Shown here piece after piece: positions 1-64,000 of a stretch of DNA of 64,000 nucleotides (the stretch's first letter is position 1; each line of letters opens with the position of its first letter). The stretch comes from Posidoniimonas polymericola (GTDB lineage Bacteria > Planctomycetota > Planctomycetia > Pirellulales > Lacipirellulaceae), in contig NZ_SJPO01000001.1 of NCBI RefSeq assembly GCF_007859935.1, positions 124,001 to 188,000 on the forward strand, written 5' to 3'. The notes under the pieces were generated by a model. That model was not told the DNA's origin. It searched no databases and saw nothing but the letters and a program-made list of their open reading frames with translations. The translations under genes and the position numbers were made by a program.

Positions 1-223
1 GCCACAATGCCAGCAGGCAGGCCACGCCGCCGATCACGAGGTACAGCAAACGCCGCTTGTGGTGCAGCGCAGCGATCTCCGGAACACGCGACGCCGTCTG
101 CTGCATCGCCGCGATAAGGTCATCCTCGACCAGCAGGTAGCGGATCTCCTGCGGCGGCTCGAGCTCAACCGCCGGGCCGGGCGTCCGCTCGGCCGGCGAC
201 GCGTAGGGGTTGGGCTCGCTCAT
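1..223 (-). CDS. Truncated membrane protein, N-terminal part
   Basis: The frame opens at ATG 221-223 on the minus strand and runs without a stop off the window edge, so only the first 74 residues are seen. It starts MSEPNPYASP, has a Pro/Glu-rich stretch to about residue 25, a short charged segment, then a basic HHKRR motif followed by a hydrophobic run (LLYLVIGGVACLLALW) that looks like a first membrane helix. The layout suits a cytoplasmic tail followed by a membrane protein. I do not recognise the family, and the missing C-terminus prevents a functional call. Confidence 0.6.
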   Translation of the reverse strand, partial: MSEPNPYASPAERTPGPAVELEPPQEIRYLLVEDDLIAAMQQTASRVPEIAALHHKRRLLYLVIGGVACLLALW

Positions 224-281
224 CGCAATTCCCGGGGGGTGCTATCGCCGCCGATTCTAGCACAGCCGCCGTAGTGCGCGA

Positions 282-368
282 GTTGAAAACGGGGACTGGC
301 TCGAAGCGGAGTGGGTGCTGGGCCTCTCGGTCGGCGTCCGATCCGCCGTGCCTGTCCCTGTTTTCAAC
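282..368. repeat. REP-like inverted repeat, unit 1
   Basis: The arms GTTGAAAACGGGGACTGGC (282-300) and GTGCCTGTCCCTGTTTTCAA (from 348) are near-perfect reverse complements separated by about 47 bp. The intergenic position and a second related unit right next to it suggest an extragenic palindromic (REP-type) element. No transposase is nearby. Confidence 0.65.
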
Positions 369-387
369 GGACCAGTAGCGTCCACCA

Positions 388-476
388 CTTGAAATGGGGA
401 CAGGCACACGACCGCCGCGACGCCGAATGCAGGGCGTCGGTTCGCTCGGCGGTCGAGAGCCAGTCCCCGTTTCAAG
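388..476. repeat. REP-like inverted repeat, unit 2
   Basis: The arms CTTGAAATGGGGACAGGCAC (388-407) and GCCAGTCCCCGTTTCAAG (459-476) form a second inverted repeat of the same family as the unit at 282-368, with the same GGGGAC(A/T)GGC core. Together the two fill most of the gap before the YprB-like gene. Apart from them I see nothing recognisable in 224-544. Confidence 0.65.
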
Positions 477-544
477 CTCCCGACCGGATGGGGTGCTTCG
501 TAGCCGGTATACGCTCGACTCGCCCGGGGCGGTACAATTTCGCC

Positions 545-1375
545 ATGCTCAGCGACTCGCTCCGCCAACGGCTCGAAGCCCTCAACCGCGACCGGCTGCC
601 TGCTGTGCCGGCGCGGCCAAGGCCAGTAGCTGCTCCTCCGCAACGCGCGGCGGAGCTAACGACACTTCATAGTCCTAGGGTTGAGGGCAGCGCTGCGATC
701 GAAGCCACCGAGTTCGGCGAGCACGCGCTGTACACGCTCCCAGTGGCTGAGCTCTGGCCCAAGGGGCCCGGACTCGTTGCGGGCCGATTGGAGCACCTGA
801 GCCAACAGCCGCTCGAAGGCGAGCTCGGCGAGCTGGTCCAGGCGATGCCGGGCCGGGTCGCGCTGCTCGACCTGGAGACCTGCGGCCTGTCTGGGGCGGC
901 GCTGTTCCTAGTCGGCCTGCTGCGGTGGGTCGACAATGAGCCGACGGTCGAGCTGCTGTTCGCCCGTAGCTACGCGGAGGAGGCCGCGGTGCTGGCCAGC
1001 CTGTGGCGCAGACTCAACGACATCGACGTGCTGGTCACCTTCAACGGCAAGAGTTTTGACTGGCCGATGGTGGTCGACCGCTCGCGGCGTTATCTGCTGC
1101 ACAAGAAGCTCGAGCTGCCGACGCCCCGGCATGTCGACATGCTGCACCACGCGCGGCGGAAGTACAAAGCGGTGCTGCCCGACTGCAAGCTGCAGACCAT
1201 CGAGAGCCAGGTCTGCCGCCGGCCCCGCGGGCCCGACATCCCCGGCAGCCAGATCCCCGCGGCGTACGACAACTATGTCCGCACCGGCCGCGACGACGAG
1301 ATGCGCCAAGTGCGGCAGCACAACGCGCTCGACTTAGTGACGCTGCTCGACATCACAATGCGCGTGGCAAGCTAA
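545..1375 (+). CDS. YprB-type RNase H-like exonuclease domain protein
   Basis: This 276-residue protein has the RNase_H_2/YprB fold of DEDD exonucleases. After a Pro/Ala-rich N-terminus it shows LLDLETCGLSG (D109 and E111, first acidic pair), FNGKSFDWP (166-174, second Asp), HVDMLHHAR (from 196) and a C-terminal HNALDLVTLLDI carrying the last Asp. This set matches the family that trims nucleic acid 3' ends with two metal ions; the real substrate is unknown. The start at 545 was chosen because upstream in-frame codons run through the palindromic repeats. The gene stands alone and ends just before another palindromic repeat. Confidence 0.8.
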   Translation: MLSDSLRQRLEALNRDRLPAVPARPRPVAAPPQRAAELTTLHSPRVEGSAAIEATEFGEHALYTLPVAELWPKGPGLVAGRLEHLSQQPLEGELGELVQAMPGRVALLDLETCGLSGAALFLVGLLRWVDNEPTVELLFARSYAEEAAVLASLWRRLNDIDVLVTFNGKSFDWPMVVDRSRRYLLHKKLELPTPRHVDMLHHARRKYKAVLPDCKLQTIESQVCRRPRGPDIPGSQIPAAYDNYVRTGRDDEMRQVRQHNALDLVTLLDITMRVAS

Positions 1376-1378
1376 ATA

Positions 1379-1494
1379 CTCCCTCCCCCCATGGGGGAGG
1401 GTCGGGGTGGGGGCGCCCCGGCTATGGGAAAAGCGGTGGGGAACCTTGTACCTGGCTCACCCCCACCTTAATCCTCCCCCACAGGGGGAAGAGG
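1379..1494. repeat. GC-rich palindromic element, full-length copy
   Basis: The left half begins CTCCCTCCCCCCATGGGGGA and continues to GGGGTGGGGG. The right half runs CACCCCCACCTTAATCC and on to AGGGGGAAGAGG. The halves are roughly reverse complementary, with a 40 bp middle, and each half is itself a small hairpin. It fills the gap between the convergent YprB-like and NtrC-like genes, where it may also act in transcription ending. Related copies occur at about 3059, 4078 and 37631 and inside uvrA. Confidence 0.7.
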
Positions 1495-1501
1495 CAAGAC
1501 G

Positions 1502-2890
1502 CTACTTCCCGCGCGCCACGGCCTGGTCTTCCAACCCCAGCCGCTTCATCTTCTTGTAGAGCGTGGTGCGGTTGATGCCGAGCTCGTCGGCGGTCTGGTT
1601 GCGATTCCAGTCGTTCTTCTCGAGCACCTCGCGGATGATCTGACGCTCGGGGCCCTCGAGGGCCTCCTTGAGCGTCTTGCCGCTGAAGCTGGCGGGAGCC
1701 GACAACCCGCGGCCGACCCGCATGTCGGGCGGCAGGTCGGGGGCGTCGATGGTCTCGCTCTTGCCGAGCAGCGCCGAACGCTCGACCACGTTCTGCAGCT
1801 CACGCACGTTGCCGGGCCAGCCGTAGCTCTGCATCACGGCGATCGCGTCGTCGGTGAAGCCGGTGATGTTGCGGCCCGAGTCCTCGCAGACCTCCTTGAG
1901 GAACTTGTGGGCCAGCACCGGGATGTCGCTGACGCGGCCGCGCAAGGGCGGCAGCTCGATGTTGATCACGTTGATGCGGTAGTACAGGTCCTGGCGGAAC
2001 GAACCCTCGGCGACGTTCTTCGCCAGGTCCTCGTTGGTCGCCAAAATTACCCGCACGTCGACGTTGTGGGTCTCGCTGCCGCCGACCGGCTCGAAGGCCA
2101 GCTCCTGCAGCACCCGCAGCAGCTTGACCTGCATCGCCGGTGTGGCGGTGCCGATCTCGTCGAGGAAGATCGTGCCGCCGTCGGCCTGCAGGAACTTGCC
2201 GGACTTGTTCGCGGTCGCGCCCGTGAACGCGCCGGCGACGTGGCCGAACAGCTCGCTCTCCAGCAGGTTCTCGGGCAGGGCGCCGCACGCCACCTCGACA
2301 AACGGGCCGTTCGCGCGGCCGCTGCGGCGGTGGATCGCCCGGGCGATCAGGCTCTTGCCGGTGCCGCTCTCGCCGGTCACCAGCACCGTGGCGCGGGTGT
2401 CGGCGATGCTCTCGACCATGTCGAACACCTTGACCATCCGCGGGTCCGTGCCGACGACGCCGCTGAGGCCGTACTTCTTCTCGAGCTCGGCCTTCAGCGA
2501 GTTGTTCTCTTCGACCACCTTCCGCTGCGACAACGCCCGCTCGATCGACATCAGCAGCTCGTCGTCCATGAGCGGCTTGGTGAGGTAGTCGAACGCGCCG
2601 GCGCGGACCGCCTCGATCGCGGCGTCGGGCGTGCCGTAGCCGGTCAGCAGGATGACCTGCGTCTGCGGCCAGCGGCGGAGCGACTGCTCCAAGAGATCAA
2701 AGCCATCGCCGTCCCGCAGGCGGATGTCCGACAACAGCAGGTCGTAGTGGTCGCCGCCGAGCGCCTCGAGCGCGTCGCCGTAGCCGTCGGCCGTGTCGAG
2801 GTCCAGGCCCTGGTCTCGCAGCCAGTCGGCCATCGATTCAAGGACCTGACGGTCGTCGTCAACCAGGAGCAGCTTAGGGGCAGCGGGCAT
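1502..2890 (-). CDS. NtrC-family sigma-54-dependent response regulator
   Basis: This 462-residue protein has the three classical parts of an NtrC/ZraR activator. The receiver domain (1-120) has the acidic pocket DDD 11-13, phosphoacceptor D55 in LLLSDIRL and the Lys of YLTKP near 105. The AAA+ domain has Walker A GESGTGKS (173-180), the sigma-54 contact loop GAFTGA (220-225) and Walker B IFLDE (241-245). The C-terminal Fis-type helix-turn-helix is [19 protein letters not shown]. It should remodel sigma-54 RNA polymerase after phosphorylation. No histidine kinase lies beside it, so its partner is elsewhere. The start has no clear Shine-Dalgarno sequence, but the conserved receiver begins right after it. 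Confidence 0.93.
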
Positions 2891-3058
2891 AGCGGGCGCA
2901 CGGGGCAGGGCGTTTCAGGCGGGGGGCAGGCACACCGTGCCCACCCGTTCGCTGCAAAAGTAGGTCACGCCTGAGCCCGTGCGATGAGAAAAAGCGACAG
3001 CGTCGCCTCGGAGCAGCGCAGTCAGGGTGCCGGTTGCGCCGGTTGTGCCGCGAGTGAA

Positions 3059-3097
3059 CTCCCTCCCCCTCCGGGGGAGAGCCGGGGTGGGGGTGAA
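3059..3097. repeat. GC-rich palindromic element, half copy
   Basis: CTCCCTCCCCCTCCGGGGGA followed by GCCGGGGTGGGGG matches one half of the element at 1379-1494. It lies alone in the 2891-3339 gap, about 175 bp upstream of the promoter for the membrane protein/XRE pair. Confidence 0.6.
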
Positions 3098-3263
3098 GTG
3101 GAGAGAGCTCCCCCCAGCAGCACCGCCCTAGCCGGCGGGCTACGCCCCGCCGGATGCCCTGGTGGGCGGTTGCACGACAAGAGCACGTTCCCTGGCGCTC
3201 CCGGCGATGCGTATCGCGCCGGCTACTGACATCGCACGCTTGTTCCCTCCGGCATCCAGTGAC

Positions 3264-3300
3264 AAATAAACTTGACACAATGCCGTGTAAGGTTTATTTT
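3264..3300 (+). promoter_or_regulatory. Sigma-70 promoter inside a perfect 8-bp inverted repeat
   Basis: TTGACA (3272-3277) is followed after exactly 17 bp by TATTTT (3295-3300), a near-consensus housekeeping promoter 40 bp before the start codon at 3340. AAATAAAC (3264-3271) and GTTTATTT (3292-3299) are perfect reverse complements that embrace the -35 and overlap the -10. A second smaller dyad, TGTAA/TTACA, lies inside. This is the layout expected of an operator for a small repressor, most simply the XRE protein encoded second in the operon. Confidence 0.7.
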
Positions 3301-3339
3301 ACATTGCCGTTGACCAAACTTCAGAAACGGAGGCGCCCC

Positions 3340-3750
3340 ATGAACGCCGGCGAAAAAATTGCTTGGGCCGAATTGGTTATCAGTCTGACCGCGTTGGTCG
3401 CTGCGTTCGCGCTCTACCCCTGGCTGGGCGACGGGGCCGCGGGGGCGTTTGGTTTGCTCGGCCTGTTGGGGGGCTGCGTGATCTTCACGCGTGGCCGCGG
3501 GACGGCGGTGGTATTCGACGAGCGGGACACCGAGATCCACCAACGCGGGCTGCGGATCGGCGTCTTCACCGGCTGGATGGTCGGCTTCATGGGGCTGGTC
3601 GCCGTGGTGCTATGGTGCGTCTCGCGCACGCTGGCCACCGCCCCAGTAGTGTGGCTAGTGTGGCTTGTCTGGCTGCAGATCTCGCTTTGTTACGCGGTGA
3701 AAGGCCTCGTCGAGGTGCGTTGCTACCGCGGGGCAGAGCATGCCTCGTAA
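3340..3750 (+). CDS. Four-helix membrane protein, partner of XRE regulator
   Basis: This 136-residue protein has four hydrophobic segments (about 8-28, 30-50, 75-97, 103-123) and a conserved-looking cytoplasmic loop [16 protein letters not shown] between the second and third. The ERDERxxxI-like loop resembles DUF2178-type membrane proteins, which often sit beside a small XRE regulator. A good Shine-Dalgarno (ACGGAGG) precedes ATG 3340, which decides the start against longer in-frame options. It overlaps the following regulator gene by 11 bp, so the two are translationally coupled. The function is unknown; a membrane stress or transport role is only a guess. Confidence 0.8.
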
Positions 3751-3964
3751 GTCCGAGCCCCACCTGCAAAACCGCGTGCGGGAGCTCCGCAGCGACGTCG
3801 CCGCGATGACGCAGCAGCAACTGGCCGACGCGGTCGGCGTAACGCGGCAGACCATCGTCGCGCTCGAGAAGGGCGCCTACACCCCGTCGCTGGCGCTAGC
3901 GATCCGCATCGCGCGGCTGTTCAACGAGCCCACCGACACGGTGTTCTACCTGGATGAGACGTAG
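3740..3964 (+). CDS. Small XRE-family transcriptional regulator
   Basis: This 74-residue protein is almost entirely one Cro/C1-type helix-turn-helix: [20 protein letters not shown], then [19 protein letters not shown] and [13 protein letters not shown]. It resembles the stand-alone YgzD/YozG-like regulators that control a neighbouring membrane protein gene. It starts inside the last codons of the membrane protein gene and has no promoter of its own. Autoregulation through the inverted repeat at 3264-3299 is likely but inferred. Confidence 0.88.
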
Positions 3965-4077
3965 GCGTTGGCAAAGCGAGCAGCCGATGGATTACATCCA
4001 TCGGAAGCCCCGGTGTGCGGTTGCTCGGCAGGATCGCGTCCCCCTATTGAGACACCAATGGCGGAGCAACCAGCGGG

Positions 4078-4118
4078 GCGCCCCCACCCCGGCCCTCCCC
4101 CAAAGGGGGAGGGAGCTT
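4078..4118. repeat. GC-rich palindromic element, half copy
   Basis: GCGCCCCCACCCCGGCCCTC followed by CCCCAAAGGGGGAGGGAG is the reverse orientation of the half element at 3059. It abuts the stop codon of the recombinase gene and sits between that gene and the convergent XRE regulator. Confidence 0.6.
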
Positions 4119-5019
4119 AAGCTCGCGCTCTTGGGTGCGCCTTCAGGTACGCCGCCCGCAGGTTCGCGGTGCTGACGTGCGTGTAGATCTGGGTGGTGAC
4201 CAGGCTCTTGTGGCCGAGCAGCTCCTGGACGCTGCGGATGTCGGCCCCGCGGTCCAGCAGGTGCGTCGCGAAGCTGTGCCGCAGCGTGTGGGGGCTGGTC
4301 CGCGTGTCGAGGCCGCACTGCTTGATGTACTTCTCGAGCATCCGCGCGACGCTGCGGGTGGTGATGCGGCGGCCGAACTTGTTGGTGAATACCGGCGCGG
4401 TCGGGCCGGGCGGGTCCTTCGGCGAGAGCTGCCGCGCGTCGAGCCACACGCCGAGCGCGTCCAGCGCGAACGATCCCAGCGGCGCGAAGCGTTCCTTCTT
4501 CCCCTTGCCGCGGACGCGGACCACGCCCTGCTCGCGGTCGAGGTCGCCGTCGGACATGCCGACCAGCTCGCTGACACGCAGCCCGGCCGAGTAGAGGGTC
4601 TCGAGGATGGCGCGGTCGCGCTTGCCGGCGGGCGTCTCGGCCGGCGGGGCGGTCAGCAGGCGGCCGACCTCTTCGCTCGACAGGAAGTGCGGCAGCTTGC
4701 GGCTCTTGCGTGGGTTGCGGAGCGGCGTCGCCGGGTTCTTGCTGACCCACTGCTCACGCTGGCCGTAGCGGAAGAAGCTGCGGATGCTCGACAGCTTCCT
4801 GGAGATCGAGGTCTTGGCGTAGCCGGCGTCGTGCATCGCCGAGACAAACCCGCGGAGCTCGAGCGTCGTGATCGAGGCCGGCTCCGGCGTCGCGCCGCTC
4901 TCGTCGGCCAGGTACTCGGCCAGGCTCGCCAGGTCCTCCCGGTAGCCCTTGATGGTGTGCTCCGACGCGCCCCGCTCGGACTCGAGGTGCCTGAGGAATT
5001 GTCCGGTCTGGCGTCGCAT
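4117..5019 (-). CDS. Tyrosine recombinase, XerC/XerD type
   Basis: This 300-residue protein matches the size of XerC/XerD. The N-terminal SAM-like core-binding domain (1-105) includes SERGASEHTIKGYREDL. The catalytic domain keeps all active residues: R148 in LYSAGLRVSELV, K172 or K174 in RGKGKKER, H244 and R247 in HTLRHSF, H270 in LLGHKSL and the nucleophile Y279 in QIYTH. It probably resolves chromosome dimers at dif, although no dif site was recognised here and no phage genes surround it. ATG 5017-5019 gives the family's normal N-terminus; the longer frame upstream crosses a hairpin repeat. Confidence 0.92.
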   Translation of the reverse strand: MRRQTGQFLRHLESERGASEHTIKGYREDLASLAEYLADESGATPEPASITTLELRGFVSAMHDAGYAKTSISRKLSSIRSFFRYGQREQWVSKNPATPLRNPRKSRKLPHFLSSEEVGRLLTAPPAETPAGKRDRAILETLYSAGLRVSELVGMSDGDLDREQGVVRVRGKGKKERFAPLGSFALDALGVWLDARQLSPKDPPGPTAPVFTNKFGRRITTRSVARMLEKYIKQCGLDTRTSPHTLRHSFATHLLDRGADIRSVQELLGHKSLVTTQIYTHVSTANLRAAYLKAHPRARA

Positions 5020-5122
5020 GGGCGTTGGCCGCGGGGCAGAAGGGGGAGTCGGCTTCCGTTGACGGTACCTATTGAATCGTCGGCAGAGCAAGCCCGATAG
5101 CACTATCTGGAGTAGCCCGGCC

Positions 5123-5152
5123 GGGTGGCACGCCCTTGCCGGGGCGTGCCAC
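5123..5152. repeat. Perfect 12-bp hairpin
   Basis: GGTGGCACGCCC and GGGCGTGCCACC pair perfectly around a 5-6 base loop. The hairpin lies upstream of the recombinase gene, next to a terminator, and has no T-tract of its own. It looks like another short palindromic element. Confidence 0.6.
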
Positions 5153-5172
5153 CCGAGCACCTACCCGCCCCG

Positions 5173-5205
5173 GAAAAGAAAAAAGGCCCGCCGGGCGGAC
5201 CTTTT
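5173..5205 (-). terminator. Rho-independent terminator
   Basis: On the minus strand GGTCCGCCCGGCGGGCC forms a stem followed by TTTTTTCTTTTCC. It lies about 40 bp beyond the stop codon of the small gene at 5246-5473 and separates it from the recombinase gene. Confidence 0.75.
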
Positions 5206-5245
5206 CTCTGTCGTCGATTGTTGGCGTCGTTTCGGCGCCGGCCGG

Positions 5246-5473
5246 TCAGTCGACCAGCGGGTTGGCGACCCGGTTCCGCTGCTTGCCGGTGCGCGACTCG
5301 CTGCGGATCTTGCGGCTCAGGACCGCGGCGTCGTACCACGAGAAGCTCAGCTCGGGGTTCGACGCCTGGCGTCCCAGCGCACGCAGCGCGGCCGCCTGTT
5401 GGGTGTCGTCGTACAGCAGGATGTAGCGCTCTTTGCCTTTGACGAGGGCGAGCACATTCACGTCGTCGTTCAT
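5246..5473 (-). CDS. Small conserved-looking hypothetical protein
   Basis: This 75-residue soluble protein begins MNDDVNVLALVKGKERYILL and ends with a basic tail (SRKIRSESRTGKQRNRV). A GGAGG sequence ends 7 nt before ATG 5473, while the ATG five codons upstream has none, so the shorter start is preferred. The charged, helix-rich sequence with a DDTQQAAALRALGRQ segment looks genuinely coding, and a terminator follows it. I do not recognise a family, and there is no cysteine, signal peptide or membrane segment. Confidence 0.72.
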   Translation of the reverse strand: MNDDVNVLALVKGKERYILLYDDTQQAAALRALGRQASNPELSFSWYDAAVLSRKIRSESRTGKQRNRVANPLVD

Positions 5474-5632
5474 ATCGGGGGCCTCCATGCAGCCGCGGGC
5501 GGGGGGAGCGAAGCGTCGCGCGGGGTGGGCGATAGCACCGCGAGCAGAGCCGTCGGCCGTTAGGCGGGGGCAGGGTCCATTGCCCCGGGCGCAGCTGCTC
5601 GCCGGCTACTGCCGGACGCATCTAGAGGGGGA

Positions 5633-6772
5633 CTATCGGCTCTCCGACCAGCGACGCACCACTCGGCTTTCTCCTCCGCCGCCACGCGCGGTCAGCATCT
5701 CTGCGATGTGCAGGTGCGCGCAGAACCGGATGAAGTCGTCACTCCGCTGAAGATAAGCCTGCCAACCGCCGAAGCGGGCGTCGTCCCGAAAGTCGACGTA
5801 ACTAGCAAGCGCGGCGGTGAACTCGGGGTCGTGCCCGTGATAAACCTTCGTGTGCGTCATAACCGGACGGTCACTCGGCACACAAGCGGGCCGCACCGGC
5901 GACGGGCAGGGCGGCATGAAGCCCCGCGCGTCGGGCCAATCCGGTGGGAACATGCCGGCGGCGCCGGCTGTGTCGGCTGTTGCAGTCGTGCCCGGCGTTA
6001 GGGTTGTAGCCCCGTCTGGCAGCGGCGCCTCGTATGCTGTCACCTTGACGTCGTCTTCTGCGGCGTCGTCTTGTTGCGCGTCGGCGGGGTCGCTGGTCGG
6101 GGCCGGCGCAGTCGGTGTGAGCGAGGGGAACAGGCCGGGCGGCATCGGCGCCAGCTCGCCGGGCGTCGGCGGGCCGTGCAGCGGCAGGCTCTCGACTGGG
6201 CAGTCGGGCGTCTGGGTGGCGAGCTGCTCACGGGCGAGCGCCATCTCGGCCTCGAACACCAGCGACTCCGGGATGTACTCCTCCTCCGGCGTGCCCCAGG
6301 GCAGGCCGTAGCCGGCGGGGATCGGGTGGAAGCCGGCGTTGGCCGAGTACCACTCTACCCGCATGCCGCACCGCGGCGGGTAGTAGGGGTCGAAGTCGGT
6401 CACCGCGCCGACCACCACGGCGTCGACGCCGAGGTGCTGGGCGAGCCGCCGCGCGTCGGCGGCCGCTTCTTCGGGGTGGCGGAACAGGCCGAGCTGGATG
6501 ATCGCGTTCTCGGTCACGCCGAGCGGCACGACCTCAAACCCGCGGACCGACTGCAGCTCGGCGAAGTACGCCATGGCGAACTGCACGCCGTCGACGGTCG
6601 GCTCGTCGCTGAGGTTGATGAACGGGGTCACCGCCACGCGGCTGAGCTGCGGGAACGGGTTGTGGACCAGCGGCTGGACCGACACCTCGGGCAGCAGGAA
6701 CTGGCAGCCCGACGACAGCACGCAGGTGCACGCCAGCACAAGAGAGAGCAGGATTGCCGGGCCGCGGTTCAT
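5633..6772 (-). CDS. Large secreted lipoprotein, CsgG/GNA1162-like
   Basis: The 379-residue protein begins with a lipoprotein signal, MNRGPAILLSLVLACTCVLS, with lipobox LSSGC (Cys 23). The segment after it (SRVAVTPFINLSDEPTVDG and HLGVDAVVVGAVTDFDPYYP) resembles the CsgG/GNA1162 fold, in which the name of a requested activity is built from ageing lipoprotein parts of secretion systems. About 170 residues of low-complexity Pro/Ala/Asp linker follow, then a short C-terminal region with YHGHDPEFTAALASYVDFRD and HIAEMLTARGG. It is probably anchored in a membrane and active outside the cytoplasm. The role is unknown. Confidence 0.75.
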   Translation of the reverse strand: MNRGPAILLSLVLACTCVLSSGCQFLLPEVSVQPLVHNPFPQLSRVAVTPFINLSDEPTVDGVQFAMAYFAELQSVRGFEVVPLGVTENAIIQLGLFRHPEEAAADARRLAQHLGVDAVVVGAVTDFDPYYPPRCGMRVEWYSANAGFHPIPAGYGLPWGTPEEEYIPESLVFEAEMALAREQLATQTPDCPVESLPLHGPPTPGELAPMPPGLFPSLTPTAPAPTSDPADAQQDDAAEDDVKVTAYEAPLPDGATTLTPGTTATADTAGAAGMFPPDWPDARGFMPPCPSPVRPACVPSDRPVMTHTKVYHGHDPEFTAALASYVDFRDDARFGGWQAYLQRSDDFIRFCAHLHIAEMLTARGGGGESRVVRRWSESR

Positions 6773-6968
6773 AAGAGTCGGTGATAGCTAGCGGCCCCCC
6801 TGCTAGCAAACCAGGCGCGTTGGCGATCTGGCTTCCTCGGTGTAATCGGCGCAGGCGGCACAGTCGCTTGAGCCGAAAAAGCAATCAATCCCGAACCGCG
6901 ACTGTCAGGGGGCGACCAGCGGCGCCCGCTAGCCGACCGGACGCTCCCGGACGGTCGCGGTTCTGTAC
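6773..6968. other. Short gap upstream of lipoprotein gene
   Basis: This 196 bp gap contains two GCTAGC palindromes close together (from about 6788 and 6802). It presumably holds the lipoprotein gene's promoter, but no clear -35/-10 pair stands out. Confidence 0.3.
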
Positions 6969-7607
6969 CTACTCCGCGGGACGAACCGTGAGCCCGAAGA
7001 GCGGCGCCAGATCAACGAGCTGGCTGGCGTCGACGGTCGCCTTCTTGAGCATCGGAGGTTCGAGCAACGCCCCGGCCAAGTGAGTGCCGCGGAGATCGAG
7101 GCCGGTCTGCTGGCAGCCTGCGAAGCGGGCGCCCCGCAGGTCGCACCCGCGGAACGTCACATTTGTCAGCACGACCTGCTGGAAGTCGGCCTCGCGGAGG
7201 TCGCACTTGTCGAAGACGCAGCTGCGCAGCTTGGCGCCCAGCACCGCGGCCAGGTTCAGCTTGCAGCCGGTGAAGCGGACCTCGCTCAGGTTGGCGTCGA
7301 TCAACTGCAGGCCGGTGGCGCGGCACTTGACCAGGTCCGACTTAGAGACGCGCGTCTTCACCCACCGGCCATTGGCCAGGTTGCAGGCGTCGAGGCGGCA
7401 CTCGTGCAGCTCGACCCCCTCGAGCCGTTTCGCGGTGAGGTCGCAGCGGGCAAGCAGGCACTCCTCCAGCGAGGCCTGCTTGAGCGGAGCGGCGCCCCAA
7501 GCATCATCCTCAAACCGCGCCGCCGAGTAGTCCTCGCCGCCGGTCAGGTCGGCCAGGCTGCCTGGTGCGAGCTCGTTAAAGGATTGAGTGGCGCCGCAGG
7601 TTGGCAT
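6969..7607 (-). CDS. Pentapeptide-repeat protein
   Basis: This 212-residue protein is built from repeats of the A(D/N)LXX type, for example DLREADFQQVVL, CDLRGARFAGCQ and LDLRGTHLAG, spread from about residue 45 to 190. Such sequences fold as a right-handed square beta helix. It also has an unusual number of cysteines (RCDL, ECRL, GCKL, GCDL, GCQQ) at equivalent positions in the repeats. Some family members mimic DNA and protect gyrase, but nothing here proves that role. It has no signal peptide and is probably cytoplasmic. Confidence 0.85.
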   Translation of the reverse strand: MPTCGATQSFNELAPGSLADLTGGEDYSAARFEDDAWGAAPLKQASLEECLLARCDLTAKRLEGVELHECRLDACNLANGRWVKTRVSKSDLVKCRATGLQLIDANLSEVRFTGCKLNLAAVLGAKLRSCVFDKCDLREADFQQVVLTNVTFRGCDLRGARFAGCQQTGLDLRGTHLAGALLEPPMLKKATVDASQLVDLAPLFGLTVRPAE

Positions 7608-7651
7608 GGTTGGGGTAGGCCAGAGAATTGTGCTGTCGTGGTGAGCGTCCG

Positions 7652-8779
7652 CTAAGTGCTCCTCACTCGCCGGCGCCAGGTTTGTGCAGTTGCCGCAAGG
7701 GCAATCGGACCTATCGATGTAGGCTCCGGCGCGGGAGTGAGAATGAATCCGTGAATAGGATTGCGACGAACGTCAGAGTTTCCGAACCATCCGGACGCGA
7801 GAATCTGTCCACGGCCGTTGGAGTCGAATGCAGTTTCCAAGTGGACCCCTGTGACTCCTACGATCTCTGAGTTGAGGTCCACCAATCGGCCACTACGAAG
7901 AGCGACAGCCGCCCAGATATCGGGGCCAGACTGCGGGTCCACAAGGAACCTACTGCCAAAAGCATCGCCATTCTCACCGATCGCAAGAAAGCGCGCGTTT
8001 GGGACGAGCATGGGCGAGATGCTGCCGCCCACACTAAGAAAACCATACTCTTCGTAGAGGTACCGCTTGGAGCCAGAAGGTCGTAACTCATATTCTCCCG
8101 TATACACCTGAGTCCAACCGACCGAATCGCCGGAATTATTGATATCGATTGCGACTGAATAGTCAGCGTGATCATGGGTTACCGCAGCCGCGGCTCCCAG
8201 CTCAGCGATTTCACCAGATTTCCAGATGAATTCGCGTTGAACAGCGCTCCGCACTTCTGAAAGGCCGACAGCGACCTCCGAGTCGTTGACTGCGAAGGGA
8301 ACGGAGTACAACCCTCCGAGGGTCCCCAGTTCTGCAGCGGAGCCATCGGGAAATAGGAGTCTTGCGTGGGAGTCTTGCTCTACTGCAACCACGCCGTTGT
8401 TGTTAATTGACCAAGCGTAGCTCCTGTATTCAGAGTCGTTCAGAAGGAATTGCCACCCCGCTGAGACTTCCCATAGGAATGCGTGATCGCGTCCGATCGC
8501 ATCTCGGCCAGAGCCAACGACCTGCCCTAGGTTGTTGATGCCGGTGACGTAAACCGAATCAGCGTCTGGGTGAGTAATCGGCGTCTCGCCGATGTCGTCG
8601 ATCAAGAACGCCTCGGTGCGACCAGTCTGATTCACTTTCTGGGCGACGACCTGTCCACCGTCATTGATGGCGACCGGATAAACTCCGGCACCCAAGTCGG
8701 TCACCCGGTACTGCGCCGCGTGTGATGCGAAGCAGCAACTGGCAACTAGGAGACAAATTGGTGAAGAGCTCATTCTCAT
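7652..8779 (-). CDS. Secreted HAF-repeat protein with weak PEP-CTERM tail
   Basis: The protein has a signal peptide (MRMSSSPICLLVASCCFA) and then about 330 residues of HAF-type repeats, seen as recurring AINDGGQVVAQ, GINNLGQVVGSG, AVNDSEVAVGLS and DINNSGDSVGWT with AFLW/FIW strands between. These build a beta-propeller-like extracellular domain. The C-terminus (APEPTSIGPIALAATAQT, then a basic cluster) is a degenerate PEP-CTERM sorting signal. An AAGGA Shine-Dalgarno supports the start at 8779. Its base composition is clearly more AT-rich than the neighbours, suggesting a different origin or relaxed selection. Confidence 0.8.
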   Translation of the reverse strand: MRMSSSPICLLVASCCFASHAAQYRVTDLGAGVYPVAINDGGQVVAQKVNQTGRTEAFLIDDIGETPITHPDADSVYVTGINNLGQVVGSGRDAIGRDHAFLWEVSAGWQFLLNDSEYRSYAWSINNNGVVAVEQDSHARLLFPDGSAAELGTLGGLYSVPFAVNDSEVAVGLSEVRSAVQREFIWKSGEIAELGAAAAVTHDHADYSVAIDINNSGDSVGWTQVYTGEYELRPSGSKRYLYEEYGFLSVGGSISPMLVPNARFLAIGENGDAFGSRFLVDPQSGPDIWAAVALRSGRLVDLNSEIVGVTGVHLETAFDSNGRGQILASGWFGNSDVRRNPIHGFILTPAPEPTSIGPIALAATAQTWRRRVRST

Positions 8780-9017
8780 CGAATAGATATCCTTCGATAG
8801 CAAGCTATTGATTGCCGGTAGGGGCATTGGCTTGGCAGCTTAGTAAGCGAGCTTCGCCATGGAAATGCGGATTTGCTTGAGGGTGTCTCCAGACGGACCT
8901 AGTGACCGGTGGCGACCTCATTCCCTTTCGGGAAGTGGATCTCCACCGTGAACCTTGCGCGAAGGCTCGCAGGTTGCTAGCACACGGCGGGGACTGCCAT
9001 GCCACGATCTGGCGGCG
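8780..9017. other. Gap without a recognisable gene
   Basis: This stretch lies between two same-strand genes. It holds the Shine-Dalgarno AAGGA of the HAF-repeat gene and a small CCCTTTCGGG hairpin near 8935. I see no coding potential or repeat-family copy. Confidence 0.4.
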
Positions 9018-9725
9018 CTAAATCAACGCCCCGAACCCGCTCATCCCGATCGGCTCACGGCAATGAAAAGGTTCTCCATACTTAACGCCGATCGTCTTGC
9101 CCCAGTAGGCGGCCTCGTCGCGGAGCTGGTCTAAGAACGTCGGCGGCTCGGTGGGGCGGCCGGTGATGAACTGGCTCTCGTAGGCGCGGATGCTGGCGAG
9201 CTTCTGCTCCCAGTGGTCGCTGATGTCGAGGATGAAGGCCGGCGTGGCCGCTTGCTTGAGGTGCACGCAGTAGTAGTTGTAGATCCGCTCCGGGTGGTGG
9301 CGTTCGCCCTGTAACTCGATTTGGCCCGGCTGGTCGGTCTTGGAGAGCTTGGCCCAGAAGCGGGCGTCGTCGACGAGCTTGGTAGCGGCGGTGTGGTCGG
9401 GGTGGGCGTCGACCCAGTAGGGGGCGAACAGCCACCGCGGCCGCTGCTGGCGGATCACGCCGGCGAGCTTCGCGCGGTTCTCGAGGGTCGGCTCGAGGCT
9501 GCGGTTCGGCAGCCCGAGGTTCTCCCGCCAGGTGAGGCCGAGGATCTCGGTCGCCGCGGCGGTCTCCTGCTTGCGCAGCTCGGGCGTGCCGTGCGGGGTC
9601 GGCTCGCCACTGGTGAGGTCCAGCACGCCGACCTTCCAGCCGTCGGCCAGCATCTTGAGGATGGCGCCCCCCATGCCGAGCTCGGCGTCGTCGGGGTGCG
9701 GGGCAATGACCAGGACATCCAGCAT
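9018..9725 (-). CDS. LmbE/PIG-L deacetylase, BshB1-like
   Basis: This 235-residue zinc-dependent N-acetylglucosaminyl deacetylase shows the N-terminal metal motif APHPDDAELGMGG (H10, D12, D13) and the second motif VDAHPDHTAA. The segments VGVLDLTSGEPTPHGTPELR and ETAAATEILGLTWRENLGLP resemble BshB1, which deacetylates GlcNAc-malate in bacillithiol synthesis. No other bsh gene is nearby, so the substrate is inferred from sequence alone, and another GlcNAc-type glycoside is possible. ATG 9725 places the metal motif at its normal distance from the N-terminus. Confidence 0.83.
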   Translation of the reverse strand: MLDVLVIAPHPDDAELGMGGAILKMLADGWKVGVLDLTSGEPTPHGTPELRKQETAAATEILGLTWRENLGLPNRSLEPTLENRAKLAGVIRQQRPRWLFAPYWVDAHPDHTAATKLVDDARFWAKLSKTDQPGQIELQGERHHPERIYNYYCVHLKQAATPAFILDISDHWEQKLASIRAYESQFITGRPTEPPTFLDQLRDEAAYWGKTIGVKYGEPFHCREPIGMSGFGALI

Positions 9726-9805
9726 GGCGGGCTCGGTGCGATTGGGTGACGTGCGGTAGGGGTCTATTGTTGCTGGCAGGCAATCGGAAGCAAGCAACGC
9801 AGCTC

Positions 9806-9935
9806 TGTAGGGTGCCGGGGGCGCTCCCGGCAGGGAAGCCCCCGACAGCCCGAGGGGACGGTTTGTGGTTCAAGCCGTCGATTGCTAGCGGTCCAGTAAT
9901 TCCGCTGTCGCGGAGCGCCCCGGGCACCCTTGCCC
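9806..9935. repeat. Small element with terminal inverted repeats
   Basis: AGGGTGCCGGGGGCGCTCCC at the left and GGAGCGCCCCGGGCACCCTT at the right are near-perfect reverse complements, enclosing about 90 bp that hold further small stems. It lies between the deacetylase gene and a divergent lipoprotein gene. It has no coding capacity and looks MITE-like. Confidence 0.5.
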
Positions 9936-10008
9936 CTGGCGCCCGTTAGGCTTGGTCTGGACCCGCCGTACCGTTTCTGCAAAATTCCCCGCCCGAAGGA
10001 ACCCCACT

Positions 10009-10206
10009 ATGCCAGCACGCACTCTGCTCATTCTGTTGCCGCTCGTGTTGTTGTCGCTCGCCGTCGGCTGTTCTTCCTGGAACGCCGAGAAGTGGGACCC
10101 ATCGCGGCTGCGCGACCCGCGGGCGGCCGACATCGACCACCGCCTTTCCGCGCGGCCCGCCACGCCAGTGAGGCCGCCGTTTTCCAGCGATGCGCCCACC
10201 GATTAG
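10009..10206 (+). CDS. Small lipoprotein
   Basis: This 65-residue protein is a lipoprotein signal (MPARTLLILLPLVLLSLAVG, then Cys 21) followed by a 44-residue hydrophilic tail (SSWNAEKWDPSRLRDPRAAD). The GAAGGA Shine-Dalgarno at 9995-10000 fixes the start. It presumably decorates a membrane outside the cytoplasm. The function is unknown and no operon partner is evident. Confidence 0.75.
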   Translation: MPARTLLILLPLVLLSLAVGCSSWNAEKWDPSRLRDPRAADIDHRLSARPATPVRPPFSSDAPTD

Positions 10207-10544
10207 TGGCGGATTTCGTTGTTGAAAAGAGCCTCTCGTCGGATCTAATGAGGGGAGCACGCCGCTGCACCTCCTCCCGGTGGGCTATCCCCGGTGGGGA
10301 GCCTCCTCGCAGGGAGAAAACTGCGCCGCGGGGTTTTGTCCTCTCCGTTGGATGTTTCGGACAAAACGCCATCCGGCCTCCCCGTTTGCGGCGATTTGTA
10401 AGTCGCTGCGTAGCAGTGGGTTATGGCGTGCTCAGCAGCTGAGCGGGTAAAACCCTGCGGGAGGGCCGGGACAAAACCCCAGACAAAACCGGCCCAACAA
10501 TACGACGAAACGCAGATTCCAACCTCACGGACGCAACCAACGCG
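10207..10544. other. Repeat-rich gap before carboxypeptidase gene
   Basis: This 338 bp stretch has no gene. It contains several GGACAAAAC boxes in both orientations: GTTTTGTCC at about 10334 pairs with GGACAAAAC at about 10360, and two more direct copies lie near 10470 and 10485. The first box is part of a dispersed repeat also found near 19.0 kb. Confidence 0.5.
10313..10347 (+). repeat. Dispersed GGTTTTGTCC repeat, copy 1
   Basis: GGAGAAAACTGCGCCGCGGG followed by GTTTTGTCCTCTCCG closely matches, in opposite orientation, the segment at 18991-19024. The two copies are about 8.7 kb apart and both are intergenic. Confidence 0.55.
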
Positions 10545-12059
10545 ATGGCCAACCCCAACGACACTTTCACCAAGCTCTGCGACCACGCCCGGCAGACCGG
10601 GCTGCTGACCTCGACCATCGGCATCCTCAACTGGGACGAGGAGACCTACCTGCCGCGCGACGGTCGGGCGCACCGGGCGGAGCAGACGGCGCTCTTGGCG
10701 GGCATGGTGCACCAGCGGCAGACGGCGGCCGAGGTGGGCGGGTGGTTGGCCGAATTGAAAGAGAGCCCGCTGGCCGCGGACCCGCACTCGACCGAGGGGT
10801 GCGTAATCCGGCAGCTCGGCCGGCAGTACGACAAGAAGACCAAGCTGCCGCAGAAGCTGGTCGAGGAGCTGACCCGCACGGCCAGCCTGGCGCAGCAGGC
10901 GTGGGTCGACGCCCGCAAGGCCGACGACTTCACCGCGTTCCAGCCGTGGCTCGAGCGGACAATCGACCTCAAGCAGCAGGAGGCGGCCGCCGTCGGCGTG
11001 ACCGACGTGGCGTACGACGCGCTCTTGGACGACTACGAGCCGGGCGAGAGCACCGCGAATGTCGCGCAGGTCCTTAGCGGCCTGCGCGAGCAGCTCACTC
11101 CACTCGTCGAGCAAATCGTCGAGAGCAAGCACAAGGCCCCGCGGGAAATCCTCAGCCGCAGCTACCCGGTCGACAAGCAGGCCGAGTTCGGCAAGCAGGC
11201 GGCGGCGGCGATCGGCTTCGACTTTAACGCCGGTCGGCTGGACGTCACCGCGCACCCGTTCTGCGGCGGCGGCGGCCCGCGCGACGTGCGGCTCACGACC
11301 CGCTACGACGCCAATGAGTTCGCCGGCGGGTTCTTCAGCATCCTGCACGAGGCGGGCCACGGCATCTACGAGCAGGGCCTGCCGGCCGACCAGTTCGGGC
11401 TGCCGACCGGCGAGGCGGTGTCGCTCGGGATCCACGAGTCGCAGTCCCGCATGTGGGAGAACCTGGTCGGCCGCAGCCGCGCGTACTGGGAGCACACGCT
11501 GCCCGAGCTGCAGGGCGCCTTCGAGTCGGCCCGCGGCGTGGGGCTCGACGAGTTCTACTTCGCCGTGAACGACTCGCGGCCGTCGCTGATCCGCACCGAG
11601 TCCGACGAGGCGACCTACAACCTGCACATCATCGTGCGGTTCGAGCTCGAGCAGGCATTGCTGTCGGGCGACCTGCCGGCCGCCGACCTGCCTTCGGCGT
11701 GGAACGAGAAGTACCAGCAGTACCTGGGGGTGACCCCACCGAGCAGCGCCGACGGCGCGATGCAGGACGTGCACTGGAGCGCGGGTTTGTATGGCTACTT
11801 CCCGACCTACGCGCTGGGCAATCTGTACGCGGCGCAGTTCTTCGATCAGGCCGAAGCCGACCTGGGCGACCTCGACGACCACTTCCGCCGGGGCGAGTTC
11901 ACGCCGCTGCGTGACTGGCTCCGGCGGAACATCCACCAGCACGGTCAGCGTTACAGCGCGGCCGAGCTGGTCGAGCGGGTGACCGGCAAGCCGCTGTCGC
12001 ACGAGCCGCTGATGCGGCGGCTCCGCGCGAAGTTTGCCGAGCTGTACGACTTGCCGTAA
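10545..12059 (+). CDS. M32 carboxypeptidase (Taq-type)
   Basis: This 504-residue zinc metallocarboxypeptidase has the family's usual length. The catalytic HExxH is HEAGH beginning at residue 268 (SILHEAGHGIYEQGL), and the third ligand region is GIHESQSRMWENLVGRS. Other family blocks are GILNWDEETYLP near the N-terminus and the conserved DVHWSAGLYGYFPTYALGN near 410. It removes C-terminal residues from peptides in the cytoplasm, since it has no signal peptide. It is monocistronic. The start lacks a strong Shine-Dalgarno, but alignment with the family N-terminus supports it. Confidence 0.94.
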   Translation: MANPNDTFTKLCDHARQTGLLTSTIGILNWDEETYLPRDGRAHRAEQTALLAGMVHQRQTAAEVGGWLAELKESPLAADPHSTEGCVIRQLGRQYDKKTKLPQKLVEELTRTASLAQQAWVDARKADDFTAFQPWLERTIDLKQQEAAAVGVTDVAYDALLDDYEPGESTANVAQVLSGLREQLTPLVEQIVESKHKAPREILSRSYPVDKQAEFGKQAAAAIGFDFNAGRLDVTAHPFCGGGGPRDVRLTTRYDANEFAGGFFSILHEAGHGIYEQGLPADQFGLPTGEAVSLGIHESQSRMWENLVGRSRAYWEHTLPELQGAFESARGVGLDEFYFAVNDSRPSLIRTESDEATYNLHIIVRFELEQALLSGDLPAADLPSAWNEKYQQYLGVTPPSSADGAMQDVHWSAGLYGYFPTYALGNLYAAQFFDQAEADLGDLDDHFRRGEFTPLRDWLRRNIHQHGQRYSAAELVERVTGKPLSHEPLMRRLRAKFAELYDLP

Positions 12060-12363
12060 GCGTCGCATGCTAGCTAGGTGCGGAAGCGGGGCAATCCTTC
12101 CGGGTTGTAGGGCGGTTGGGCTGGGCCGCCCACGCAAGCGGGGCGGAAAGCAGCGAAAGCAGGGCTGCAAAAAAGTCAGAAGAGGTGCACAATAGCGGGC
12201 TCTCGGTCGTAAAGGTGACGCCCGGAACCCACTTTTATTGATTCTTGCGTCGTTAGTGAACCTAGGCCGACCAGCGGGTGGCCGGTTTCCGTGATTGGAA
12301 GCCTAGAGGCAGAGGTTCATTCGCCGCGCAATCGTCAACAGACCTCGCTCTCGAGATACACGG
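12060..12363. other. Gap with GGGCGG hairpin
   Basis: This roughly 300 bp region contains the hairpin GGGCGGTTGGGCTGGGCCGC CC near 12110 and then an AT-richer stretch (ACTTTTATTGATTCTTGCG) near 12230 that may hold the promoter of the next gene. No small gene is convincing. Confidence 0.35.
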
Positions 12364-14715
12364 ATGGCCCAAGCTGTTGCTTGCCCTCGCTGCTCTAGCC
12401 AACTGAATCTGCCGGAAGACCTGCCCGTTGGGGCGCAGCTCGGCTGCCCCACGTGCAACGCGGTCTTCTCGCCGGCGGCCGCGAAGCCGGTCCGGCCGGT
12501 CGAGGCACGAGTCATTGCGCCGGCGCCCACCCCCAGGCCACCGGCGCCCACGGCGGCGTCGCGGCCCACGCTGCGAGTTGCTGCCGGCACCGCCGCCAGC
12601 GATCAACCTGCCGCTGAGCAGCCGAACACGCCGCAGCCGACCGCCGTGCAGCCAAACACCGTGCAGCCAAACACCGTGCAGCCAAACCGCCAGGCGGCTG
12701 CCCCGCCGCGGTTGGCGTCCGAGCCGACCCGCCCGGAAGCAACGACCAAACCAACCGCCGAACCGACCAGAGGCGAGCAGGCGAAGCCCGAGCCGGCAAA
12801 ACCAGCCGCCCCGTCCGCGGCGGCGCCGAAAGCAGCGACCCCCGCCAAAAAGCCGCCGAGCGACAACCAGCAGACCGTCGAGTTCCCGTTTGCGAGCCCG
12901 GCGCTCGACAGCCTGAGCGAGCTGCTCGAGTCAAACGCGTTCGAGAAGCCACAGCAGCCCCAATCAACGCAATCCGAGACGAAGCTGCCCGAACCAAAGC
13001 AGCCTGAAGCGAAGCAGCCTGAAGCGAAGCAGCCGACCGAACCCAAAGCGAGCACCGATAAGCCCACCGCGGAGAAGCCGTCCCTCGATAAGCCGGGCAC
13101 GCTCTCGGACTGGATGCAGCGCGACACCGACCCGCCTACGGACGAGTCGAAGCCCCGTGCTGCGGAGGAAAGACAGACCGCCGAGAAGGAGCAGGCCGCG
13201 GAAGCGCAGGCCGAGAAGCCGGCCGGCGCGAAGACCGTGTCGGAGTCGTCCCGCAAGACGCAACCGTCGCTGGAGTCGCTGCTGAGTTCGTTCCGCGACA
13301 ACCCGTCGGGCGCAGGACCGACCAAGCCGGCCGAGGCCAGCCAGCCCGAGCCCGCGCGGCCGACGCCCATGCCGCCCAAGACCGCCGATCCGAAGCCGGT
13401 TCAGCAGCCAGCGGCCCAGGCCCCGGCGCCAACGCCAAGCTCCACCAGTCAACCGACCGCGGCCTTTCTACGGCCGGCGCCGGCGCCGCCTCGCGGACCA
13501 CAGCAGACGCCGTCCGCTCCGCGGCCCGCGGCGGGGCAGGGGCCCGCGCCACCAATCACTAAGCCGTCCGCCAACGAGCAGGCCGCCGAGCAAACGCGTT
13601 CGACTCCCAAGCCGACCGCGTTCGAAGACCTGTCCGTCGAGCAGCTTGCTGCGCAGGGCGGGCCGGCCACGCCGCCGCAGCCCCGCGCCGCAGAGCGACC
13701 CACCGACGCGCCGCGGCCGAGGCCGCTGACGGCGTCGGAACTCGGCCGCAGCAGCAACAGCTACGGGCGGTCCGGCAGTCGGGCCAAGTCGGCCGCGGTG
13801 GTGGTGGCGAGTGCGGCGGTCGGGCTGGGCCTGGGCTACCTCGGCCTGCTGTGGGTCGCCGGGCCGAGCGGCGACATGCTGGGCGTCGCTCGGGTGCTGC
13901 CCTCAGCCGTGCTGCCGGCTTCGTTCCAGGCAGACGAGCCGCAGCCGTTGACGACGCCGCAGAGTGAAGGCGCCATCGGTGACGCCGCCACGAGCGACGC
14001 GTCTGCCGATGCCCCCCAAGAGGATCCGAACATCGCCCCGGCTGGCTACGAGGCCACCGTGATCCCCCCCCGCCCCCGCGTGGCGTCGTTTGAACGTTCC
14101 TCGCAGCAGGACTCGCTGGGCGTCGAGCGGCTGGTTGGAGCGCCCGAGCCGTACCGCGTCGAGCAGCTCGCCGGCGTGCTGGTCGGCGCCGATGACGCGC
14201 GGCGCACGATGAGCGAGAAGAGCCTGGCGGTCACGCCCGAGGCCGCCCGGGAGCTTGGCAGCGCCTACGGCAAGCTGTGCCAAGTTGCCCAGGTGCTGAC
14301 CTTCACGGACAACGCGTCGGGCAGTCGAGAGCTGACAGCGCTCGAGGCGAAAGAGCTGTTCATCCGATTGTTCGCCTACGGCCACGCCCGGAGCGACTCG
14401 TGCGCCATGGCGTCCCGGTGGTTGGCGTGGTCGCAGCGGGCGAACGGCGGGATCTTCTTCGCCGGCGACCTGATCGGGGCGAGCAAGGCGGGCGAGGTCT
14501 ACGAGTACCGTCTAAGGCTCTCCCCTTCGGAGCTTGTGGCCGTGCTGAGCGACGAGCCGATCGACCCCAACCGGTTCCACCTCAAGAACCAGATGGGCGT
14601 CGTCGGGTGTGTGATCGAGGACCCGGCGGCCCGGGTGCAGGGCTACACGGGCAAAGCGGACCGGGCGGTGTGGGCCTGCCACACGATCCCGCTCACCAAG
14701 CCGCGGTTCGACTGA
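12364..14715 (+). CDS. Zinc-ribbon, disordered-linker, single-pass membrane protein
   Basis: This 783-residue protein begins with an MJ0042-type zinc ribbon (CPRCSSQLNLP and CPTC, two CxxC pairs in the first 35 residues). About 430 residues of Pro/Ala/Lys/Glu-rich sequence follow, presumably disordered, with 5-residue tandem repeats (VQPNT, EAKQP). A single membrane helix (AAVVVASAAVGLGLGYLGLL) lies near residue 480. The C-terminal part is ordered from about 590 (RRTMSEKSLAVTPEAAREL and GYTGKADRAVWACHTIPLT). The topology predicts a cytoplasmic metal-binding head and an extracytoplasmic domain. I do not know its function. Confidence 0.75.
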   Translation: MAQAVACPRCSSQLNLPEDLPVGAQLGCPTCNAVFSPAAAKPVRPVEARVIAPAPTPRPPAPTAASRPTLRVAAGTAASDQPAAEQPNTPQPTAVQPNTVQPNTVQPNRQAAAPPRLASEPTRPEATTKPTAEPTRGEQAKPEPAKPAAPSAAAPKAATPAKKPPSDNQQTVEFPFASPALDSLSELLESNAFEKPQQPQSTQSETKLPEPKQPEAKQPEAKQPTEPKASTDKPTAEKPSLDKPGTLSDWMQRDTDPPTDESKPRAAEERQTAEKEQAAEAQAEKPAGAKTVSESSRKTQPSLESLLSSFRDNPSGAGPTKPAEASQPEPARPTPMPPKTADPKPVQQPAAQAPAPTPSSTSQPTAAFLRPAPAPPRGPQQTPSAPRPAAGQGPAPPITKPSANEQAAEQTRSTPKPTAFEDLSVEQLAAQGGPATPPQPRAAERPTDAPRPRPLTASELGRSSNSYGRSGSRAKSAAVVVASAAVGLGLGYLGLLWVAGPSGDMLGVARVLPSAVLPASFQADEPQPLTTPQSEGAIGDAATSDASADAPQEDPNIAPAGYEATVIPPRPRVASFERSSQQDSLGVERLVGAPEPYRVEQLAGVLVGADDARRTMSEKSLAVTPEAARELGSAYGKLCQVAQVLTFTDNASGSRELTALEAKELFIRLFAYGHARSDSCAMASRWLAWSQRANGGIFFAGDLIGASKAGEVYEYRLRLSPSELVAVLSDEPIDPNRFHLKNQMGVVGCVIEDPAARVQGYTGKADRAVWACHTIPLTKPRFD
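12643..12687 (+). repeat. Three 15-bp tandem repeats in coding sequence
   Basis: GCCGTGCAGCCAAAC is followed by two copies of ACCGTGCAGCCAAAC, encoding three VQPN(T) units. Copy-number change would keep the reading frame. Confidence 0.8.
12988..13032 (+). repeat. Three 15-bp tandem repeats in coding sequence
   Basis: CCCGAACCAAAGCAG followed by two copies of CCTGAAGCGAAGCAG encodes PEPKQ-PEAKQ-PEAKQ in the disordered linker of the zinc-ribbon protein. Confidence 0.8.
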
Positions 14716-14850
14716 CGGCAGGTTTACCGCCCTATTCGGCCGCCGCGTCGGCGGCCGGAATCGGCGGGGCCAGCCGCAGCGCCCTGGTGGCGCCGTACGC
14801 AATACGCCGTAAAATGACGGTTTCGTCATGTCGCTTTTCCCGCCACCAAC

Positions 14851-14885
14851 GGGCCCGCACGGCTTGCCGCGGCGGGCCGTTTTCA
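14851..14885 (+). terminator. Probable rho-independent terminator
   Basis: GGGCCCGCACGG and CCGCGGCGGGCC can pair with one mismatch and one bulge around CTTG, followed by GTTTTC. It follows the zinc-ribbon gene and ends 22 bp before the SEC-C gene start, so the two are probably separate transcripts. Confidence 0.5.
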
Positions 14886-14907
14886 CTCTACGCTGCGAGT
14901 ACTACCG

Positions 14908-17016
14908 ATGCCGGTCGACCCCTACGCCCTGTGCCCCTGCGGCAGCGGTAAGAAGCTGAAATTCTGCTGCTCGGACCTGGTTGGCGAGATCGAGAAGATC
15001 CACCGGATGGTCGAGGGCGACCAGCCGCGGGCCGCGCTGCAGCACGTCGAAGCGTCGCTGAAGAAGTACCCGGGCCGGCCGTCCCTGCTGGACCTCAAGG
15101 CGATGCTCGAGCTGACGCTGCACAAGCTCGAGGACGCGGAGCAGACGGTCGCGCTGCTGCTCGAGAAGGACCCCAAGAACCCCGCGGCCCACGCCCAGCA
15201 GGCGATCCTCCGCTGCGCCAAGGGCGACGGCGCCGCCGGCGTCGAGCCGCTGCAGCGGGCGCTGGTGCTGATCGAGGACAGCATGCCGCGCCGCGTGCTC
15301 GAGGCGATCGGCGCGGTCGGTCACACGTTGCTGATGGAGGGCAACGTCGTGGCGGCCCGCGCGCACCTGTGGCTGTACCAGGGGGTCGCCGGCCGCGAGG
15401 ACACGCGGGCGCTGGAGCTGCTGACTAGGCTCAACCAGGTGGCCGGCCTGCCGCTGCTGCTGCGCGACCACCTCTACATGCGGATGGCGCCCGACGGGCA
15501 CCCCGGCGAGAACGACCACAACTACGCCCAGGCGCTTGCCGCCCGCGGTCAGTGGGGCCCGGCGTCGGTTATGTTCGACAAGCTGTGCGGCGAGTACCCC
15601 GACCAGGCGTCGTTCCACTACAACCGCGCGTTGGTGCACGGCTGGCTGGGCGAGCAGGACGTGTTCGCCAAGGCGCTGCGTGACTTCGCGGAGCGCGACG
15701 TGCCGCTGGAGGACGCGGTCGAGGCCGTGGCGATCGCCCAGCTCATCGACCCCGAGATCAAGGACGCCATGCTGGACGTGGTCCGGCTCGCGTACCCGAT
15801 CCTCGACGAAGAAGAACTGCTGGCCCGGTTGGCCAAGGATCCGCGGGTCGCGACCATCGAACAGGACCTGAGCTCGCTCGCCGAGGAAGACTCCCCCCCA
15901 CCCCGCGCCGCTTACTACCTGCTCGACCGCCCGCTCCCCGAGTCGGGCGCCGATCTCAAGCCCGAGGCCGCGCCGCGGATCGTCGGCACGCTGCTGCGGT
16001 TTGGCCGCCAGACAAATCGCGCTGAGCGGCTCGAGCTGACCCTGGTCCGCGACGACCGCTTCGGCGAGACCACCGCCGCGCTCGGCAAGATCATCGACGG
16101 CGTGGCCGGCGTGGCCGAGGAGGAGGTGATCGATCAGGTCGACGCGGTGCAGAACGCGCTGCGTTGGCAGTGGCACTTCCCCCGCGACACCCCGCCCAAG
16201 CTCCGCCGCCAGATGACCGAGGACGAGAGCGCCCGCGTGATCCTGGAAGACTGGCCCAAGCTCGCCAGCGGGGCCCTCGACGGCAAGACCCCCGAGGAGG
16301 CCGCCGCGGACCCCGGCATGCAGAAGCAGCTGGCGGCCGCCGTGCTGACCTTCGAGCAGGGCGCCCAGGCGCTCCGCAACGCAGAGGTGTTCGAGCAGCT
16401 GCGGGAGAAGCTCGGCCTGCCGGACATGGGGCCGATCAACGCGGACGAGGTCGACGTCGACCAGCTGCCGCTGGGGCGTGTGCCGCGGCTGGACCTCGCC
16501 AAGGTCGACGACGACGACCTCCAGAAGCTGTACCAGCGGGCCGTGATCTCCAACGCGACCCCGGCGCTCGGGCCGCTCGCGACCGAAGTCGTCGGCCGCC
16601 CCTCGTTGGAAGGGCGCATCAGTTTCGAGGAGGCCTACCGCCGGATGGTCACCCTGCAGACGACCGCCGAAGAATCGCTCAAACGCCTGGAGCAGGCCAA
16701 GGAGTGGACCCGCAGCAGGGGCGAGTCGACCGCGCGGTGGGAGCTGCTTGAACTCGAGATGTACATCGTCGAGGGCGAGTCGGGCCGGGCCAACGCGACC
16801 CTCGCCCGCCTCCGCGACGAGCACATGAACGAGCCGGGTGTCGCCGAGCACCTGTACCAGTTGTTCTACGAGCTGGGGGCGATCCCGCCCGAGGGCGGCG
16901 CGCCGATGGGTGGTGGGCCGATGCCCGCCGAGGAGGCCCCGCCGAGCGGCGGCATCTGGACGCCCGACGCCGACCAGCCAGCCGCCGGCAAGCAGAAGTT
17001 GTGGACTCCCTCGTAG
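14908..17016 (+). CDS. SEC-C motif protein with TPR-like repeats
   Basis: The 702-residue protein opens with a SEC-C zinc motif, CPCGSGKKLKFCC (residues 9-21), the module that ends SecA and also occurs alone in many proteins. The rest is helical with TPR-like pairs (RAALQHVEASLKKYPGRPSL, DAEQTVALLLEKDPKNPAAH, PASVMFDKLCGEYPDQASFH) and acidic stretches. The last 60 residues are Gly/Pro-rich. With no signal peptide it should be cytoplasmic, perhaps a scaffold touching ribosomes or translocon components. That role is inferred from the motif only. Confidence 0.82.
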   Translation: MPVDPYALCPCGSGKKLKFCCSDLVGEIEKIHRMVEGDQPRAALQHVEASLKKYPGRPSLLDLKAMLELTLHKLEDAEQTVALLLEKDPKNPAAHAQQAILRCAKGDGAAGVEPLQRALVLIEDSMPRRVLEAIGAVGHTLLMEGNVVAARAHLWLYQGVAGREDTRALELLTRLNQVAGLPLLLRDHLYMRMAPDGHPGENDHNYAQALAARGQWGPASVMFDKLCGEYPDQASFHYNRALVHGWLGEQDVFAKALRDFAERDVPLEDAVEAVAIAQLIDPEIKDAMLDVVRLAYPILDEEELLARLAKDPRVATIEQDLSSLAEEDSPPPRAAYYLLDRPLPESGADLKPEAAPRIVGTLLRFGRQTNRAERLELTLVRDDRFGETTAALGKIIDGVAGVAEEEVIDQVDAVQNALRWQWHFPRDTPPKLRRQMTEDESARVILEDWPKLASGALDGKTPEEAAADPGMQKQLAAAVLTFEQGAQALRNAEVFEQLREKLGLPDMGPINADEVDVDQLPLGRVPRLDLAKVDDDDLQKLYQRAVISNATPALGPLATEVVGRPSLEGRISFEEAYRRMVTLQTTAEESLKRLEQAKEWTRSRGESTARWELLELEMYIVEGESGRANATLARLRDEHMNEPGVAEHLYQLFYELGAIPPEGGAPMGGGPMPAEEAPPSGGIWTPDADQPAAGKQKLWTPS

Positions 17017-17037
17017 CCCCGTCTCCGGCCTGACACG

Positions 17038-18120
17038 ATGCCTACACAGACCGACGCCGCGATGATGGCCCTGGCCGTCCGACTCGCCGCCCGCGGCGAG
17101 GGAGCGGTGGAGCCCAATCCGATGGTCGGGTGCGTTCTTGCCCACGGCGACCAGGTGGTCGGCAAGGGGTGGCACCAGCAGTTCGGCGGACCCCACGCCG
17201 AGGTCAATGCGTTGGCCGCCGCCGGCGAGCGCGCCGCCGGGGCCACCGCCTACGTCACGCTCGAGCCGTGCTGCCACACCGGCAAGACGCCCCCCTGCAC
17301 CGGGGCGCTCATCGCCGCCGGGGTTGCGCGGGTGGTGTTCGCCGTTCGTGATCCCTTTCCCCAGGTCAACGGCGGCGGCCTGCAGCAACTTACCGAAGCC
17401 GGCATCGAGTGCCACACCGGCGTCGGCGAGGAGGACGCGCGGCGGCTGCTCGCGCCGTACCTTAAGCTCACTCAGGCGGGCCGCCCGTGGGTCATCGCCA
17501 AGTGGGCCATGACCCTCGACGGCAAGCTCGCCACGTCGACCGGCAGCAGCCAGTGGATCAGCTCGCCCGAGTCGCGCGAGATCGTCCACCAGCTCCGTGG
17601 CCGGGTCGACGCGATCATCGTGGGGGCCGGCACCGCCCGCGACGATGACCCGCTGCTGACCGCGCGGCCCGCCGGCCCGCGGACCGCCGCCCGGGTCGTG
17701 CTGGGCGAGGTGGCGCCCGGCAGTCAGCTCGCCAGGACCATCGACCAGGCCCCGGTGATCAGCGTGGTGCCGAGCCAGGTCGCGCGCCACCGGGCGGCCG
17801 ACGGAGTCGAGGTCCTCGCGCTGGGTGGCCGCAACCACACCGAACGGCTGGCGTCGTTGCTCGACGAGCTGGGCGCGCGTCGGATGACCAATGTGCTGAT
17901 CGAGGGTGGCGCCAGGGGCCTTGGCGCCGCGTTCGACGGCGGACTGATCGACGAGGTCCACGCGTTCGTCGCCCCCAAGCTGTGCGGAGGCGCCGACGCG
18001 CCGAGCCCGATCGGCGGCCACGGACTGGCCGACATGACCAAGGCCCTCGCGCTCAGCGATGTGGCGTTCGACACGCCGGGCGGCGATGTCTACGTCCGCG
18101 GGCGGGTGGCCCGAGCTTAG
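17038..18120 (+). CDS. ribD: Bifunctional riboflavin deaminase/reductase RibD
   Basis: This 360-residue enzyme performs two consecutive early steps of riboflavin synthesis: deamination of the pyrimidine from GTP cyclohydrolase II, then NADPH reduction of its ribosyl side chain. The deaminase half has the zinc ligands H53 in HAEVNAL, C78 in EPCCHTGKTPPC and C87. The reductase half begins near WVIAKWAMTLDGKLATSTGS and includes ISSPESREIVHQLRGRVDAI and VLIEGGARGLGAAF. It follows the SEC-C gene by 21 bp and may be co-transcribed with it. No other rib gene is present here. Its stop overlaps that of the convergent gene by 4 bp. Confidence 0.95.
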   Translation: MPTQTDAAMMALAVRLAARGEGAVEPNPMVGCVLAHGDQVVGKGWHQQFGGPHAEVNALAAAGERAAGATAYVTLEPCCHTGKTPPCTGALIAAGVARVVFAVRDPFPQVNGGGLQQLTEAGIECHTGVGEEDARRLLAPYLKLTQAGRPWVIAKWAMTLDGKLATSTGSSQWISSPESREIVHQLRGRVDAIIVGAGTARDDDPLLTARPAGPRTAARVVLGEVAPGSQLARTIDQAPVISVVPSQVARHRAADGVEVLALGGRNHTERLASLLDELGARRMTNVLIEGGARGLGAAFDGGLIDEVHAFVAPKLCGGADAPSPIGGHGLADMTKALALSDVAFDTPGGDVYVRGRVARA

Positions 18121-18803
18121 CGCTCCAGCCGCAGCGTGGCCCAGCAGCTGGGGTCCTCGTCGGTCGGGAACTCGCGGCCGTTGGCGAAGGTCTGCACGCC
18201 GAGCTCGCGGTCGATCACCTCGTAGTGGAAGCCGAGCTGGTCGTGCTGGTCGGGGTCGTAACCGCCGAGGGCGCCCGCCGGGATGAACACCATCAGGTGA
18301 TAGCCGTCTTCCTTGACGCGGCCGATCGCCTGCAGCTCGCGCGGCCGGACCGGGCGGGCGTTCTCCCGGGCGCGGTTGATCAGCAGCTGGTCGGCGGCCG
18401 CCTCGGCGGCGCCGCGGCCGCCGCCGGCCGACAGGAAGCCAAACCGGTGGCAGTACTTGCTCGCCCGGTGGATGTTGTGCGTGGCGCGGGTGTCGATCCA
18501 GACCTGCAGCCCATCGGACTCGTCGAGCCGCGACTCGCGGCACCACACCGCCTGACGCTTGCCGGTCACCGTGACGGTCAGCGCGAGGCCCTCGGGCGCC
18601 CAGGCCATCCGCACGTCGGCGAAGCGCCGCTCGGAGCTCGGCGTGCCGCGGTCGAGCGAGGCCAGGTCCGGCAGGCGGCAGGACTCGTCGAGCACCACGC
18701 CGGCCTGCGACCAGATCGGCGTGTGCCGCTTGATCGGCGCGGCAAACTGGAACAAGAAACGGGGCGCCAGCAGCGTGTTGAGTTCGTTCCCGGGGGCGGG
18801 CAT
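18117..18803 (-). CDS. DOMON/carbohydrate-binding-like protein
   Basis: This 228-residue protein has the look of an immunoglobulin-like CBM9/DOMON-type domain: ADVRMAWAPEGLALTVTVTG, then ESDGLQVWIDTRATHNIHRA, a core YCHRFGFL and the late strand DQLGFHYEVIDREL. These domains bind sugars or haem, usually outside the cell, but no signal peptide is evident from ATG 18803. The gene is convergent with ribD and shares 4 bp with it. The assignment rests on strand pattern and the D-x-VWIDTR motif, so it is tentative. Confidence 0.65.
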   Translation of the reverse strand: MPAPGNELNTLLAPRFLFQFAAPIKRHTPIWSQAGVVLDESCRLPDLASLDRGTPSSERRFADVRMAWAPEGLALTVTVTGKRQAVWCRESRLDESDGLQVWIDTRATHNIHRASKYCHRFGFLSAGGGRGAAEAAADQLLINRARENARPVRPRELQAIGRVKEDGYHLMVFIPAGALGGYDPDQHDQLGFHYEVIDRELGVQTFANGREFPTDEDPSCWATLRLER

Positions 18804-18990
18804 CGGCGGCGCCTTGAGTGACTCGGTTGATGAAGGGTGGGTTTTGTCCGCTGTCGCATGGGGCCGGAGCACGCCGAAAGCGGCGGCGGACGCCCGTGCA
18901 ACGCGTTTTAAGCTGTTATAGCAGGTTTTCTGCGTCCGTCGGAGGGACCCGGAGAGAGACAGTCCCCAGGGGTTTAGTCCGTTTTATCGC

Positions 18991-19024
18991 GCGGAGGGGA
19001 CAAAACCCCCGCCGCGGTTTCTCC
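18991..19024 (-). repeat. Dispersed GGTTTTGTCC repeat, copy 2
   Basis: Read on the minus strand this is GGAGAAACCGCGGCGGGGGT followed by TTTGTCCCCTCCG, about 85% like the copy at 10313-10347. A further GGGTTTTGTCC core lies near 18837. Confidence 0.55.
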
Positions 19025-19370
19025 TTGATCGGGTCGCAGCCGACCCCCACTGCCCATCCCGCTGCTAGCGTCGGGCAGCCCGACCGCCACGAGCGGTCGC
19101 GGCGCCCGATCCCGGCGCCCAGTTCTGCTGCTCGGTCCCGAGGCGCCTATCCGCCCGCCTGGATCTCGGGGCAACCCTCCATTGGACCACGGTAGGTGGG
19201 ATTTCGCCACTCAAAAGTCGCCAGATTCGAGCAGCGAATGTCGAGCAGAATCGAAGCCCGCCTCCCAAGCGAGGGAGTACCGAAGCAGCGTGTTCCTGTA
19301 CCGCAGCGGCCGCTGATAGTATCCCTGGCTCTCCGAGCCAGGAACCCACAGCTCCGAGGGCCGGGGACAA

Positions 19371-19587
19371 CTACCCGGGTGGCAGCGAACTTCGCCCGCG
19401 AGGAAGCCTGCCTGCTGGGAAGCCATGATCGGGCGAACGTCGGCAGCGCTTGCGACGAGAGGAGATCGACTCGCAAGCAGACGTCGACGCCGCAAGGCCT
19501 ATTGGGCTGGCGCCCACCGAAGTTCGTTCGAACGAGTCCACCTGCTGGCCGGCCCTAACGCGAACGAAAGTCGCTGCTACCCGGGTG
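19371..19587. repeat. Large imperfect inverted repeat with apical hairpin
   Basis: The left arm starts TACCCGGGTGGCAGCGAACT and the right arm, reverse complemented, starts CACCCGGGTAGCAGCGACTT. Similarity continues inward for about 60 nt at lower identity. The apex carries a perfect 8-bp stem, GCTTGCGA (19448-19455) with TCGCAAGC (19471-19478). The structure could be a MITE, a cruciform or a structured RNA. No known RNA family was recognised on either strand. Confidence 0.55.
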
Positions 19588-19903
19588 CGCAGCAGTTTCA
19601 CGCCGGCGCGTCGTCAATTGGGCTCAAAGTTGCCGAGGATGGGCACACCGACGTTTCCAAGGAATTTGCGAAACTGCGCGAGGTGTCTTTTCTCGGCAGA
19701 CACCTCCGTACTTAGCTTGAGCCTGCTACAGCGGACGGGTGGTCCAACCGCTGCACGGCGGCCGGAGTCAAATCTGAGCGAAGCGATGAGCACCGACGGC
19801 AGTTGCAGAGCCCCAAGAACTGCGCCGAATACAAACTACTCGGGTGTTCTCCAGTGCCACCCACCGGGGCCTTGCCAATCCCCCCGCCTTTGGCTGAGTT
19901 TGA

Positions 19904-21367
19904 TCATTCAATGCTGCACACAATCCGCTGGTAGCGAACGAGCGGCGGTGAGCCATTGTCAGTAACTTCGAGAATGATGTGAACCTGTTTGCCGGGCTCG
20001 CTAGGGACGACGAAGCCGGTCTCTTGCTGCCCCGCATTGTTGATGTCCACCTGGGATTCCGCCGAGTCGGCTTCTGCATATTGCCACCAGCGATACGTCA
20101 ATGCGTCTTCGTCCGGGTCGCTGGTTCCAGCAGCGCTTAGCGAAACGGCCTCGCCCGGACTGACCTGTAAGTCGGCGTCGTGAGCCAGTTTGATATCTGG
20201 CGGATGGTTGGCCTCGTCATAAGACTTCACGCACCAGTCGGCTCGCGCCGCGAAATCTCGCTGAATCGCATCGATCCAGCGCCATTGAGGTTTGAGGTAG
20301 GCAGTCAATTCCGGATCATTGGTGGTCTCGCGTTTTGCACGTCTGCGACCCCATGCCGAGCTGCCATACCAACGACCCTCGGGATACTCGTAGCCATGCT
20401 CCGCAACATGATCGAGCCATGTGTTTTCGCGGACTTTGGTAAATCGACCGCCCCAGCCGCCCCAGTCTGGTGATTCGTCGCTGCGCAGACCGGTCGGAAT
20501 AACTTGCAGGAATGCCGGCGAGTCTCCTTCGGACCGGAAGCGTCCATCGTCGTGTGCTTTGTACATTTCTAGCAGCGGCCCATGACTGTGTAAGGCGTTC
20601 TCGTTCATCCACTTTGCGGAGAAATAGCGCTGCACCTGCTGAGGTACGGCCTTCCGCTGCCGTTCGTAGGCGAAGGCGATGAACTGATCAGAGACGATCG
20701 TCGGAATGTTGAATTTGCCCCAGCTTTGCCGAATGTATTTCTGGTAGGTGTCATCCTGCTCCCAGATAAAATAGAAGCGGATCTTCTTTGCCACCGCGGC
20801 CATCTTGCCCGGATGCTTCTCCTCGATCGTCTTCAGTGCACGTGCGATGGTGTTGGGTCCGCCCCACGCTTGCAACCAGATCGGTCGATTATCCGAGTCG
20901 TCGAGCAGAACTTTGGCGATCAACTGCGATCCCGCAGTTTCTTCGTCCATGTCGCCCTCCGATTTGACATTGCCGAGCACTGTGATGGATCTGAGATAGT
21001 CCGGCGTGGGAAAGTCGGGGTCGTGCTGGATAAGGTTGGGGTAGACTTCTTCATAAGCCTCCAGAAGCGGCTGAATCCATTCGTCGCCCGCCCACTTATG
21101 GCCCTGCCAGTGATACTGTGAACTCGATGTCACGATGCCCTCGACGTCGAATTCATTCGCGTACAACAGGAACCGCACCATTGAGCACTCGTCGTCGATC
21201 TCCCCGTCGGTCGTGACGATGACCCGGGGTTTGTCGGAGACCGCGTCAGCCTGCTGCGCGCACGCGAAGGTGGCCAGGCAGGCGAGGATTGTCGTGGGGA
21301 GCAGGAGCGTCCGATGTAGGGTGTTCAATTTCCGTGTGTCCAAAGTGTGCAGCCGTGGGATAAGCAT
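19904..21367 (-). CDS. Secreted Sde182-like nucleoside-hydrolase-fold protein (DUF1593)
   Basis: This 487-residue secreted protein begins with a signal peptide (TLLLPTTILACLATFACAQQ) and then the nucleoside-hydrolase fold start PRVIVTTDGEIDDECSMVRF, whose clustered Asp residues bind calcium in related enzymes. YANEFDVEGIVTSSSQYHW and WGGPNTIARALKTI are further family blocks. The last 90 residues (ADLQVSPGEAVSLSAAGTSD, YRWWQYAEADSAE) are an Ig-like Sde182 C-terminal domain. The family is tied to polysaccharide breakdown, and the adjacent pectate lyase fits. The substrate is unproven. The gene is less GC-rich than its surroundings. Confidence 0.85.
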   Translation of the reverse strand: MLIPRLHTLDTRKLNTLHRTLLLPTTILACLATFACAQQADAVSDKPRVIVTTDGEIDDECSMVRFLLYANEFDVEGIVTSSSQYHWQGHKWAGDEWIQPLLEAYEEVYPNLIQHDPDFPTPDYLRSITVLGNVKSEGDMDEETAGSQLIAKVLLDDSDNRPIWLQAWGGPNTIARALKTIEEKHPGKMAAVAKKIRFYFIWEQDDTYQKYIRQSWGKFNIPTIVSDQFIAFAYERQRKAVPQQVQRYFSAKWMNENALHSHGPLLEMYKAHDDGRFRSEGDSPAFLQVIPTGLRSDESPDWGGWGGRFTKVRENTWLDHVAEHGYEYPEGRWYGSSAWGRRRAKRETTNDPELTAYLKPQWRWIDAIQRDFAARADWCVKSYDEANHPPDIKLAHDADLQVSPGEAVSLSAAGTSDPDEDALTYRWWQYAEADSAESQVDINNAGQQETGFVVPSEPGKQVHIILEVTDNGSPPLVRYQRIVCSIE

Positions 21368-21452
21368 TCAGCCGGTCGCTAGGAAATCACAGGTTCACAG
21401 GCTGGTAGCCAGTGACACCCGATGGTTTCACGGGCCGAAAGCAGATGCCGCG

Positions 21453-22859
21453 TCATTCTACTAATCCGTTGACGTACTCCTCGATGTTGGAATAGCCGTC
21501 ATCGTCGCGGTCTCGTGCTGCGTCCGAAGCGTCGTCGGGGTTCAGGTCGTGTGCTTTCTCCCATTCGTCCGGCATGCCGTCTTCATCCGTGTCGGCCGGC
21601 GGCTCTGCTGACTTCAGCTCCGGCCAACCACCGACATCTTTTGGAGTCGTGATGATGCCGTTAGCCCCACACTGGGCCGTGCCGGTGCGAACTTCTTCGA
21701 CGACGCGGGCGTCAATCGGGTCGCGATTGGGAAACGAGCAACCCGCGTGGGTGAGGACGGCTTCGTAAGCCTCCTCCGCTGACTGCTGCTCGATCGGCAT
21801 TGCGTCCCACGGCTCGGCCAGTCTCTTAAACCGATCGCCCTTCACACCCAGCCAGTTGTCCGTGGCTACCTTGGGAAAGCCGTGGAAAAAGTTGCCTGCC
21901 ACGTGCCAACTGCCTGAATCGCCCTCGCCCCTCGACGAAGGCTTCGCGATTTGATCCTTCACGTCATTACGCGTGGCCGGGCCGGGCTTGTAGTAGTTGG
22001 CTAGCATGTTGATCGTTGAGTGTTCGATGGGTGGATTTCTCCGGTCGCCTCTTTGACGGGCCTCGCCGCCGTAGCAGCTTTCGTAGCCCCAGTTGTAGAT
22101 CACGTTGTTGCGGTAGTCGTTGTAGCCGCAGCCCGACGCCCAACGCGGATTGCGACTGTCGTTGTGGGCAATCAAGTTGTGGTGGTACGTGCCGTAGTTG
22201 TTGCCCCAAATACCGCCAAACCGGTGTCCGGTGTTGCCTTTTGCACACGCTTCGGAAATCAAGCACCACTGGATCGTGACGTGTTGGTTGTGGTACATCG
22301 ACAACACTTCGTCACTGCTCCAGCTTGTGGAGACGTGATCGAGGATGATGTTCTCTTTGTAACGACTGAAAATCGCGTCGACTTCGCGGGAAACCGGGTC
22401 GGGGCGCACGCGGATGTAACGAATGACGACATCGTTGGCGTTGAGCGCAAGGTCACCTTTGAGGCAAATGCCGTCACCGGGAGCCGTCTGGCCGGCGATC
22501 GTGATGTTGTCGTTCTTGATGCTGAACCGTTTGCCCTCGCTATCGATCGTTCCGGCAACCCGAAACACGACGATCCGCGGCCCTTCGGCTTCGATCGCAG
22601 TGCGGAAACTCCCCGGACCGGACTCCTTTAAGTTGGTTACCGCAATCACCCGTCCGCCGCGACCGCCAGTGGTTCGAGCGCCATACCCTTCCGCACCGGG
22701 GAAGGCCGGGAGCTCTCCGCAAAACGCCAATTCGGTTGCCGCAATGGCGAGGACAACAGTGAAGAAGCTGAAGCAGATCGCAGGCACTGGGGTTCGTCCC
22801 GCTATCGAAGGGGACTCACGCATCGCATCGGCCGAGTGCTCGTAGTTCGTTGCTCTCAT
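21453..22859 (-). CDS. Secreted pectate lyase-like protein, PL1 type
   Basis: This 468-residue parallel beta-helix protein has a signal segment (FSFFTVVLAIAATELAFC), then PAFPGAEGYGARTTGGRGG, the family start. ITIAGQTAPGDGICLKGD and ILDHVSTSWSSDEVLSMYHN are hallmark repeats of pectate lyases, followed by HHNLIAHNDSRNPRWASG with a likely catalytic or substrate-binding Arg. The C-terminus has an EF-hand-like DTDEDGMPDEWEKAHDLNPD and a DRDDDGYSNIEEYVNGL calcium motif. It should cleave polygalacturonate by beta-elimination outside the cell. It lies 85 bp upstream of the Sde182-like gene on the same strand, so the two probably form an operon. Confidence 0.87.
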   Translation of the reverse strand: MRATNYEHSADAMRESPSIAGRTPVPAICFSFFTVVLAIAATELAFCGELPAFPGAEGYGARTTGGRGGRVIAVTNLKESGPGSFRTAIEAEGPRIVVFRVAGTIDSEGKRFSIKNDNITIAGQTAPGDGICLKGDLALNANDVVIRYIRVRPDPVSREVDAIFSRYKENIILDHVSTSWSSDEVLSMYHNQHVTIQWCLISEACAKGNTGHRFGGIWGNNYGTYHHNLIAHNDSRNPRWASGCGYNDYRNNVIYNWGYESCYGGEARQRGDRRNPPIEHSTINMLANYYKPGPATRNDVKDQIAKPSSRGEGDSGSWHVAGNFFHGFPKVATDNWLGVKGDRFKRLAEPWDAMPIEQQSAEEAYEAVLTHAGCSFPNRDPIDARVVEEVRTGTAQCGANGIITTPKDVGGWPELKSAEPPADTDEDGMPDEWEKAHDLNPDDASDAARDRDDDGYSNIEEYVNGLVE

Positions 22860-23337
22860 GGCGTCACATACTCAACAGGACAGCAGGTTCGTGAGATCAG
22901 CAGTTAATGCAACTTGTTCCAAGCGGTGATTCTCCCTGCCTGTGGTACAGCCTTCAACGTGAATCGATGTTTAATGAGGTTGGTTTTGAGACGCGCCCTA
23001 CTTTGTCGCGACGCCCATTGCCGCTGCGAGCTCTTCTCGCAGTGTGCGGTAGAAGCCCGCCCCGCACTATTGGACAAGTCGGACCGTGTCGCCAGAGATT
23101 GCCAATCCAACTGATAGGAGGAACTCTTCGACCGTAATCTGCCGGGCACCAAACTCGCATCGGTTGTCATACCTCGGTCAGATTCTGAACTCCGGAGAAT
23201 GCAGAAGTTGCATCGCCCGCGGCACCGGAGAGGGTCGGCAAACTCGCTGAGGTTGTCACAACCGCGGTGAGTTTCGGAACCCCTGCTCCTGCACTGGCTT
23301 CCTCATTTTTCGCTGCCGGTTGCCACGGCGTCCGCCG
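22860..23337. other. Non-coding gap with palindromic TTGTGACAA box
   Basis: The 478 bp between two same-strand genes has no convincing start codon with a long frame. It holds the hairpin at 23239-23275 and a related half copy (GGTATGACAACCGATGCGAG on the minus strand) about 90 bp away. Confidence 0.45.
23239..23275. repeat. Hairpin with GGTTGTGACAACC core
   Basis: AAACTCGCTGAGGTTG and CAACCGCGGTGAGTTT pair with few mismatches around TCA, about 60 bp beyond the stop of the PQQ-propeller gene on the minus strand. Without a T-tract it is not a classic terminator. Confidence 0.5.
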
Positions 23338-24588
23338 CTACTCCTCAATGCAGAACAGCCGCCGTTCTCCGCGGATGAAGAGCTGGTTGTCGACCGGCGC
23401 GGGCGTGGCGTCGATGGTCTCGCCGATGCTGTTGGTGGCGACCTCTTGGTACTCGTCGGCGTCCTTGATGACGATGGTCGTGCCGTCGCGGTCGGACAGG
23501 TACACGTAGCCGTTGGCCGCGACCGGCGAGGCGTAGGTCGTTCGCAGGCGGGTCCGCTGAGAGGCGTAGTGGGGCTCGCCTGTCGCGGCGTCCAGGCAGG
23601 TGAGGATGCCCGTCTTCTCCTTGTAGTAGTACAGCCGGCCGCCCGAGAGCAGCGGCGAGGCGATGTCCGGGGTGTCGCTGTCCTTGGTCCACAGCACTTG
23701 GGGGGAGCCCTCGATGTCGCCCTGGCCGTCGAGCTTGAAGGCCCCCAGGAACGCGCCCCGGAAGCCGCTCATCACGAACGCCGTATCGCCCAGCGCGACG
23801 GCCGAGGCCGCCGGTCGCCGGGTCTGGCCGGCGCAACGCCACAGCTCCTCGCCGGTCTCGAGGTCGTAGGCGCGGGCGTAGTTCTGACCGTTCATCACCA
23901 CCTGCTGACGGCCGTCGTGCTCGACAATCAAGGGGGTGGCCCAGTTGGTGGGCTCGTCGCGCTCGACCTGCCAGAGGATCTCTCCGGTCAGCTTGTCCAG
24001 CGCGTACAGGGACGACGGGCCCTCGTGGTCCCACGGCACGATGATCTTGTCGCCGGCGAGGGTGGGAGAGCTCCCCTCGCCGAACTCGAAGAGGGTCTTC
24101 ATGTCGCCGAAGTCCCGATCCCACACGGGCTGGCCGTCCATCGTGAAGCAGTACAGCCCCTGGGAGCCGAAGTGCGCGTACACGTGCTGGCCGTCGGTCG
24201 TCGGCGACGCCGAGGCGTAGTTGTTCGTGTTGTGCGTGCCCTCGTGCGGGGCGCCGGTCGTGGCGGTCTTCTGCCACACGACATCGCCCGACTCGCGGTC
24301 GATGCACATCAAGAGGAAGTCGAGCGCGTCGCTCTCGCCATTCTCAGCGGGGACGCTGGTGACGACGTAGACGCGGTCCTCCCAAACGATGGGGGACCCA
24401 GAGCCCCGGCCCGGGATTTCGACCTTCCATTTGACGTTCTCGGTTTCCGACCAGGTCGTCGGCGGGGTGGCGGACTTCGAGACGCCATTGCCACCTTCCC
24501 CCCGCCAGTGCGGCCAGTTCTCGGCGGAGGCGTGCGGAGCAACCAATCCGAGAATCACCGCGGCGAGCGGCAGGTGGCGAGACGTCAT
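23338..24588 (-). CDS. Secreted PQQ-like beta-propeller protein
   Basis: This 416-residue protein has a signal peptide (MTSRHLPLAAVILGLVAPHA) followed by ENWPHWRGEGGNGVS, the usual start of planctomycete quinoprotein-like outer proteins. Repeated blades carry the tryptophan-docking pattern: LDKLTGEILWQVERDEP, YDLETGEELWRCAGQ, LDAATGEPHYASQRTR. The blades build an eight-bladed propeller. Many such proteins lack PQQ chemistry and act as binding scaffolds, so no dehydrogenase activity is claimed. AGGAATTTGCCG before ATG 24588 provides the Shine-Dalgarno and decides against the longer frame. Confidence 0.86.
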   Translation of the reverse strand: MTSRHLPLAAVILGLVAPHASAENWPHWRGEGGNGVSKSATPPTTWSETENVKWKVEIPGRGSGSPIVWEDRVYVVTSVPAENGESDALDFLLMCIDRESGDVVWQKTATTGAPHEGTHNTNNYASASPTTDGQHVYAHFGSQGLYCFTMDGQPVWDRDFGDMKTLFEFGEGSSPTLAGDKIIVPWDHEGPSSLYALDKLTGEILWQVERDEPTNWATPLIVEHDGRQQVVMNGQNYARAYDLETGEELWRCAGQTRRPAASAVALGDTAFVMSGFRGAFLGAFKLDGQGDIEGSPQVLWTKDSDTPDIASPLLSGGRLYYYKEKTGILTCLDAATGEPHYASQRTRLRTTYASPVAANGYVYLSDRDGTTIVIKDADEYQEVATNSIGETIDATPAPVDNQLFIRGERRLFCIEE

Positions 24589-24600
24589 CGGCAAATTCCT

Positions 24601-24645
24601 GTGAGGTGGTGACTTGTGAGGTAGTGACCTGTGAGGTGGCCACTC
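24601..24645 (-). repeat. Three 15-bp tandem repeats in the 5' leader
   Basis: GTGAGGTGGTGACTT, GTGAGGTAGTGACCT and GTGAGGTGGCCACTC follow one another directly upstream of the PQQ-propeller start codon. On the message they read as CCACCTCAC-type units that are rich in C. Confidence 0.75.
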
Positions 24646-24778
24646 GTGTCGAGGGCGGAAGGTGAGGAGCACCGCTACTAGAGGGGGCATGGTAGTTTCT
24701 GCCGCTGCGTGACGGCCTACCCACCTTGCAACCCCGCACTCGGCCGTGAGGGACGACGTTTCTTGCGGAGAATCCTAG

Positions 24779-24940
24779 AAATCTGGCGCCGATCGGCTGG
24801 CAGGCGACTGGCAGGCGACTGGGCTGGTGTGGGCGTACACGCTGGCCTGGTTCCTGATCAACGACCGGCTGCAGCTGCTGGCTTACCGGGTGTTCAGCGC
24901 GGACCACATTCGTTGGCTGGCCCGCCCGCGCCGCGGTTGA
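24779..24940 (+). pseudogene. Remnant of a P-type ATPase C-terminus
   Basis: The plus-strand frame ending at TGA 24938-24940 reads VWAYTLAWFLINDRLQLLAY, then RVFSADHIRWLARPRRG. The W-Y-x-LAWFLxNDRxxLLAYR pattern is the last membrane helix and tail of prokaryotic plasma-membrane-type proton P-type ATPases. The frame is closed by TAG at 24776-24778, there is no start codon and no other part of the pump. A tandem duplication (GGCAGGCGACT twice near 24810) marks damage at the boundary. It is a decayed fragment of about 54 codons. Confidence 0.65.
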
Positions 24941-24949
24941 GGTCGGGCC

Positions 24950-27900
24950 TCACGGGCGTCGGCGTCGGGCGGCGGCGGCGGTCAGCAGCAGCGACGCGAG
25001 CACGCCGGCCGCCGGCTCGGGGGCCCTGCTGCCAGCGGGGCTCTCGGCGAGCGACCGGCCGTAGTTGGCCGCCCACACCGCGTAGTCCGCGCTCGAGTAG
25101 GTCGTGCCGAGGCCGTCCCGCCAGGTGGTGTAGTCGGCGGCGTCGACGAGCCCGTCGGCGTTGAAGTCGCCCGGCAGCGATTCAAGGTAGCTCGAGAGGG
25201 TGACGAGGTCGTTCGCGTAGTCGTAGTCCACAATAAACGACCCGCCCCCGACGACAGAGAGCCGCTCTCCCGCCGTCGCGTTGGCAAACTGCCCGGTGAG
25301 GCTCGTGGCGGTCAGGATCTCGAAGACGTCCTGCGGCTGCGGGAGGAAGCCGCCGGTCAGCTCGACAGACAGGTCGCCCGTCAGCGACGCCGTGCCCTCC
25401 ACCCGCAGCCGGCTCAGGGAGTCGGCGCTGTCGAGGTCGATCGCCAGCGTGGCTTCCGACTGGTGCAGGTAGTTGCCGGTGATGGTCAGCACCTGATCGT
25501 CGGTGGGCAGGCCCTGGCCGGAGAGGACGGTCTCGAGTTCGGCCGCGGTCAGGTTTTCGGGGCTGAGGACGAAGCCGTCGATCACGGTGCCCACCTCCCG
25601 GCCGTAGATCGCGAACGGCTGGCTGCCGGCGGCCAGCGTGTAGTCGATGCCGGCGACCAGCGGGCCGGTGACGCCGCTCGCCGGCGTCACCGAGGTCGAG
25701 ACCAGGGTCCAGTCGGCCACGTCGGCGTTGTTGTCGAGGGTTTGCACCGGCGTGTAGTTGGTGGGGCTGGCCGCCAGGCTGCCCGGCGACACCGAAGTGT
25801 AGAAGCTGTTGTTTCCGCCGGGTTGGGTCGATGGGTCGCCCACGATCGGCGAGAGGGTCGGCTCGGCGACCTTGGCGTACAGGCGCCACGCGCCCGCCTC
25901 GGAGATGGCCACCGTGGTTGACGCGGCCCCGTTCACGCTGGCCGACGATAGGCTCTCGCCGCTCACCAGCACGATGCCGCCGTCGTTGAGGTCGGCGCCG
26001 CTGTAAGAACCGCCGGCGCCGGTCCCGTGGGCGGCGTTGTCGAACACGGCCCAGTCGCTCCCGAGCGTCATGTTCTCGGCCTGGATGCCGACCGCCGGCC
26101 GGCCACTTCCCGACACCCCCTGCGGACGCACCACGGCGCCTGCGCCCGCGGTGACGGCGCCAACAAGGGTCCCGGCGCCGTCCAGCGACTGGCCGCCGCC
26201 GAGCGACACCCCACCGGCCACGGCCGACGCGTCGAGCACGCCGTTGGCGCCAACCGAGATGGTCTGGCTGGCGCCAATCCCGCCGCTCGGGAGGGCCAGG
26301 GTTCCATCCTCGACAAGGGTCGGACCGCTGTAGGCGCTCGCGCTGGCAAGCGTGAGGCTCCCGGAGCCCTGCTTCGTCAGTCCGCCGACGCCCGAGACCG
26401 CGCCAGTGACCACCGTCGCGTGGTCGGCGGTGTCAAATGTCGCGCCGCCAGCGGCAAGCGTCGTGGCAACCGCAATGCCACCATCGTCCGCCGCGCGGAA
26501 GGCGCCGCCGTCGAACAACAATGACGCGCCACCCCCGCCGTTCTCAATCGAGCCGGTCTGGATCACGCCGCCGGCGCCCACAACCAGCGCGCCCGAAGAG
26601 CCGGACGCGCCAACCTGCAGCCGGCCGGAGGAGAGCGTCCCGCCGCTGACCGCCAGCGTGCCGGTCGAGGTCGCGGTGTCGAACACGTCGAGCGTGCCGC
26701 CGGTCATCACCAGCGTCCCGCGGACGTTCACCCGGCGGGCGAACGCGTGGCCCCCCGAGTGGACGACCGTGCCTCCCACGGTGGCGGTGTCGGCGAAGGT
26801 CGGCGTCGCGCCGGCCCAGTTGGCGGCCGCGGTCCATTCGCCCATTGAGGCCGAGACGGCTCCGCCGTCGGCGCCGAGCTCGTTCAGGTAGCCCTCGAGC
26901 GCGGTGTAGCCATCGCCGCGGAGGCCTTTCCAGTCGGCCGGGTCGGCGGGGTCGAGGCCGTTGGCGGTTTCCCAGTTGTCGGGGATGGCGTCGTGGTCGG
27001 TGTCGGTCAGCCGCGCGCGTGGGTTGAGGTAGGCCGGGTCGGAGCCGAAGCCGGGGAACAGGTCGGTCTCGCGCTGGATTACGCCGCCCAGGGTCCCGTA
27101 GCTGGCGACCTCCGCCATCAGCCGCGAATCGACCGCGTCGCGGACGATGTGCGGTCCGGCGTTGGCCATCACGTGCTGCACCGCCTGCTGCGCGGTGAGG
27201 GCGGCGGTGGTCGGGAACGCGTGCGGCGAGGCCACGACGTCGGCGCCGGGGTAGCTGGTGACCAGCGAGCCGTCGAGCACGCCGTTGCGGTTGTCGTCGA
27301 CCCAGTTGTCGTCGGCATAGATATGGAACGAGCTGGTGCCGCTGCTGAACGGGGCGCTGCCGTTGACCGGGCCCTCGATGAAGTAGTTGCCCACGACGTT
27401 GGCGTTCGAAGTGCCCGCCGTGTCGCCCATGATGTAGGCGGCCGACTCCCACCCGTACACGACGTTGTTGATAAACTCGTTGTCGTTGCGGACCTTGGGG
27501 TTGCGGGTCACGTTGTCCGCCCACAGCGACTTGATGACGCTGACGCCGCCGCCCGGCTGCATCAGCCCGCCGGTGCTGTGGCCCAGGCGGTCGAGTCCCT
27601 GGGCGACGATCGAGTTCTGGATGGTGATGTCGTCGATCACGTAGCCGCTGTCGGGGTTGATGTCGAACGTGCCGTCGACCCCCCAGGTGATGGACATGTG
27701 GTCGAAGATCATGTTCTGGCCGCGGGCGATGCTGGCCGCGTCGTCGCGGATGCCGGGGTCGCCCTTGCGGACCGCCCAGTGGCGGCTGATGAGGTTGTTG
27801 GCGTTGTGGAAGGCGACCCGATCGCTGTAAACCGTGATCCCGCCCGGCGCCGTTTGGCCGGCGATGGTGATGTTGCTGGCGACCGTCATCACCGACTCGA

Positions 27901-28141
27901 GGTTGATGATCCCGCCGACGTCGAACACCACAAATCGGTTCGACTGGCTTAACGCGTCGCGCAGCGAGCCGGGGCCCGAGTCGTCCAGGTTGGTGACGTG
28001 ATACAGGCTTGCGGCGGACAGGTTGGTCCGCGCGCCGGTGGCGTACTGGCCGAAGCCCTCCGCCTCGGGGAACGCAAGGAGCTGGGCCTGCGCGGCGGTG
28101 GGCAGCAACGCCGACAACGAGAGTAGAAGTAGAAAACGCAT
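24950..28141 (-). CDS. PL1-like beta-helix protein with autotransporter-type repeats, dockerin and PEP-CTERM
   Basis: The 1063-residue protein opens with a signal peptide (MRFLLLLSLSALLPTAAQAQ) and a pectate-lyase-like helix: FPEAEGFGQYATGAR, ITIAGQTAPGGITVYSD, IFDHMSITWGVDGTFDI and SLWADNVTRNPKVRND. An EF-hand-type LTDTDHDAIPDNWE follows near 420. The middle has PATR-like autotransporter-associated strands (GTLVMTGGTLDVFDTAT, LTKQGSGSLTLASASAYSG). Near the end is a dockerin-like GDFNADGLVDAADYTTWRDG and a PEP-CTERM tail (RAPEPAAGVLASLLLTAAA then basic). It is a surface-displayed enzyme or adhesin. Upstream it shares an octamer with the PL22 gene. Confidence 0.86.
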   Translation of the reverse strand: MRFLLLLSLSALLPTAAQAQLLAFPEAEGFGQYATGARTNLSAASLYHVTNLDDSGPGSLRDALSQSNRFVVFDVGGIINLESVMTVASNITIAGQTAPGGITVYSDRVAFHNANNLISRHWAVRKGDPGIRDDAASIARGQNMIFDHMSITWGVDGTFDINPDSGYVIDDITIQNSIVAQGLDRLGHSTGGLMQPGGGVSVIKSLWADNVTRNPKVRNDNEFINNVVYGWESAAYIMGDTAGTSNANVVGNYFIEGPVNGSAPFSSGTSSFHIYADDNWVDDNRNGVLDGSLVTSYPGADVVASPHAFPTTAALTAQQAVQHVMANAGPHIVRDAVDSRLMAEVASYGTLGGVIQRETDLFPGFGSDPAYLNPRARLTDTDHDAIPDNWETANGLDPADPADWKGLRGDGYTALEGYLNELGADGGAVSASMGEWTAAANWAGATPTFADTATVGGTVVHSGGHAFARRVNVRGTLVMTGGTLDVFDTATSTGTLAVSGGTLSSGRLQVGASGSSGALVVGAGGVIQTGSIENGGGGASLLFDGGAFRAADDGGIAVATTLAAGGATFDTADHATVVTGAVSGVGGLTKQGSGSLTLASASAYSGPTLVEDGTLALPSGGIGASQTISVGANGVLDASAVAGGVSLGGGQSLDGAGTLVGAVTAGAGAVVRPQGVSGSGRPAVGIQAENMTLGSDWAVFDNAAHGTGAGGSYSGADLNDGGIVLVSGESLSSASVNGAASTTVAISEAGAWRLYAKVAEPTLSPIVGDPSTQPGGNNSFYTSVSPGSLAASPTNYTPVQTLDNNADVADWTLVSTSVTPASGVTGPLVAGIDYTLAAGSQPFAIYGREVGTVIDGFVLSPENLTAAELETVLSGQGLPTDDQVLTITGNYLHQSEATLAIDLDSADSLSRLRVEGTASLTGDLSVELTGGFLPQPQDVFEILTATSLTGQFANATAGERLSVVGGGSFIVDYDYANDLVTLSSYLESLPGDFNADGLVDAADYTTWRDGLGTTYSSADYAVWAANYGRSLAESPAGSRAPEPAAGVLASLLLTAAAARRRRP

Positions 28142-28152
28142 GGAGAATACTA

Positions 28153-28170
28153 TCGTACGCGAAGAGGGGT
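28153..28170 (-). promoter_or_regulatory. Shared TCGTACGC/GAAGAGGGG box
   Basis: TCGTACGC (28153-28160) followed by GAAGAGGGG lies 12 bp upstream of the start codon of the PL1-like gene at 28141. The same octamer and a GAAGAGGGG also precede the PL22 gene. It may be a regulatory site or part of a shared untranslated leader. Confidence 0.35.
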
Positions 28171-28407
28171 GCCTGAGTTCCGGACGCCGTTCCGCGGTTC
28201 TGAAGCCGCGTGGCGGATGACGAAAGCAGGGAGCGAACCCAAGCAGGCCCGCCCAGCCTTCAGCACTCATTGTAACTGTGGCCGGGCAAACCGGCTTGCC
28301 GAACGCCGCGATTCAGGGCCAGTCTGTGGGGATTCGTGGCGCCAGACGACTCGCCAGGGGGTCGGTGGTTGCAGCGGGAACGCTCGCCAATGCAACGGCG
28401 TCGTCCT

Positions 28408-29514
28408 CTACTCGCGACCCGCGTCGGCGAACAGCAGCCGGTCGACCACCCGCTCGGCGTACTCGCCGTCGGAGTCCGCGCGTGACGCGTTGAGCAGAAC
28501 CACCACCGCCGCCTTCCGGTCGGGGAAGCGCTGGAGCATCAGCGCGAAGCCCTGCGTCGTGCCGCTGTGCCACACCCGCCGCTCGCCGCGGTAGTCGCCA
28601 ACGAACCAGCCGTAGCCGTACGACTCTTCTCCGCGGTCCGACTGCACCTGCGGCGAGGTCGCCGCCCGCAGCGACTCCGGCGACAGCACCCGGCGGCTGT
28701 CGAGCGCCTGCACCCAGTGCGCGAGGTCGTTGAGCGACGAATAAACCGAGCCGTCGCCCCGCACGGCGCTGGTGACGCTCTGGTCCGCGAGCCGCCATTG
28801 GCCGCCTGCCCGCTCGTGGCCGTACGCCCGCTCGCTGATCTGGTTCATCCCCTTCAGGTAGTTAATCGTGTGGGGCATGCCGGCCGGCCCGAACACCTCG
28901 GTCCGCAAGAAGTCGTGCAGCTGTCGGCCCGAGCTCTGCTCGACGATCAAGCCGAGCAGCGTGTAGCCCGAGTTCGAATAAGCGAACCGCGACCCGGCCG
29001 CAAACTTCGGCTGGTCGGCGTCCGCGAGCATCGCCAGCACGTTGTAGTCGCTGACCTGCAGCGTCGTGCCGGCGGGGACCAGCGACTCGTAGTCCGGCAA
29101 TCCGGAGGTGTGCGTCAACAGATGCCGCACCGTGATCCCTTGCCAGTACTCGGGGCCACTATAGAAAAACTGGTCCAGCGTGTCGGTCAGCTTGACCTGG
29201 CCGCGGTCGACCAGCGTCAGCACGGCCGTAGCGGTGAACTGCTTGGAGACCGACGCCATGCGGAAGCACGTGGCCGGCGTGACCGGTTCCGGCGAGTCGA
29301 CACGGCGCCTGCCCCAGCAGTGCTGGAACGTCACCCGTCCGCCGTCGATCGCCACGACAGCGGCGCCGACGTGCGGCGGGAGCAGGGCCTCGATCTCGTG
29401 GGCGGCCGCGTCCTGCGACGACTCGGCGTTGGCGGGCAGGTGATTGAACATGATGAGCCCAGAGAGCATCGCTAGGCGCAAGGCGGCGCGGGCTGGCGGG
29501 GGTGGGGTGCGCAT
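28408..29514 (-). CDS. Secreted beta-lactamase-fold serine hydrolase
   Basis: This 368-residue member of the penicillin-binding/class C-like hydrolases has the catalytic SxxK at S88-K91 (MASVSKQF), the second motif YSNSGY and a third HSGTTQGF in place of KTG. ALRLAMLSGLIMFNHLPANA is a signal peptide. The YxN and HxG forms are typical of esterase or peptidase members (EstB/DD-peptidase-like) rather than of true beta-lactamases. The longer upstream frame is not needed because ATG 29514 begins the signal peptide. It stands between pectin genes but has no evident link with them. Confidence 0.87.
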   Translation of the reverse strand: MRTPPPPARAALRLAMLSGLIMFNHLPANAESSQDAAAHEIEALLPPHVGAAVVAIDGGRVTFQHCWGRRRVDSPEPVTPATCFRMASVSKQFTATAVLTLVDRGQVKLTDTLDQFFYSGPEYWQGITVRHLLTHTSGLPDYESLVPAGTTLQVSDYNVLAMLADADQPKFAAGSRFAYSNSGYTLLGLIVEQSSGRQLHDFLRTEVFGPAGMPHTINYLKGMNQISERAYGHERAGGQWRLADQSVTSAVRGDGSVYSSLNDLAHWVQALDSRRVLSPESLRAATSPQVQSDRGEESYGYGWFVGDYRGERRVWHSGTTQGFALMLQRFPDRKAAVVVLLNASRADSDGEYAERVVDRLLFADAGRE

Positions 29515-29581
29515 ACAGAGTGCGAGTCGAAGTTCTGGTTGGCGGCCTGGGTGGGTTTGCAGCTTACCAGATGCGGCCGCT

Positions 29582-30067
29582 CTAGGGATTGCGCAGGTCG
29601 CCGTGGGCGTTGGTGGCATCAATCCGCGACCGCAGGTCCTCAATCGCCGGCGGGGTCGACAACGGCGACGGGCGGCCTGGCGGGAGGAAGCGGATCTCGC
29701 CGCCGAGATCGTCGTCGGGTTCACGGAGCGTCAACGTTGCCTGAGGTGGGTTCCGGAATTTGGTGCACACGATCCCCGAGAAGGCCGCAAGCGGGAACCG
29801 GTGCTCGCGGCCGTTGTTGCGGATCAGGATCGTATCGCCGCAGTCCCAAACCTCGTCGACCAGCCGGAGCACCGTTTGCTTCAGGACCATCACCCCAAAT
29901 ACCGCCATGAATAGGGGGATGCCGACAAACACCGCCACCACGAAGGTCTGGCGGGTGGCGATCCCCGCCCCCACACCGATCAGCATGACAACGCCGACCA
30001 GAGCAGTCCCGACCGTGGGGAACACCCGTTTGTAGAGGGGCGTGGACTTCGCAGAGATCTGGTGCAT
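29582..30067 (-). CDS. Two-helix membrane protein with PH-like domain
   Basis: The 161-residue protein has a short N-terminal cytoplasmic segment, two adjacent helices (GTALVGVVMLIGVGAGIATR and FVVAVFVGIPLFMAVFGVMV, about residues 20-60), and then a 95-residue soluble domain with beta strands (DEVWDCGDTILIRNNGREHR, FPLAAFSGIVCTKF). The architecture suits membrane-anchored PH-like domains found in many bacteria. No enzymatic motif is visible. It lies 68 bp beyond the serine hydrolase start and is on the same strand. Confidence 0.68.
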   Translation of the reverse strand: MHQISAKSTPLYKRVFPTVGTALVGVVMLIGVGAGIATRQTFVVAVFVGIPLFMAVFGVMVLKQTVLRLVDEVWDCGDTILIRNNGREHRFPLAAFSGIVCTKFRNPPQATLTLREPDDDLGGEIRFLPPGRPSPLSTPPAIEDLRSRIDATNAHGDLRNP

Positions 30068-30179
30068 GCGGCGTCGCGGCGACGGGAGTTCTTGCTAATC
30101 CGCGCCCGGGCTATCCCCGGTGCTACGCGGTCCCTTGAGTATAGTCGCCGAGCGTCCGCGTCAAGAATCGCTCGCCCAC

Positions 30180-31373
30180 CTACCGGCTCTGCAGATCCAC
30201 CGCGTACACCTGCGAAGCACCGTGCATGTTCGCGCGGAACACGATCCAGCGGCCGTCGGGCGTGAAGTGGGCGTTCGGTTCGAGCTCGTAGTCGTGTTCC
30301 TTAAGGTTCACCAATCGCGTCGAATTCAGGCGGTCGCCGTCTGGCTCGAACAGGTAGATCCAGTGCCCGTCGGGCGAGTGCGCGACGCTGTGGGCGGAGC
30401 CGCCGTCGCCGCAGAAGAGCTTCTGGTCGGGCGAGATGTTGTAGTGCACCGACCACTCGTGCCGCTCGTGCTGGTAGCGGGTCTCCTCGCCGGTCGCCAG
30501 GTCGTAGCGGGTGAGGTAGAAGGTCTCGCCGCGGGGGATCTGCAGGTCGAACCACACGGCCCGGCCGTCGGGACTCCAGAACTCGTGGCCGGCGATCTCG
30601 CGCTCGACGGTCCGCTCGTGGATCGGGGTGTGCTGGCCGGTTGCGAGGTCGAGCAGCCAGATCCGCTGCACCTTGTGCCACGGCCCCTCGTGGCAGTAGG
30701 TCAGCAGGTCGGGGTTGGTCGGCGAGAACTGCTGGTGGTTCAGCCAGTCGTGCGATTCTTGCACGACCCGCGTGTCGCCGGTTGCTAGGTCGATGGTGAA
30801 TTGCTGGTTGGGCAGCCGCGCCTCGTAGATGATGTTGAAGTACTCGCTCTTCTTGGGGTGCCTGCGGAGCAGCTCGCGGATCCCGTCGGCGTACACGCCG
30901 AGCAGACGCGACCCGTCGGCGCTCACGGTGCGGACCGAGCCCGGCAGGTCCTCGGGCAGCTCGCAGACGGTCCGCTCGGCGCCGGAGTCGACGTGCACCG
31001 CCATCACCCGGCGGCCAGCCTGGTAGTAGGCCTCGCGGGTTACGGGCGAGAGGATCTCGCCGCCGATGCGTTCCGACTCGCTGGTGAGCCGGCGGGTCTC
31101 GAACGTGCCGAGGTCCATCACGCGTAGCTGCAAGACCTCGCCCTCGTGCTCGGCCGCGTAGAACACCATTTGGTCGCCCTGACCGTCTGCTCCCGCTAGG
31201 AACGGGCGGTTGTGGAAGTAGAAGCTGCGGGCCGAGTCAAACCCGCGGGAGAGCCTGACCACGCGGTAGCCGGTGTCCGGGTCGGTCCACTCGAGCGGCG
31301 GCTCTTCGGCGGTGGCAAAGTAACCGATCCCAGTGAGGACCGCGGCTGCGAACAACAGGCGTTTGATGTTCAT
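30180..31373 (-). CDS. Secreted oligogalacturonate lyase-like propeller protein (PL22)
   Basis: The 397-residue protein has a short signal peptide (MNIKRLLFAAAVLTGIGYFA) and a seven-bladed propeller typical of PL22 enzymes: WTDPDTGYRVVRLSRG, FYFHNRPFLAGADGQGDQMV, SADGSRLLGVYADG, LTYCHEGPWHKVQRIWLLDL, GHEFWSPDGRAVWFDLQIPR and the late WSVHYNISPDQKLFCGDGGS. Histidines in HNRPF, CHEGPWH and GHEFW are the expected manganese-site ligands. It would split the short uronates left by pectate lyases. Two PL1-like genes 3-8 kb away make this a pectin-use neighbourhood. Confidence 0.86.
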   Translation of the reverse strand: MNIKRLLFAAAVLTGIGYFATAEEPPLEWTDPDTGYRVVRLSRGFDSARSFYFHNRPFLAGADGQGDQMVFYAAEHEGEVLQLRVMDLGTFETRRLTSESERIGGEILSPVTREAYYQAGRRVMAVHVDSGAERTVCELPEDLPGSVRTVSADGSRLLGVYADGIRELLRRHPKKSEYFNIIYEARLPNQQFTIDLATGDTRVVQESHDWLNHQQFSPTNPDLLTYCHEGPWHKVQRIWLLDLATGQHTPIHERTVEREIAGHEFWSPDGRAVWFDLQIPRGETFYLTRYDLATGEETRYQHERHEWSVHYNISPDQKLFCGDGGSAHSVAHSPDGHWIYLFEPDGDRLNSTRLVNLKEHDYELEPNAHFTPDGRWIVFRANMHGASQVYAVDLQSR

Positions 31374-31788
31374 GATTCTCGTACGCACAAGAGAAGAGGG
31401 GGCCGCGACCGATCGACGCGGGCTGATTATAGCGGGCCTAGCCGCCCGCCGCTGGGACGGCCACGTGCTGCGGCTCCCCGAGCCCGGACGGGCCGTCAGC
31501 CGCTGGCCCGCCGCACCCGGGGCCTGTTTTGCAAGATCGAGGCCGTGGCGTGCATACTCCGCGGCTGGGTAAGATGGAGCACGCTCGCGGGACGCCTTGG
31601 CAGCGTCTCGCACCGCCCGCCCGCCATTGGCGACGCAGGGCTCCAGCTCATCGATGGTGCGTGCTCGCACTTGCTCTGCCGCGTACCGACTCCGATTGGC
31701 CTCCGATTCGGGGCGGCCGCTGCGAAGGGGTGGTCGGCGTGCTGATCTGAGCGCAAACAGGAACACACGAACCGAGAGGCGGCTCGCT
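31374..31788. other. Divergent promoter region between PL22 and GSDH-like genes
   Basis: This 415 bp GC-rich gap separates the divergent PL22 and sugar dehydrogenase-like genes. It begins with the shared TCGTACGC box at 31379-31402, whose octamer starts 6 bp from the PL22 start codon. No -35/-10 pair stands out and no gene is seen. Confidence 0.4.
31379..31402 (-). promoter_or_regulatory. Shared TCGTACGC/GAAGAGGGG box, PL22 gene
   Basis: TCGTACGC (31379-31386), then ACAAGA and GAAGAGGGG, precede the PL22 start codon by 6 bp. The order of boxes is the same as at 28153-28170 with a 6 bp insertion. Confidence 0.35.
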
Positions 31789-34700
31789 ATGGGGAATCGC
31801 ACGTTTTCATTGATCGCCGCGCTGTGCGGACTCTCTGCCGCAATCCACGCGGCCAGCGCCCAGAGCTACCGTGTCGAGCGGGTGGCGTCGGGCCTGCAGC
31901 AGCCGCTGTACGTCGACCAGGCGCCGGGCGACCCCGACAACATCATCTACTACATGACCCGCGTCACCACGGGCGGGGTCAACGCCGGCAGCGGCACGCA
32001 CGGCAGCCTGTGGCGCTACGACATGGACACCCAGGCGTCGACCGAGGTGCTGAACCTCAGCCACCGCGACCTGACCCTCGACCTCGGCCCGCAGGGGCTG
32101 GCGTTCCACCCCGACTTCAACAACCCGGGGACCGACGGCTTCCAGAAGGTGTATGTCTCGTCGGCGGCGACCGGCGGGCCGGTGAACTACGTCGAGGAGT
32201 ACGAGCTCAGCGGGCCGGGCGGAACCGTGCCGACCGGCCGCGGCGGGATCCCGCTCGTGAATCGCACGCTGCTCGAATACAACAACGTGTTCGGCGACAA
32301 CAACCACGTGATCGACTGGATCGGCTTCGACCCGCGTGCGTACTCCGCGGCCCCGGGTTCGCCGGAACGCAACTACTTGTACATCTCGGCCGGCGACGGC
32401 TCGAACGGCCGCCCCGCCGACCAACGCCCGGAGCAGAAGTCGACGATCGCGCAGGGCAAGCTGCTGCGGATCGACATCGACCCCGCCAAGCCCGACTTCT
32501 ACCCGGCCGACCCCGCCAAGAACTTCGCCATCCCCGACACCAACCCGATCCCACTGTGGAACGCGGCGAACCCGGGCAACGAGCTGCTCGGCACCACGCT
32601 CAACTACACCGGCCCGACCGAGTCGGTCAGCTACTCGCCGGCGCTGCAGGAGATCTACTTCACCGGCACCCGCAACACGTTCCGGATGAGCATGGACAAG
32701 CTGACCGGCGACTTCTGGTCCGGCGACGTCGGCGAGTTCGCCCGCGAGGAGATCAACTTCCTGCCGGCCGACCCGTACGACGGCACGCAGGCGCCGTACG
32801 ACTTTGGCTTCCCGCAGCGCGAGGGGACCGGCGTGTTCGTCAACCGCTCCAACGGCGACACCAGCATCCAGTGGGACCTGGCCGGCGGCGGCGCGATCGT
32901 CCAGGACAGCATCAACCCGATCCGCGAGGGCGCCCACGCGATCATCAACTCCGGCTCGACCGCCGGCGACGTCGAGATCCGCGACCGGCCCCGCGGCGCC
33001 TACATCGGCGGCTACGTCTACCGCGGCCCAATCGAGGAGCTGCAGGGCAAGTACTTCTACGCGGACTTCACCCAGGGCAACATCTTCTCGCTCGACTTTG
33101 ATGCGACCACGCCGGTCGCCGACTTCAGCGGCGACAACTTCAACCTGGTCCCGGACGAATCGGGGACCAACGTCGCGTCGCTCGGCACGCGGGAGGTGGT
33201 GCTGAACCGCAACCTCAACTCGCTGTGGCACACGCTGATGGTCGACCCGAACGACCCGACCTACACGGCGGACCTCGGGGCCGACTTCGGCATCGGCCGC
33301 ATCGTCTCGTTCGGCGAGGACAACGACGGCAACCTCTATATCGTCGACATGGGCGGCCAACGCGGCAACTCCGGGTTCAACAACGACTACCCGGCGGGCT
33401 CCACCGGCCAGATCTTCCGCCTCGTGCCCAACCTGCTGGTCTACGCCTCGGTGGATCGCGTCACCGGCGCCATCACCTTCAGCAACGAAACAGGCGAGCC
33501 GCTCGACGTCCTCGGCTACGAGCTCTCGTCGGTCGCGGGGTCGCTCGACGACAACTTCTTGACGGGCGTCACCGGCGTCCTCGACAGCAGCGGCAACGGC
33601 GAGGTCGACGCCGCGAACGCCTGGCAGGTCACGTCGGCCCCCGGCGACAGCACGCGGTTCGCCGAGGAGTCGACCGGCACGGCGGCCACGCTGGCGATCG
33701 ACCAGGCGTTTGCGATCAGCACGCAGGACGGCTGGACCCAGTCGATCTACGAGGACGTGAAGCTCGACGTGACGCTCGGCAACGGCTCGACCATTGCCGC
33801 GTTGGTCCGCTACACGGGGAACAGCGGGTCGCCGTTCGACCGGGGCGACCTCAACTTCGACGGCGTGCTCGACGCGGCCGACTGGGTCGCGTACCGGCAG
33901 AACTTCTTCGGCGTCTTCGCGGGCGCGTCGGCCGCCGAGTCGTACGGCCTCGGCGACCTCGACGGCGACGGCGACAACGACTACGACGACTTCCTGCTGT
34001 TCAAGGCCGACTACATCGCCGCCAACGGCGCCGCGGCCTTCGAGGCCCTCGGCCAGATCCCCGAGCCGGCCGCCGCGCTGCTGCTCACGCTGGCCGCCGC
34101 CGCGGGCGCCGTGCGGACCAACCGCCGCCGGCGCAGCGGCGCCGTCGCAGCGGGCCGCCCGCGATTGGGAGCCAAGCTGGCCGTGACGCTCGTGGCGGCT
34201 ACGGCTGCGCTGGCCGCGGACGCCGCCCGGGCCGACCTGCAGCACCTCTACAGCTTCAACAACGGCCTGAACGACAGCATCGGCGGCGCCGACGGCCAGG
34301 CGTTCGGCGCCGCGGCGGTCAACGGCCAGGGGCAGCTCGACCTGCCGGGCGGGTTCGGCGACTACGTCGGCTTCGACCCGCAGGAGATCCAGATCTCCTC
34401 CTACACCGACCTCACGTTCGAGACCTGGTTCACCGTCGACACGCACCAGACCTGGGCCCGGCTGTTCGACTACGGCAGCCGCGACGTCACGCCCGAGGGC
34501 TACCTGTACTTCGCGCCACAGAGCGGCCAGGGCGGCAACCCCGCACTGGCCAGGTACGCCACGAACGACGTCCGCACCGAGATCACCTACGCGACGCCGT
34601 CCGAGGGGCAGCAGCACCACTTGGCGATGATCGTCGACGACAACGCCAACGGCGGCGCCGACCTGTTCACCGTCTACTTCGACGGCGTGTTGATCGACTC

Positions 34701-35520
34701 GGTCAGCCACAACCACCCGCTGAGCGGCGTGATCGAGACCTACGCCTTCCTCGGCAAGTCGACCTTCCCCGGCGACGTCGACCCGTACTTCAACGGCTCG
34801 ATCGACGAGTTCCGCATCTACGACCACGCGCTCTCGCAGCAGGAGGTGCTCGACAGCATCGCCGCGGGCACGACCCAGGAAAGCGCGCTCACCATCTATG
34901 TCAATACCTACACCGGCGCCATCACCATGGCCTCCGCCGAGACGCTGCCGGTCGACATCGACTACTACGCGATTAGCAGCGCGGCCGGGGCGTTGAGCAC
35001 CGCTTCCTGGAACAGCCTGCAGGACCAGGGCGGCGCGGTGGTCGGCACGGGCGAGGGCTGGGAAGAGATTGACCAGTCGAACGCGACCAAGCTGGGCGAG
35101 CTGCGGCTGCTCGGGCAGTCGTCGGTCGTCGCCGGCGCGCCGCTCGCCATCGGCGCGGCTTACGACCCGGCCGTGCTCGGCCTGGGGACCGACGGTGACC
35201 TCACCTTCGAGTACGGCCTGGCCGGCGTGTCGACCGTTGCGGGCGAGGTGGTCTACCTCGACTTCCTGCCGGGCGATTTCAATGGCGACCTCCAAGTCGA
35301 CGCCGCCGACTACACCCTCTGGCGGGACGGCCTGGCCGCCGCCGACCACACCGGCCCGGACGGCCACCCGGATGGCGTCGTCGACGCACTCGACTACCAG
35401 GTCTGGACCAGCCACTACGGCGCCTCGGCAGTCGGCGGCGCCCCAGCGGCCGTGCCCGAGCCCGCCGCGTTGGTCCTGCTGGTGAGCGTCCTCACCGCCG
35501 CGACGGTGGCCCGGCGGTAG
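31789..35520 (+). CDS. Sugar dehydrogenase-like + LamG protein with two PEP-CTERM/dockerin sets
   Basis: This 1243-residue protein looks like two secreted proteins in one frame. Part one: signal peptide (TFSLIAALCGLSAAIHAASA), a glucose/sorbosone dehydrogenase-like propeller (GPQGLAFHPDFNNPGTDG, YLYISAGDGSNGR, GYVYRGP), a dockerin-like DLNFDGVLDAADWVAYRQNF and a PEP-CTERM signal near 757-785 (QIPEPAAALLLTLAAAAGAV then basic). Part two follows at once: signal-like LGAKLAVTLVAATAALAADA (793-812), a LamG domain (LQHLYSFNNGLNDSIGGADG, TFETWFTVDTHQTWAR), GDFNGDLQVDAADYTLWRDG and a second PEP-CTERM (VPEPAALVLLVSVLTAATVA). An intergenic deletion or fusion is likely. Confidence 0.88.
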   Translation: MGNRTFSLIAALCGLSAAIHAASAQSYRVERVASGLQQPLYVDQAPGDPDNIIYYMTRVTTGGVNAGSGTHGSLWRYDMDTQASTEVLNLSHRDLTLDLGPQGLAFHPDFNNPGTDGFQKVYVSSAATGGPVNYVEEYELSGPGGTVPTGRGGIPLVNRTLLEYNNVFGDNNHVIDWIGFDPRAYSAAPGSPERNYLYISAGDGSNGRPADQRPEQKSTIAQGKLLRIDIDPAKPDFYPADPAKNFAIPDTNPIPLWNAANPGNELLGTTLNYTGPTESVSYSPALQEIYFTGTRNTFRMSMDKLTGDFWSGDVGEFAREEINFLPADPYDGTQAPYDFGFPQREGTGVFVNRSNGDTSIQWDLAGGGAIVQDSINPIREGAHAIINSGSTAGDVEIRDRPRGAYIGGYVYRGPIEELQGKYFYADFTQGNIFSLDFDATTPVADFSGDNFNLVPDESGTNVASLGTREVVLNRNLNSLWHTLMVDPNDPTYTADLGADFGIGRIVSFGEDNDGNLYIVDMGGQRGNSGFNNDYPAGSTGQIFRLVPNLLVYASVDRVTGAITFSNETGEPLDVLGYELSSVAGSLDDNFLTGVTGVLDSSGNGEVDAANAWQVTSAPGDSTRFAEESTGTAATLAIDQAFAISTQDGWTQSIYEDVKLDVTLGNGSTIAALVRYTGNSGSPFDRGDLNFDGVLDAADWVAYRQNFFGVFAGASAAESYGLGDLDGDGDNDYDDFLLFKADYIAANGAAAFEALGQIPEPAAALLLTLAAAAGAVRTNRRRRSGAVAAGRPRLGAKLAVTLVAATAALAADAARADLQHLYSFNNGLNDSIGGADGQAFGAAAVNGQGQLDLPGGFGDYVGFDPQEIQISSYTDLTFETWFTVDTHQTWARLFDYGSRDVTPEGYLYFAPQSGQGGNPALARYATNDVRTEITYATPSEGQQHHLAMIVDDNANGGADLFTVYFDGVLIDSVSHNHPLSGVIETYAFLGKSTFPGDVDPYFNGSIDEFRIYDHALSQQEVLDSIAAGTTQESALTIYVNTYTGAITMASAETLPVDIDYYAISSAAGALSTASWNSLQDQGGAVVGTGEGWEEIDQSNATKLGELRLLGQSSVVAGAPLAIGAAYDPAVLGLGTDGDLTFEYGLAGVSTVAGEVVYLDFLPGDFNGDLQVDAADYTLWRDGLAAADHTGPDGHPDGVVDALDYQVWTSHYGASAVGGAPAAVPEPAALVLLVSVLTAATVARR

Positions 35521-35595
35521 GTCGGGGCGCTACAATCGAGGCTGGAGTCCTGTTCGTCCTCGCGGGCGACCCACCCAGCACCGATTGAACGACCG

Positions 35596-36309
35596 ATGCC
35601 GAAACACACTCTGTTGCCGCTGCTGCTCGCAGTTTGCCGTCTGACGTCCACCGCCCACGCCGCCGACGAGTACCTCGGCCGCACCATCGCCCGGACGATG
35701 CACTACACCGGTGCGCCGTGGCTGGTGCGGGACTCGCGGGAACGGGAGGAAGAGCCGGAAAAGCTGGTCGCCGCGCTCGGCCTAGAACCGGGCCAGCAGG
35801 TGTGCGACCTCGGCTGCGGCAATGGGTTCTACGCGCTGAAGATGGCCGAGAAGATCCTGCGCGGCGGGGTGGTGTGGGCGGTCGATATCCAACCGGAGAT
35901 GCTCGACCTCTTGCGCGAGCGGGCCGAGGCGCGGCAGGTGACAAACGTGAAGCCGGTCCTCGGCGACGGCGACGACCCCAAGCTGCCGGCCGGCCAGATC
36001 GACCTGCTGCTGTTGGTGGACGTCTACCACGAGATCTACGAGCCCGCAGCCATGCTGACAAAGATCCACGCGTCGCTCGCCGCGCGCGGCCGGGTGGCCC
36101 TGGTCGAGTTCCGCGCCGAAGACCCGAATGTGCCGATCAAGCCGCTGCACAAGATGACGCAGGCCCAGTGCGTCAAGGAGTTCAGGGCCAATAACTTCAA
36201 GCTGGTCGGCCAGTACGACAAGCTGCCGTGGCAGCACGTGCTGTTCTTCGCGAGGGAGGACTCGCCGCTAGACGCAGAGAAGCTGAAACCGTGGACGGCG
36301 TCGGAGTAG
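35596..36309 (+). CDS. Exported-looking class I SAM methyltransferase
   Basis: This 237-residue protein carries the SAM-binding motif I VCDLGCGNGFYALKMA, an acidic motif II (VVWAVDIQPEMLDLLRERA) and motif IV LLLLVDVYHEIYEP, so it is a Rossmann methyltransferase. Unexpectedly, it begins with a signal-peptide-like MPKHTLLPLLLAVCRLTSTA followed by HAADEYLGRTIARTMHYTGA. The N-terminal RTIAxTMHYxGAPWL segment is a feature of this planctomycete group. SAM is not expected outside the cytoplasm, so the export or the substrate supply is unexplained. It follows the GSDH/LamG gene by 75 bp. Confidence 0.85.
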   Translation: MPKHTLLPLLLAVCRLTSTAHAADEYLGRTIARTMHYTGAPWLVRDSREREEEPEKLVAALGLEPGQQVCDLGCGNGFYALKMAEKILRGGVVWAVDIQPEMLDLLRERAEARQVTNVKPVLGDGDDPKLPAGQIDLLLLVDVYHEIYEPAAMLTKIHASLAARGRVALVEFRAEDPNVPIKPLHKMTQAQCVKEFRANNFKLVGQYDKLPWQHVLFFAREDSPLDAEKLKPWTASE

Positions 36310-36351
36310 ACACCAAGAGGTCCCTCCCTTCACGGGTCAACCCCAGAGAGC

Positions 36352-36927
36352 CTAAGCGACTTTTTCGACGCGGTCGCCTACGCGGATGGTTCCAGGCGAC
36401 ACGATCATGCCCAGCAGACCCCGCAGGTGATGGCGTTTGCCCTCATCGCCGTTCACGAACCGTTGGGCCTCGACGCCGTAGCGCTGGACGAACTTCTTGC
36501 AGCCGGTGTGCGGGGTGGCGCTGATTTGGATCTCGACCTCCCCGCCGATCCTGAGGCGGCTGCCGGCGGGCAGGTGGTCCTCGCTCAGGTCAAAGTCCAC
36601 GATCAGGTTATCGCCCGCCAGGCCCATCGCCTCGTGGTCGCCGCCGGAGATCGCGCGGAGGATGCGGGCGTTCATGATCGACACCTGCGTGTCGGGGTCG
36701 GAGGCGCCGTTGGGGAGTTGCTGCCAGTGGTTAGTGAGCCAGCGGTCGCCTACGATGCCGGTTTCTTGAGAGAGCTCGGCATGGTCAACGGAGCGGCGTT
36801 CGTTCTCGGCGGGGCGGACGAAGATCGCCTGCAGGGCGCCGACAGCACGCGGCGAGGCCGTGACGTCGGGCAAAAGCCCTTCCAGTTCCTGTCGGCTGAG
36901 GTGGCGGGGCGACGTTTCGGCTGCCAT
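36352..36927 (-). CDS. MOSC domain protein
   Basis: This 191-residue protein consists of one MOSC domain, the module of molybdenum cofactor sulfurases and YiiM-like proteins. The core runs GALQAIFVRPAENERR, IVGDRWL and MNARILRAISGG, with the conserved cysteine in ATPHTGCKKFVQRYG. It ends with GLLGMIVSPGTIRVGDRVE. A GGGAG Shine-Dalgarno precedes ATG 36927. It may transfer or carry sulfur or a molybdenum cofactor in the cytoplasm, but no Mo enzyme gene is adjacent. Confidence 0.88.
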   Translation of the reverse strand: MAAETSPRHLSRQELEGLLPDVTASPRAVGALQAIFVRPAENERRSVDHAELSQETGIVGDRWLTNHWQQLPNGASDPDTQVSIMNARILRAISGGDHEAMGLAGDNLIVDFDLSEDHLPAGSRLRIGGEVEIQISATPHTGCKKFVQRYGVEAQRFVNGDEGKRHHLRGLLGMIVSPGTIRVGDRVEKVA

Positions 36928-37000
36928 GCGGGCGACTCCCTAGGGTTGGGTGTAGAGCGCCGTGAGGACACGGGCTCTCCAGGCGAGGTTCACCAGGGAA

Positions 37001-37492
37001 CTAGCCCAGCCTTAGGCCTAGTACTTTTTGCGTCTCGACACTGGGATCACAAAGGCCATCTTTGTCCAATGTCGCCTCAGAATGTTGCATCTCAATGAAC
37101 CAAGGCTCACACTCCGAGTCGACGAATCGGATCAGGTCAGTCATGCATCGCTCATACATGTGGCGGGATTCGACTCGGAAGCGAAGATGATACTTTCCAC
37201 TGCGTGTTCGAGCGACATCTGATTGTGGCCCATTCAGAGCGAGATAGTCGGTCGTTTCAGCCGGCGAGCGAATTGCCGAATTCAAGCGGATATCGAGCGT
37301 GCCGCCACTCGGAGCGCCATAGGAACTGCCTTCGCGGAACAGAGTGACTACGTCGATCGTTTGCTTGTTGATGCGAACCCACATGCGGGTTTTTGTCTTT
37401 GAGAATCCGCGTTCTTTCAACGCCACAGTGAAATCTCGACACGCATCGTTAAATGCTTTCTGCGTGAGCTTGGTTAGAGGGTTTGTTGCCAT
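37001..37492 (-). CDS. DUF4304-like hypothetical protein
   Basis: The 163-residue protein starts MATNPLTKLTQKAFNDACRD and has the pattern FTVALKERGFSKTKTRMWVR with later DVVTLFREGSSYGA and LDIRLNSAIRS, which resembles DUF4304. This group often appears beside polymorphic toxins or as stray immunity-like proteins, but no toxin is here. The C-terminal half has a DLIRFVDSECEPWFIEMQ helix. Its base composition is lower in GC than the MOSC and uvrA genes that flank it, hinting at later arrival. Confidence 0.6.
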   Translation of the reverse strand: MATNPLTKLTQKAFNDACRDFTVALKERGFSKTKTRMWVRINKQTIDVVTLFREGSSYGAPSGGTLDIRLNSAIRSPAETTDYLALNGPQSDVARTRSGKYHLRFRVESRHMYERCMTDLIRFVDSECEPWFIEMQHSEATLDKDGLCDPSVETQKVLGLRLG

Positions 37493-37630
37493 GCAAAGTC
37501 GCTAGAAGGCGCCCTTCGACGGGAGATCGATGCGTTAGGCCCATCCAGGATATGCGCTTGGGAGTTGGGCGTTCCAGGATCGCAGCTCTGAGGTGATTTA
37601 GGTACTGCCCACGCCGGCCCGGGTACCCGC

Positions 37631-37670
37631 GGCGCCCCCACCCTAGCCCTCCCCCAGAGGGGGAGGGGAC
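37631..37670. repeat. GC-rich palindromic element, half copy
   Basis: GGCGCCCCCACCCTAGCCCT followed by CCCCCAGAGGGGGAGGGG lies 7 bp beyond the uvrA stop codon on the minus strand. It has the same orientation as the copy at 4078. Confidence 0.65.
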
Positions 37671-37676
37671 CAAGAC

Positions 37677-45032
<7,356 letters not shown>

Positions 45033-45133
45033 GCTTATCCTGCCGGCCGCTTGGGCCGGGTTGTTAGTCGCAGCGGGGCCGCGCCGCCAGCCGTGGCGGC
45101 GCGAACCGCGTATTGTAGGACACTTGTACAGCT

Positions 45134-45838
45134 ATGAGAAGCTTCACAATCTGCCAGGTCGCTCTGATGCTGATGACCTGCTGTCTGCACGCTGCAACGG
45201 TGCTAGCTCAGCCCGCCCAGGGCACGAAGCCGCAGACCGACCGCTGGGCCGCCGCCATGGAGGAATTTGCCCTGCAGGACGAGCGGAGCCCCTACCCCGA
45301 GGGGGGCGTCGTGCTGACCGGCAGCAGCAGCGCCCGGTTGTGGGGGGTGGAGCAGGCGTTTCCTGAGCTGGACCCGCCGATCCTGAACCGCGGCTTCGGC
45401 GGCTCGACCTACCGCGACCTGGTGCGGCACGCCGAACTTCTCGTGCTGAAGCACCGGCCCCGGCTGGTGATCCTCTATTCCGGCGACAACGACATCGCCG
45501 GCGGCCGCTCGATCGAGTCGATCCAGGGTGAGTTCGAGGAGCTGACCGACCGGATCCGCGCCGAACTGCCCGAGGCGACCATCGCCGTAATCCCGGCCAA
45601 GCCAAGCCCCTCGCGCTGGGAGCTGGTGGACAAGTACCACGCCCTCAATGCCGAGATCAAGAATGTTTGCGGCCAGCACGAGGGCATGGTGTACGTGGAC
45701 ATCTGGCCGGCGATGCTGGGTGACGACGGCAGGCCCCGCCCCGAGCTGTTCCGCGACGACAACCTGCACATGACCCCGGCCGGCTACACGATCTGGAACG
45801 ACGCCGTGCGCGAACTTGTGCAGGCCGAGCAGGAATAG
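45134..45838 (+). CDS. Secreted SGNH/GDSL-type hydrolase
   Basis: This 234-residue protein has a signal peptide (ICQVALMLMTCCLHAATVLA) and the SGNH blocks: catalytic Ser in VVLTGSSSARLWG (block I), Gly in NRGFGGSTYRDLV (block II), Asn in YSGDNDIAGG (block III) and the Asp-His pair in DDNLHMTPAGY (block V). It should deacylate an ester, often a carbohydrate acetyl ester. The neighbourhood gives no clear substrate. It diverges from uvrA, with about 100 bp between the two start codons. Confidence 0.9.
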   Translation: MRSFTICQVALMLMTCCLHAATVLAQPAQGTKPQTDRWAAAMEEFALQDERSPYPEGGVVLTGSSSARLWGVEQAFPELDPPILNRGFGGSTYRDLVRHAELLVLKHRPRLVILYSGDNDIAGGRSIESIQGEFEELTDRIRAELPEATIAVIPAKPSPSRWELVDKYHALNAEIKNVCGQHEGMVYVDIWPAMLGDDGRPRPELFRDDNLHMTPAGYTIWNDAVRELVQAEQE

Positions 45839-45845
45839 GCTGGCG

Positions 45846-45877
45846 CCCCTCGAGGGGGTCCGTTTCCTGCTTTTTTA
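45846..45877 (+). terminator. Possible terminator after SGNH gene
   Basis: CCCCTCGAGGGG is a perfect 12-bp palindrome 8 bp after the stop codon, with TTTTTT starting 14 bp beyond it. The long spacing to the T-run makes it doubtful. Confidence 0.3.
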
Positions 45878-46005
45878 GGACGATCTTCACACGGTCTTCA
45901 AGATTGGTGCGTAGTCTATCCGGCCTTGTGCGTCTTGGCACGCCTGCCCGGACGCGGCTTACCCAGGCGCCTCTCGCCACACCAATTGACTGAGGAGACT
46001 GTCTC

Positions 46006-46692
46006 ATGAGGGCGACCACGTACTTGCTATGCGCAGCGGCGACGCTGTGTGCTCTGTCATCGCAGGCTGCTTACAACCTGCAGGTTACTGAAATCTACTC
46101 CGGCCACAGCGTCGAAGCCGACGTGACGGCCGACTGGTTCGAGCTGACCAACTACGGCGACATGGCGTGGGACAGCGCCGTCGACGGGCCGCTCTTCTAC
46201 GACGACGACTCGGAGGACCCGACGGCCGCCGACCCGCTGCTGGGCGTCACTTCGATCGCCCCCGGTCAGTCGGCCATCTTTGTGCAGGGCAGCGAAGACG
46301 CCGTTATCGCCGAGTTCCTGGCGGTGTTCTCGAACGTCGCCGGTTTGTCGGTCGGCCGGTTCGACGGCTCTGGCCTGGGTGGCGGTGGTGACGGCGTCAC
46401 AATCTTCACCGGCGAAGTGAGCTTCCCGGACTTCATCGTTGGCGACCGGATCGAATTCGAAGCCTACCCAGACTACGACGCGGCGGTCGCGGGCGGGGTG
46501 ATCGACGGCTCGACCTGGGACGTCGTCAACCAGCGTTGGAGCGTTGCCGGCGAGTTCGGCGCGCTGGCCAGCGCCGGCGGGGGCGCCTTCCCGATCATCG
46601 GATCGCCCGGCACGGCGGCGCCGGAGCCGACCGCGATGGCGATCTCGTTCGCCGGCCTGATGGGGCTCTCGACCTTCCGCCGCCGGCGGTAG
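46006..46692 (+). CDS. Secreted lamin-tail-like PEP-CTERM protein
   Basis: This 228-residue protein has a signal peptide (TYLLCAAATLCALSSQAAYN) and then YNLQVTEIYSGHSVEADVTA with DWFELTNYGDMAW and APGQSAIFVQGSE, the strand pattern of lamin-tail domains, which are extracellular Ig-like folds. The C-terminus PEPTAMAISFAGLMGLSTF followed by RRRR is a PEP-CTERM signal for exosortase-dependent surface sorting. It converges with another lamin-tail-like gene. The function is unknown. Confidence 0.82.
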   Translation: MRATTYLLCAAATLCALSSQAAYNLQVTEIYSGHSVEADVTADWFELTNYGDMAWDSAVDGPLFYDDDSEDPTAADPLLGVTSIAPGQSAIFVQGSEDAVIAEFLAVFSNVAGLSVGRFDGSGLGGGGDGVTIFTGEVSFPDFIVGDRIEFEAYPDYDAAVAGGVIDGSTWDVVNQRWSVAGEFGALASAGGGAFPIIGSPGTAAPEPTAMAISFAGLMGLSTFRRRR

Positions 46693-46727
46693 GGCACCGC
46701 CAGGCGACAAACCGACAAGCACAAACT

Positions 46728-46760
46728 GCCGCCGGGGCGATTGCCCCGGCGGCTGTTTTC
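46728..46760 (+). terminator. Strong rho-independent terminator
   Basis: GCCGCCGGGGC and GCCCCGGCGGC form an 11-bp stem around GATT, followed by TGTTTTC. It lies between two convergent genes and could serve both, though the T-run favours the plus strand. Confidence 0.85.
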
Positions 46761-46799
46761 GTGCTTAGGCAGGTTCTCACTAGCAAGCGGCGTTGGCGG

Positions 46800-48131
46800 C
46801 TAAGCCCGCTGCCGCCGGGCGACGCCACCCACCGCCAGGGCGAGCAGGGCGATTGCAGCCGGCTCTGGCGTCTGGGTCGCGGACTGCAACGGGGCGGCGG
46901 CCGCGGCGAACACGCCGCCGTTGGGAGCGGCCCCGTTGGGAGCGCCGTAGTCGCCGCTCCACAACGTGTAGTCGGCCGCGTCGACCAGGAAGTCGTGGTT
47001 GTGGTCGGCCGCCGGGTGGGCCGACTCGGAGCCGGTCTGACCCTGCGTGTCCCGCCACACGGTGTAGTCGGCGGCGTCGACGTAGCCGTCGCCGTTGTAG
47101 TCGCCGGTCACGTAGTTCGGCCCGCCCAGCGTGTTGGCCAGCTTAGTCCCGTAGGGGACGTTCTTGCTCGACTCAACTTCCGCAGCCGGCGGGGCGGGCG
47201 TGTTGGGGTCGCCGTCGTCGACCGGGTGGTTGCCGATCAGCGACTGCCGCCAGTCGATCGAGTCGTTGGCAGACCCGGTCAGGTCGTTCACGCCGGCGGA
47301 ACCGGAGCCCGGGTTGTCGGTGAAGTTGCTGGCGTGCCAGTCGTCGGTGGTGAAGCCGGTCGAGTTGCCCCAGCGGCCAAGGTACTCGACCTCGAAGTCG
47401 AGGAAGGCGTAGTCGGCGTCGGGCTCAACGTTGGGGACGAAGCCGGGCTCGACAAACGCGTCGACCGTGATGAAGTTGGCCCGGCCGTAGACCCGGCCGT
47501 CGAGCTCGTCGAGCTCGGTGATGAAGCCGACCGAGTCGAGGATCTTCCAGCCGGCGGCGCCGGTCGGCAGGTCGAGGCCGTCGTCCCCGTCGTCCAAGTC
47601 CTGACCGAGCATCGGCGCGTCGCCGCTCTGGTTGTGGATCAGCATCGCGGTGAAGCCGCTCCCCTCGAGCTGGCCCTCGCCGGGGTTGCCTGCCAGCGAC
47701 GGCAGGTCCGACGCGCCGATCGTGCTGTTCACGCCGTCGCCGAACCCGGGGAACGTGGGGCCGGGGAGCGGCGGTCCGGTGTTGACCAGGTCGGTCGCCA
47801 GCGGGTTGATGGCGTCGGGCGCCCCGTACAGGCTGAACGCCTGGCGCATCACCAAGAACCCGTTGGCGCCGAGCGAGTACGCCCCCAGGTCAAGAATATT
47901 CTCGATGAAGCCGGTCTCGCCGTTGTTCTCCGACTCGATGATGAGCAGGTAGTGGTCCGTCAGCGGGGCGTTCGCCGCACCGCGGAGCTCGATGAACTCG
48001 TCCCGGGCGTCGGAGCCGTTGCCGCCCGGGTTGAAGAACACCTCGTTGATGTACATCTGAGCGGGGGACGGTGCGGCGGCCAGCAGCAGGGCCGCCGCCG
48101 TGAACGCGAATCGGGTGGTGGGTTGCTTCAT
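46800..48131 (-). CDS. Secreted lamin-tail-like protein with dockerin repeats and PEP-CTERM
   Basis: The 443-residue protein begins MKQPTTRFAFTAAALLLAAA (signal peptide) and AQMYINEVFFNPGGNGSDAR with DEFIELRGAANAPL, the lamin-tail pattern. Two EF-hand/dockerin-like repeats follow: GDYNGDGYVDAADYTVWRDT and DHNHDFLVDAADYTLWSGDY. It ends TPEPAAIALLALAVGGVARR, a PEP-CTERM tail. ATG 48131 lies directly before the signal peptide. It is probably an outer-surface protein; whether the dockerins bind a cohesin is unknown since none is seen here. Confidence 0.85.
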   Translation of the reverse strand: MKQPTTRFAFTAAALLLAAAPSPAQMYINEVFFNPGGNGSDARDEFIELRGAANAPLTDHYLLIIESENNGETGFIENILDLGAYSLGANGFLVMRQAFSLYGAPDAINPLATDLVNTGPPLPGPTFPGFGDGVNSTIGASDLPSLAGNPGEGQLEGSGFTAMLIHNQSGDAPMLGQDLDDGDDGLDLPTGAAGWKILDSVGFITELDELDGRVYGRANFITVDAFVEPGFVPNVEPDADYAFLDFEVEYLGRWGNSTGFTTDDWHASNFTDNPGSGSAGVNDLTGSANDSIDWRQSLIGNHPVDDGDPNTPAPPAAEVESSKNVPYGTKLANTLGGPNYVTGDYNGDGYVDAADYTVWRDTQGQTGSESAHPAADHNHDFLVDAADYTLWSGDYGAPNGAAPNGGVFAAAAAPLQSATQTPEPAAIALLALAVGGVARRQRA

Positions 48132-48401
48132 GTTGACGTCGTGGTGGGGCGCGTGGGGAGGCCAATGGCGGTGGGGTGCGGCAGTGCCCGCGGGAAGGTT
48201 CGCCGAACGGGTCGGCGGGCCGGTCTGCACAAAGAACCCAGCTGTCTATCGCGCGATGGTTAAGGGAGTGTTAAGGCGGGGTTAAGTTTCGTGTGGGATG
48301 TACCCGCCCGCTGGTCCGCTCTAAATTTGGGGCCCAGTGCACGAACACCACTGTGCGGCGCGGTCGCGCCGCACCCTTCTTGTTTGTCCCGCAAGAGAGC
48401 A

Positions 48402-49445
48402 ATGCGAAACGAACGCCACGCCTTTACGCTTGTTGAACTGCTAGTCGTGATCGCGATCATCGGCGTGCTGGTGGCCCTGCTGCTGCCCGCCGTGCAGTCC
48501 GCCCGCGAGGCCGCGCGGCGGATGTCGTGCGCCAACAACATCAAGCAGATCACCCTCAGCCTGCTGAGCTTCCACAACACCGAGGGCGAGTTCCCCAAGG
48601 GCGCCTACACGGCCCTGACCGGCGCCCGCCGCGAGGACGGGCTCGGCTGGGCCACCAAGACGCTCCCCTACCTCGAGGAGCAGTCGGTCTACGACCAGCT
48701 GGTCGACAACGATGTTGTGTTCAACTCGTTCGACTTCCGCGGCGACCCCTGGCAGCCGAACATCTTCGCCGCGGCCAACGCCGCCGGGAAGCTGCCGCTC
48801 AAGGGGGCCGACGCGCAGGTCGCCACGTTCCGCTGCCCGTCGGCCGACCTGCCGGACCTGGTGCCCGACGAGGGCTTCTTCGGCAAGTCGGGCGCGAAGG
48901 CGAACTACGGCCACGCGGTGGCCCACTACAAGGGCTCCCGCGGCTACTGCGACCGCGGCATGTTCCTGCGGGCCGAAGAGATGAAGAACCGCGGCGTCTG
49001 CAACACGATCGACATCAACGGCGACGGCGTGCTCGACGGTGGCGACCAGGTCGAGAAGACCCCGTTCAGCCGCATCAAGATCAAGGACATCACCGACGGC
49101 GCCTCCAAGACCATCGCGATCGGCGAGTCGGCCTACGTGGTCGACATCAAGAGCTTCCCCAACTGGCTGGGCACCTACAACGAGGACGGCGCCATCCTGT
49201 TCAAGACCCAAGACGTCATCAAGTGCAACATCGGCGGCGCCACGGCGTTCCCGCTGTCGGGCGCCGACCAGCTGCGGCTGCCGGGCGGCAGCGCCACCGA
49301 CGACTGCGCCTTCGGGTGGCACGCCGGCGGCGTGCTGTTCGGCTTTGTCGACGGCTCGGTGCGGATGCTCAGCGAGAACACCGACCTGCGCGTGTTCGCG
49401 ATCCTCGGCGACCGGATGGACGGGGAGGTGTTCAGTGGCCTGTAG
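48402..49445 (+). CDS. DUF1559 pilin-like protein
   Basis: The 347-residue protein starts with a type IV pilin/pseudopilin leader, MRNERHAFTLVELLVVIAII, followed by GVLVALLLPAVQSAREAARR, the hallmark of the DUF1559 family that is greatly expanded in planctomycetes. Further family blocks are MSCANNIKQITLSLLSFHNT and the C-terminal ADDxxxFGWHAGGVLFGFVDG. A prepilin peptidase would cut after the basic N-terminus. It forms an operon with the following lipoprotein, overlapping by 11 bp. Confidence 0.93.
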   Translation: MRNERHAFTLVELLVVIAIIGVLVALLLPAVQSAREAARRMSCANNIKQITLSLLSFHNTEGEFPKGAYTALTGARREDGLGWATKTLPYLEEQSVYDQLVDNDVVFNSFDFRGDPWQPNIFAAANAAGKLPLKGADAQVATFRCPSADLPDLVPDEGFFGKSGAKANYGHAVAHYKGSRGYCDRGMFLRAEEMKNRGVCNTIDINGDGVLDGGDQVEKTPFSRIKIKDITDGASKTIAIGESAYVVDIKSFPNWLGTYNEDGAILFKTQDVIKCNIGGATAFPLSGADQLRLPGGSATDDCAFGWHAGGVLFGFVDGSVRMLSENTDLRVFAILGDRMDGEVFSGL

Positions 49446-49872
49446 CCGGACGCCGTTCGCCGCCCTGACGCTGCTCCTGGTGTGCGGCGGGTGCGGCGGC
49501 TCGCCCTACGATCTCGCGCCCGCCACAGGGAGCGTGACTATCGACGGTCAGCCGTTCGGCCACGGCAAGGTGATGTTCGCGCCGGTGTCGCAGGGGTCGC
49601 AGGTCGAGGTCGGCAAACCGGCCTTCGGGCTGCTGAACCCGGACGGGACCTTCACGCTCAGCACCTACGCCGCCGACGACGGAGCCGTGATCGGCAAGCA
49701 CTGGGTCACCGTGTTCCGAGAGGACGACGGCCCCAACGGGCCCGCGCCCGCAGGCGTGCCGAAGTTCGGCAGGGTCGTCGTGCCCGCGCCGGTCGAGGTG
49801 ACCGACGGCGCCAACAACCTCCGCATTGACCTGACCGCGGAGCAGGTCCGCCGACTCGGCGCGCCCAACTAG
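49435..49872 (+). CDS. Small lipoprotein partner of DUF1559
   Basis: This 145-residue lipoprotein starts at GTG 49435, with GGGGAGG ahead of it, inside the end of the DUF1559 gene. The lipobox is VCGGC after ALTLLLVCGG, and the body (TGSVTIDGQPFGHGKVMFAP, FTLSTYAADDGAVIGKHWVT) resembles transthyretin-like or carboxypeptidase regulatory-like beta folds. This pairing with DUF1559 recurs in planctomycetes. A longer in-frame extension inside the DUF1559 gene is not used because it would not begin with a signal. Confidence 0.8.
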   Translation: MACSRTPFAALTLLLVCGGCGGSPYDLAPATGSVTIDGQPFGHGKVMFAPVSQGSQVEVGKPAFGLLNPDGTFTLSTYAADDGAVIGKHWVTVFREDDGPNGPAPAGVPKFGRVVVPAPVEVTDGANNLRIDLTAEQVRRLGAPN

Positions 49873-49915
49873 ATCGCGCCGAACTAGATCGCGCAGTGGC
49901 CGCCAGTTGTGTGGC

Positions 49916-50917
49916 CTAACCCTGCTTGGCCGCGACGATCGCCAGCACCGCGGCGATCAGCGCGAGCGCGGCCCACACGGCCCACATCCGCGGCTGCTGT
50001 TCCGACTCGTCGGAGCCCATTGGCTGGTCCTTGGTCAGCTCGCGGGCCTTCTCCTCGCCGAACTCGTCGAACAGGTGCTGCATGATCATGCCCTGCACGG
50101 CGCGGGCGCTGTGGGGCCGGTCGGACGCCTCCTTGGCGAGCAGCTGCGTGATGAGGTCGTCGAGCCACTCGGGGCAGTCGACCCGCTTGCCCTTGGGGGT
50201 CTTGAAGTCACGGACGCGGGGCGGGTTCTTGTTGAGGTGCTGGTCCCAGATCTGCGCGAAGTTGGCGCCGGTGTAGGGCGGCGCGCCGGTCAGCATCTCG
50301 TACAGCACGCAGCCGAGCGAGTACAGGTCCGCCTTGCCGGAGATCTTGCTGTCGGCGGTGATCTGCTCCGGCGACATGTACGCGTACGTGCCGACCGTGA
50401 TCCCCTGCTCGGTGATGTCGGCGTCGTAGGTGTCGCGGGCGATGCCGAAGTCGCCCAGCACGAGGTCGCCGCCCTCGTCGAAGAACAGGTTGGACGGCTT
50501 CAGGTCGCGGTGGATGATGCCGTGGTTGTGCGCGTGCTGCAGGGCCGAGGCGATGTGCACCGCGTACGCGGCCGCCTGCGGCCAGGGGACCGGGCCGTGC
50601 GTCTTGATGCGGTCCTTCAGCGAGCCGTGCTCCAACAGCTGCATCGCGTAGAAGAACTGCCCGTCGAGCTGGCCGCCGCCGTAGTGCTTGACAATGTGGG
50701 GGTGCTCCATCCGCTCGGTGATCATGATCTCCCGCTCGAAGCGATCGACGATGTTCTGATCGTCGGCGACGCTGGGGTGGAGGATCTTGACCGCGACGGG
50801 GTGCTCGATGTCGGGGCTCGTGGCGCGGTAGACCACGCCGACGGTCCCCGCGCCGAGTTTCTCGCCGAGGTTGAACGTGGCTTTGGTCGGCAGGAAGCGG
50901 AGGTGGCGGTTGGCCAT
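49916..50917 (-). CDS. Membrane-anchored Ser/Thr protein kinase
   Basis: The 333-residue Hanks-type kinase has glycine loop LGEKLGAGTVGVVYRA, the ATP lysine in HPVAVKIL, catalytic loop IIHRDLKPSNLFF, DFG in VLGDFGIARDT and YMSPEQITADS in the activation segment. After the kinase domain a juxtamembrane region leads to one C-terminal helix (MWAVWAALALIAAVLAIVAA). It has no extracellular sensor, so signals must come through the membrane helix or partners. ATG 50917 begins right before the conserved core. Its partners are not identified; the nearby glnA is divergent. Confidence 0.9.
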   Translation of the reverse strand: MANRHLRFLPTKATFNLGEKLGAGTVGVVYRATSPDIEHPVAVKILHPSVADDQNIVDRFEREIMITERMEHPHIVKHYGGGQLDGQFFYAMQLLEHGSLKDRIKTHGPVPWPQAAAYAVHIASALQHAHNHGIIHRDLKPSNLFFDEGGDLVLGDFGIARDTYDADITEQGITVGTYAYMSPEQITADSKISGKADLYSLGCVLYEMLTGAPPYTGANFAQIWDQHLNKNPPRVRDFKTPKGKRVDCPEWLDDLITQLLAKEASDRPHSARAVQGMIMQHLFDEFGEEKARELTKDQPMGSDESEQQPRMWAVWAALALIAAVLAIVAAKQG

Positions 50918-51430
50918 GCAGCGGTCGCGGAAGAGGAGATAATCGGCGGACGGGTTCCCCGCCCAGTATAATCTTCGCGGACGGGGCGGATCTGTGCAAC
51001 TCGGTTCTGGCCCCCGGGGCCGCGGGTCTTCCATTCGCCGCCGCCGATCGGCTACGATTTGGGGAGTGAGGGCGGTTTTTACGAACCTGCTGATGTCTGC
51101 GCGGCGGGTTGGGCCCCGGTGCGAGGCCCCAAACACGGAGTCCGGCCTCCCGCTGGTCGGCCCGGATCGATGGGCGTCGCACGGCTCAATCAGGCGCGTG
51201 GCAGGATACCCGCCCGGGTAAGGATAAGGTGCGCTCTTGGCGGAGTCGTGCGGGTTCTTTTCTCTCGACGATTAGCGTGGCGGCGACCCCAAGCGGCTCG
51301 CACAACGCGATCCCGGCCCCGCCGGGAGCGCGGGAGCAGGCGGGGCGGCCCTCTGACCATGGCGCGGGCTTCGACCTCGATGGCGTGTTCCGGATTGCGT
51401 TTCTCGAATGCTGAAAGGGTAGGGTAGGTG
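50918..51430. other. Divergent control region between kinase and glnA
   Basis: This 513 bp GC-rich region presumably holds promoters for the kinase gene and for glnA. The glnA side has an AGGGTAGGG Shine-Dalgarno-like run just before the start. I looked for a sigma-54 box (GG-N10-GC) and found none with the right spacing. Confidence 0.35.
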
Positions 51431-52843
51431 ATGTCTCCCCAAGAAGTTCTGACGATGTGCCGCGAGCGGGACGTCAAGGCGATTGATTTCCGGTTCATGG
51501 ACTTCCCCGGCCTGTGGCAGCACTTCACGATCCCCGCCGGCAAGCTCGACGAGGCCGTGTTCGAGGACGGCCTCGGCTTCGACGGCTCCAGCATCCGCGG
51601 CTGGCAGGCGATCAACGAGTCGGACATGCTGCTCGTGCCCGAGCCCTCCAGCGCCTGGATCGACCCGTTCACCAAGCTCTCCACGCTCTGCATGATCTGC
51701 AACGTGCAGGACCCGATCACGCGTGAGGACTACAGCCGCGACCCGCGCAACGTCGCACGCAAGGCGGCCAACTACCTCAAGAGCACCGGCGTGGCCGACA
51801 CCTGCTTCATCGGGCCCGAGGCCGAGTTCTTCATCTTCGACGACGTCCGCTTCGACCAGACCCCCAGCCAGGGCTTCTACAGCATCGACAGCGTCGAGGC
51901 CGAGTGGAACCGTGGCGCCGACGAGCGCCCCAATCTGGGCCACAAGCTGCGGCACAAGGAGGGCTACTTCCCGTGCCCGCCCGCCGACCAGCTGATGGAC
52001 ATCCGCAACGAGATGATGCAGCTGATGATCGAGTCGGGCCTGGACGTCGAGTGCCAGCACCACGAGGTCGCCACCGCCGGCCAGGCCGAGATCGACCTGA
52101 AGTACGACGAGATGGTCGCGATGGGCGACCACATGTGCAAGTACAAGTACATCGTCAAGAACGTCGCGCACCGGCACAACAAGACCGTCACCTTCATGCC
52201 CAAGCCGCTGTTCAGTGACAACGGCTCCGGCATGCACACCCACATCAGCTTCTGGAAGAACGGCGAGCCGCTGTTCGCCGGAAACGGCTACGCCGGACTG
52301 TCCGACGAAGCGCTGTTCGCCATCGGCGGCATCCTCAAGCACGCGCCGGCGCTGTTGGCCTTCACCAACCCGACGACCAACAGCTACAAGCGGCTGGTCC
52401 CCGGCTACGAGGCGCCCGTCAACCTGGCCTACAGCCAGCGCAACCGCTCGGCCAGCTGCCGCATCCCGATGTACAGCCCCAGCCCCAAGGCCAAGCGGAT
52501 CGAGTTTCGCTGCCCCGACCCCAGCAGCAACCCCTACCTGGCCTTCAGCGCCCTGATGATGGCCGCGCTGGACGGCATCCAGAACAAGACCCACCCGGGC
52601 GAGCCCCTGGACAAGGACATCTACGACCTCTCGCCCGAGGAGCTGGCCGAGGTCCCCAAGACCCCGGGCTCGCTGAGCGAGTCGCTCGACGCGCTGGCCG
52701 CCGACCACGAGTTCCTGCTTCGCGGCGACGTCTTCACCGAGGACGTCATCAACACCTGGATCGAGTACAAGCAGAAGAACGAGGTCGAGGCGATCAACCT
52801 GCGGCCGCACCCGTACGAGTTCTGCCTGTACTACGACATTTAG
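51431..52843 (+). CDS. glnA: Glutamine synthetase type I
   Basis: This 470-residue protein makes glutamine from glutamate and ammonia, using ATP. It has the type I beta layout, including [18 protein letters not shown] near the start, the metal-binding [14 protein letters not shown], an [13 protein letters not shown] block and [18 protein letters not shown]. Tyr398 lies in [12 protein letters not shown], the site adenylylated by GlnE in E. coli (Tyr397 there), so regulation by adenylylation is likely. It ends [15 protein letters not shown] 51431 is preferred over the GTG directly before it. It is monocistronic. Confidence 0.97.
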
Positions 52844-53031
52844 GCGCTGGTTGGAGGGCGCTGGGCGCTAGAGTCGCTGGCGCCGAGCGTGCGCGCTGAA
52901 AGTCCACCCCGCCAGGGGTGGGACACGCCCCCGTCGCGGTCCCGCGGCCGTTTCCTCAGGGTATACTGGTGCAGAGCCACGTCAGTTTTCCCAGCAGGCA
53001 ATCCTCAATCGCTTCTTTACGCGAGCCCGCT

Positions 53032-53678
53032 ATGGCGACCGTCACTCACCACTGGACTGCCGTTGACCTGGCGGCGCGGTTCGGCCCGATCCCGCTGGAG
53101 CGAGTCGTGAGCCGACCGCGGCCCGGCAGCGCCACCGTCGACGACGCGATCCGCATGGAGTCGCAGGAGCATCGGCTGTGCGAGTTGATTGACGGCGTCC
53201 TATTGGAGAAGACGCTGGGCTTTGTCGAGTCGTTCCTGGCGGCCCAACTAGGCGCTCTTATTACGACGTTTGTTCAGCAGCGAAACCTCGGCATCACTGC
53301 GGGCGAGGGGGGATGCTGCAGTTGTTTCCTGACCAGGTACGCATTCCCGACGTCTGCTTCGTGTCGTGGGAACGGCTCAAGGGTTCCGGCTTCCCTCAGC
53401 AGGCCGCGCCGAGCCTGGCGCCGGACTTGGCGGTCGAGGTGCTCAGCCCGGGCAACACCGACCAGGAGATGCATCGGAAACTCGAGGAGTACTTCGAGGC
53501 CGGCGTGCGGCTGGTGTGGTACGTTGACCCCCGCGACAAGTCGGTCACTTCCTACACCGCGGTTGAGAAGTCGACGCGCCTCACCGAGGCCGACCAGCTC
53601 ACCGGCGGCGACGTGCTGCCCGGGCTGACGATCGACCTGGCGAAACTATTCGAGATCCCGACGCCGCCCGGCGACTGA
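53032..53678 (+). pseudogene. Uma2-family protein, split by a frameshift
   Basis: Two overlapping frames together give one Uma2 (DUF820) restriction-endonuclease-like protein of about 215 residues. The N-terminal part (from ATG 53032) reads MESQEHRLCELIDGVLLEKT and ends RNLGITAGEGG; the second continues MLQLFPDQVRIPDVCFVSWE, LAPDLAVEVLSPGNTDQEM and RLVWYVDPRDKSVTSYT, with the D-x-(A/E)V-E nuclease core. They join at a run of six G (53307-53312), where one extra G would restore the frame. It is a pseudogene, a slippage switch or a sequencing error. Confidence 0.8.
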
Positions 53679-53723
53679 TTCCGGCGGCGCGTCCAGGCGG
53701 TCGAACTCAATTGAGCCTCCAGC

Positions 53724-54080
53724 ATGGCTAAATCCCACGACGAGCGTATCGCCGTGCTAACCTTCGCCTCGGTCTACCCCCACTACGTGACGAAGGTCGA
53801 GAAGAAGGGCCGCACCGTGGAGGAGCTGCACCAGGTAATCATGTGGCTGACCGGCTTCACCGAGCGGACGCTGCAAAAGCACATCAAGGGCGGCACCACC
53901 TTCGAGGAGTTCTTCGCCGCCGCCAAGCTTAACCCCAACGCCCACCTCATCACCGGCGCAATTTGCGGCTACTGTGTCGAGGAGATCGAGAACCCGCTCA
54001 CGCAGAAGGTGCGCTACCTCGACAAGCTGGTCGACGAGCTCGCCAAGGGGACGATGGAGAAGATCCTGCGGAGCGCGTGA
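53724..54080 (+). CDS. DUF2200 family protein
   Basis: The 118-residue protein matches the DUF2200 pattern throughout: RIAVLTFASVYPHYVTKVEK, VEELHQVIMWLTGFTERTLQ, LNPNAHLITGAICGYCVEEI and PLTQKVRYLDKLVDELAKG. It is cytoplasmic, all-helical in appearance, and without known function. It follows the broken Uma2 gene by 45 bp. Confidence 0.9.
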   Translation: MAKSHDERIAVLTFASVYPHYVTKVEKKGRTVEELHQVIMWLTGFTERTLQKHIKGGTTFEEFFAAAKLNPNAHLITGAICGYCVEEIENPLTQKVRYLDKLVDELAKGTMEKILRSA

Positions 54081-54141
54081 GCGGAGAGAATTCCGGGCTG
54101 CGTTTGGGAGAGCTTTCTGTAGGAAACCGGTGGGATACTTG

Positions 54142-54807
54142 ATGACGGCAAACTGGAAGCTGTTCTATCAGCAGAACGAGTCTGGCGAAGTGCAATTCGC
54201 CGAACTGCTGACTCGCGACGAAGAGTCCTTGCTCCGGAAGGGCGGCGTGTTCACGCACGGCACACGCAGTACGGTGGCCTCATTCGAAGCCGCATCGGAT
54301 CGATTGATCAACGAAGGCTATCTCCTGCAGCGTGAATGGACATTTGATCGGAATGCTCGGAACTATAGTCTGTTCGCGGATGAGATTAAGGCCGTGATCG
54401 AAGACGCGCCGGGGTTCTCCAGCTCAAATGCGTTGGCGATTATTACCGATTCGAGTTGTATGACTGTTGGGTTTGCTCTTCGCCGATTCGACGAAATCGA
54501 TTCAGCGAACGATGGGAAGCTGTGGATCGTCGATGAATGGGGCGACTGGAGTGAAGACTGGCGGTTGGATCCCGCGTACCGTTGGTTGTTGGCCTATGGG
54601 GATCACGACGCACTGGCTACTCAGGCAAACCGGGAGTTCAGCGAGGGAATTCGGAAGACGTTTCAAGGCCTCCTTGCATCATACAGGGACACCAAGGACA
54701 TCCTGTTGATCTACGTTGGCGGCGATGACGTTGGACACCGATGGTCCGCGGAACTAATGGACCAGAAGTTGGCGAGCCGAATGCTGGGATGGGTCCTCGG
54801 GGCCTGA
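54142..54807 (+). CDS. Hypothetical protein, possibly DUF4303-like
   Basis: This 221-residue soluble protein starts MTANWKLFYQQNESGEVQFA and has an N-terminal domain with FEAASDRLINEGYLLQREWT and IKAVIEDAPGFS, and a C-terminal one with LWIVDEWGDWSEDWRLDPAY and RWLLAYGDHDALATQANREF. The Trp-rich middle segment loosely recalls DUF4303. Its codon usage and lower GC content differ from the genes around it, so transfer is plausible. It starts 61 bp after DUF2200. No signal peptide or enzyme motif is evident. Confidence 0.55.
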   Translation: MTANWKLFYQQNESGEVQFAELLTRDEESLLRKGGVFTHGTRSTVASFEAASDRLINEGYLLQREWTFDRNARNYSLFADEIKAVIEDAPGFSSSNALAIITDSSCMTVGFALRRFDEIDSANDGKLWIVDEWGDWSEDWRLDPAYRWLLAYGDHDALATQANREFSEGIRKTFQGLLASYRDTKDILLIYVGGDDVGHRWSAELMDQKLASRMLGWVLGA

Positions 54808-54889
54808 CTAAGCAGAGGACGGCGTTGCTATACTCAACCTGCCAGCCCCGGACGCATCAAACTGAACAGCCAGCAGCTTCACGCACTCG

Positions 54890-55720
54890 CTACACCTCCA
54901 GCAGCGCCTTCAGCCGCGACCAGAACGCCACGCCGCGTTCGTACTGGTCCTCGCTGATGAACGGCCGGCTGAAGTCGAGGTGGTCGAGCTGGTCCTGGGT
55001 CGCCTTGGCGTACGAGTAGCCTGGATCGGCGAACGGGTTCTGCCAGTCGGGGTCGCCCGGCTCCGAGGTGTGCGAGTACGAGCCATCTGGGTTGAGGTGG
55101 ATGTTGGCCGTTAGCAGCGGCATCAGCATCTGCAGCTCGAACGTCATCCGCTCGCCAAGGGGCATGCCGGCGGTTGCTTCTTCCCAGGCCGCGGCCACGT
55201 CGGGCGGCGTGTTGCTGTCTGGGAACCTTAGGCCCGAGCCGATGCCGGATCGGGTGATGCCGTCGTGGTTGAGGTCGACCTGCGCGACCGGCGGCAGCAG
55301 CAGGTTCAGCACGCCTTCCTCGGTCAGCGCATCGACGCCGATCGGGTCGGCCAGGGCGTGCACCCGCTGCACCACCGACAGCTCCTCACGCGTCAGCGAG
55401 CCGAGGAACTCCTGCGGGGTCTGGTAGCCCCCCTCGGCGTGCGCCCGGGCGATCAGCTCGCTGTAGCCGCTCCGCAGTTCTGAGGCCTTCTCGACCGACG
55501 CGTAACGCCCGCCTACGCGTTGGCTGTCGAACCAGTGCTCCCACGCGTCCGTGGCGCTGGCGCCGAGCGGGCCGTCCTGTGTGCTGTCGGGGGCCGAGGC
55601 GTAACCCTGCCGGCCGGCGGCCTCGAGGATGTCGCTGAACACGGCCTGCACCTCGTGGTCGCGACGACGCTGCATCGACTGCTGCTGCATCAGGCCTTCG
55701 CCCGCCAACCCTACCTGCAT
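54890..55720 (-). CDS. Uncharacterised EF-hand-containing protein
   Basis: The 276-residue protein begins MQVGLAGEGLMQQQSMQRRR and has no signal peptide. A single calcium-binding-like loop appears in VDLNHDGITRSGIGSGLRFP near residue 178. Most of it is helical (ELIARAHAEGGYQTPQEFLG, LSVVQRVHALADPIG, ERMTFELQMLMPLLTANIHL). It ends with DFSRPFISEDQYERGVAFWS, a C-terminal helix. GGGGGAA lies shortly before the start codon. I do not recognise a family. A loose relation to flagellar rod-type or peptidase-related proteins is conceivable but not supported. Confidence 0.6.
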   Translation of the reverse strand: MQVGLAGEGLMQQQSMQRRRDHEVQAVFSDILEAAGRQGYASAPDSTQDGPLGASATDAWEHWFDSQRVGGRYASVEKASELRSGYSELIARAHAEGGYQTPQEFLGSLTREELSVVQRVHALADPIGVDALTEEGVLNLLLPPVAQVDLNHDGITRSGIGSGLRFPDSNTPPDVAAAWEEATAGMPLGERMTFELQMLMPLLTANIHLNPDGSYSHTSEPGDPDWQNPFADPGYSYAKATQDQLDHLDFSRPFISEDQYERGVAFWSRLKALLEV

Positions 55721-55869
55721 AGTCGTTCCCCCACCGCTAGCTGGGCGTGTTCCGGTGACACCCGCACGTAGGTCGGTTATCGGCCATCGGCCGCCGGGGC
55801 ATGACTCTCCCCGCGGCGAACGGCTGCTAGCAGGCGGCGACTGCTCGCGAGCCGCGTGTTTCCAGGTCA

Positions 55870-56568
55870 TCACTCCAAGTACATTCCCACCTGCCCCGGC
55901 AGCGGCGTGAACAGCGGGGTCGCCACGCCCGCCGCTCGCAGCTTGGCGCCGGCCCAGCTGTTGCACGTGTAGAAGCAGTGGTAGGCGCCGGTCGCTTGGT
56001 AGAACGCGTCGTAGCGCCCGTAGGAGAAGTCGATCTGCTCGGTGTGATCGCCGGCGAACGAGTCGGCGATCGACTCGCACAGCGTGCGGTACTGCTCGGG
56101 CGTGAGCACCACTCGGGCGGAGGTCTGCTCGCGGCCGGGCGCCGTGCACGCCGAGACGTGCATCACGGTCCTGCTGGGCCAGAACATGGCGACCACCGCG
56201 GTCGAGGCCTTCAGGTCGGCCCAGGTCGGCGTGTCGAGATAGAAGCCGCGGTCGCCCCAGCCGATGGCGTAGTGCGTGGCCCAGGCCGGTTCCTCGGGGA
56301 AGTCGGCGGCGGGGAGCAGCTCGCTCCAGTCCCACTGGCCGTTCTGGATCGGCAGGATCAGGTCGGTGTGCACGGCGTCGGACTGCACGAACACCTCGAT
56401 CCCGTCTGCCGGCGGCGCGTAGCCCCGGTTCACCTGGATCAGCCCGACCAAGAGGAACAACGCATAGAACGCCACGAAGCCGACGACCGCAAGCACCCCC
56501 CGGACCAGCCACCGCCGCAACCGACGCAGAAACCGGCGCCGGCTGTCCGTTTGTGGTTCTTCGGGCAT
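55870..56568 (-). CDS. TIGR02117/DUF2459 membrane-anchored protein
   Basis: This 232-residue protein has one N-terminal membrane helix (GVLAVVGFVAFYALFLLVGL, about residues 24-44) and a long outside domain with the family motifs: VFVQSDAVHTDLILPI near the start, ATHYAIGWGDRGFYLDTPTW in the middle and the cysteine motif YHCFYTCNSWAGAKLRAAG at the end. The conserved His and Cys hint at a papain-like hydrolase, but no activity is known. ATG 56568 lies right before the basic N-terminus. It shares no operon with the neighbours. Confidence 0.85.
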   Translation of the reverse strand: MPEEPQTDSRRRFLRRLRRWLVRGVLAVVGFVAFYALFLLVGLIQVNRGYAPPADGIEVFVQSDAVHTDLILPIQNGQWDWSELLPAADFPEEPAWATHYAIGWGDRGFYLDTPTWADLKASTAVVAMFWPSRTVMHVSACTAPGREQTSARVVLTPEQYRTLCESIADSFAGDHTEQIDFSYGRYDAFYQATGAYHCFYTCNSWAGAKLRAAGVATPLFTPLPGQVGMYLE

Positions 56569-56761
56569 GAGGCGTGATGCCACTGGGAAGTGGAAGCTCG
56601 TGAGGGGACGCTTGGGCGAATCATCACACATTTGACGCAACGCCGGGCAACCAGCGCCGCGGGCATGCGGAGAGGGGTGCAATAAGTCCCCGCCGGCGAG
56701 GCGAACCGACTAGGATAGTTTGGTGGTCATTATTCTCCCATTTTTATCTGGAGCCAGACCG

Positions 56762-57694
56762 ATGAGACCGATTCAGTTTTTTCTGTTCTTGTTGATACTC
56801 GCCGCCGCAGCTCATGCTGACACCTTCAGCGGATTGGGCGGCGTGGCCGAGATCGAGTTCGTCACGATCGGCGACCCCGGCAACCCGGCCGATACGACCG
56901 GCGCCCCGAATCCGGCCGGCGCCGTCGACTACGAGTACCGGATCGGCAAGTACGAGATCTCTGAAGCAGTGTACTACTCGGTTGTCGGCACTGGCGGTCC
57001 TCCGATCGTCGGGACCGACTTGCCGATGACGAACATCAGGTGGTACTTCGCGGCTCAGTTCGTCAACTCGCTCAACCAGATCAAGGGGTATCCGTCTGCC
57101 TATAAAGGGATTGGCAGTCGCGACGGGCTCCAGCTGTGGAGCTCCGGCGACCCCGGCTACGACCCCGCCAATCCGTACCGCAACCGCCAAGCCTTCTACT
57201 TCCTGCCGAGCGCCGACGAGTGGTACAAGGCCGCCTACTACGACCCGGCCACCGGGGTGTACTACGACTACGCCACTGGCAGCAACGACCTGCCCGACGG
57301 GATCGACTTCGCTGGCGACCCCGACTTCGAGACCGTCCGCGCCGACAACTACAGCCCAGCGGGTCCAAACGACGTGACCAACGCCGGCCTGCTGAGCCCG
57401 TACGGCACGATGGGTCAGACCGGCAACGTCGTGGAGTGGGAGGAGACCGCCTTCGACCTGACCAACGACAGCGCGGTCGAGGCCCGCGGCGCACGCGGCG
57501 GAGCGTGGTTCGAGACCGACCAGTGGCTCGACGCCGGCCGCCGTGGCCAGGGCGCGCCGAACCAGGCGTACGACTGGGTCGGGTTCCGGGTCGCCTCGCG
57601 CGCCCCTGTTCCGGAGCCGGGGGCGGCGGCCATCGGCCTGTGGGCCGCGGTGGCGCTGTCGGCTGCCGCTCGCCGCGGCCGGGTTACCGCTTAG
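56762..57694 (+). CDS. Secreted SUMF1-like protein with PEP-CTERM
   Basis: The 310-residue protein has a signal peptide (RPIQFFLFLLILAAAAHADT) and a formylglycine-generating-enzyme-like domain: EFVTIGDPGNPAD near the start, YEYRIGKYEISEAVYYSVVG, FYFLPSADEWYKAAYYDPAT, GNVVEWEETAFDL and WVGFRVASRAP. The two active cysteines of true formylglycine-generating enzymes are not visible, so it may be a non-catalytic binding member. It ends PVPEPGAAAIGLWAAVALSA, a PEP-CTERM tail. GGAG precedes ATG 56762. Its stop overlaps the convergent exporter gene by 11 bp. Confidence 0.85.
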   Translation: MRPIQFFLFLLILAAAAHADTFSGLGGVAEIEFVTIGDPGNPADTTGAPNPAGAVDYEYRIGKYEISEAVYYSVVGTGGPPIVGTDLPMTNIRWYFAAQFVNSLNQIKGYPSAYKGIGSRDGLQLWSSGDPGYDPANPYRNRQAFYFLPSADEWYKAAYYDPATGVYYDYATGSNDLPDGIDFAGDPDFETVRADNYSPAGPNDVTNAGLLSPYGTMGQTGNVVEWEETAFDLTNDSAVEARGARGGAWFETDQWLDAGRRGQGAPNQAYDWVGFRVASRAPVPEPGAAAIGLWAAVALSAAARRGRVTA

Positions 57695-58325
57695 CCCACA
57701 GCAGCTTGCCCGCCAGCGCGAGGAACACGCACCCCGCGGCGCGGTCGAGCCAGCGGCCCAGGCCGGTCCGTTCGGCGAGCCACCGGCCTAGCACGCCGGC
57801 GTACGCGCCGATAGCGCTGAACGCGGCCATCGTCAGCAGGCAAAACAGCCCTCCGAGCAGCGCCGCCTGTGGCGCCGCGGGCTTGGCGGGATCCATGAAC
57901 TGCGGCACGAGCGCCAGAAAGAACAGGGCGACCTTCGGGTTCAGGGCGTTGGCCAGGAAGCCGCGGAGCACGTAGGGCGCCGTGCGGACGGCGGCGGGCT
58001 TCGCGTTGGTCGCAGCGCCAACGGACCCGTCGAAGGACCCGCCGCTCCGCAGTGCGCCGATGGCCAGGTATACGAGGTACGCGGCGCCGGCGAACTTCAG
58101 CAGCGAGAAGGCCATCTCCGACGCCGCGATCAACGCCGAGATTCCCACGACCGCCCACAGCGTGTGCGACAGGCACCCCAGCGCGCAGCCGATGGCGAAC
58201 CCCACGCCGGCCCGCCGGCCACGCGACAGGCCGAGGCTCAGCACGCCGAGGAGGTCGGGCCCCGGGGCGGCAATCAGCACGCAGGAAGCGAGCACGAAGC
58301 CGAGGAGTTGCTCGCTGCTGGGCAT
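57684..58325 (-). CDS. LysE/RhtB-family amino acid exporter
   Basis: The 213-residue membrane protein has six hydrophobic segments in the LysE/RhtB arrangement. Signature features are the N-terminal PGPDLLGVLSLGLSRGRRAG, the helix break in GFLANALNPKVALFFLALVP and a C-terminal GRWLDRAAGCVFLALAGKLL. It should export amino acids or homoserine-lactone-like compounds across the inner membrane. ATG 58325 is the first Met that begins the family N-terminus. It sits 37 bp from the stop of the upstream HAF gene on the same strand. Confidence 0.92.
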   Translation of the reverse strand: MPSSEQLLGFVLASCVLIAAPGPDLLGVLSLGLSRGRRAGVGFAIGCALGCLSHTLWAVVGISALIAASEMAFSLLKFAGAAYLVYLAIGALRSGGSFDGSVGAATNAKPAAVRTAPYVLRGFLANALNPKVALFFLALVPQFMDPAKPAAPQAALLGGLFCLLTMAAFSAIGAYAGVLGRWLAERTGLGRWLDRAAGCVFLALAGKLLWAKR

Positions 58326-58362
58326 CGGCAGAAGTTGGCGGATCGGTTGGAGGACAGAACGG

Positions 58363-60573
58363 CTACGCCCGACTACGGTAGTTGATGGCCACGAAAAGGC
58401 ACAAGAGAGCACAAGAACCTCCGGGGAGCGTCGGTCCGACGGACGCAACCTTCTTGTGTCTTCTCGTGCCTCTTCGTGGCCAATCCTTACGGCGACGCCA
58501 GCCGACGATCGCCGCGAGCACGAGCAGCCCGAGCGCCCCCGGCTCGGGAACCGTCTGGTCGGCGACCGGCTCGCCAAGCACGAGGCCGAAGTTGCTCCGC
58601 CAGGCGTGGTAGTCGGCGGCGTCGGCCTGGTTGTCGCCGTTGGCGTCGGCCAGGCCGGTCTGGTCGCCGTGGTGGTCACGCCAGAAGCTGTAGTCGCCCG
58701 CGTCCACGACGCCGTCGCCGTTGAAGTCGCCGGAGCTGCGGCCGTCGTAGTTGGCGAGCAGCAGCATCATGTCCGACTGGTCGACCGCGCCGTTCTCGTC
58801 GAAGTCGCCGTACATCCAGTAGACCTCGGCCGACTCGGCGTTCATGCCGAGGTTGGCCGTCAGGGCCGCCACGTCCTGGCGGTCGACGTCGCCGTCGAAG
58901 TCGGCGTCGCCGGTGCGGACCGAGCGGTGCAGCACGGCCCGCCACGCCTCCTGCTGGCCGTCAGGGTTTATGCCGGTGCCGACGATGGTCGTGCCGTCGT
59001 CGCTGATGGCGCCGACCTCGAGCAGCCGCCAGCCCTCCATCTCGAGGCCGTAGTCGCCGGCCAGCACCCGGGCCAGCGGCCGCATGCCGTGCTGACGGTC
59101 CCACAGGAACGGCGCCTGCAAACGCCCGAAGGCGTCGATGTCGCCGTCGAGCAGCGCTGGGTCGACGGTGGTCGTGGCGTCCGTAGACAAGAGGAACGCG
59201 TGCCCCACGACGCGGCCCTGCTCGGCAGAAACGTCCACGGCCTCGGAGCCGATAAACTCGGGGCCGGGCGGCAGGCGGAATGGTGGGATGTACTTCCAGC
59301 CGAGATCCTCGGTCCACATCACGGCCTGCTCGAGCATATACGGCGTGCGGGCGTCGACTTCCGGGCCCCACAGCACCCGGTCGACGCCGACCACGACCTT
59401 GCCGTCGGCCGAAACGGCGTTGGCGGTGGTTTCCTGTGGCACGGGCACAAGCGATGCAAACGGCAGCGGCGGGTTGCCAAGGCCTACCATTCCCACCTCG
59501 CGTGTCCACAAGAACGGCTGTGCCTGGTCGGGGTGAAACGGTTCGAAGGCGAGCGGGTTCTGGAGGCGATGGGCGTTGCCGACAATCACTTCGCCGCTCG
59601 CAGAGACGTCCACCGCCTCACTGGTCGAGTACTCGCCGTACTCCTTCAGCAAGCCGAGGTCCTGCATGCCGGAATCGTCGGTGTAGCGGAAGGCGCGGCG
59701 GAAGTAGTTCGGCGGCAGGCCCGAGCCCTCGGGCGGGCGGGTCGGCGGGTAGAACTCGTTGACGCCGACCACGACGCGGCCGTTGCGAGAAGTCGCGTGG
59801 GCCTGGCCGGTAGACGAGACGCCGTGGATCGTGCCGAGCGGCTGCATGCCGCCGCCGAGCGACCAGCGGAACGCCTCTTGGCTCTGGAATACGTCGCGGC
59901 GGATCGAAGAGTCGCCAACGATGTAGTTGCCGTCCGCCGAGACGCCGCGGCCCGTGCTGCCGCCGGGCGAGCCGCCCGGCAACAGGCCGATCGACACCAT
60001 GCCGGTCGACGGCGACCACGCGAACGCCTCGTGGGTGATAAAGCCGGCCGCATTGGGAGCGAGCTCGTTATGCCCGGTCACGACCCGCCCGTCGGCCGAG
60101 ACGTCAAACGCGGCGCTGACGTAGGCCGGGTCGCCGAGGCTGCCGAGCCCGTGGAACTCGCCCCGCGGCCGCGGGTAGATCCAGCCCAAGAAGTCGGGTC
60201 CGGAGACCAGCTCGCGGACGCCGCGGTCGTTGGGAAGCACGTTCCAGACCGAGCCGGTGATCTCGTTGACGATGGGGTCGAGCGGGCCGAACTCTTCGGT
60301 CAGGGTCCACGGGGTGAGCGCGTCGCCCGCGCCGGCCAGGCCGGGAGCCGACAGCGACAGGTGCAGCGCGCCGTCGACCACGGAGTGACTGATAGCGTCG
60401 GGCGCGGCGGTGTCCCACCACACGCCGTCGAGCCTCACCGAGCCAATACCGCCTGTGCCCGGCTGGGTGACCGTGACCGAGTCGACCCACCAGGGGAGTT
60501 CGAACGCGGCGAGTGGGGAGCCGGCGAGCAGCAACGCGGCCAGCGAGAACAGAGCGAGCTTACGCGGCGACAT
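58363..60573 (-). CDS. HAF-repeat protein with dockerin repeats and extended PEP-CTERM tail
   Basis: This 736-residue protein has a signal peptide (KLALFSLAALLLAGSPLAAF), a C-terminal-free jelly-roll-like start, and then HAF-type repeats (SADGRVVTGHNELAPNAAGF, VSADGNYIVGDSSIRRD, SADGKVVVGVDRVLWGPE, ISDDGTTIVGTGINPDG). EF-hand/dockerin-like units follow: GDADFDGDVDRQDVAALTAN, GDFDENGAVDQSDMMLLLAN, GDFNGDGVVDAGDYSFWRDH and DANGDNQADAADYHAWRSNF. PEPGALGLLVLAAIVGWRRR is the PEP-CTERM signal. The frame then runs on for about 40 residues through an inverted repeat instead of stopping. Confidence 0.87.
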   Translation of the reverse strand: MSPRKLALFSLAALLLAGSPLAAFELPWWVDSVTVTQPGTGGIGSVRLDGVWWDTAAPDAISHSVVDGALHLSLSAPGLAGAGDALTPWTLTEEFGPLDPIVNEITGSVWNVLPNDRGVRELVSGPDFLGWIYPRPRGEFHGLGSLGDPAYVSAAFDVSADGRVVTGHNELAPNAAGFITHEAFAWSPSTGMVSIGLLPGGSPGGSTGRGVSADGNYIVGDSSIRRDVFQSQEAFRWSLGGGMQPLGTIHGVSSTGQAHATSRNGRVVVGVNEFYPPTRPPEGSGLPPNYFRRAFRYTDDSGMQDLGLLKEYGEYSTSEAVDVSASGEVIVGNAHRLQNPLAFEPFHPDQAQPFLWTREVGMVGLGNPPLPFASLVPVPQETTANAVSADGKVVVGVDRVLWGPEVDARTPYMLEQAVMWTEDLGWKYIPPFRLPPGPEFIGSEAVDVSAEQGRVVGHAFLLSTDATTTVDPALLDGDIDAFGRLQAPFLWDRQHGMRPLARVLAGDYGLEMEGWRLLEVGAISDDGTTIVGTGINPDGQQEAWRAVLHRSVRTGDADFDGDVDRQDVAALTANLGMNAESAEVYWMYGDFDENGAVDQSDMMLLLANYDGRSSGDFNGDGVVDAGDYSFWRDHHGDQTGLADANGDNQADAADYHAWRSNFGLVLGEPVADQTVPEPGALGLLVLAAIVGWRRRKDWPRRGTRRHKKVASVGPTLPGGSCALLCLFVAINYRSRA
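58386..58482. repeat. Inverted repeat with 32-bp arms (GGCCACGAAAAGGCAC type)
   Basis: TGGCCACGAAAAGGCACAAG on the left pairs with CTTGTGTCTTCTCGTGCC... on the right, with few mismatches over 32 bp each and a 33-bp centre. It ends at the coding side of the HAF gene's PEP-CTERM signal and is read through as its tail. The arm sequence is of the kind widespread in planctomycete and verrucomicrobial intergenic repeats. Confidence 0.8.
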
Positions 60574-60893
60574 GGTTCACGCCTTGAAGAGAGTCAGTGC
60601 CCCTGACCCGCTGAGTCTACCGCGCCGCAAGAGTGGGTCAACCTCGCCCAATCCCCGGCGTGAGCGGGGCGGGCGGTGGTGGTGGGAATTACTCAATCGC
60701 GTGTGGGATACCACTGACCGTCCGTGCAGGCTGGGTAGAGTCCGCCCGGTTGCGTGGGCGGGCCGCCCCGGCGTGGCCCCTGGATTGTTAGCGCGCTAGG
60801 GGTTTCCGAGGGGTAGGGTTCCCGAGGTGGTATTCCGCGACCCGCGGGAACCGAGCCGAGGCGCCCCCCCGATTACTGCGATGATAATCTCCC
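60574..60893. other. Divergent gap between HAF gene and PAS kinase gene
   Basis: The 320 bp between divergent start codons contains GC-rich sequence with small repeated GGGCGGGC and GGGTAGGG words, but no clear promoter pair, repeat family or small gene. Confidence 0.35.
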
Positions 60894-62522
60894 ATGCAAC
60901 ACCCCTCAGCCAAAACCACGGCGACCGATCTCGCGGTGCTGCACCGGGAGATTGCGACCATCAGGGCGCAGCTGTCGGCGATCGACCGGTCTCACGGCCG
61001 GATCGAGTTCAGCACTCAGGGGATCATCCTAGAGGTCAACCAGAACTACCTCGACATGATGGGGTACCACCGCGGCGAGTTGCTGGGGCGCCACCACCGG
61101 CTGTTCGTCCCCGAGGCCGACCACGACAGCCCCGACTACGCCGAGTTCTGGAGACGCCTGCACGACGGCACCTTCCAACGCGGTGAGTTCATGCGACTGG
61201 CCCACGACGGTTCGCAGCGTTGGATCCAGGCGACCTACAACCCAGTCTGCTGTCCCGAGGGTCGGGTGGAGAGGGTCGTGAAGTACGCGATCGACATCAC
61301 TCCCCAGAAGCGGGCCGAGCAGGTGGCGGAACGCGCCTCGCTGCTGCTCGACGCGCAGCTCGCCGCGATCGACCGCTCGCAGTGCCGCGTCGAATTCAGC
61401 GCCGATGGGACCATCCTCGACGTCAACGACAACTTTGTGCAGATGATGGGCTACCGCCGAGAGGAGCTGCTCGGGCGGCACCATCGGATAATGATGCCCG
61501 ACGGCGGGTACGACCCCGTTGAGTACGAGGCGTTCTGGGAGCTGCTCCGCGGGGGGCACTTCCACCGCGACGAGTTCATGCGGATCGCCCGCGACGGCTC
61601 GCAGCGGTGGATGCAGGCCACCTACACGCCGTTCTGCTTGTCGGACGGTCGGGTGGAACGCGTCGTGAAGTACGCCATCGACATCACCGACCGCAAGAAG
61701 CTCGAGGCGCGCAACTCGCGCCGCGAACGGCTGGAGTCGATCGGCGCGCTCGCGACCGGCGTCGCGCACGAGATCAACTCGCCGCTGCAATGCATCCTTG
61801 GCGTCCTGAACTACCTGAACGCCTCGTACGCCCGGCAGGCGGACGCGTCCGGAACGCTCAAGCCGGCCGGCCTTGCGGGTTGGGTCCGGGACCACCGGGA
61901 AGCAATCGACGACGCGATTGACGCGGCGGAGAAGGCGGCGGGCATCACCGCTGCGATGCGGGTCTTCTCACTCCCCAGCACTCCAGGACGCCAGGAGTTC
62001 GGGCTGGGCGAGGCCGTCGATATCGCCATAAAGCTGACGCGGAACGCCACCGCCGGCGTGGCGGCGGTCGCCATCGACGGGGAATCGCTCTCGCACCGGA
62101 TGGTTGGCTACGAGGGCGAAATCTGCCAGGTAATGGTCAACCTCATCGCCAACGCAGTCGACGCTATCCAAGAGCGGCCCGGCTCCGAGCGGGGCGGCGC
62201 ACAGATCCGGATCGAGGGCCGCCGACTGCCCGATGGCGGCCTGGAGGTGGTGTGCGCCGACACGGGCGTCGGGATGGAGCCGGACGTAGTGACACGGGCA
62301 TTCGACCGCTTCTTCACCACCAAGGATACGGGCGGCGTCGGCCTAGGTTTGTGGCTGTGCTACGACGTGGTCGTCAACCGCCACGGCGGCCAGATCCGGA
62401 TCGACAGCGAGCCGGGACGCGGAGCGGTTTTTACACTCTGGTTCCCGCCGTCGTGTCTGGTTGACGGCGATAGACACGTGGACGAGAACCCGCGGTCGGC
62501 CGATCTGTCGCCGGCCCGGTAA
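60894..62522 (+). CDS. Soluble histidine kinase with two PAS domains
   Basis: The 542-residue kinase starts with two PAS-PAC units so alike that a recent duplication is likely: both contain a GTILxVNxNFxxMMGYxREEL-type core and the end KYAIDIT (near 138 and 267). HisKA follows with H292 in ATGVAHEINSPLQCILG. The ATPase domain has the N box MVNLIANAVDAI, G1 VCADTGVGMEP, F FDRFFTTK and G2 GVGLGLWLCYDVV. No membrane helices are seen, so it senses a cytoplasmic cue. The response regulator is unknown; the NtrC-like regulator 58 kb away has no visible link. Confidence 0.93.
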   Translation: MQHPSAKTTATDLAVLHREIATIRAQLSAIDRSHGRIEFSTQGIILEVNQNYLDMMGYHRGELLGRHHRLFVPEADHDSPDYAEFWRRLHDGTFQRGEFMRLAHDGSQRWIQATYNPVCCPEGRVERVVKYAIDITPQKRAEQVAERASLLLDAQLAAIDRSQCRVEFSADGTILDVNDNFVQMMGYRREELLGRHHRIMMPDGGYDPVEYEAFWELLRGGHFHRDEFMRIARDGSQRWMQATYTPFCLSDGRVERVVKYAIDITDRKKLEARNSRRERLESIGALATGVAHEINSPLQCILGVLNYLNASYARQADASGTLKPAGLAGWVRDHREAIDDAIDAAEKAAGITAAMRVFSLPSTPGRQEFGLGEAVDIAIKLTRNATAGVAAVAIDGESLSHRMVGYEGEICQVMVNLIANAVDAIQERPGSERGGAQIRIEGRRLPDGGLEVVCADTGVGMEPDVVTRAFDRFFTTKDTGGVGLGLWLCYDVVVNRHGGQIRIDSEPGRGAVFTLWFPPSCLVDGDRHVDENPRSADLSPAR

Positions 62523-62607
62523 GTCGACCTGACGAGACACGCCCCCGCCGGGCGACCGACGAGTCGCCGAGGCGATCGGGGCGTTGCTTGTTGGGTTTTG
62601 CCGGTTG

Positions 62608-63318
62608 CTAGCGGACCCGCCGCCGCAGGCCGAACAGGCCGGCGACCGACAGCAGACCAAGAACCGACGGCTCGGGCACGTTGGTCGTGATGCGCATCGC
62701 GTTGATGTAGAAGAACCGCTGGCTGGTGTCGTTGGTGGCTCCGGCGGTCATGGAGAGGCTGATCTCGCCGTTTGCGTCCGCGACCAGGCCGTTGACCGCA
62801 ATCACCTCGGACGTGTTGAGCGAGGCGTCGTAATCGGTGAACGCAACCGATCCGTTGGCGTCGGTGAACACGTAGTCGCCAGCGCGGATGCTGCCGCCGT
62901 TGCGGCCGGCGTAGAGCACGAAGTCGTAGGTCGTGGCGCCGGAGGCGTCGAGGTCGCTGAACGTGATGATCGGGTTTGGCGCGAGGAACCCGTTGAAGTC
63001 GTTGGTGTGACCGAATAGCGAGTCGCTGGTCGCCCCGTCAGCAAAGATGGCCGCGTCGCCGGTGACGCCGGTGTGCCCGGCCGAGTTGCCGTTCGCCGGG
63101 AAGCCGACGTGGCCGACATCGATGGCGGTCGGGACGCCGTTCGAGTCGAGCATGTCTGTGAACGAGATCGCGGCGCCGTTGATGGTCGAGCTGACGATGC
63201 TGTTGTAGCCCGGCGTGTCGGGGCGGTTGTTGTGTTGAAAGTCGAGGAAGATCGTGTTCGCGTGCGCCGCCGACGCGCAGCACGCGACAATCGCAAGCGA
63301 GAGCAGTTTCCGGGTCAT
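62608..63318 (-). CDS. Secreted PEP-CTERM protein
   Basis: The 236-residue protein has a signal peptide (MTRKLLSLAIVACCASAAHA) and then NTIFLDFQHNNRPDTPGYNS, with a beta-strand-rich body (TTYDFVLYAGRNGGSIRAGD, ANGSVAFTDYDASLNTSEVI). It ends NVPEPSVLGLLSVAGLFGLR and a basic tail, a complete PEP-CTERM signal. A CTGGAGA Shine-Dalgarno lies before ATG 63318. It resembles the small jelly-roll proteins that exosortase systems anchor. The ligand and function are unknown. Confidence 0.85.
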   Translation of the reverse strand: MTRKLLSLAIVACCASAAHANTIFLDFQHNNRPDTPGYNSIVSSTINGAAISFTDMLDSNGVPTAIDVGHVGFPANGNSAGHTGVTGDAAIFADGATSDSLFGHTNDFNGFLAPNPIITFSDLDASGATTYDFVLYAGRNGGSIRAGDYVFTDANGSVAFTDYDASLNTSEVIAVNGLVADANGEISLSMTAGATNDTSQRFFYINAMRITTNVPEPSVLGLLSVAGLFGLRRRVR

Positions 63319-64000
63319 GGGGTCTTCTCCAGGTGATGAGTGCGGCGGCGTGGCGCCGGCGTGACTCGGGGCGCCCGACCAGCAGCGCGTGTTCGAGCAA
63401 GCCCGCGTCGACGGCGGACGACACGACAGGGCCCCGAGGGCGAGACGCACCCCAGGGCGAAATGACGAGCAGCCAGCTAGATTAACCGATCGCGACGACC
63501 GTTCGCCAATCAGCGCCGACAGGAATTGCATCGCGAAGAGCCGGGTGTACCGGCAAATAGACGCCGAAATGCCAGGCGATGCGGCCACTGCCGCAGGGAC
63601 CGAACGGTAAAAAACACAGCTGGTTTGCGTGAAAACAAGGCCCTGGGATCCCCGCATCCCGCTGTCCAGTGGCGCGCAGGCCGTTGGACACCGTTTCGTG
63701 GTGCTGCGCGGCGAACCTCCCAGGCCGGGCCGAGGACCGCCCGTATAGTGCGACCGCTTTCCCCAGGATCCACGCGGAGTTTGCGCTGCAATCATCCGAC
63801 TGCTTTGCGTCGGGGCCGGGCTGCTCTGCCTGGCAGGACCCGCCCCGCCGAGCCGGACCAAGACCTGGCGCCGATCACCGTTGACGGGATGCGTCGACGA
63901 GATGCGTTAGCAAGAGTTGTTTGGCGGCGCCGGGCTCGCTCGCCGGAACCGAAGAGCGCTAAAGGCTGGAGAAACGTTACTCGGCGAAACTTCTTTGGCC
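63319..64000. other. Window end without a recognisable gene
   Basis: The last 682 bp show no frame with a good start, family motif or balanced codon usage on either strand. A GC-rich region between 63350 and 63480 upstream of the PEP-CTERM gene probably holds its promoter. I see no tRNA or repeat copy in the rest. Confidence 0.45.

Follow-up and report, generated by a model that had tools for sequence, protein, structure and literature searches.

The open reading frame at positions 31789-35520 (+ strand) of the window, which is the whole stretch of 64,000 nucleotides that was analysed, encodes 1243 aa without an internal stop. It begins at an ATG at 31789 that is preceded by the SD-like sequence GAGAGG, and it ends at a stop at 35518-35520. 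The encoded unit 1 consists, in order, of a signal peptide, a dehydrogenase-like domain, repeat domain X, a dockerin-like domain and a PEP-CTERM, and unit 2 follows in the same frame with a signal peptide, a LamG domain, domain X, a dockerin-like domain and a PEP-CTERM (Table 1). This confirmed the preliminary description, which had placed in this frame a mid-protein PEP-CTERM with a basic tail and, after it, a second signal peptide, LamG, dockerin and PEP-CTERM. The GC3 was 0.90-0.99 in every stretch of the frame and 0.92 in the joint between the units, from which it was deduced that the joint is read in the frame of the whole. The joint has no stop, so codon reassignment did not need to be invoked. 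Two units, each complete and equipped for export, stand in tandem in the single frame of the window gene.

Table 1. Features of the protein encoded at 31789-35520, with window positions and the basis of each assignment
Feature	Residues	Positions	Strand	Basis
First signal peptide, MGNRTFSLIAALCGLSAAIHAASA	1-24	31789..31860	+	sequence; 29% identical to G001 orthologue
Glucose/sorbosone-dehydrogenase-like domain	25-550	31861..33438	+	PF07995; 83% identical in G001
Repeat domain X, copy 1	551-675	33439..33813	+	predicted beta strands
Dockerin-like domain 1	686-739	33844..34005	+	PF00404 weak, 12.1 bits; helices in model
Internal PEP-CTERM (motif, transmembrane helix, basic patch)	757-782	34057..34134	+	TIGR02595 best stretch
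Positive, presumably cytosolic hairpin loop	776-798	34114..34182	+	charge; model
Internal second signal peptide, predicted cut after ARA (34233)	793-815	34165..34233	+	hydrophobic core and AxA
LamG (concanavalin-like) domain	857-1020	34357..34848	+	PF13385 67.5 bits, 1.8e-18, cut-off 27.6
Repeat domain X, copy 2	1031-1158	34879..35262	+	boundaries by eye
Dockerin-like domain 2	1161-1204	35269..35400	+	PF00404, below cut-off
Terminal PEP-CTERM	1222-1243	35452..35517	+	TIGR02595 14.9 bits, second half alone (its residues 430-451)

The signal peptides were called from hydrophobicity, charge and A-x-A, the first of them by eye. The PF07995 match scored 25.4 bits for unit 1 alone and 23.6 bits for the whole protein against a cut-off of 25, spanning 42 residues only, and a comparison of unit 1 with solved structures (PDB) gave no match. 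PF00404 scored 19.1 bits over two stretches of the protein, under its cut-off of 22.9, and the domains are hence termed dockerin-like; the GD...D......D...F pattern of the first is conserved in the joints of profile A1, described below. Copy 1 of repeat domain X matched nothing in Pfam or NCBIfam. Residues 546-1046 were modelled with AlphaFold (mean pLDDT 76, with lower values in the hairpin), and in this prediction a loop separates two helices, 760-782 and 793-809. The top-ranked Foldseek matches of this model were lectin-type folds only, all to the LamG part, and supplied no name for repeat domain X.

The internal PEP-CTERM begins with IPEPAAALLLTLAAAAGAV at residue 757 (34057), followed by RTNRRRR. 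The NCBIfam model TIGR02595 matched two stretches of the whole protein with 24.3 bits (cut-off 16), the internal one being the best, and gave 15.9 bits, slightly under the cut-off, for unit 1 alone. The Pfam PEP-CTERM match was likewise slightly under its cut-off (20.2 against 20.7 bits). Only the second PEP-CTERM lies near the C terminus, as the first is found 486 residues before the stop. In the portion of Haft 2006 (PMC1569441) available to us, 87% of PEP-CTERM tails have fewer than 10 extra residues, and the very few with long tails are suggested to be possibly non-functional.

Fused and split relatives

Among the 39 genomes searched, a same-genus genome (G001) was found to hold both a fused orthologue (L009, 69% identity) and a fused paralogue (L161, 48% identity), each aligned over the full length. 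The PEP, the arginines and the A-x-A are common to all three joints, A813 and A815 being retained in both relatives, while the residues between them differ. The identity of the window protein to L009 was 38% in the hairpin, comparable to 29% in the first signal peptide and 41% in the terminal PEP-CTERM, against 52-83% in the domains. Judged from these figures, the hairpin diverges as terminal signals do and not as domains do, its features being conserved but not its letters. Two possibilities raised in the preliminary description were not borne out: the fused relatives keep the PEP-CTERM/signal-peptide hairpin where one continuous conserved domain set had been considered, and a sequencing error or lost stop was ruled out as the source of the fusion by the same joint in independent genomes. 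The window joint is beyond chance, since another genome of the genus has it too, a paralogue shares it, and joints of this class recur across the family.

Split versions were also found. The dehydrogenase unit is unfused in G007 and G019 (L010 and L011); G019 also holds the fused ORFs L169, L174, L176 and L199. In three genomes of one other genus (G055, G015 and G022), the unit-1 homologue ends in a PEP-CTERM and a stop (L172, L186 and L149), and 102-105 nt after this stop lies the ATG of a unit-2 homologue bearing a signal peptide. Their identities to the window protein, 34-36% for unit 1 and 27-30% for unit 2, mark these as homologues rather than close orthologues. The separate genes that the preliminary description had suggested seeking in relatives therefore exist as a homologous split pair, and its proposal of two adjacent secreted genes that became fused is upheld by separate neighbours in this genus and a single gene in that of the window. 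A scan of named organisms (10 loci) revealed no fused orthologue of the window gene.

Recurrence of the joint in the family

A profile (A1) was built from 14 fused joints and run on the window's own genome and 43 family genomes, all 43 of which gave matches. The loci surveyed comprised 60 regions taken roughly by rank, the profile-matched loci and sampled contigs of the own genome. The PEP columns were reached by 265 deduplicated matches, of which 89 were internal (the frame running on for >100 aa past the PEP-CTERM), 169 terminal and 7 between and set aside; six of these last appear to be cut by a locus or contig end and one is long-tailed. This profile took the place of a simple pattern for internal PEP tags, which had also matched unrelated frames and antisense ones: of the nine "main" ORFs in which the pattern found an internal match over 1.2 Mb of own-genome sequence, only two carried real joints.

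At least 88 joints were identified in 67 ORFs; these come from 19 genomes of the planctomycete family and represent 10 of its 14 genera sampled, the fused share of this surveyed sample being inflated by the training of A1 on fused joints. One joint was present in 46 of the ORFs and two in 21. Of the latter, 19 span 1278-1507 aa and the other two are shorter or cut by locus ends; the two-joint ORFs look like one three-unit family. In 1.2 Mb of unselected sequence from the own genome, 64 ORFs end in a PEP-CTERM, and the tandem pairs were split in 14 cases and fused in 2 (2/16), while the profile matches that were followed across that genome accounted for 13 internal joints, distributed over 11 ORFs. 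Among these 11, C6 and C13 have three units, and another (C15) has a joint to a prepilin-like leader. Outside the family, stop-free joints were sporadic among 294 phylum genomes, being found in G134 (L230), G298 (L231) and G216 (two rows). A short joint-only profile (A4) gave PEP-CTERM-like matches in 91 of these 294 genomes, and among the matches listed the span of the joint was stop-free only in the own genome, G134 and G216, with the proviso that A4 misses long loops, the window's included, and that at most 23 candidates were scored per genome.

The signals on either side of the joint were found to be well kept. The PEP was exact in 88 of 89 internal sites, compared with 166 of 169 terminal sites; A1 favours PEP, so that both counts lean upward alike, and with the A1 training rows removed the PEP was exact in 74 of 75 internal sites. 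A second uncharged hydrophobic core was present downstream in 88 of the 89 internal sites (the site without one is at position 411 of L216) against 192 of 1122 random stretches of the same ORFs. An AxA followed this core in 64 of the 88 joints, where shuffling gave 36.8 +/- 4.0 with a maximum of 48 in 1000 rounds; without the training rows the values were 55 of 74 observed and 30.6 shuffled (maximum 44). The net charge of the loop was +2 to +8 in every one of the 88 joints.

The uncut alternative, in which the product is a two-lobed surface protein on a permanent membrane hairpin, is consistent with the prediction of the hairpin as two helices and with the compactness of the fused joint. It was nevertheless judged improbable because a permanent anchor needs neither the PEP nor the AxA, both of which are conserved, and because homologues occur as two genes. 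Cutting by signal peptidase alone, which would free unit 2 and leave unit 1 anchored by the leftover two-helix hairpin, was considered unlikely, though the least so of the alternatives. It would explain the well-kept AxA sites, and the N-in orientation given by the positive loop is presumably all that signal peptidase needs. However, an unused motif should drift, whereas the PEP is kept internally (88/89) as it is at C termini, and split homologues have a normal PEP-CTERM at their end.

The history of the joints was deduced from a tree of 122 unit-1 segments, 64 of them fused. This required 12 changes between the fused and split states compared with 40.8 when the states were shuffled, with at least 4 on well-supported branches, indicating that the fused state is inherited and was gained or lost several times. 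Homologous fused-split pairs numbered 31 and spanned 23 of the 88 fused and 11 of the 169 split sites. The suggestion of Haft 2006 (PMC1569441), in the portion available, that long-tailed PEP-CTERMs may be non-functional would agree with a sequencing error or gene decay having removed a stop. This explanation is extremely improbable given two further genes with the same joint in another genome (69% and 48% identical), the 88 joints in 19 genomes and the inherited fused state (12 against 40.8 changes). In contrast to that suggestion, the retained PEP of the aligned sites argues against internal PEP-CTERMs being decayed or non-functional. The PEP and the second core lie a median of 30 aa apart in fused joints, against 65 aa for a hypothetical read-through of split spacers (p about 1e-28), from which it follows that the joints are not simply lost stops but were compacted. 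The compaction, as read from these distances, appears to have proceeded until a single arginine patch serves both signals.

No ATG, GTG or TTG was present between the two cores in 31 of the 88 joints, and no ATG in 60. Loops without a start codon had a median length of 8 aa compared with 13 aa for those with an ATG (p 0.004). An in-loop ATG was found in 28 of the 88 joints, and an SD-like sequence preceded 12 of 33 such ATGs, compared with 107 of the 1282 other codons in the loops, an enrichment consistent with these ATGs having once been start codons, some perhaps being functional still. These ATGs, together with the in-frame TTG (34165) and GTG (34183) of the window joint, the latter behind GGGAG, would be expected if unit 2 arose mainly by internal translation initiation and the open frame across the joint were incidental; in the window gene itself, these two codons may permit internal initiation. 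Such an origin is nonetheless quite improbable: it is opposed by the joints that lack a start codon or an ATG, by split neighbours beginning with ATG in 88 of 99 cases (in a scan that preferred ATG), and by the orthologue in G001, whose joint has a TTG only, and the fused paralogue, whose joint has no start codon at all.

Proposed processing and its implications

Three exosortases in the own genome scored over the PF09721 cut-off, and TIGR04178, the exosortase/archaeosortase signature, was matched by all three. The established cleavage point of signal peptidase I follows A-x-A, at the outer face of the membrane. It is proposed that the window gene would be translated as one chain and that Sec would export unit 1 behind its N-terminal signal, after which the internal PEP-CTERM helix would halt within the membrane, leaving its arginine patch on the cytosolic side. 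The second signal peptide would use this patch as its own n-region and carry unit 2 across; a positive loop facing inward would give that signal the correct orientation for the export. Exosortase would then cut at the PEP and signal peptidase I after the AxA, freeing two separately sorted surface proteins and leaving a short membrane hairpin. We infer the topology, both cuts and the use of both products. The favoured reading of the window gene, to which we assign a probability of roughly two in three, is a polyprotein made by read-through and divided into its units by exosortase (PEP) and signal peptidase (AxA), with the hairpin discarded. The preliminary description had likewise offered a polyprotein cut by the sorting enzymes; the PEP, the positive loop and the AxA across 88 joints, 31 of them free of start codons, support this, the cutting itself being deduced from these signals.

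Related arrangements are known elsewhere. The cytochrome b/c1 precursor FbcH of Bradyrhizobium japonicum comprises two proteins, and signal peptidase cuts it at a signal sequence in its interior. It yields one complex and has no upstream sorting motif, whereas each unit here has its own export signal and sorting tail, and the present arrangement is seen repeatedly, with many different units and also with three units in a row. Some viral polyproteins, for instance the structural proteins of flaviviruses, contain internal hairpins of transmembrane and signal segments that are cut by the host signal peptidase; those are viral and eukaryotic, whereas the present case belongs to bacteria, and a dedicated sorting protease is proposed to act on the opposite side of the hairpin. 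To our knowledge, bacterial polyproteins are rare.

The window protein resembles the PEP-CTERM/exosortase system, as set out in the available part of its description (PMC1569441), in its PEP motif, transmembrane helix, basic patch, N-terminal signal peptide and accompanying exosortase. It differs in having an internal sorting signal, whose basic patch leads directly into a further signal peptide. The tags of the LPXTG/sortase and GlyGly-CTERM/rhombosortase systems are tripartite and end in a basic cluster (PMC3237569), and these, together with MYXO-CTERM/myxosortase (PMC11980579), share the motif, the helix, the basic end and the cut by a sorting enzyme. In the portions of these sources available, however, such tags are described as C-terminal, and tandem use is not noted there. 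No description of PEP-CTERM/signal-peptide joints was found in the titles and abstract starts of open-licence literature on PEP-CTERM, exosortase, planctomycetes and bacterial polyproteins.

For the family as a whole, we consider it rather probable, slightly less so than for the window gene itself, that genomes encode two- and three-unit polyproteins whose units always meet at a hairpin shared by sorting tail and signal peptide, which exosortase and signal peptidase cut out. Neighbouring exported units would then need no stop or start codon between them, and the stoichiometry of the sorted surface proteins would be fixed. A whole bacterial family appears to possess a general joint for polyproteins. 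If this is true, internal PEP-CTERM tags would be functional rather than decayed and exosortase would be able to act internally, and the joints would provide natural substrates for testing exosortase cutting. In that case, gene callers and secretome counts would also, for these bacteria, be treating separate proteins as one.

Features in and after the fused gene

The repeat domain X has no Pfam name for either of its two copies in the window and is predicted to consist of beta strands; it was also found in many proteins of the planctomycete family to which the window belongs. The reading frame that follows the fused gene is presumably methyltransferase-like.

Coordinates of the features in the window
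Feature	Position	Remark
Repeat domain X, copy 1	33439-33813	ahead of a dockerin-like domain
Repeat domain X, copy 2	34879-35262	ahead of a dockerin-like domain
ORF bearing a signal peptide	35596-36309	starts 75 nt past the stop of 31789-35520

Further joints in the same genome and in other families

A second fused two-unit ORF was observed on the same contig as the window's fused gene (locus L083, C1:854439-857702), and an additional, separate PEP-CTERM gene lies 62 nt past it, so that one gene cluster mixes fused and split joints. Two ORFs elsewhere in this genome, of 1522 aa (L276:5617-10182, contig C6) and 1610 aa (L277:3167-7996, contig C13), each contain two internal joints and hence three exported units in one frame. 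PEP-CTERM joints of this kind were also observed in planctomycete families other than that of the window (loci L230, L231 and L248 in genomes G134, G298 and G216, respectively).

A joint with a prepilin-like leader

In a single example (n = 1; L284:3267-5930, contig C15 of the same genome, also locus L126), the segment joined in frame to a PEP-CTERM unit is not a Sec signal but a type IV prepilin-like leader, RRRRPTARRVGFTLVELLVV.... Pairs of like kind were present as two genes at loci L125, L127 and L151. If this fusion is real, the second cutter would be prepilin peptidase.
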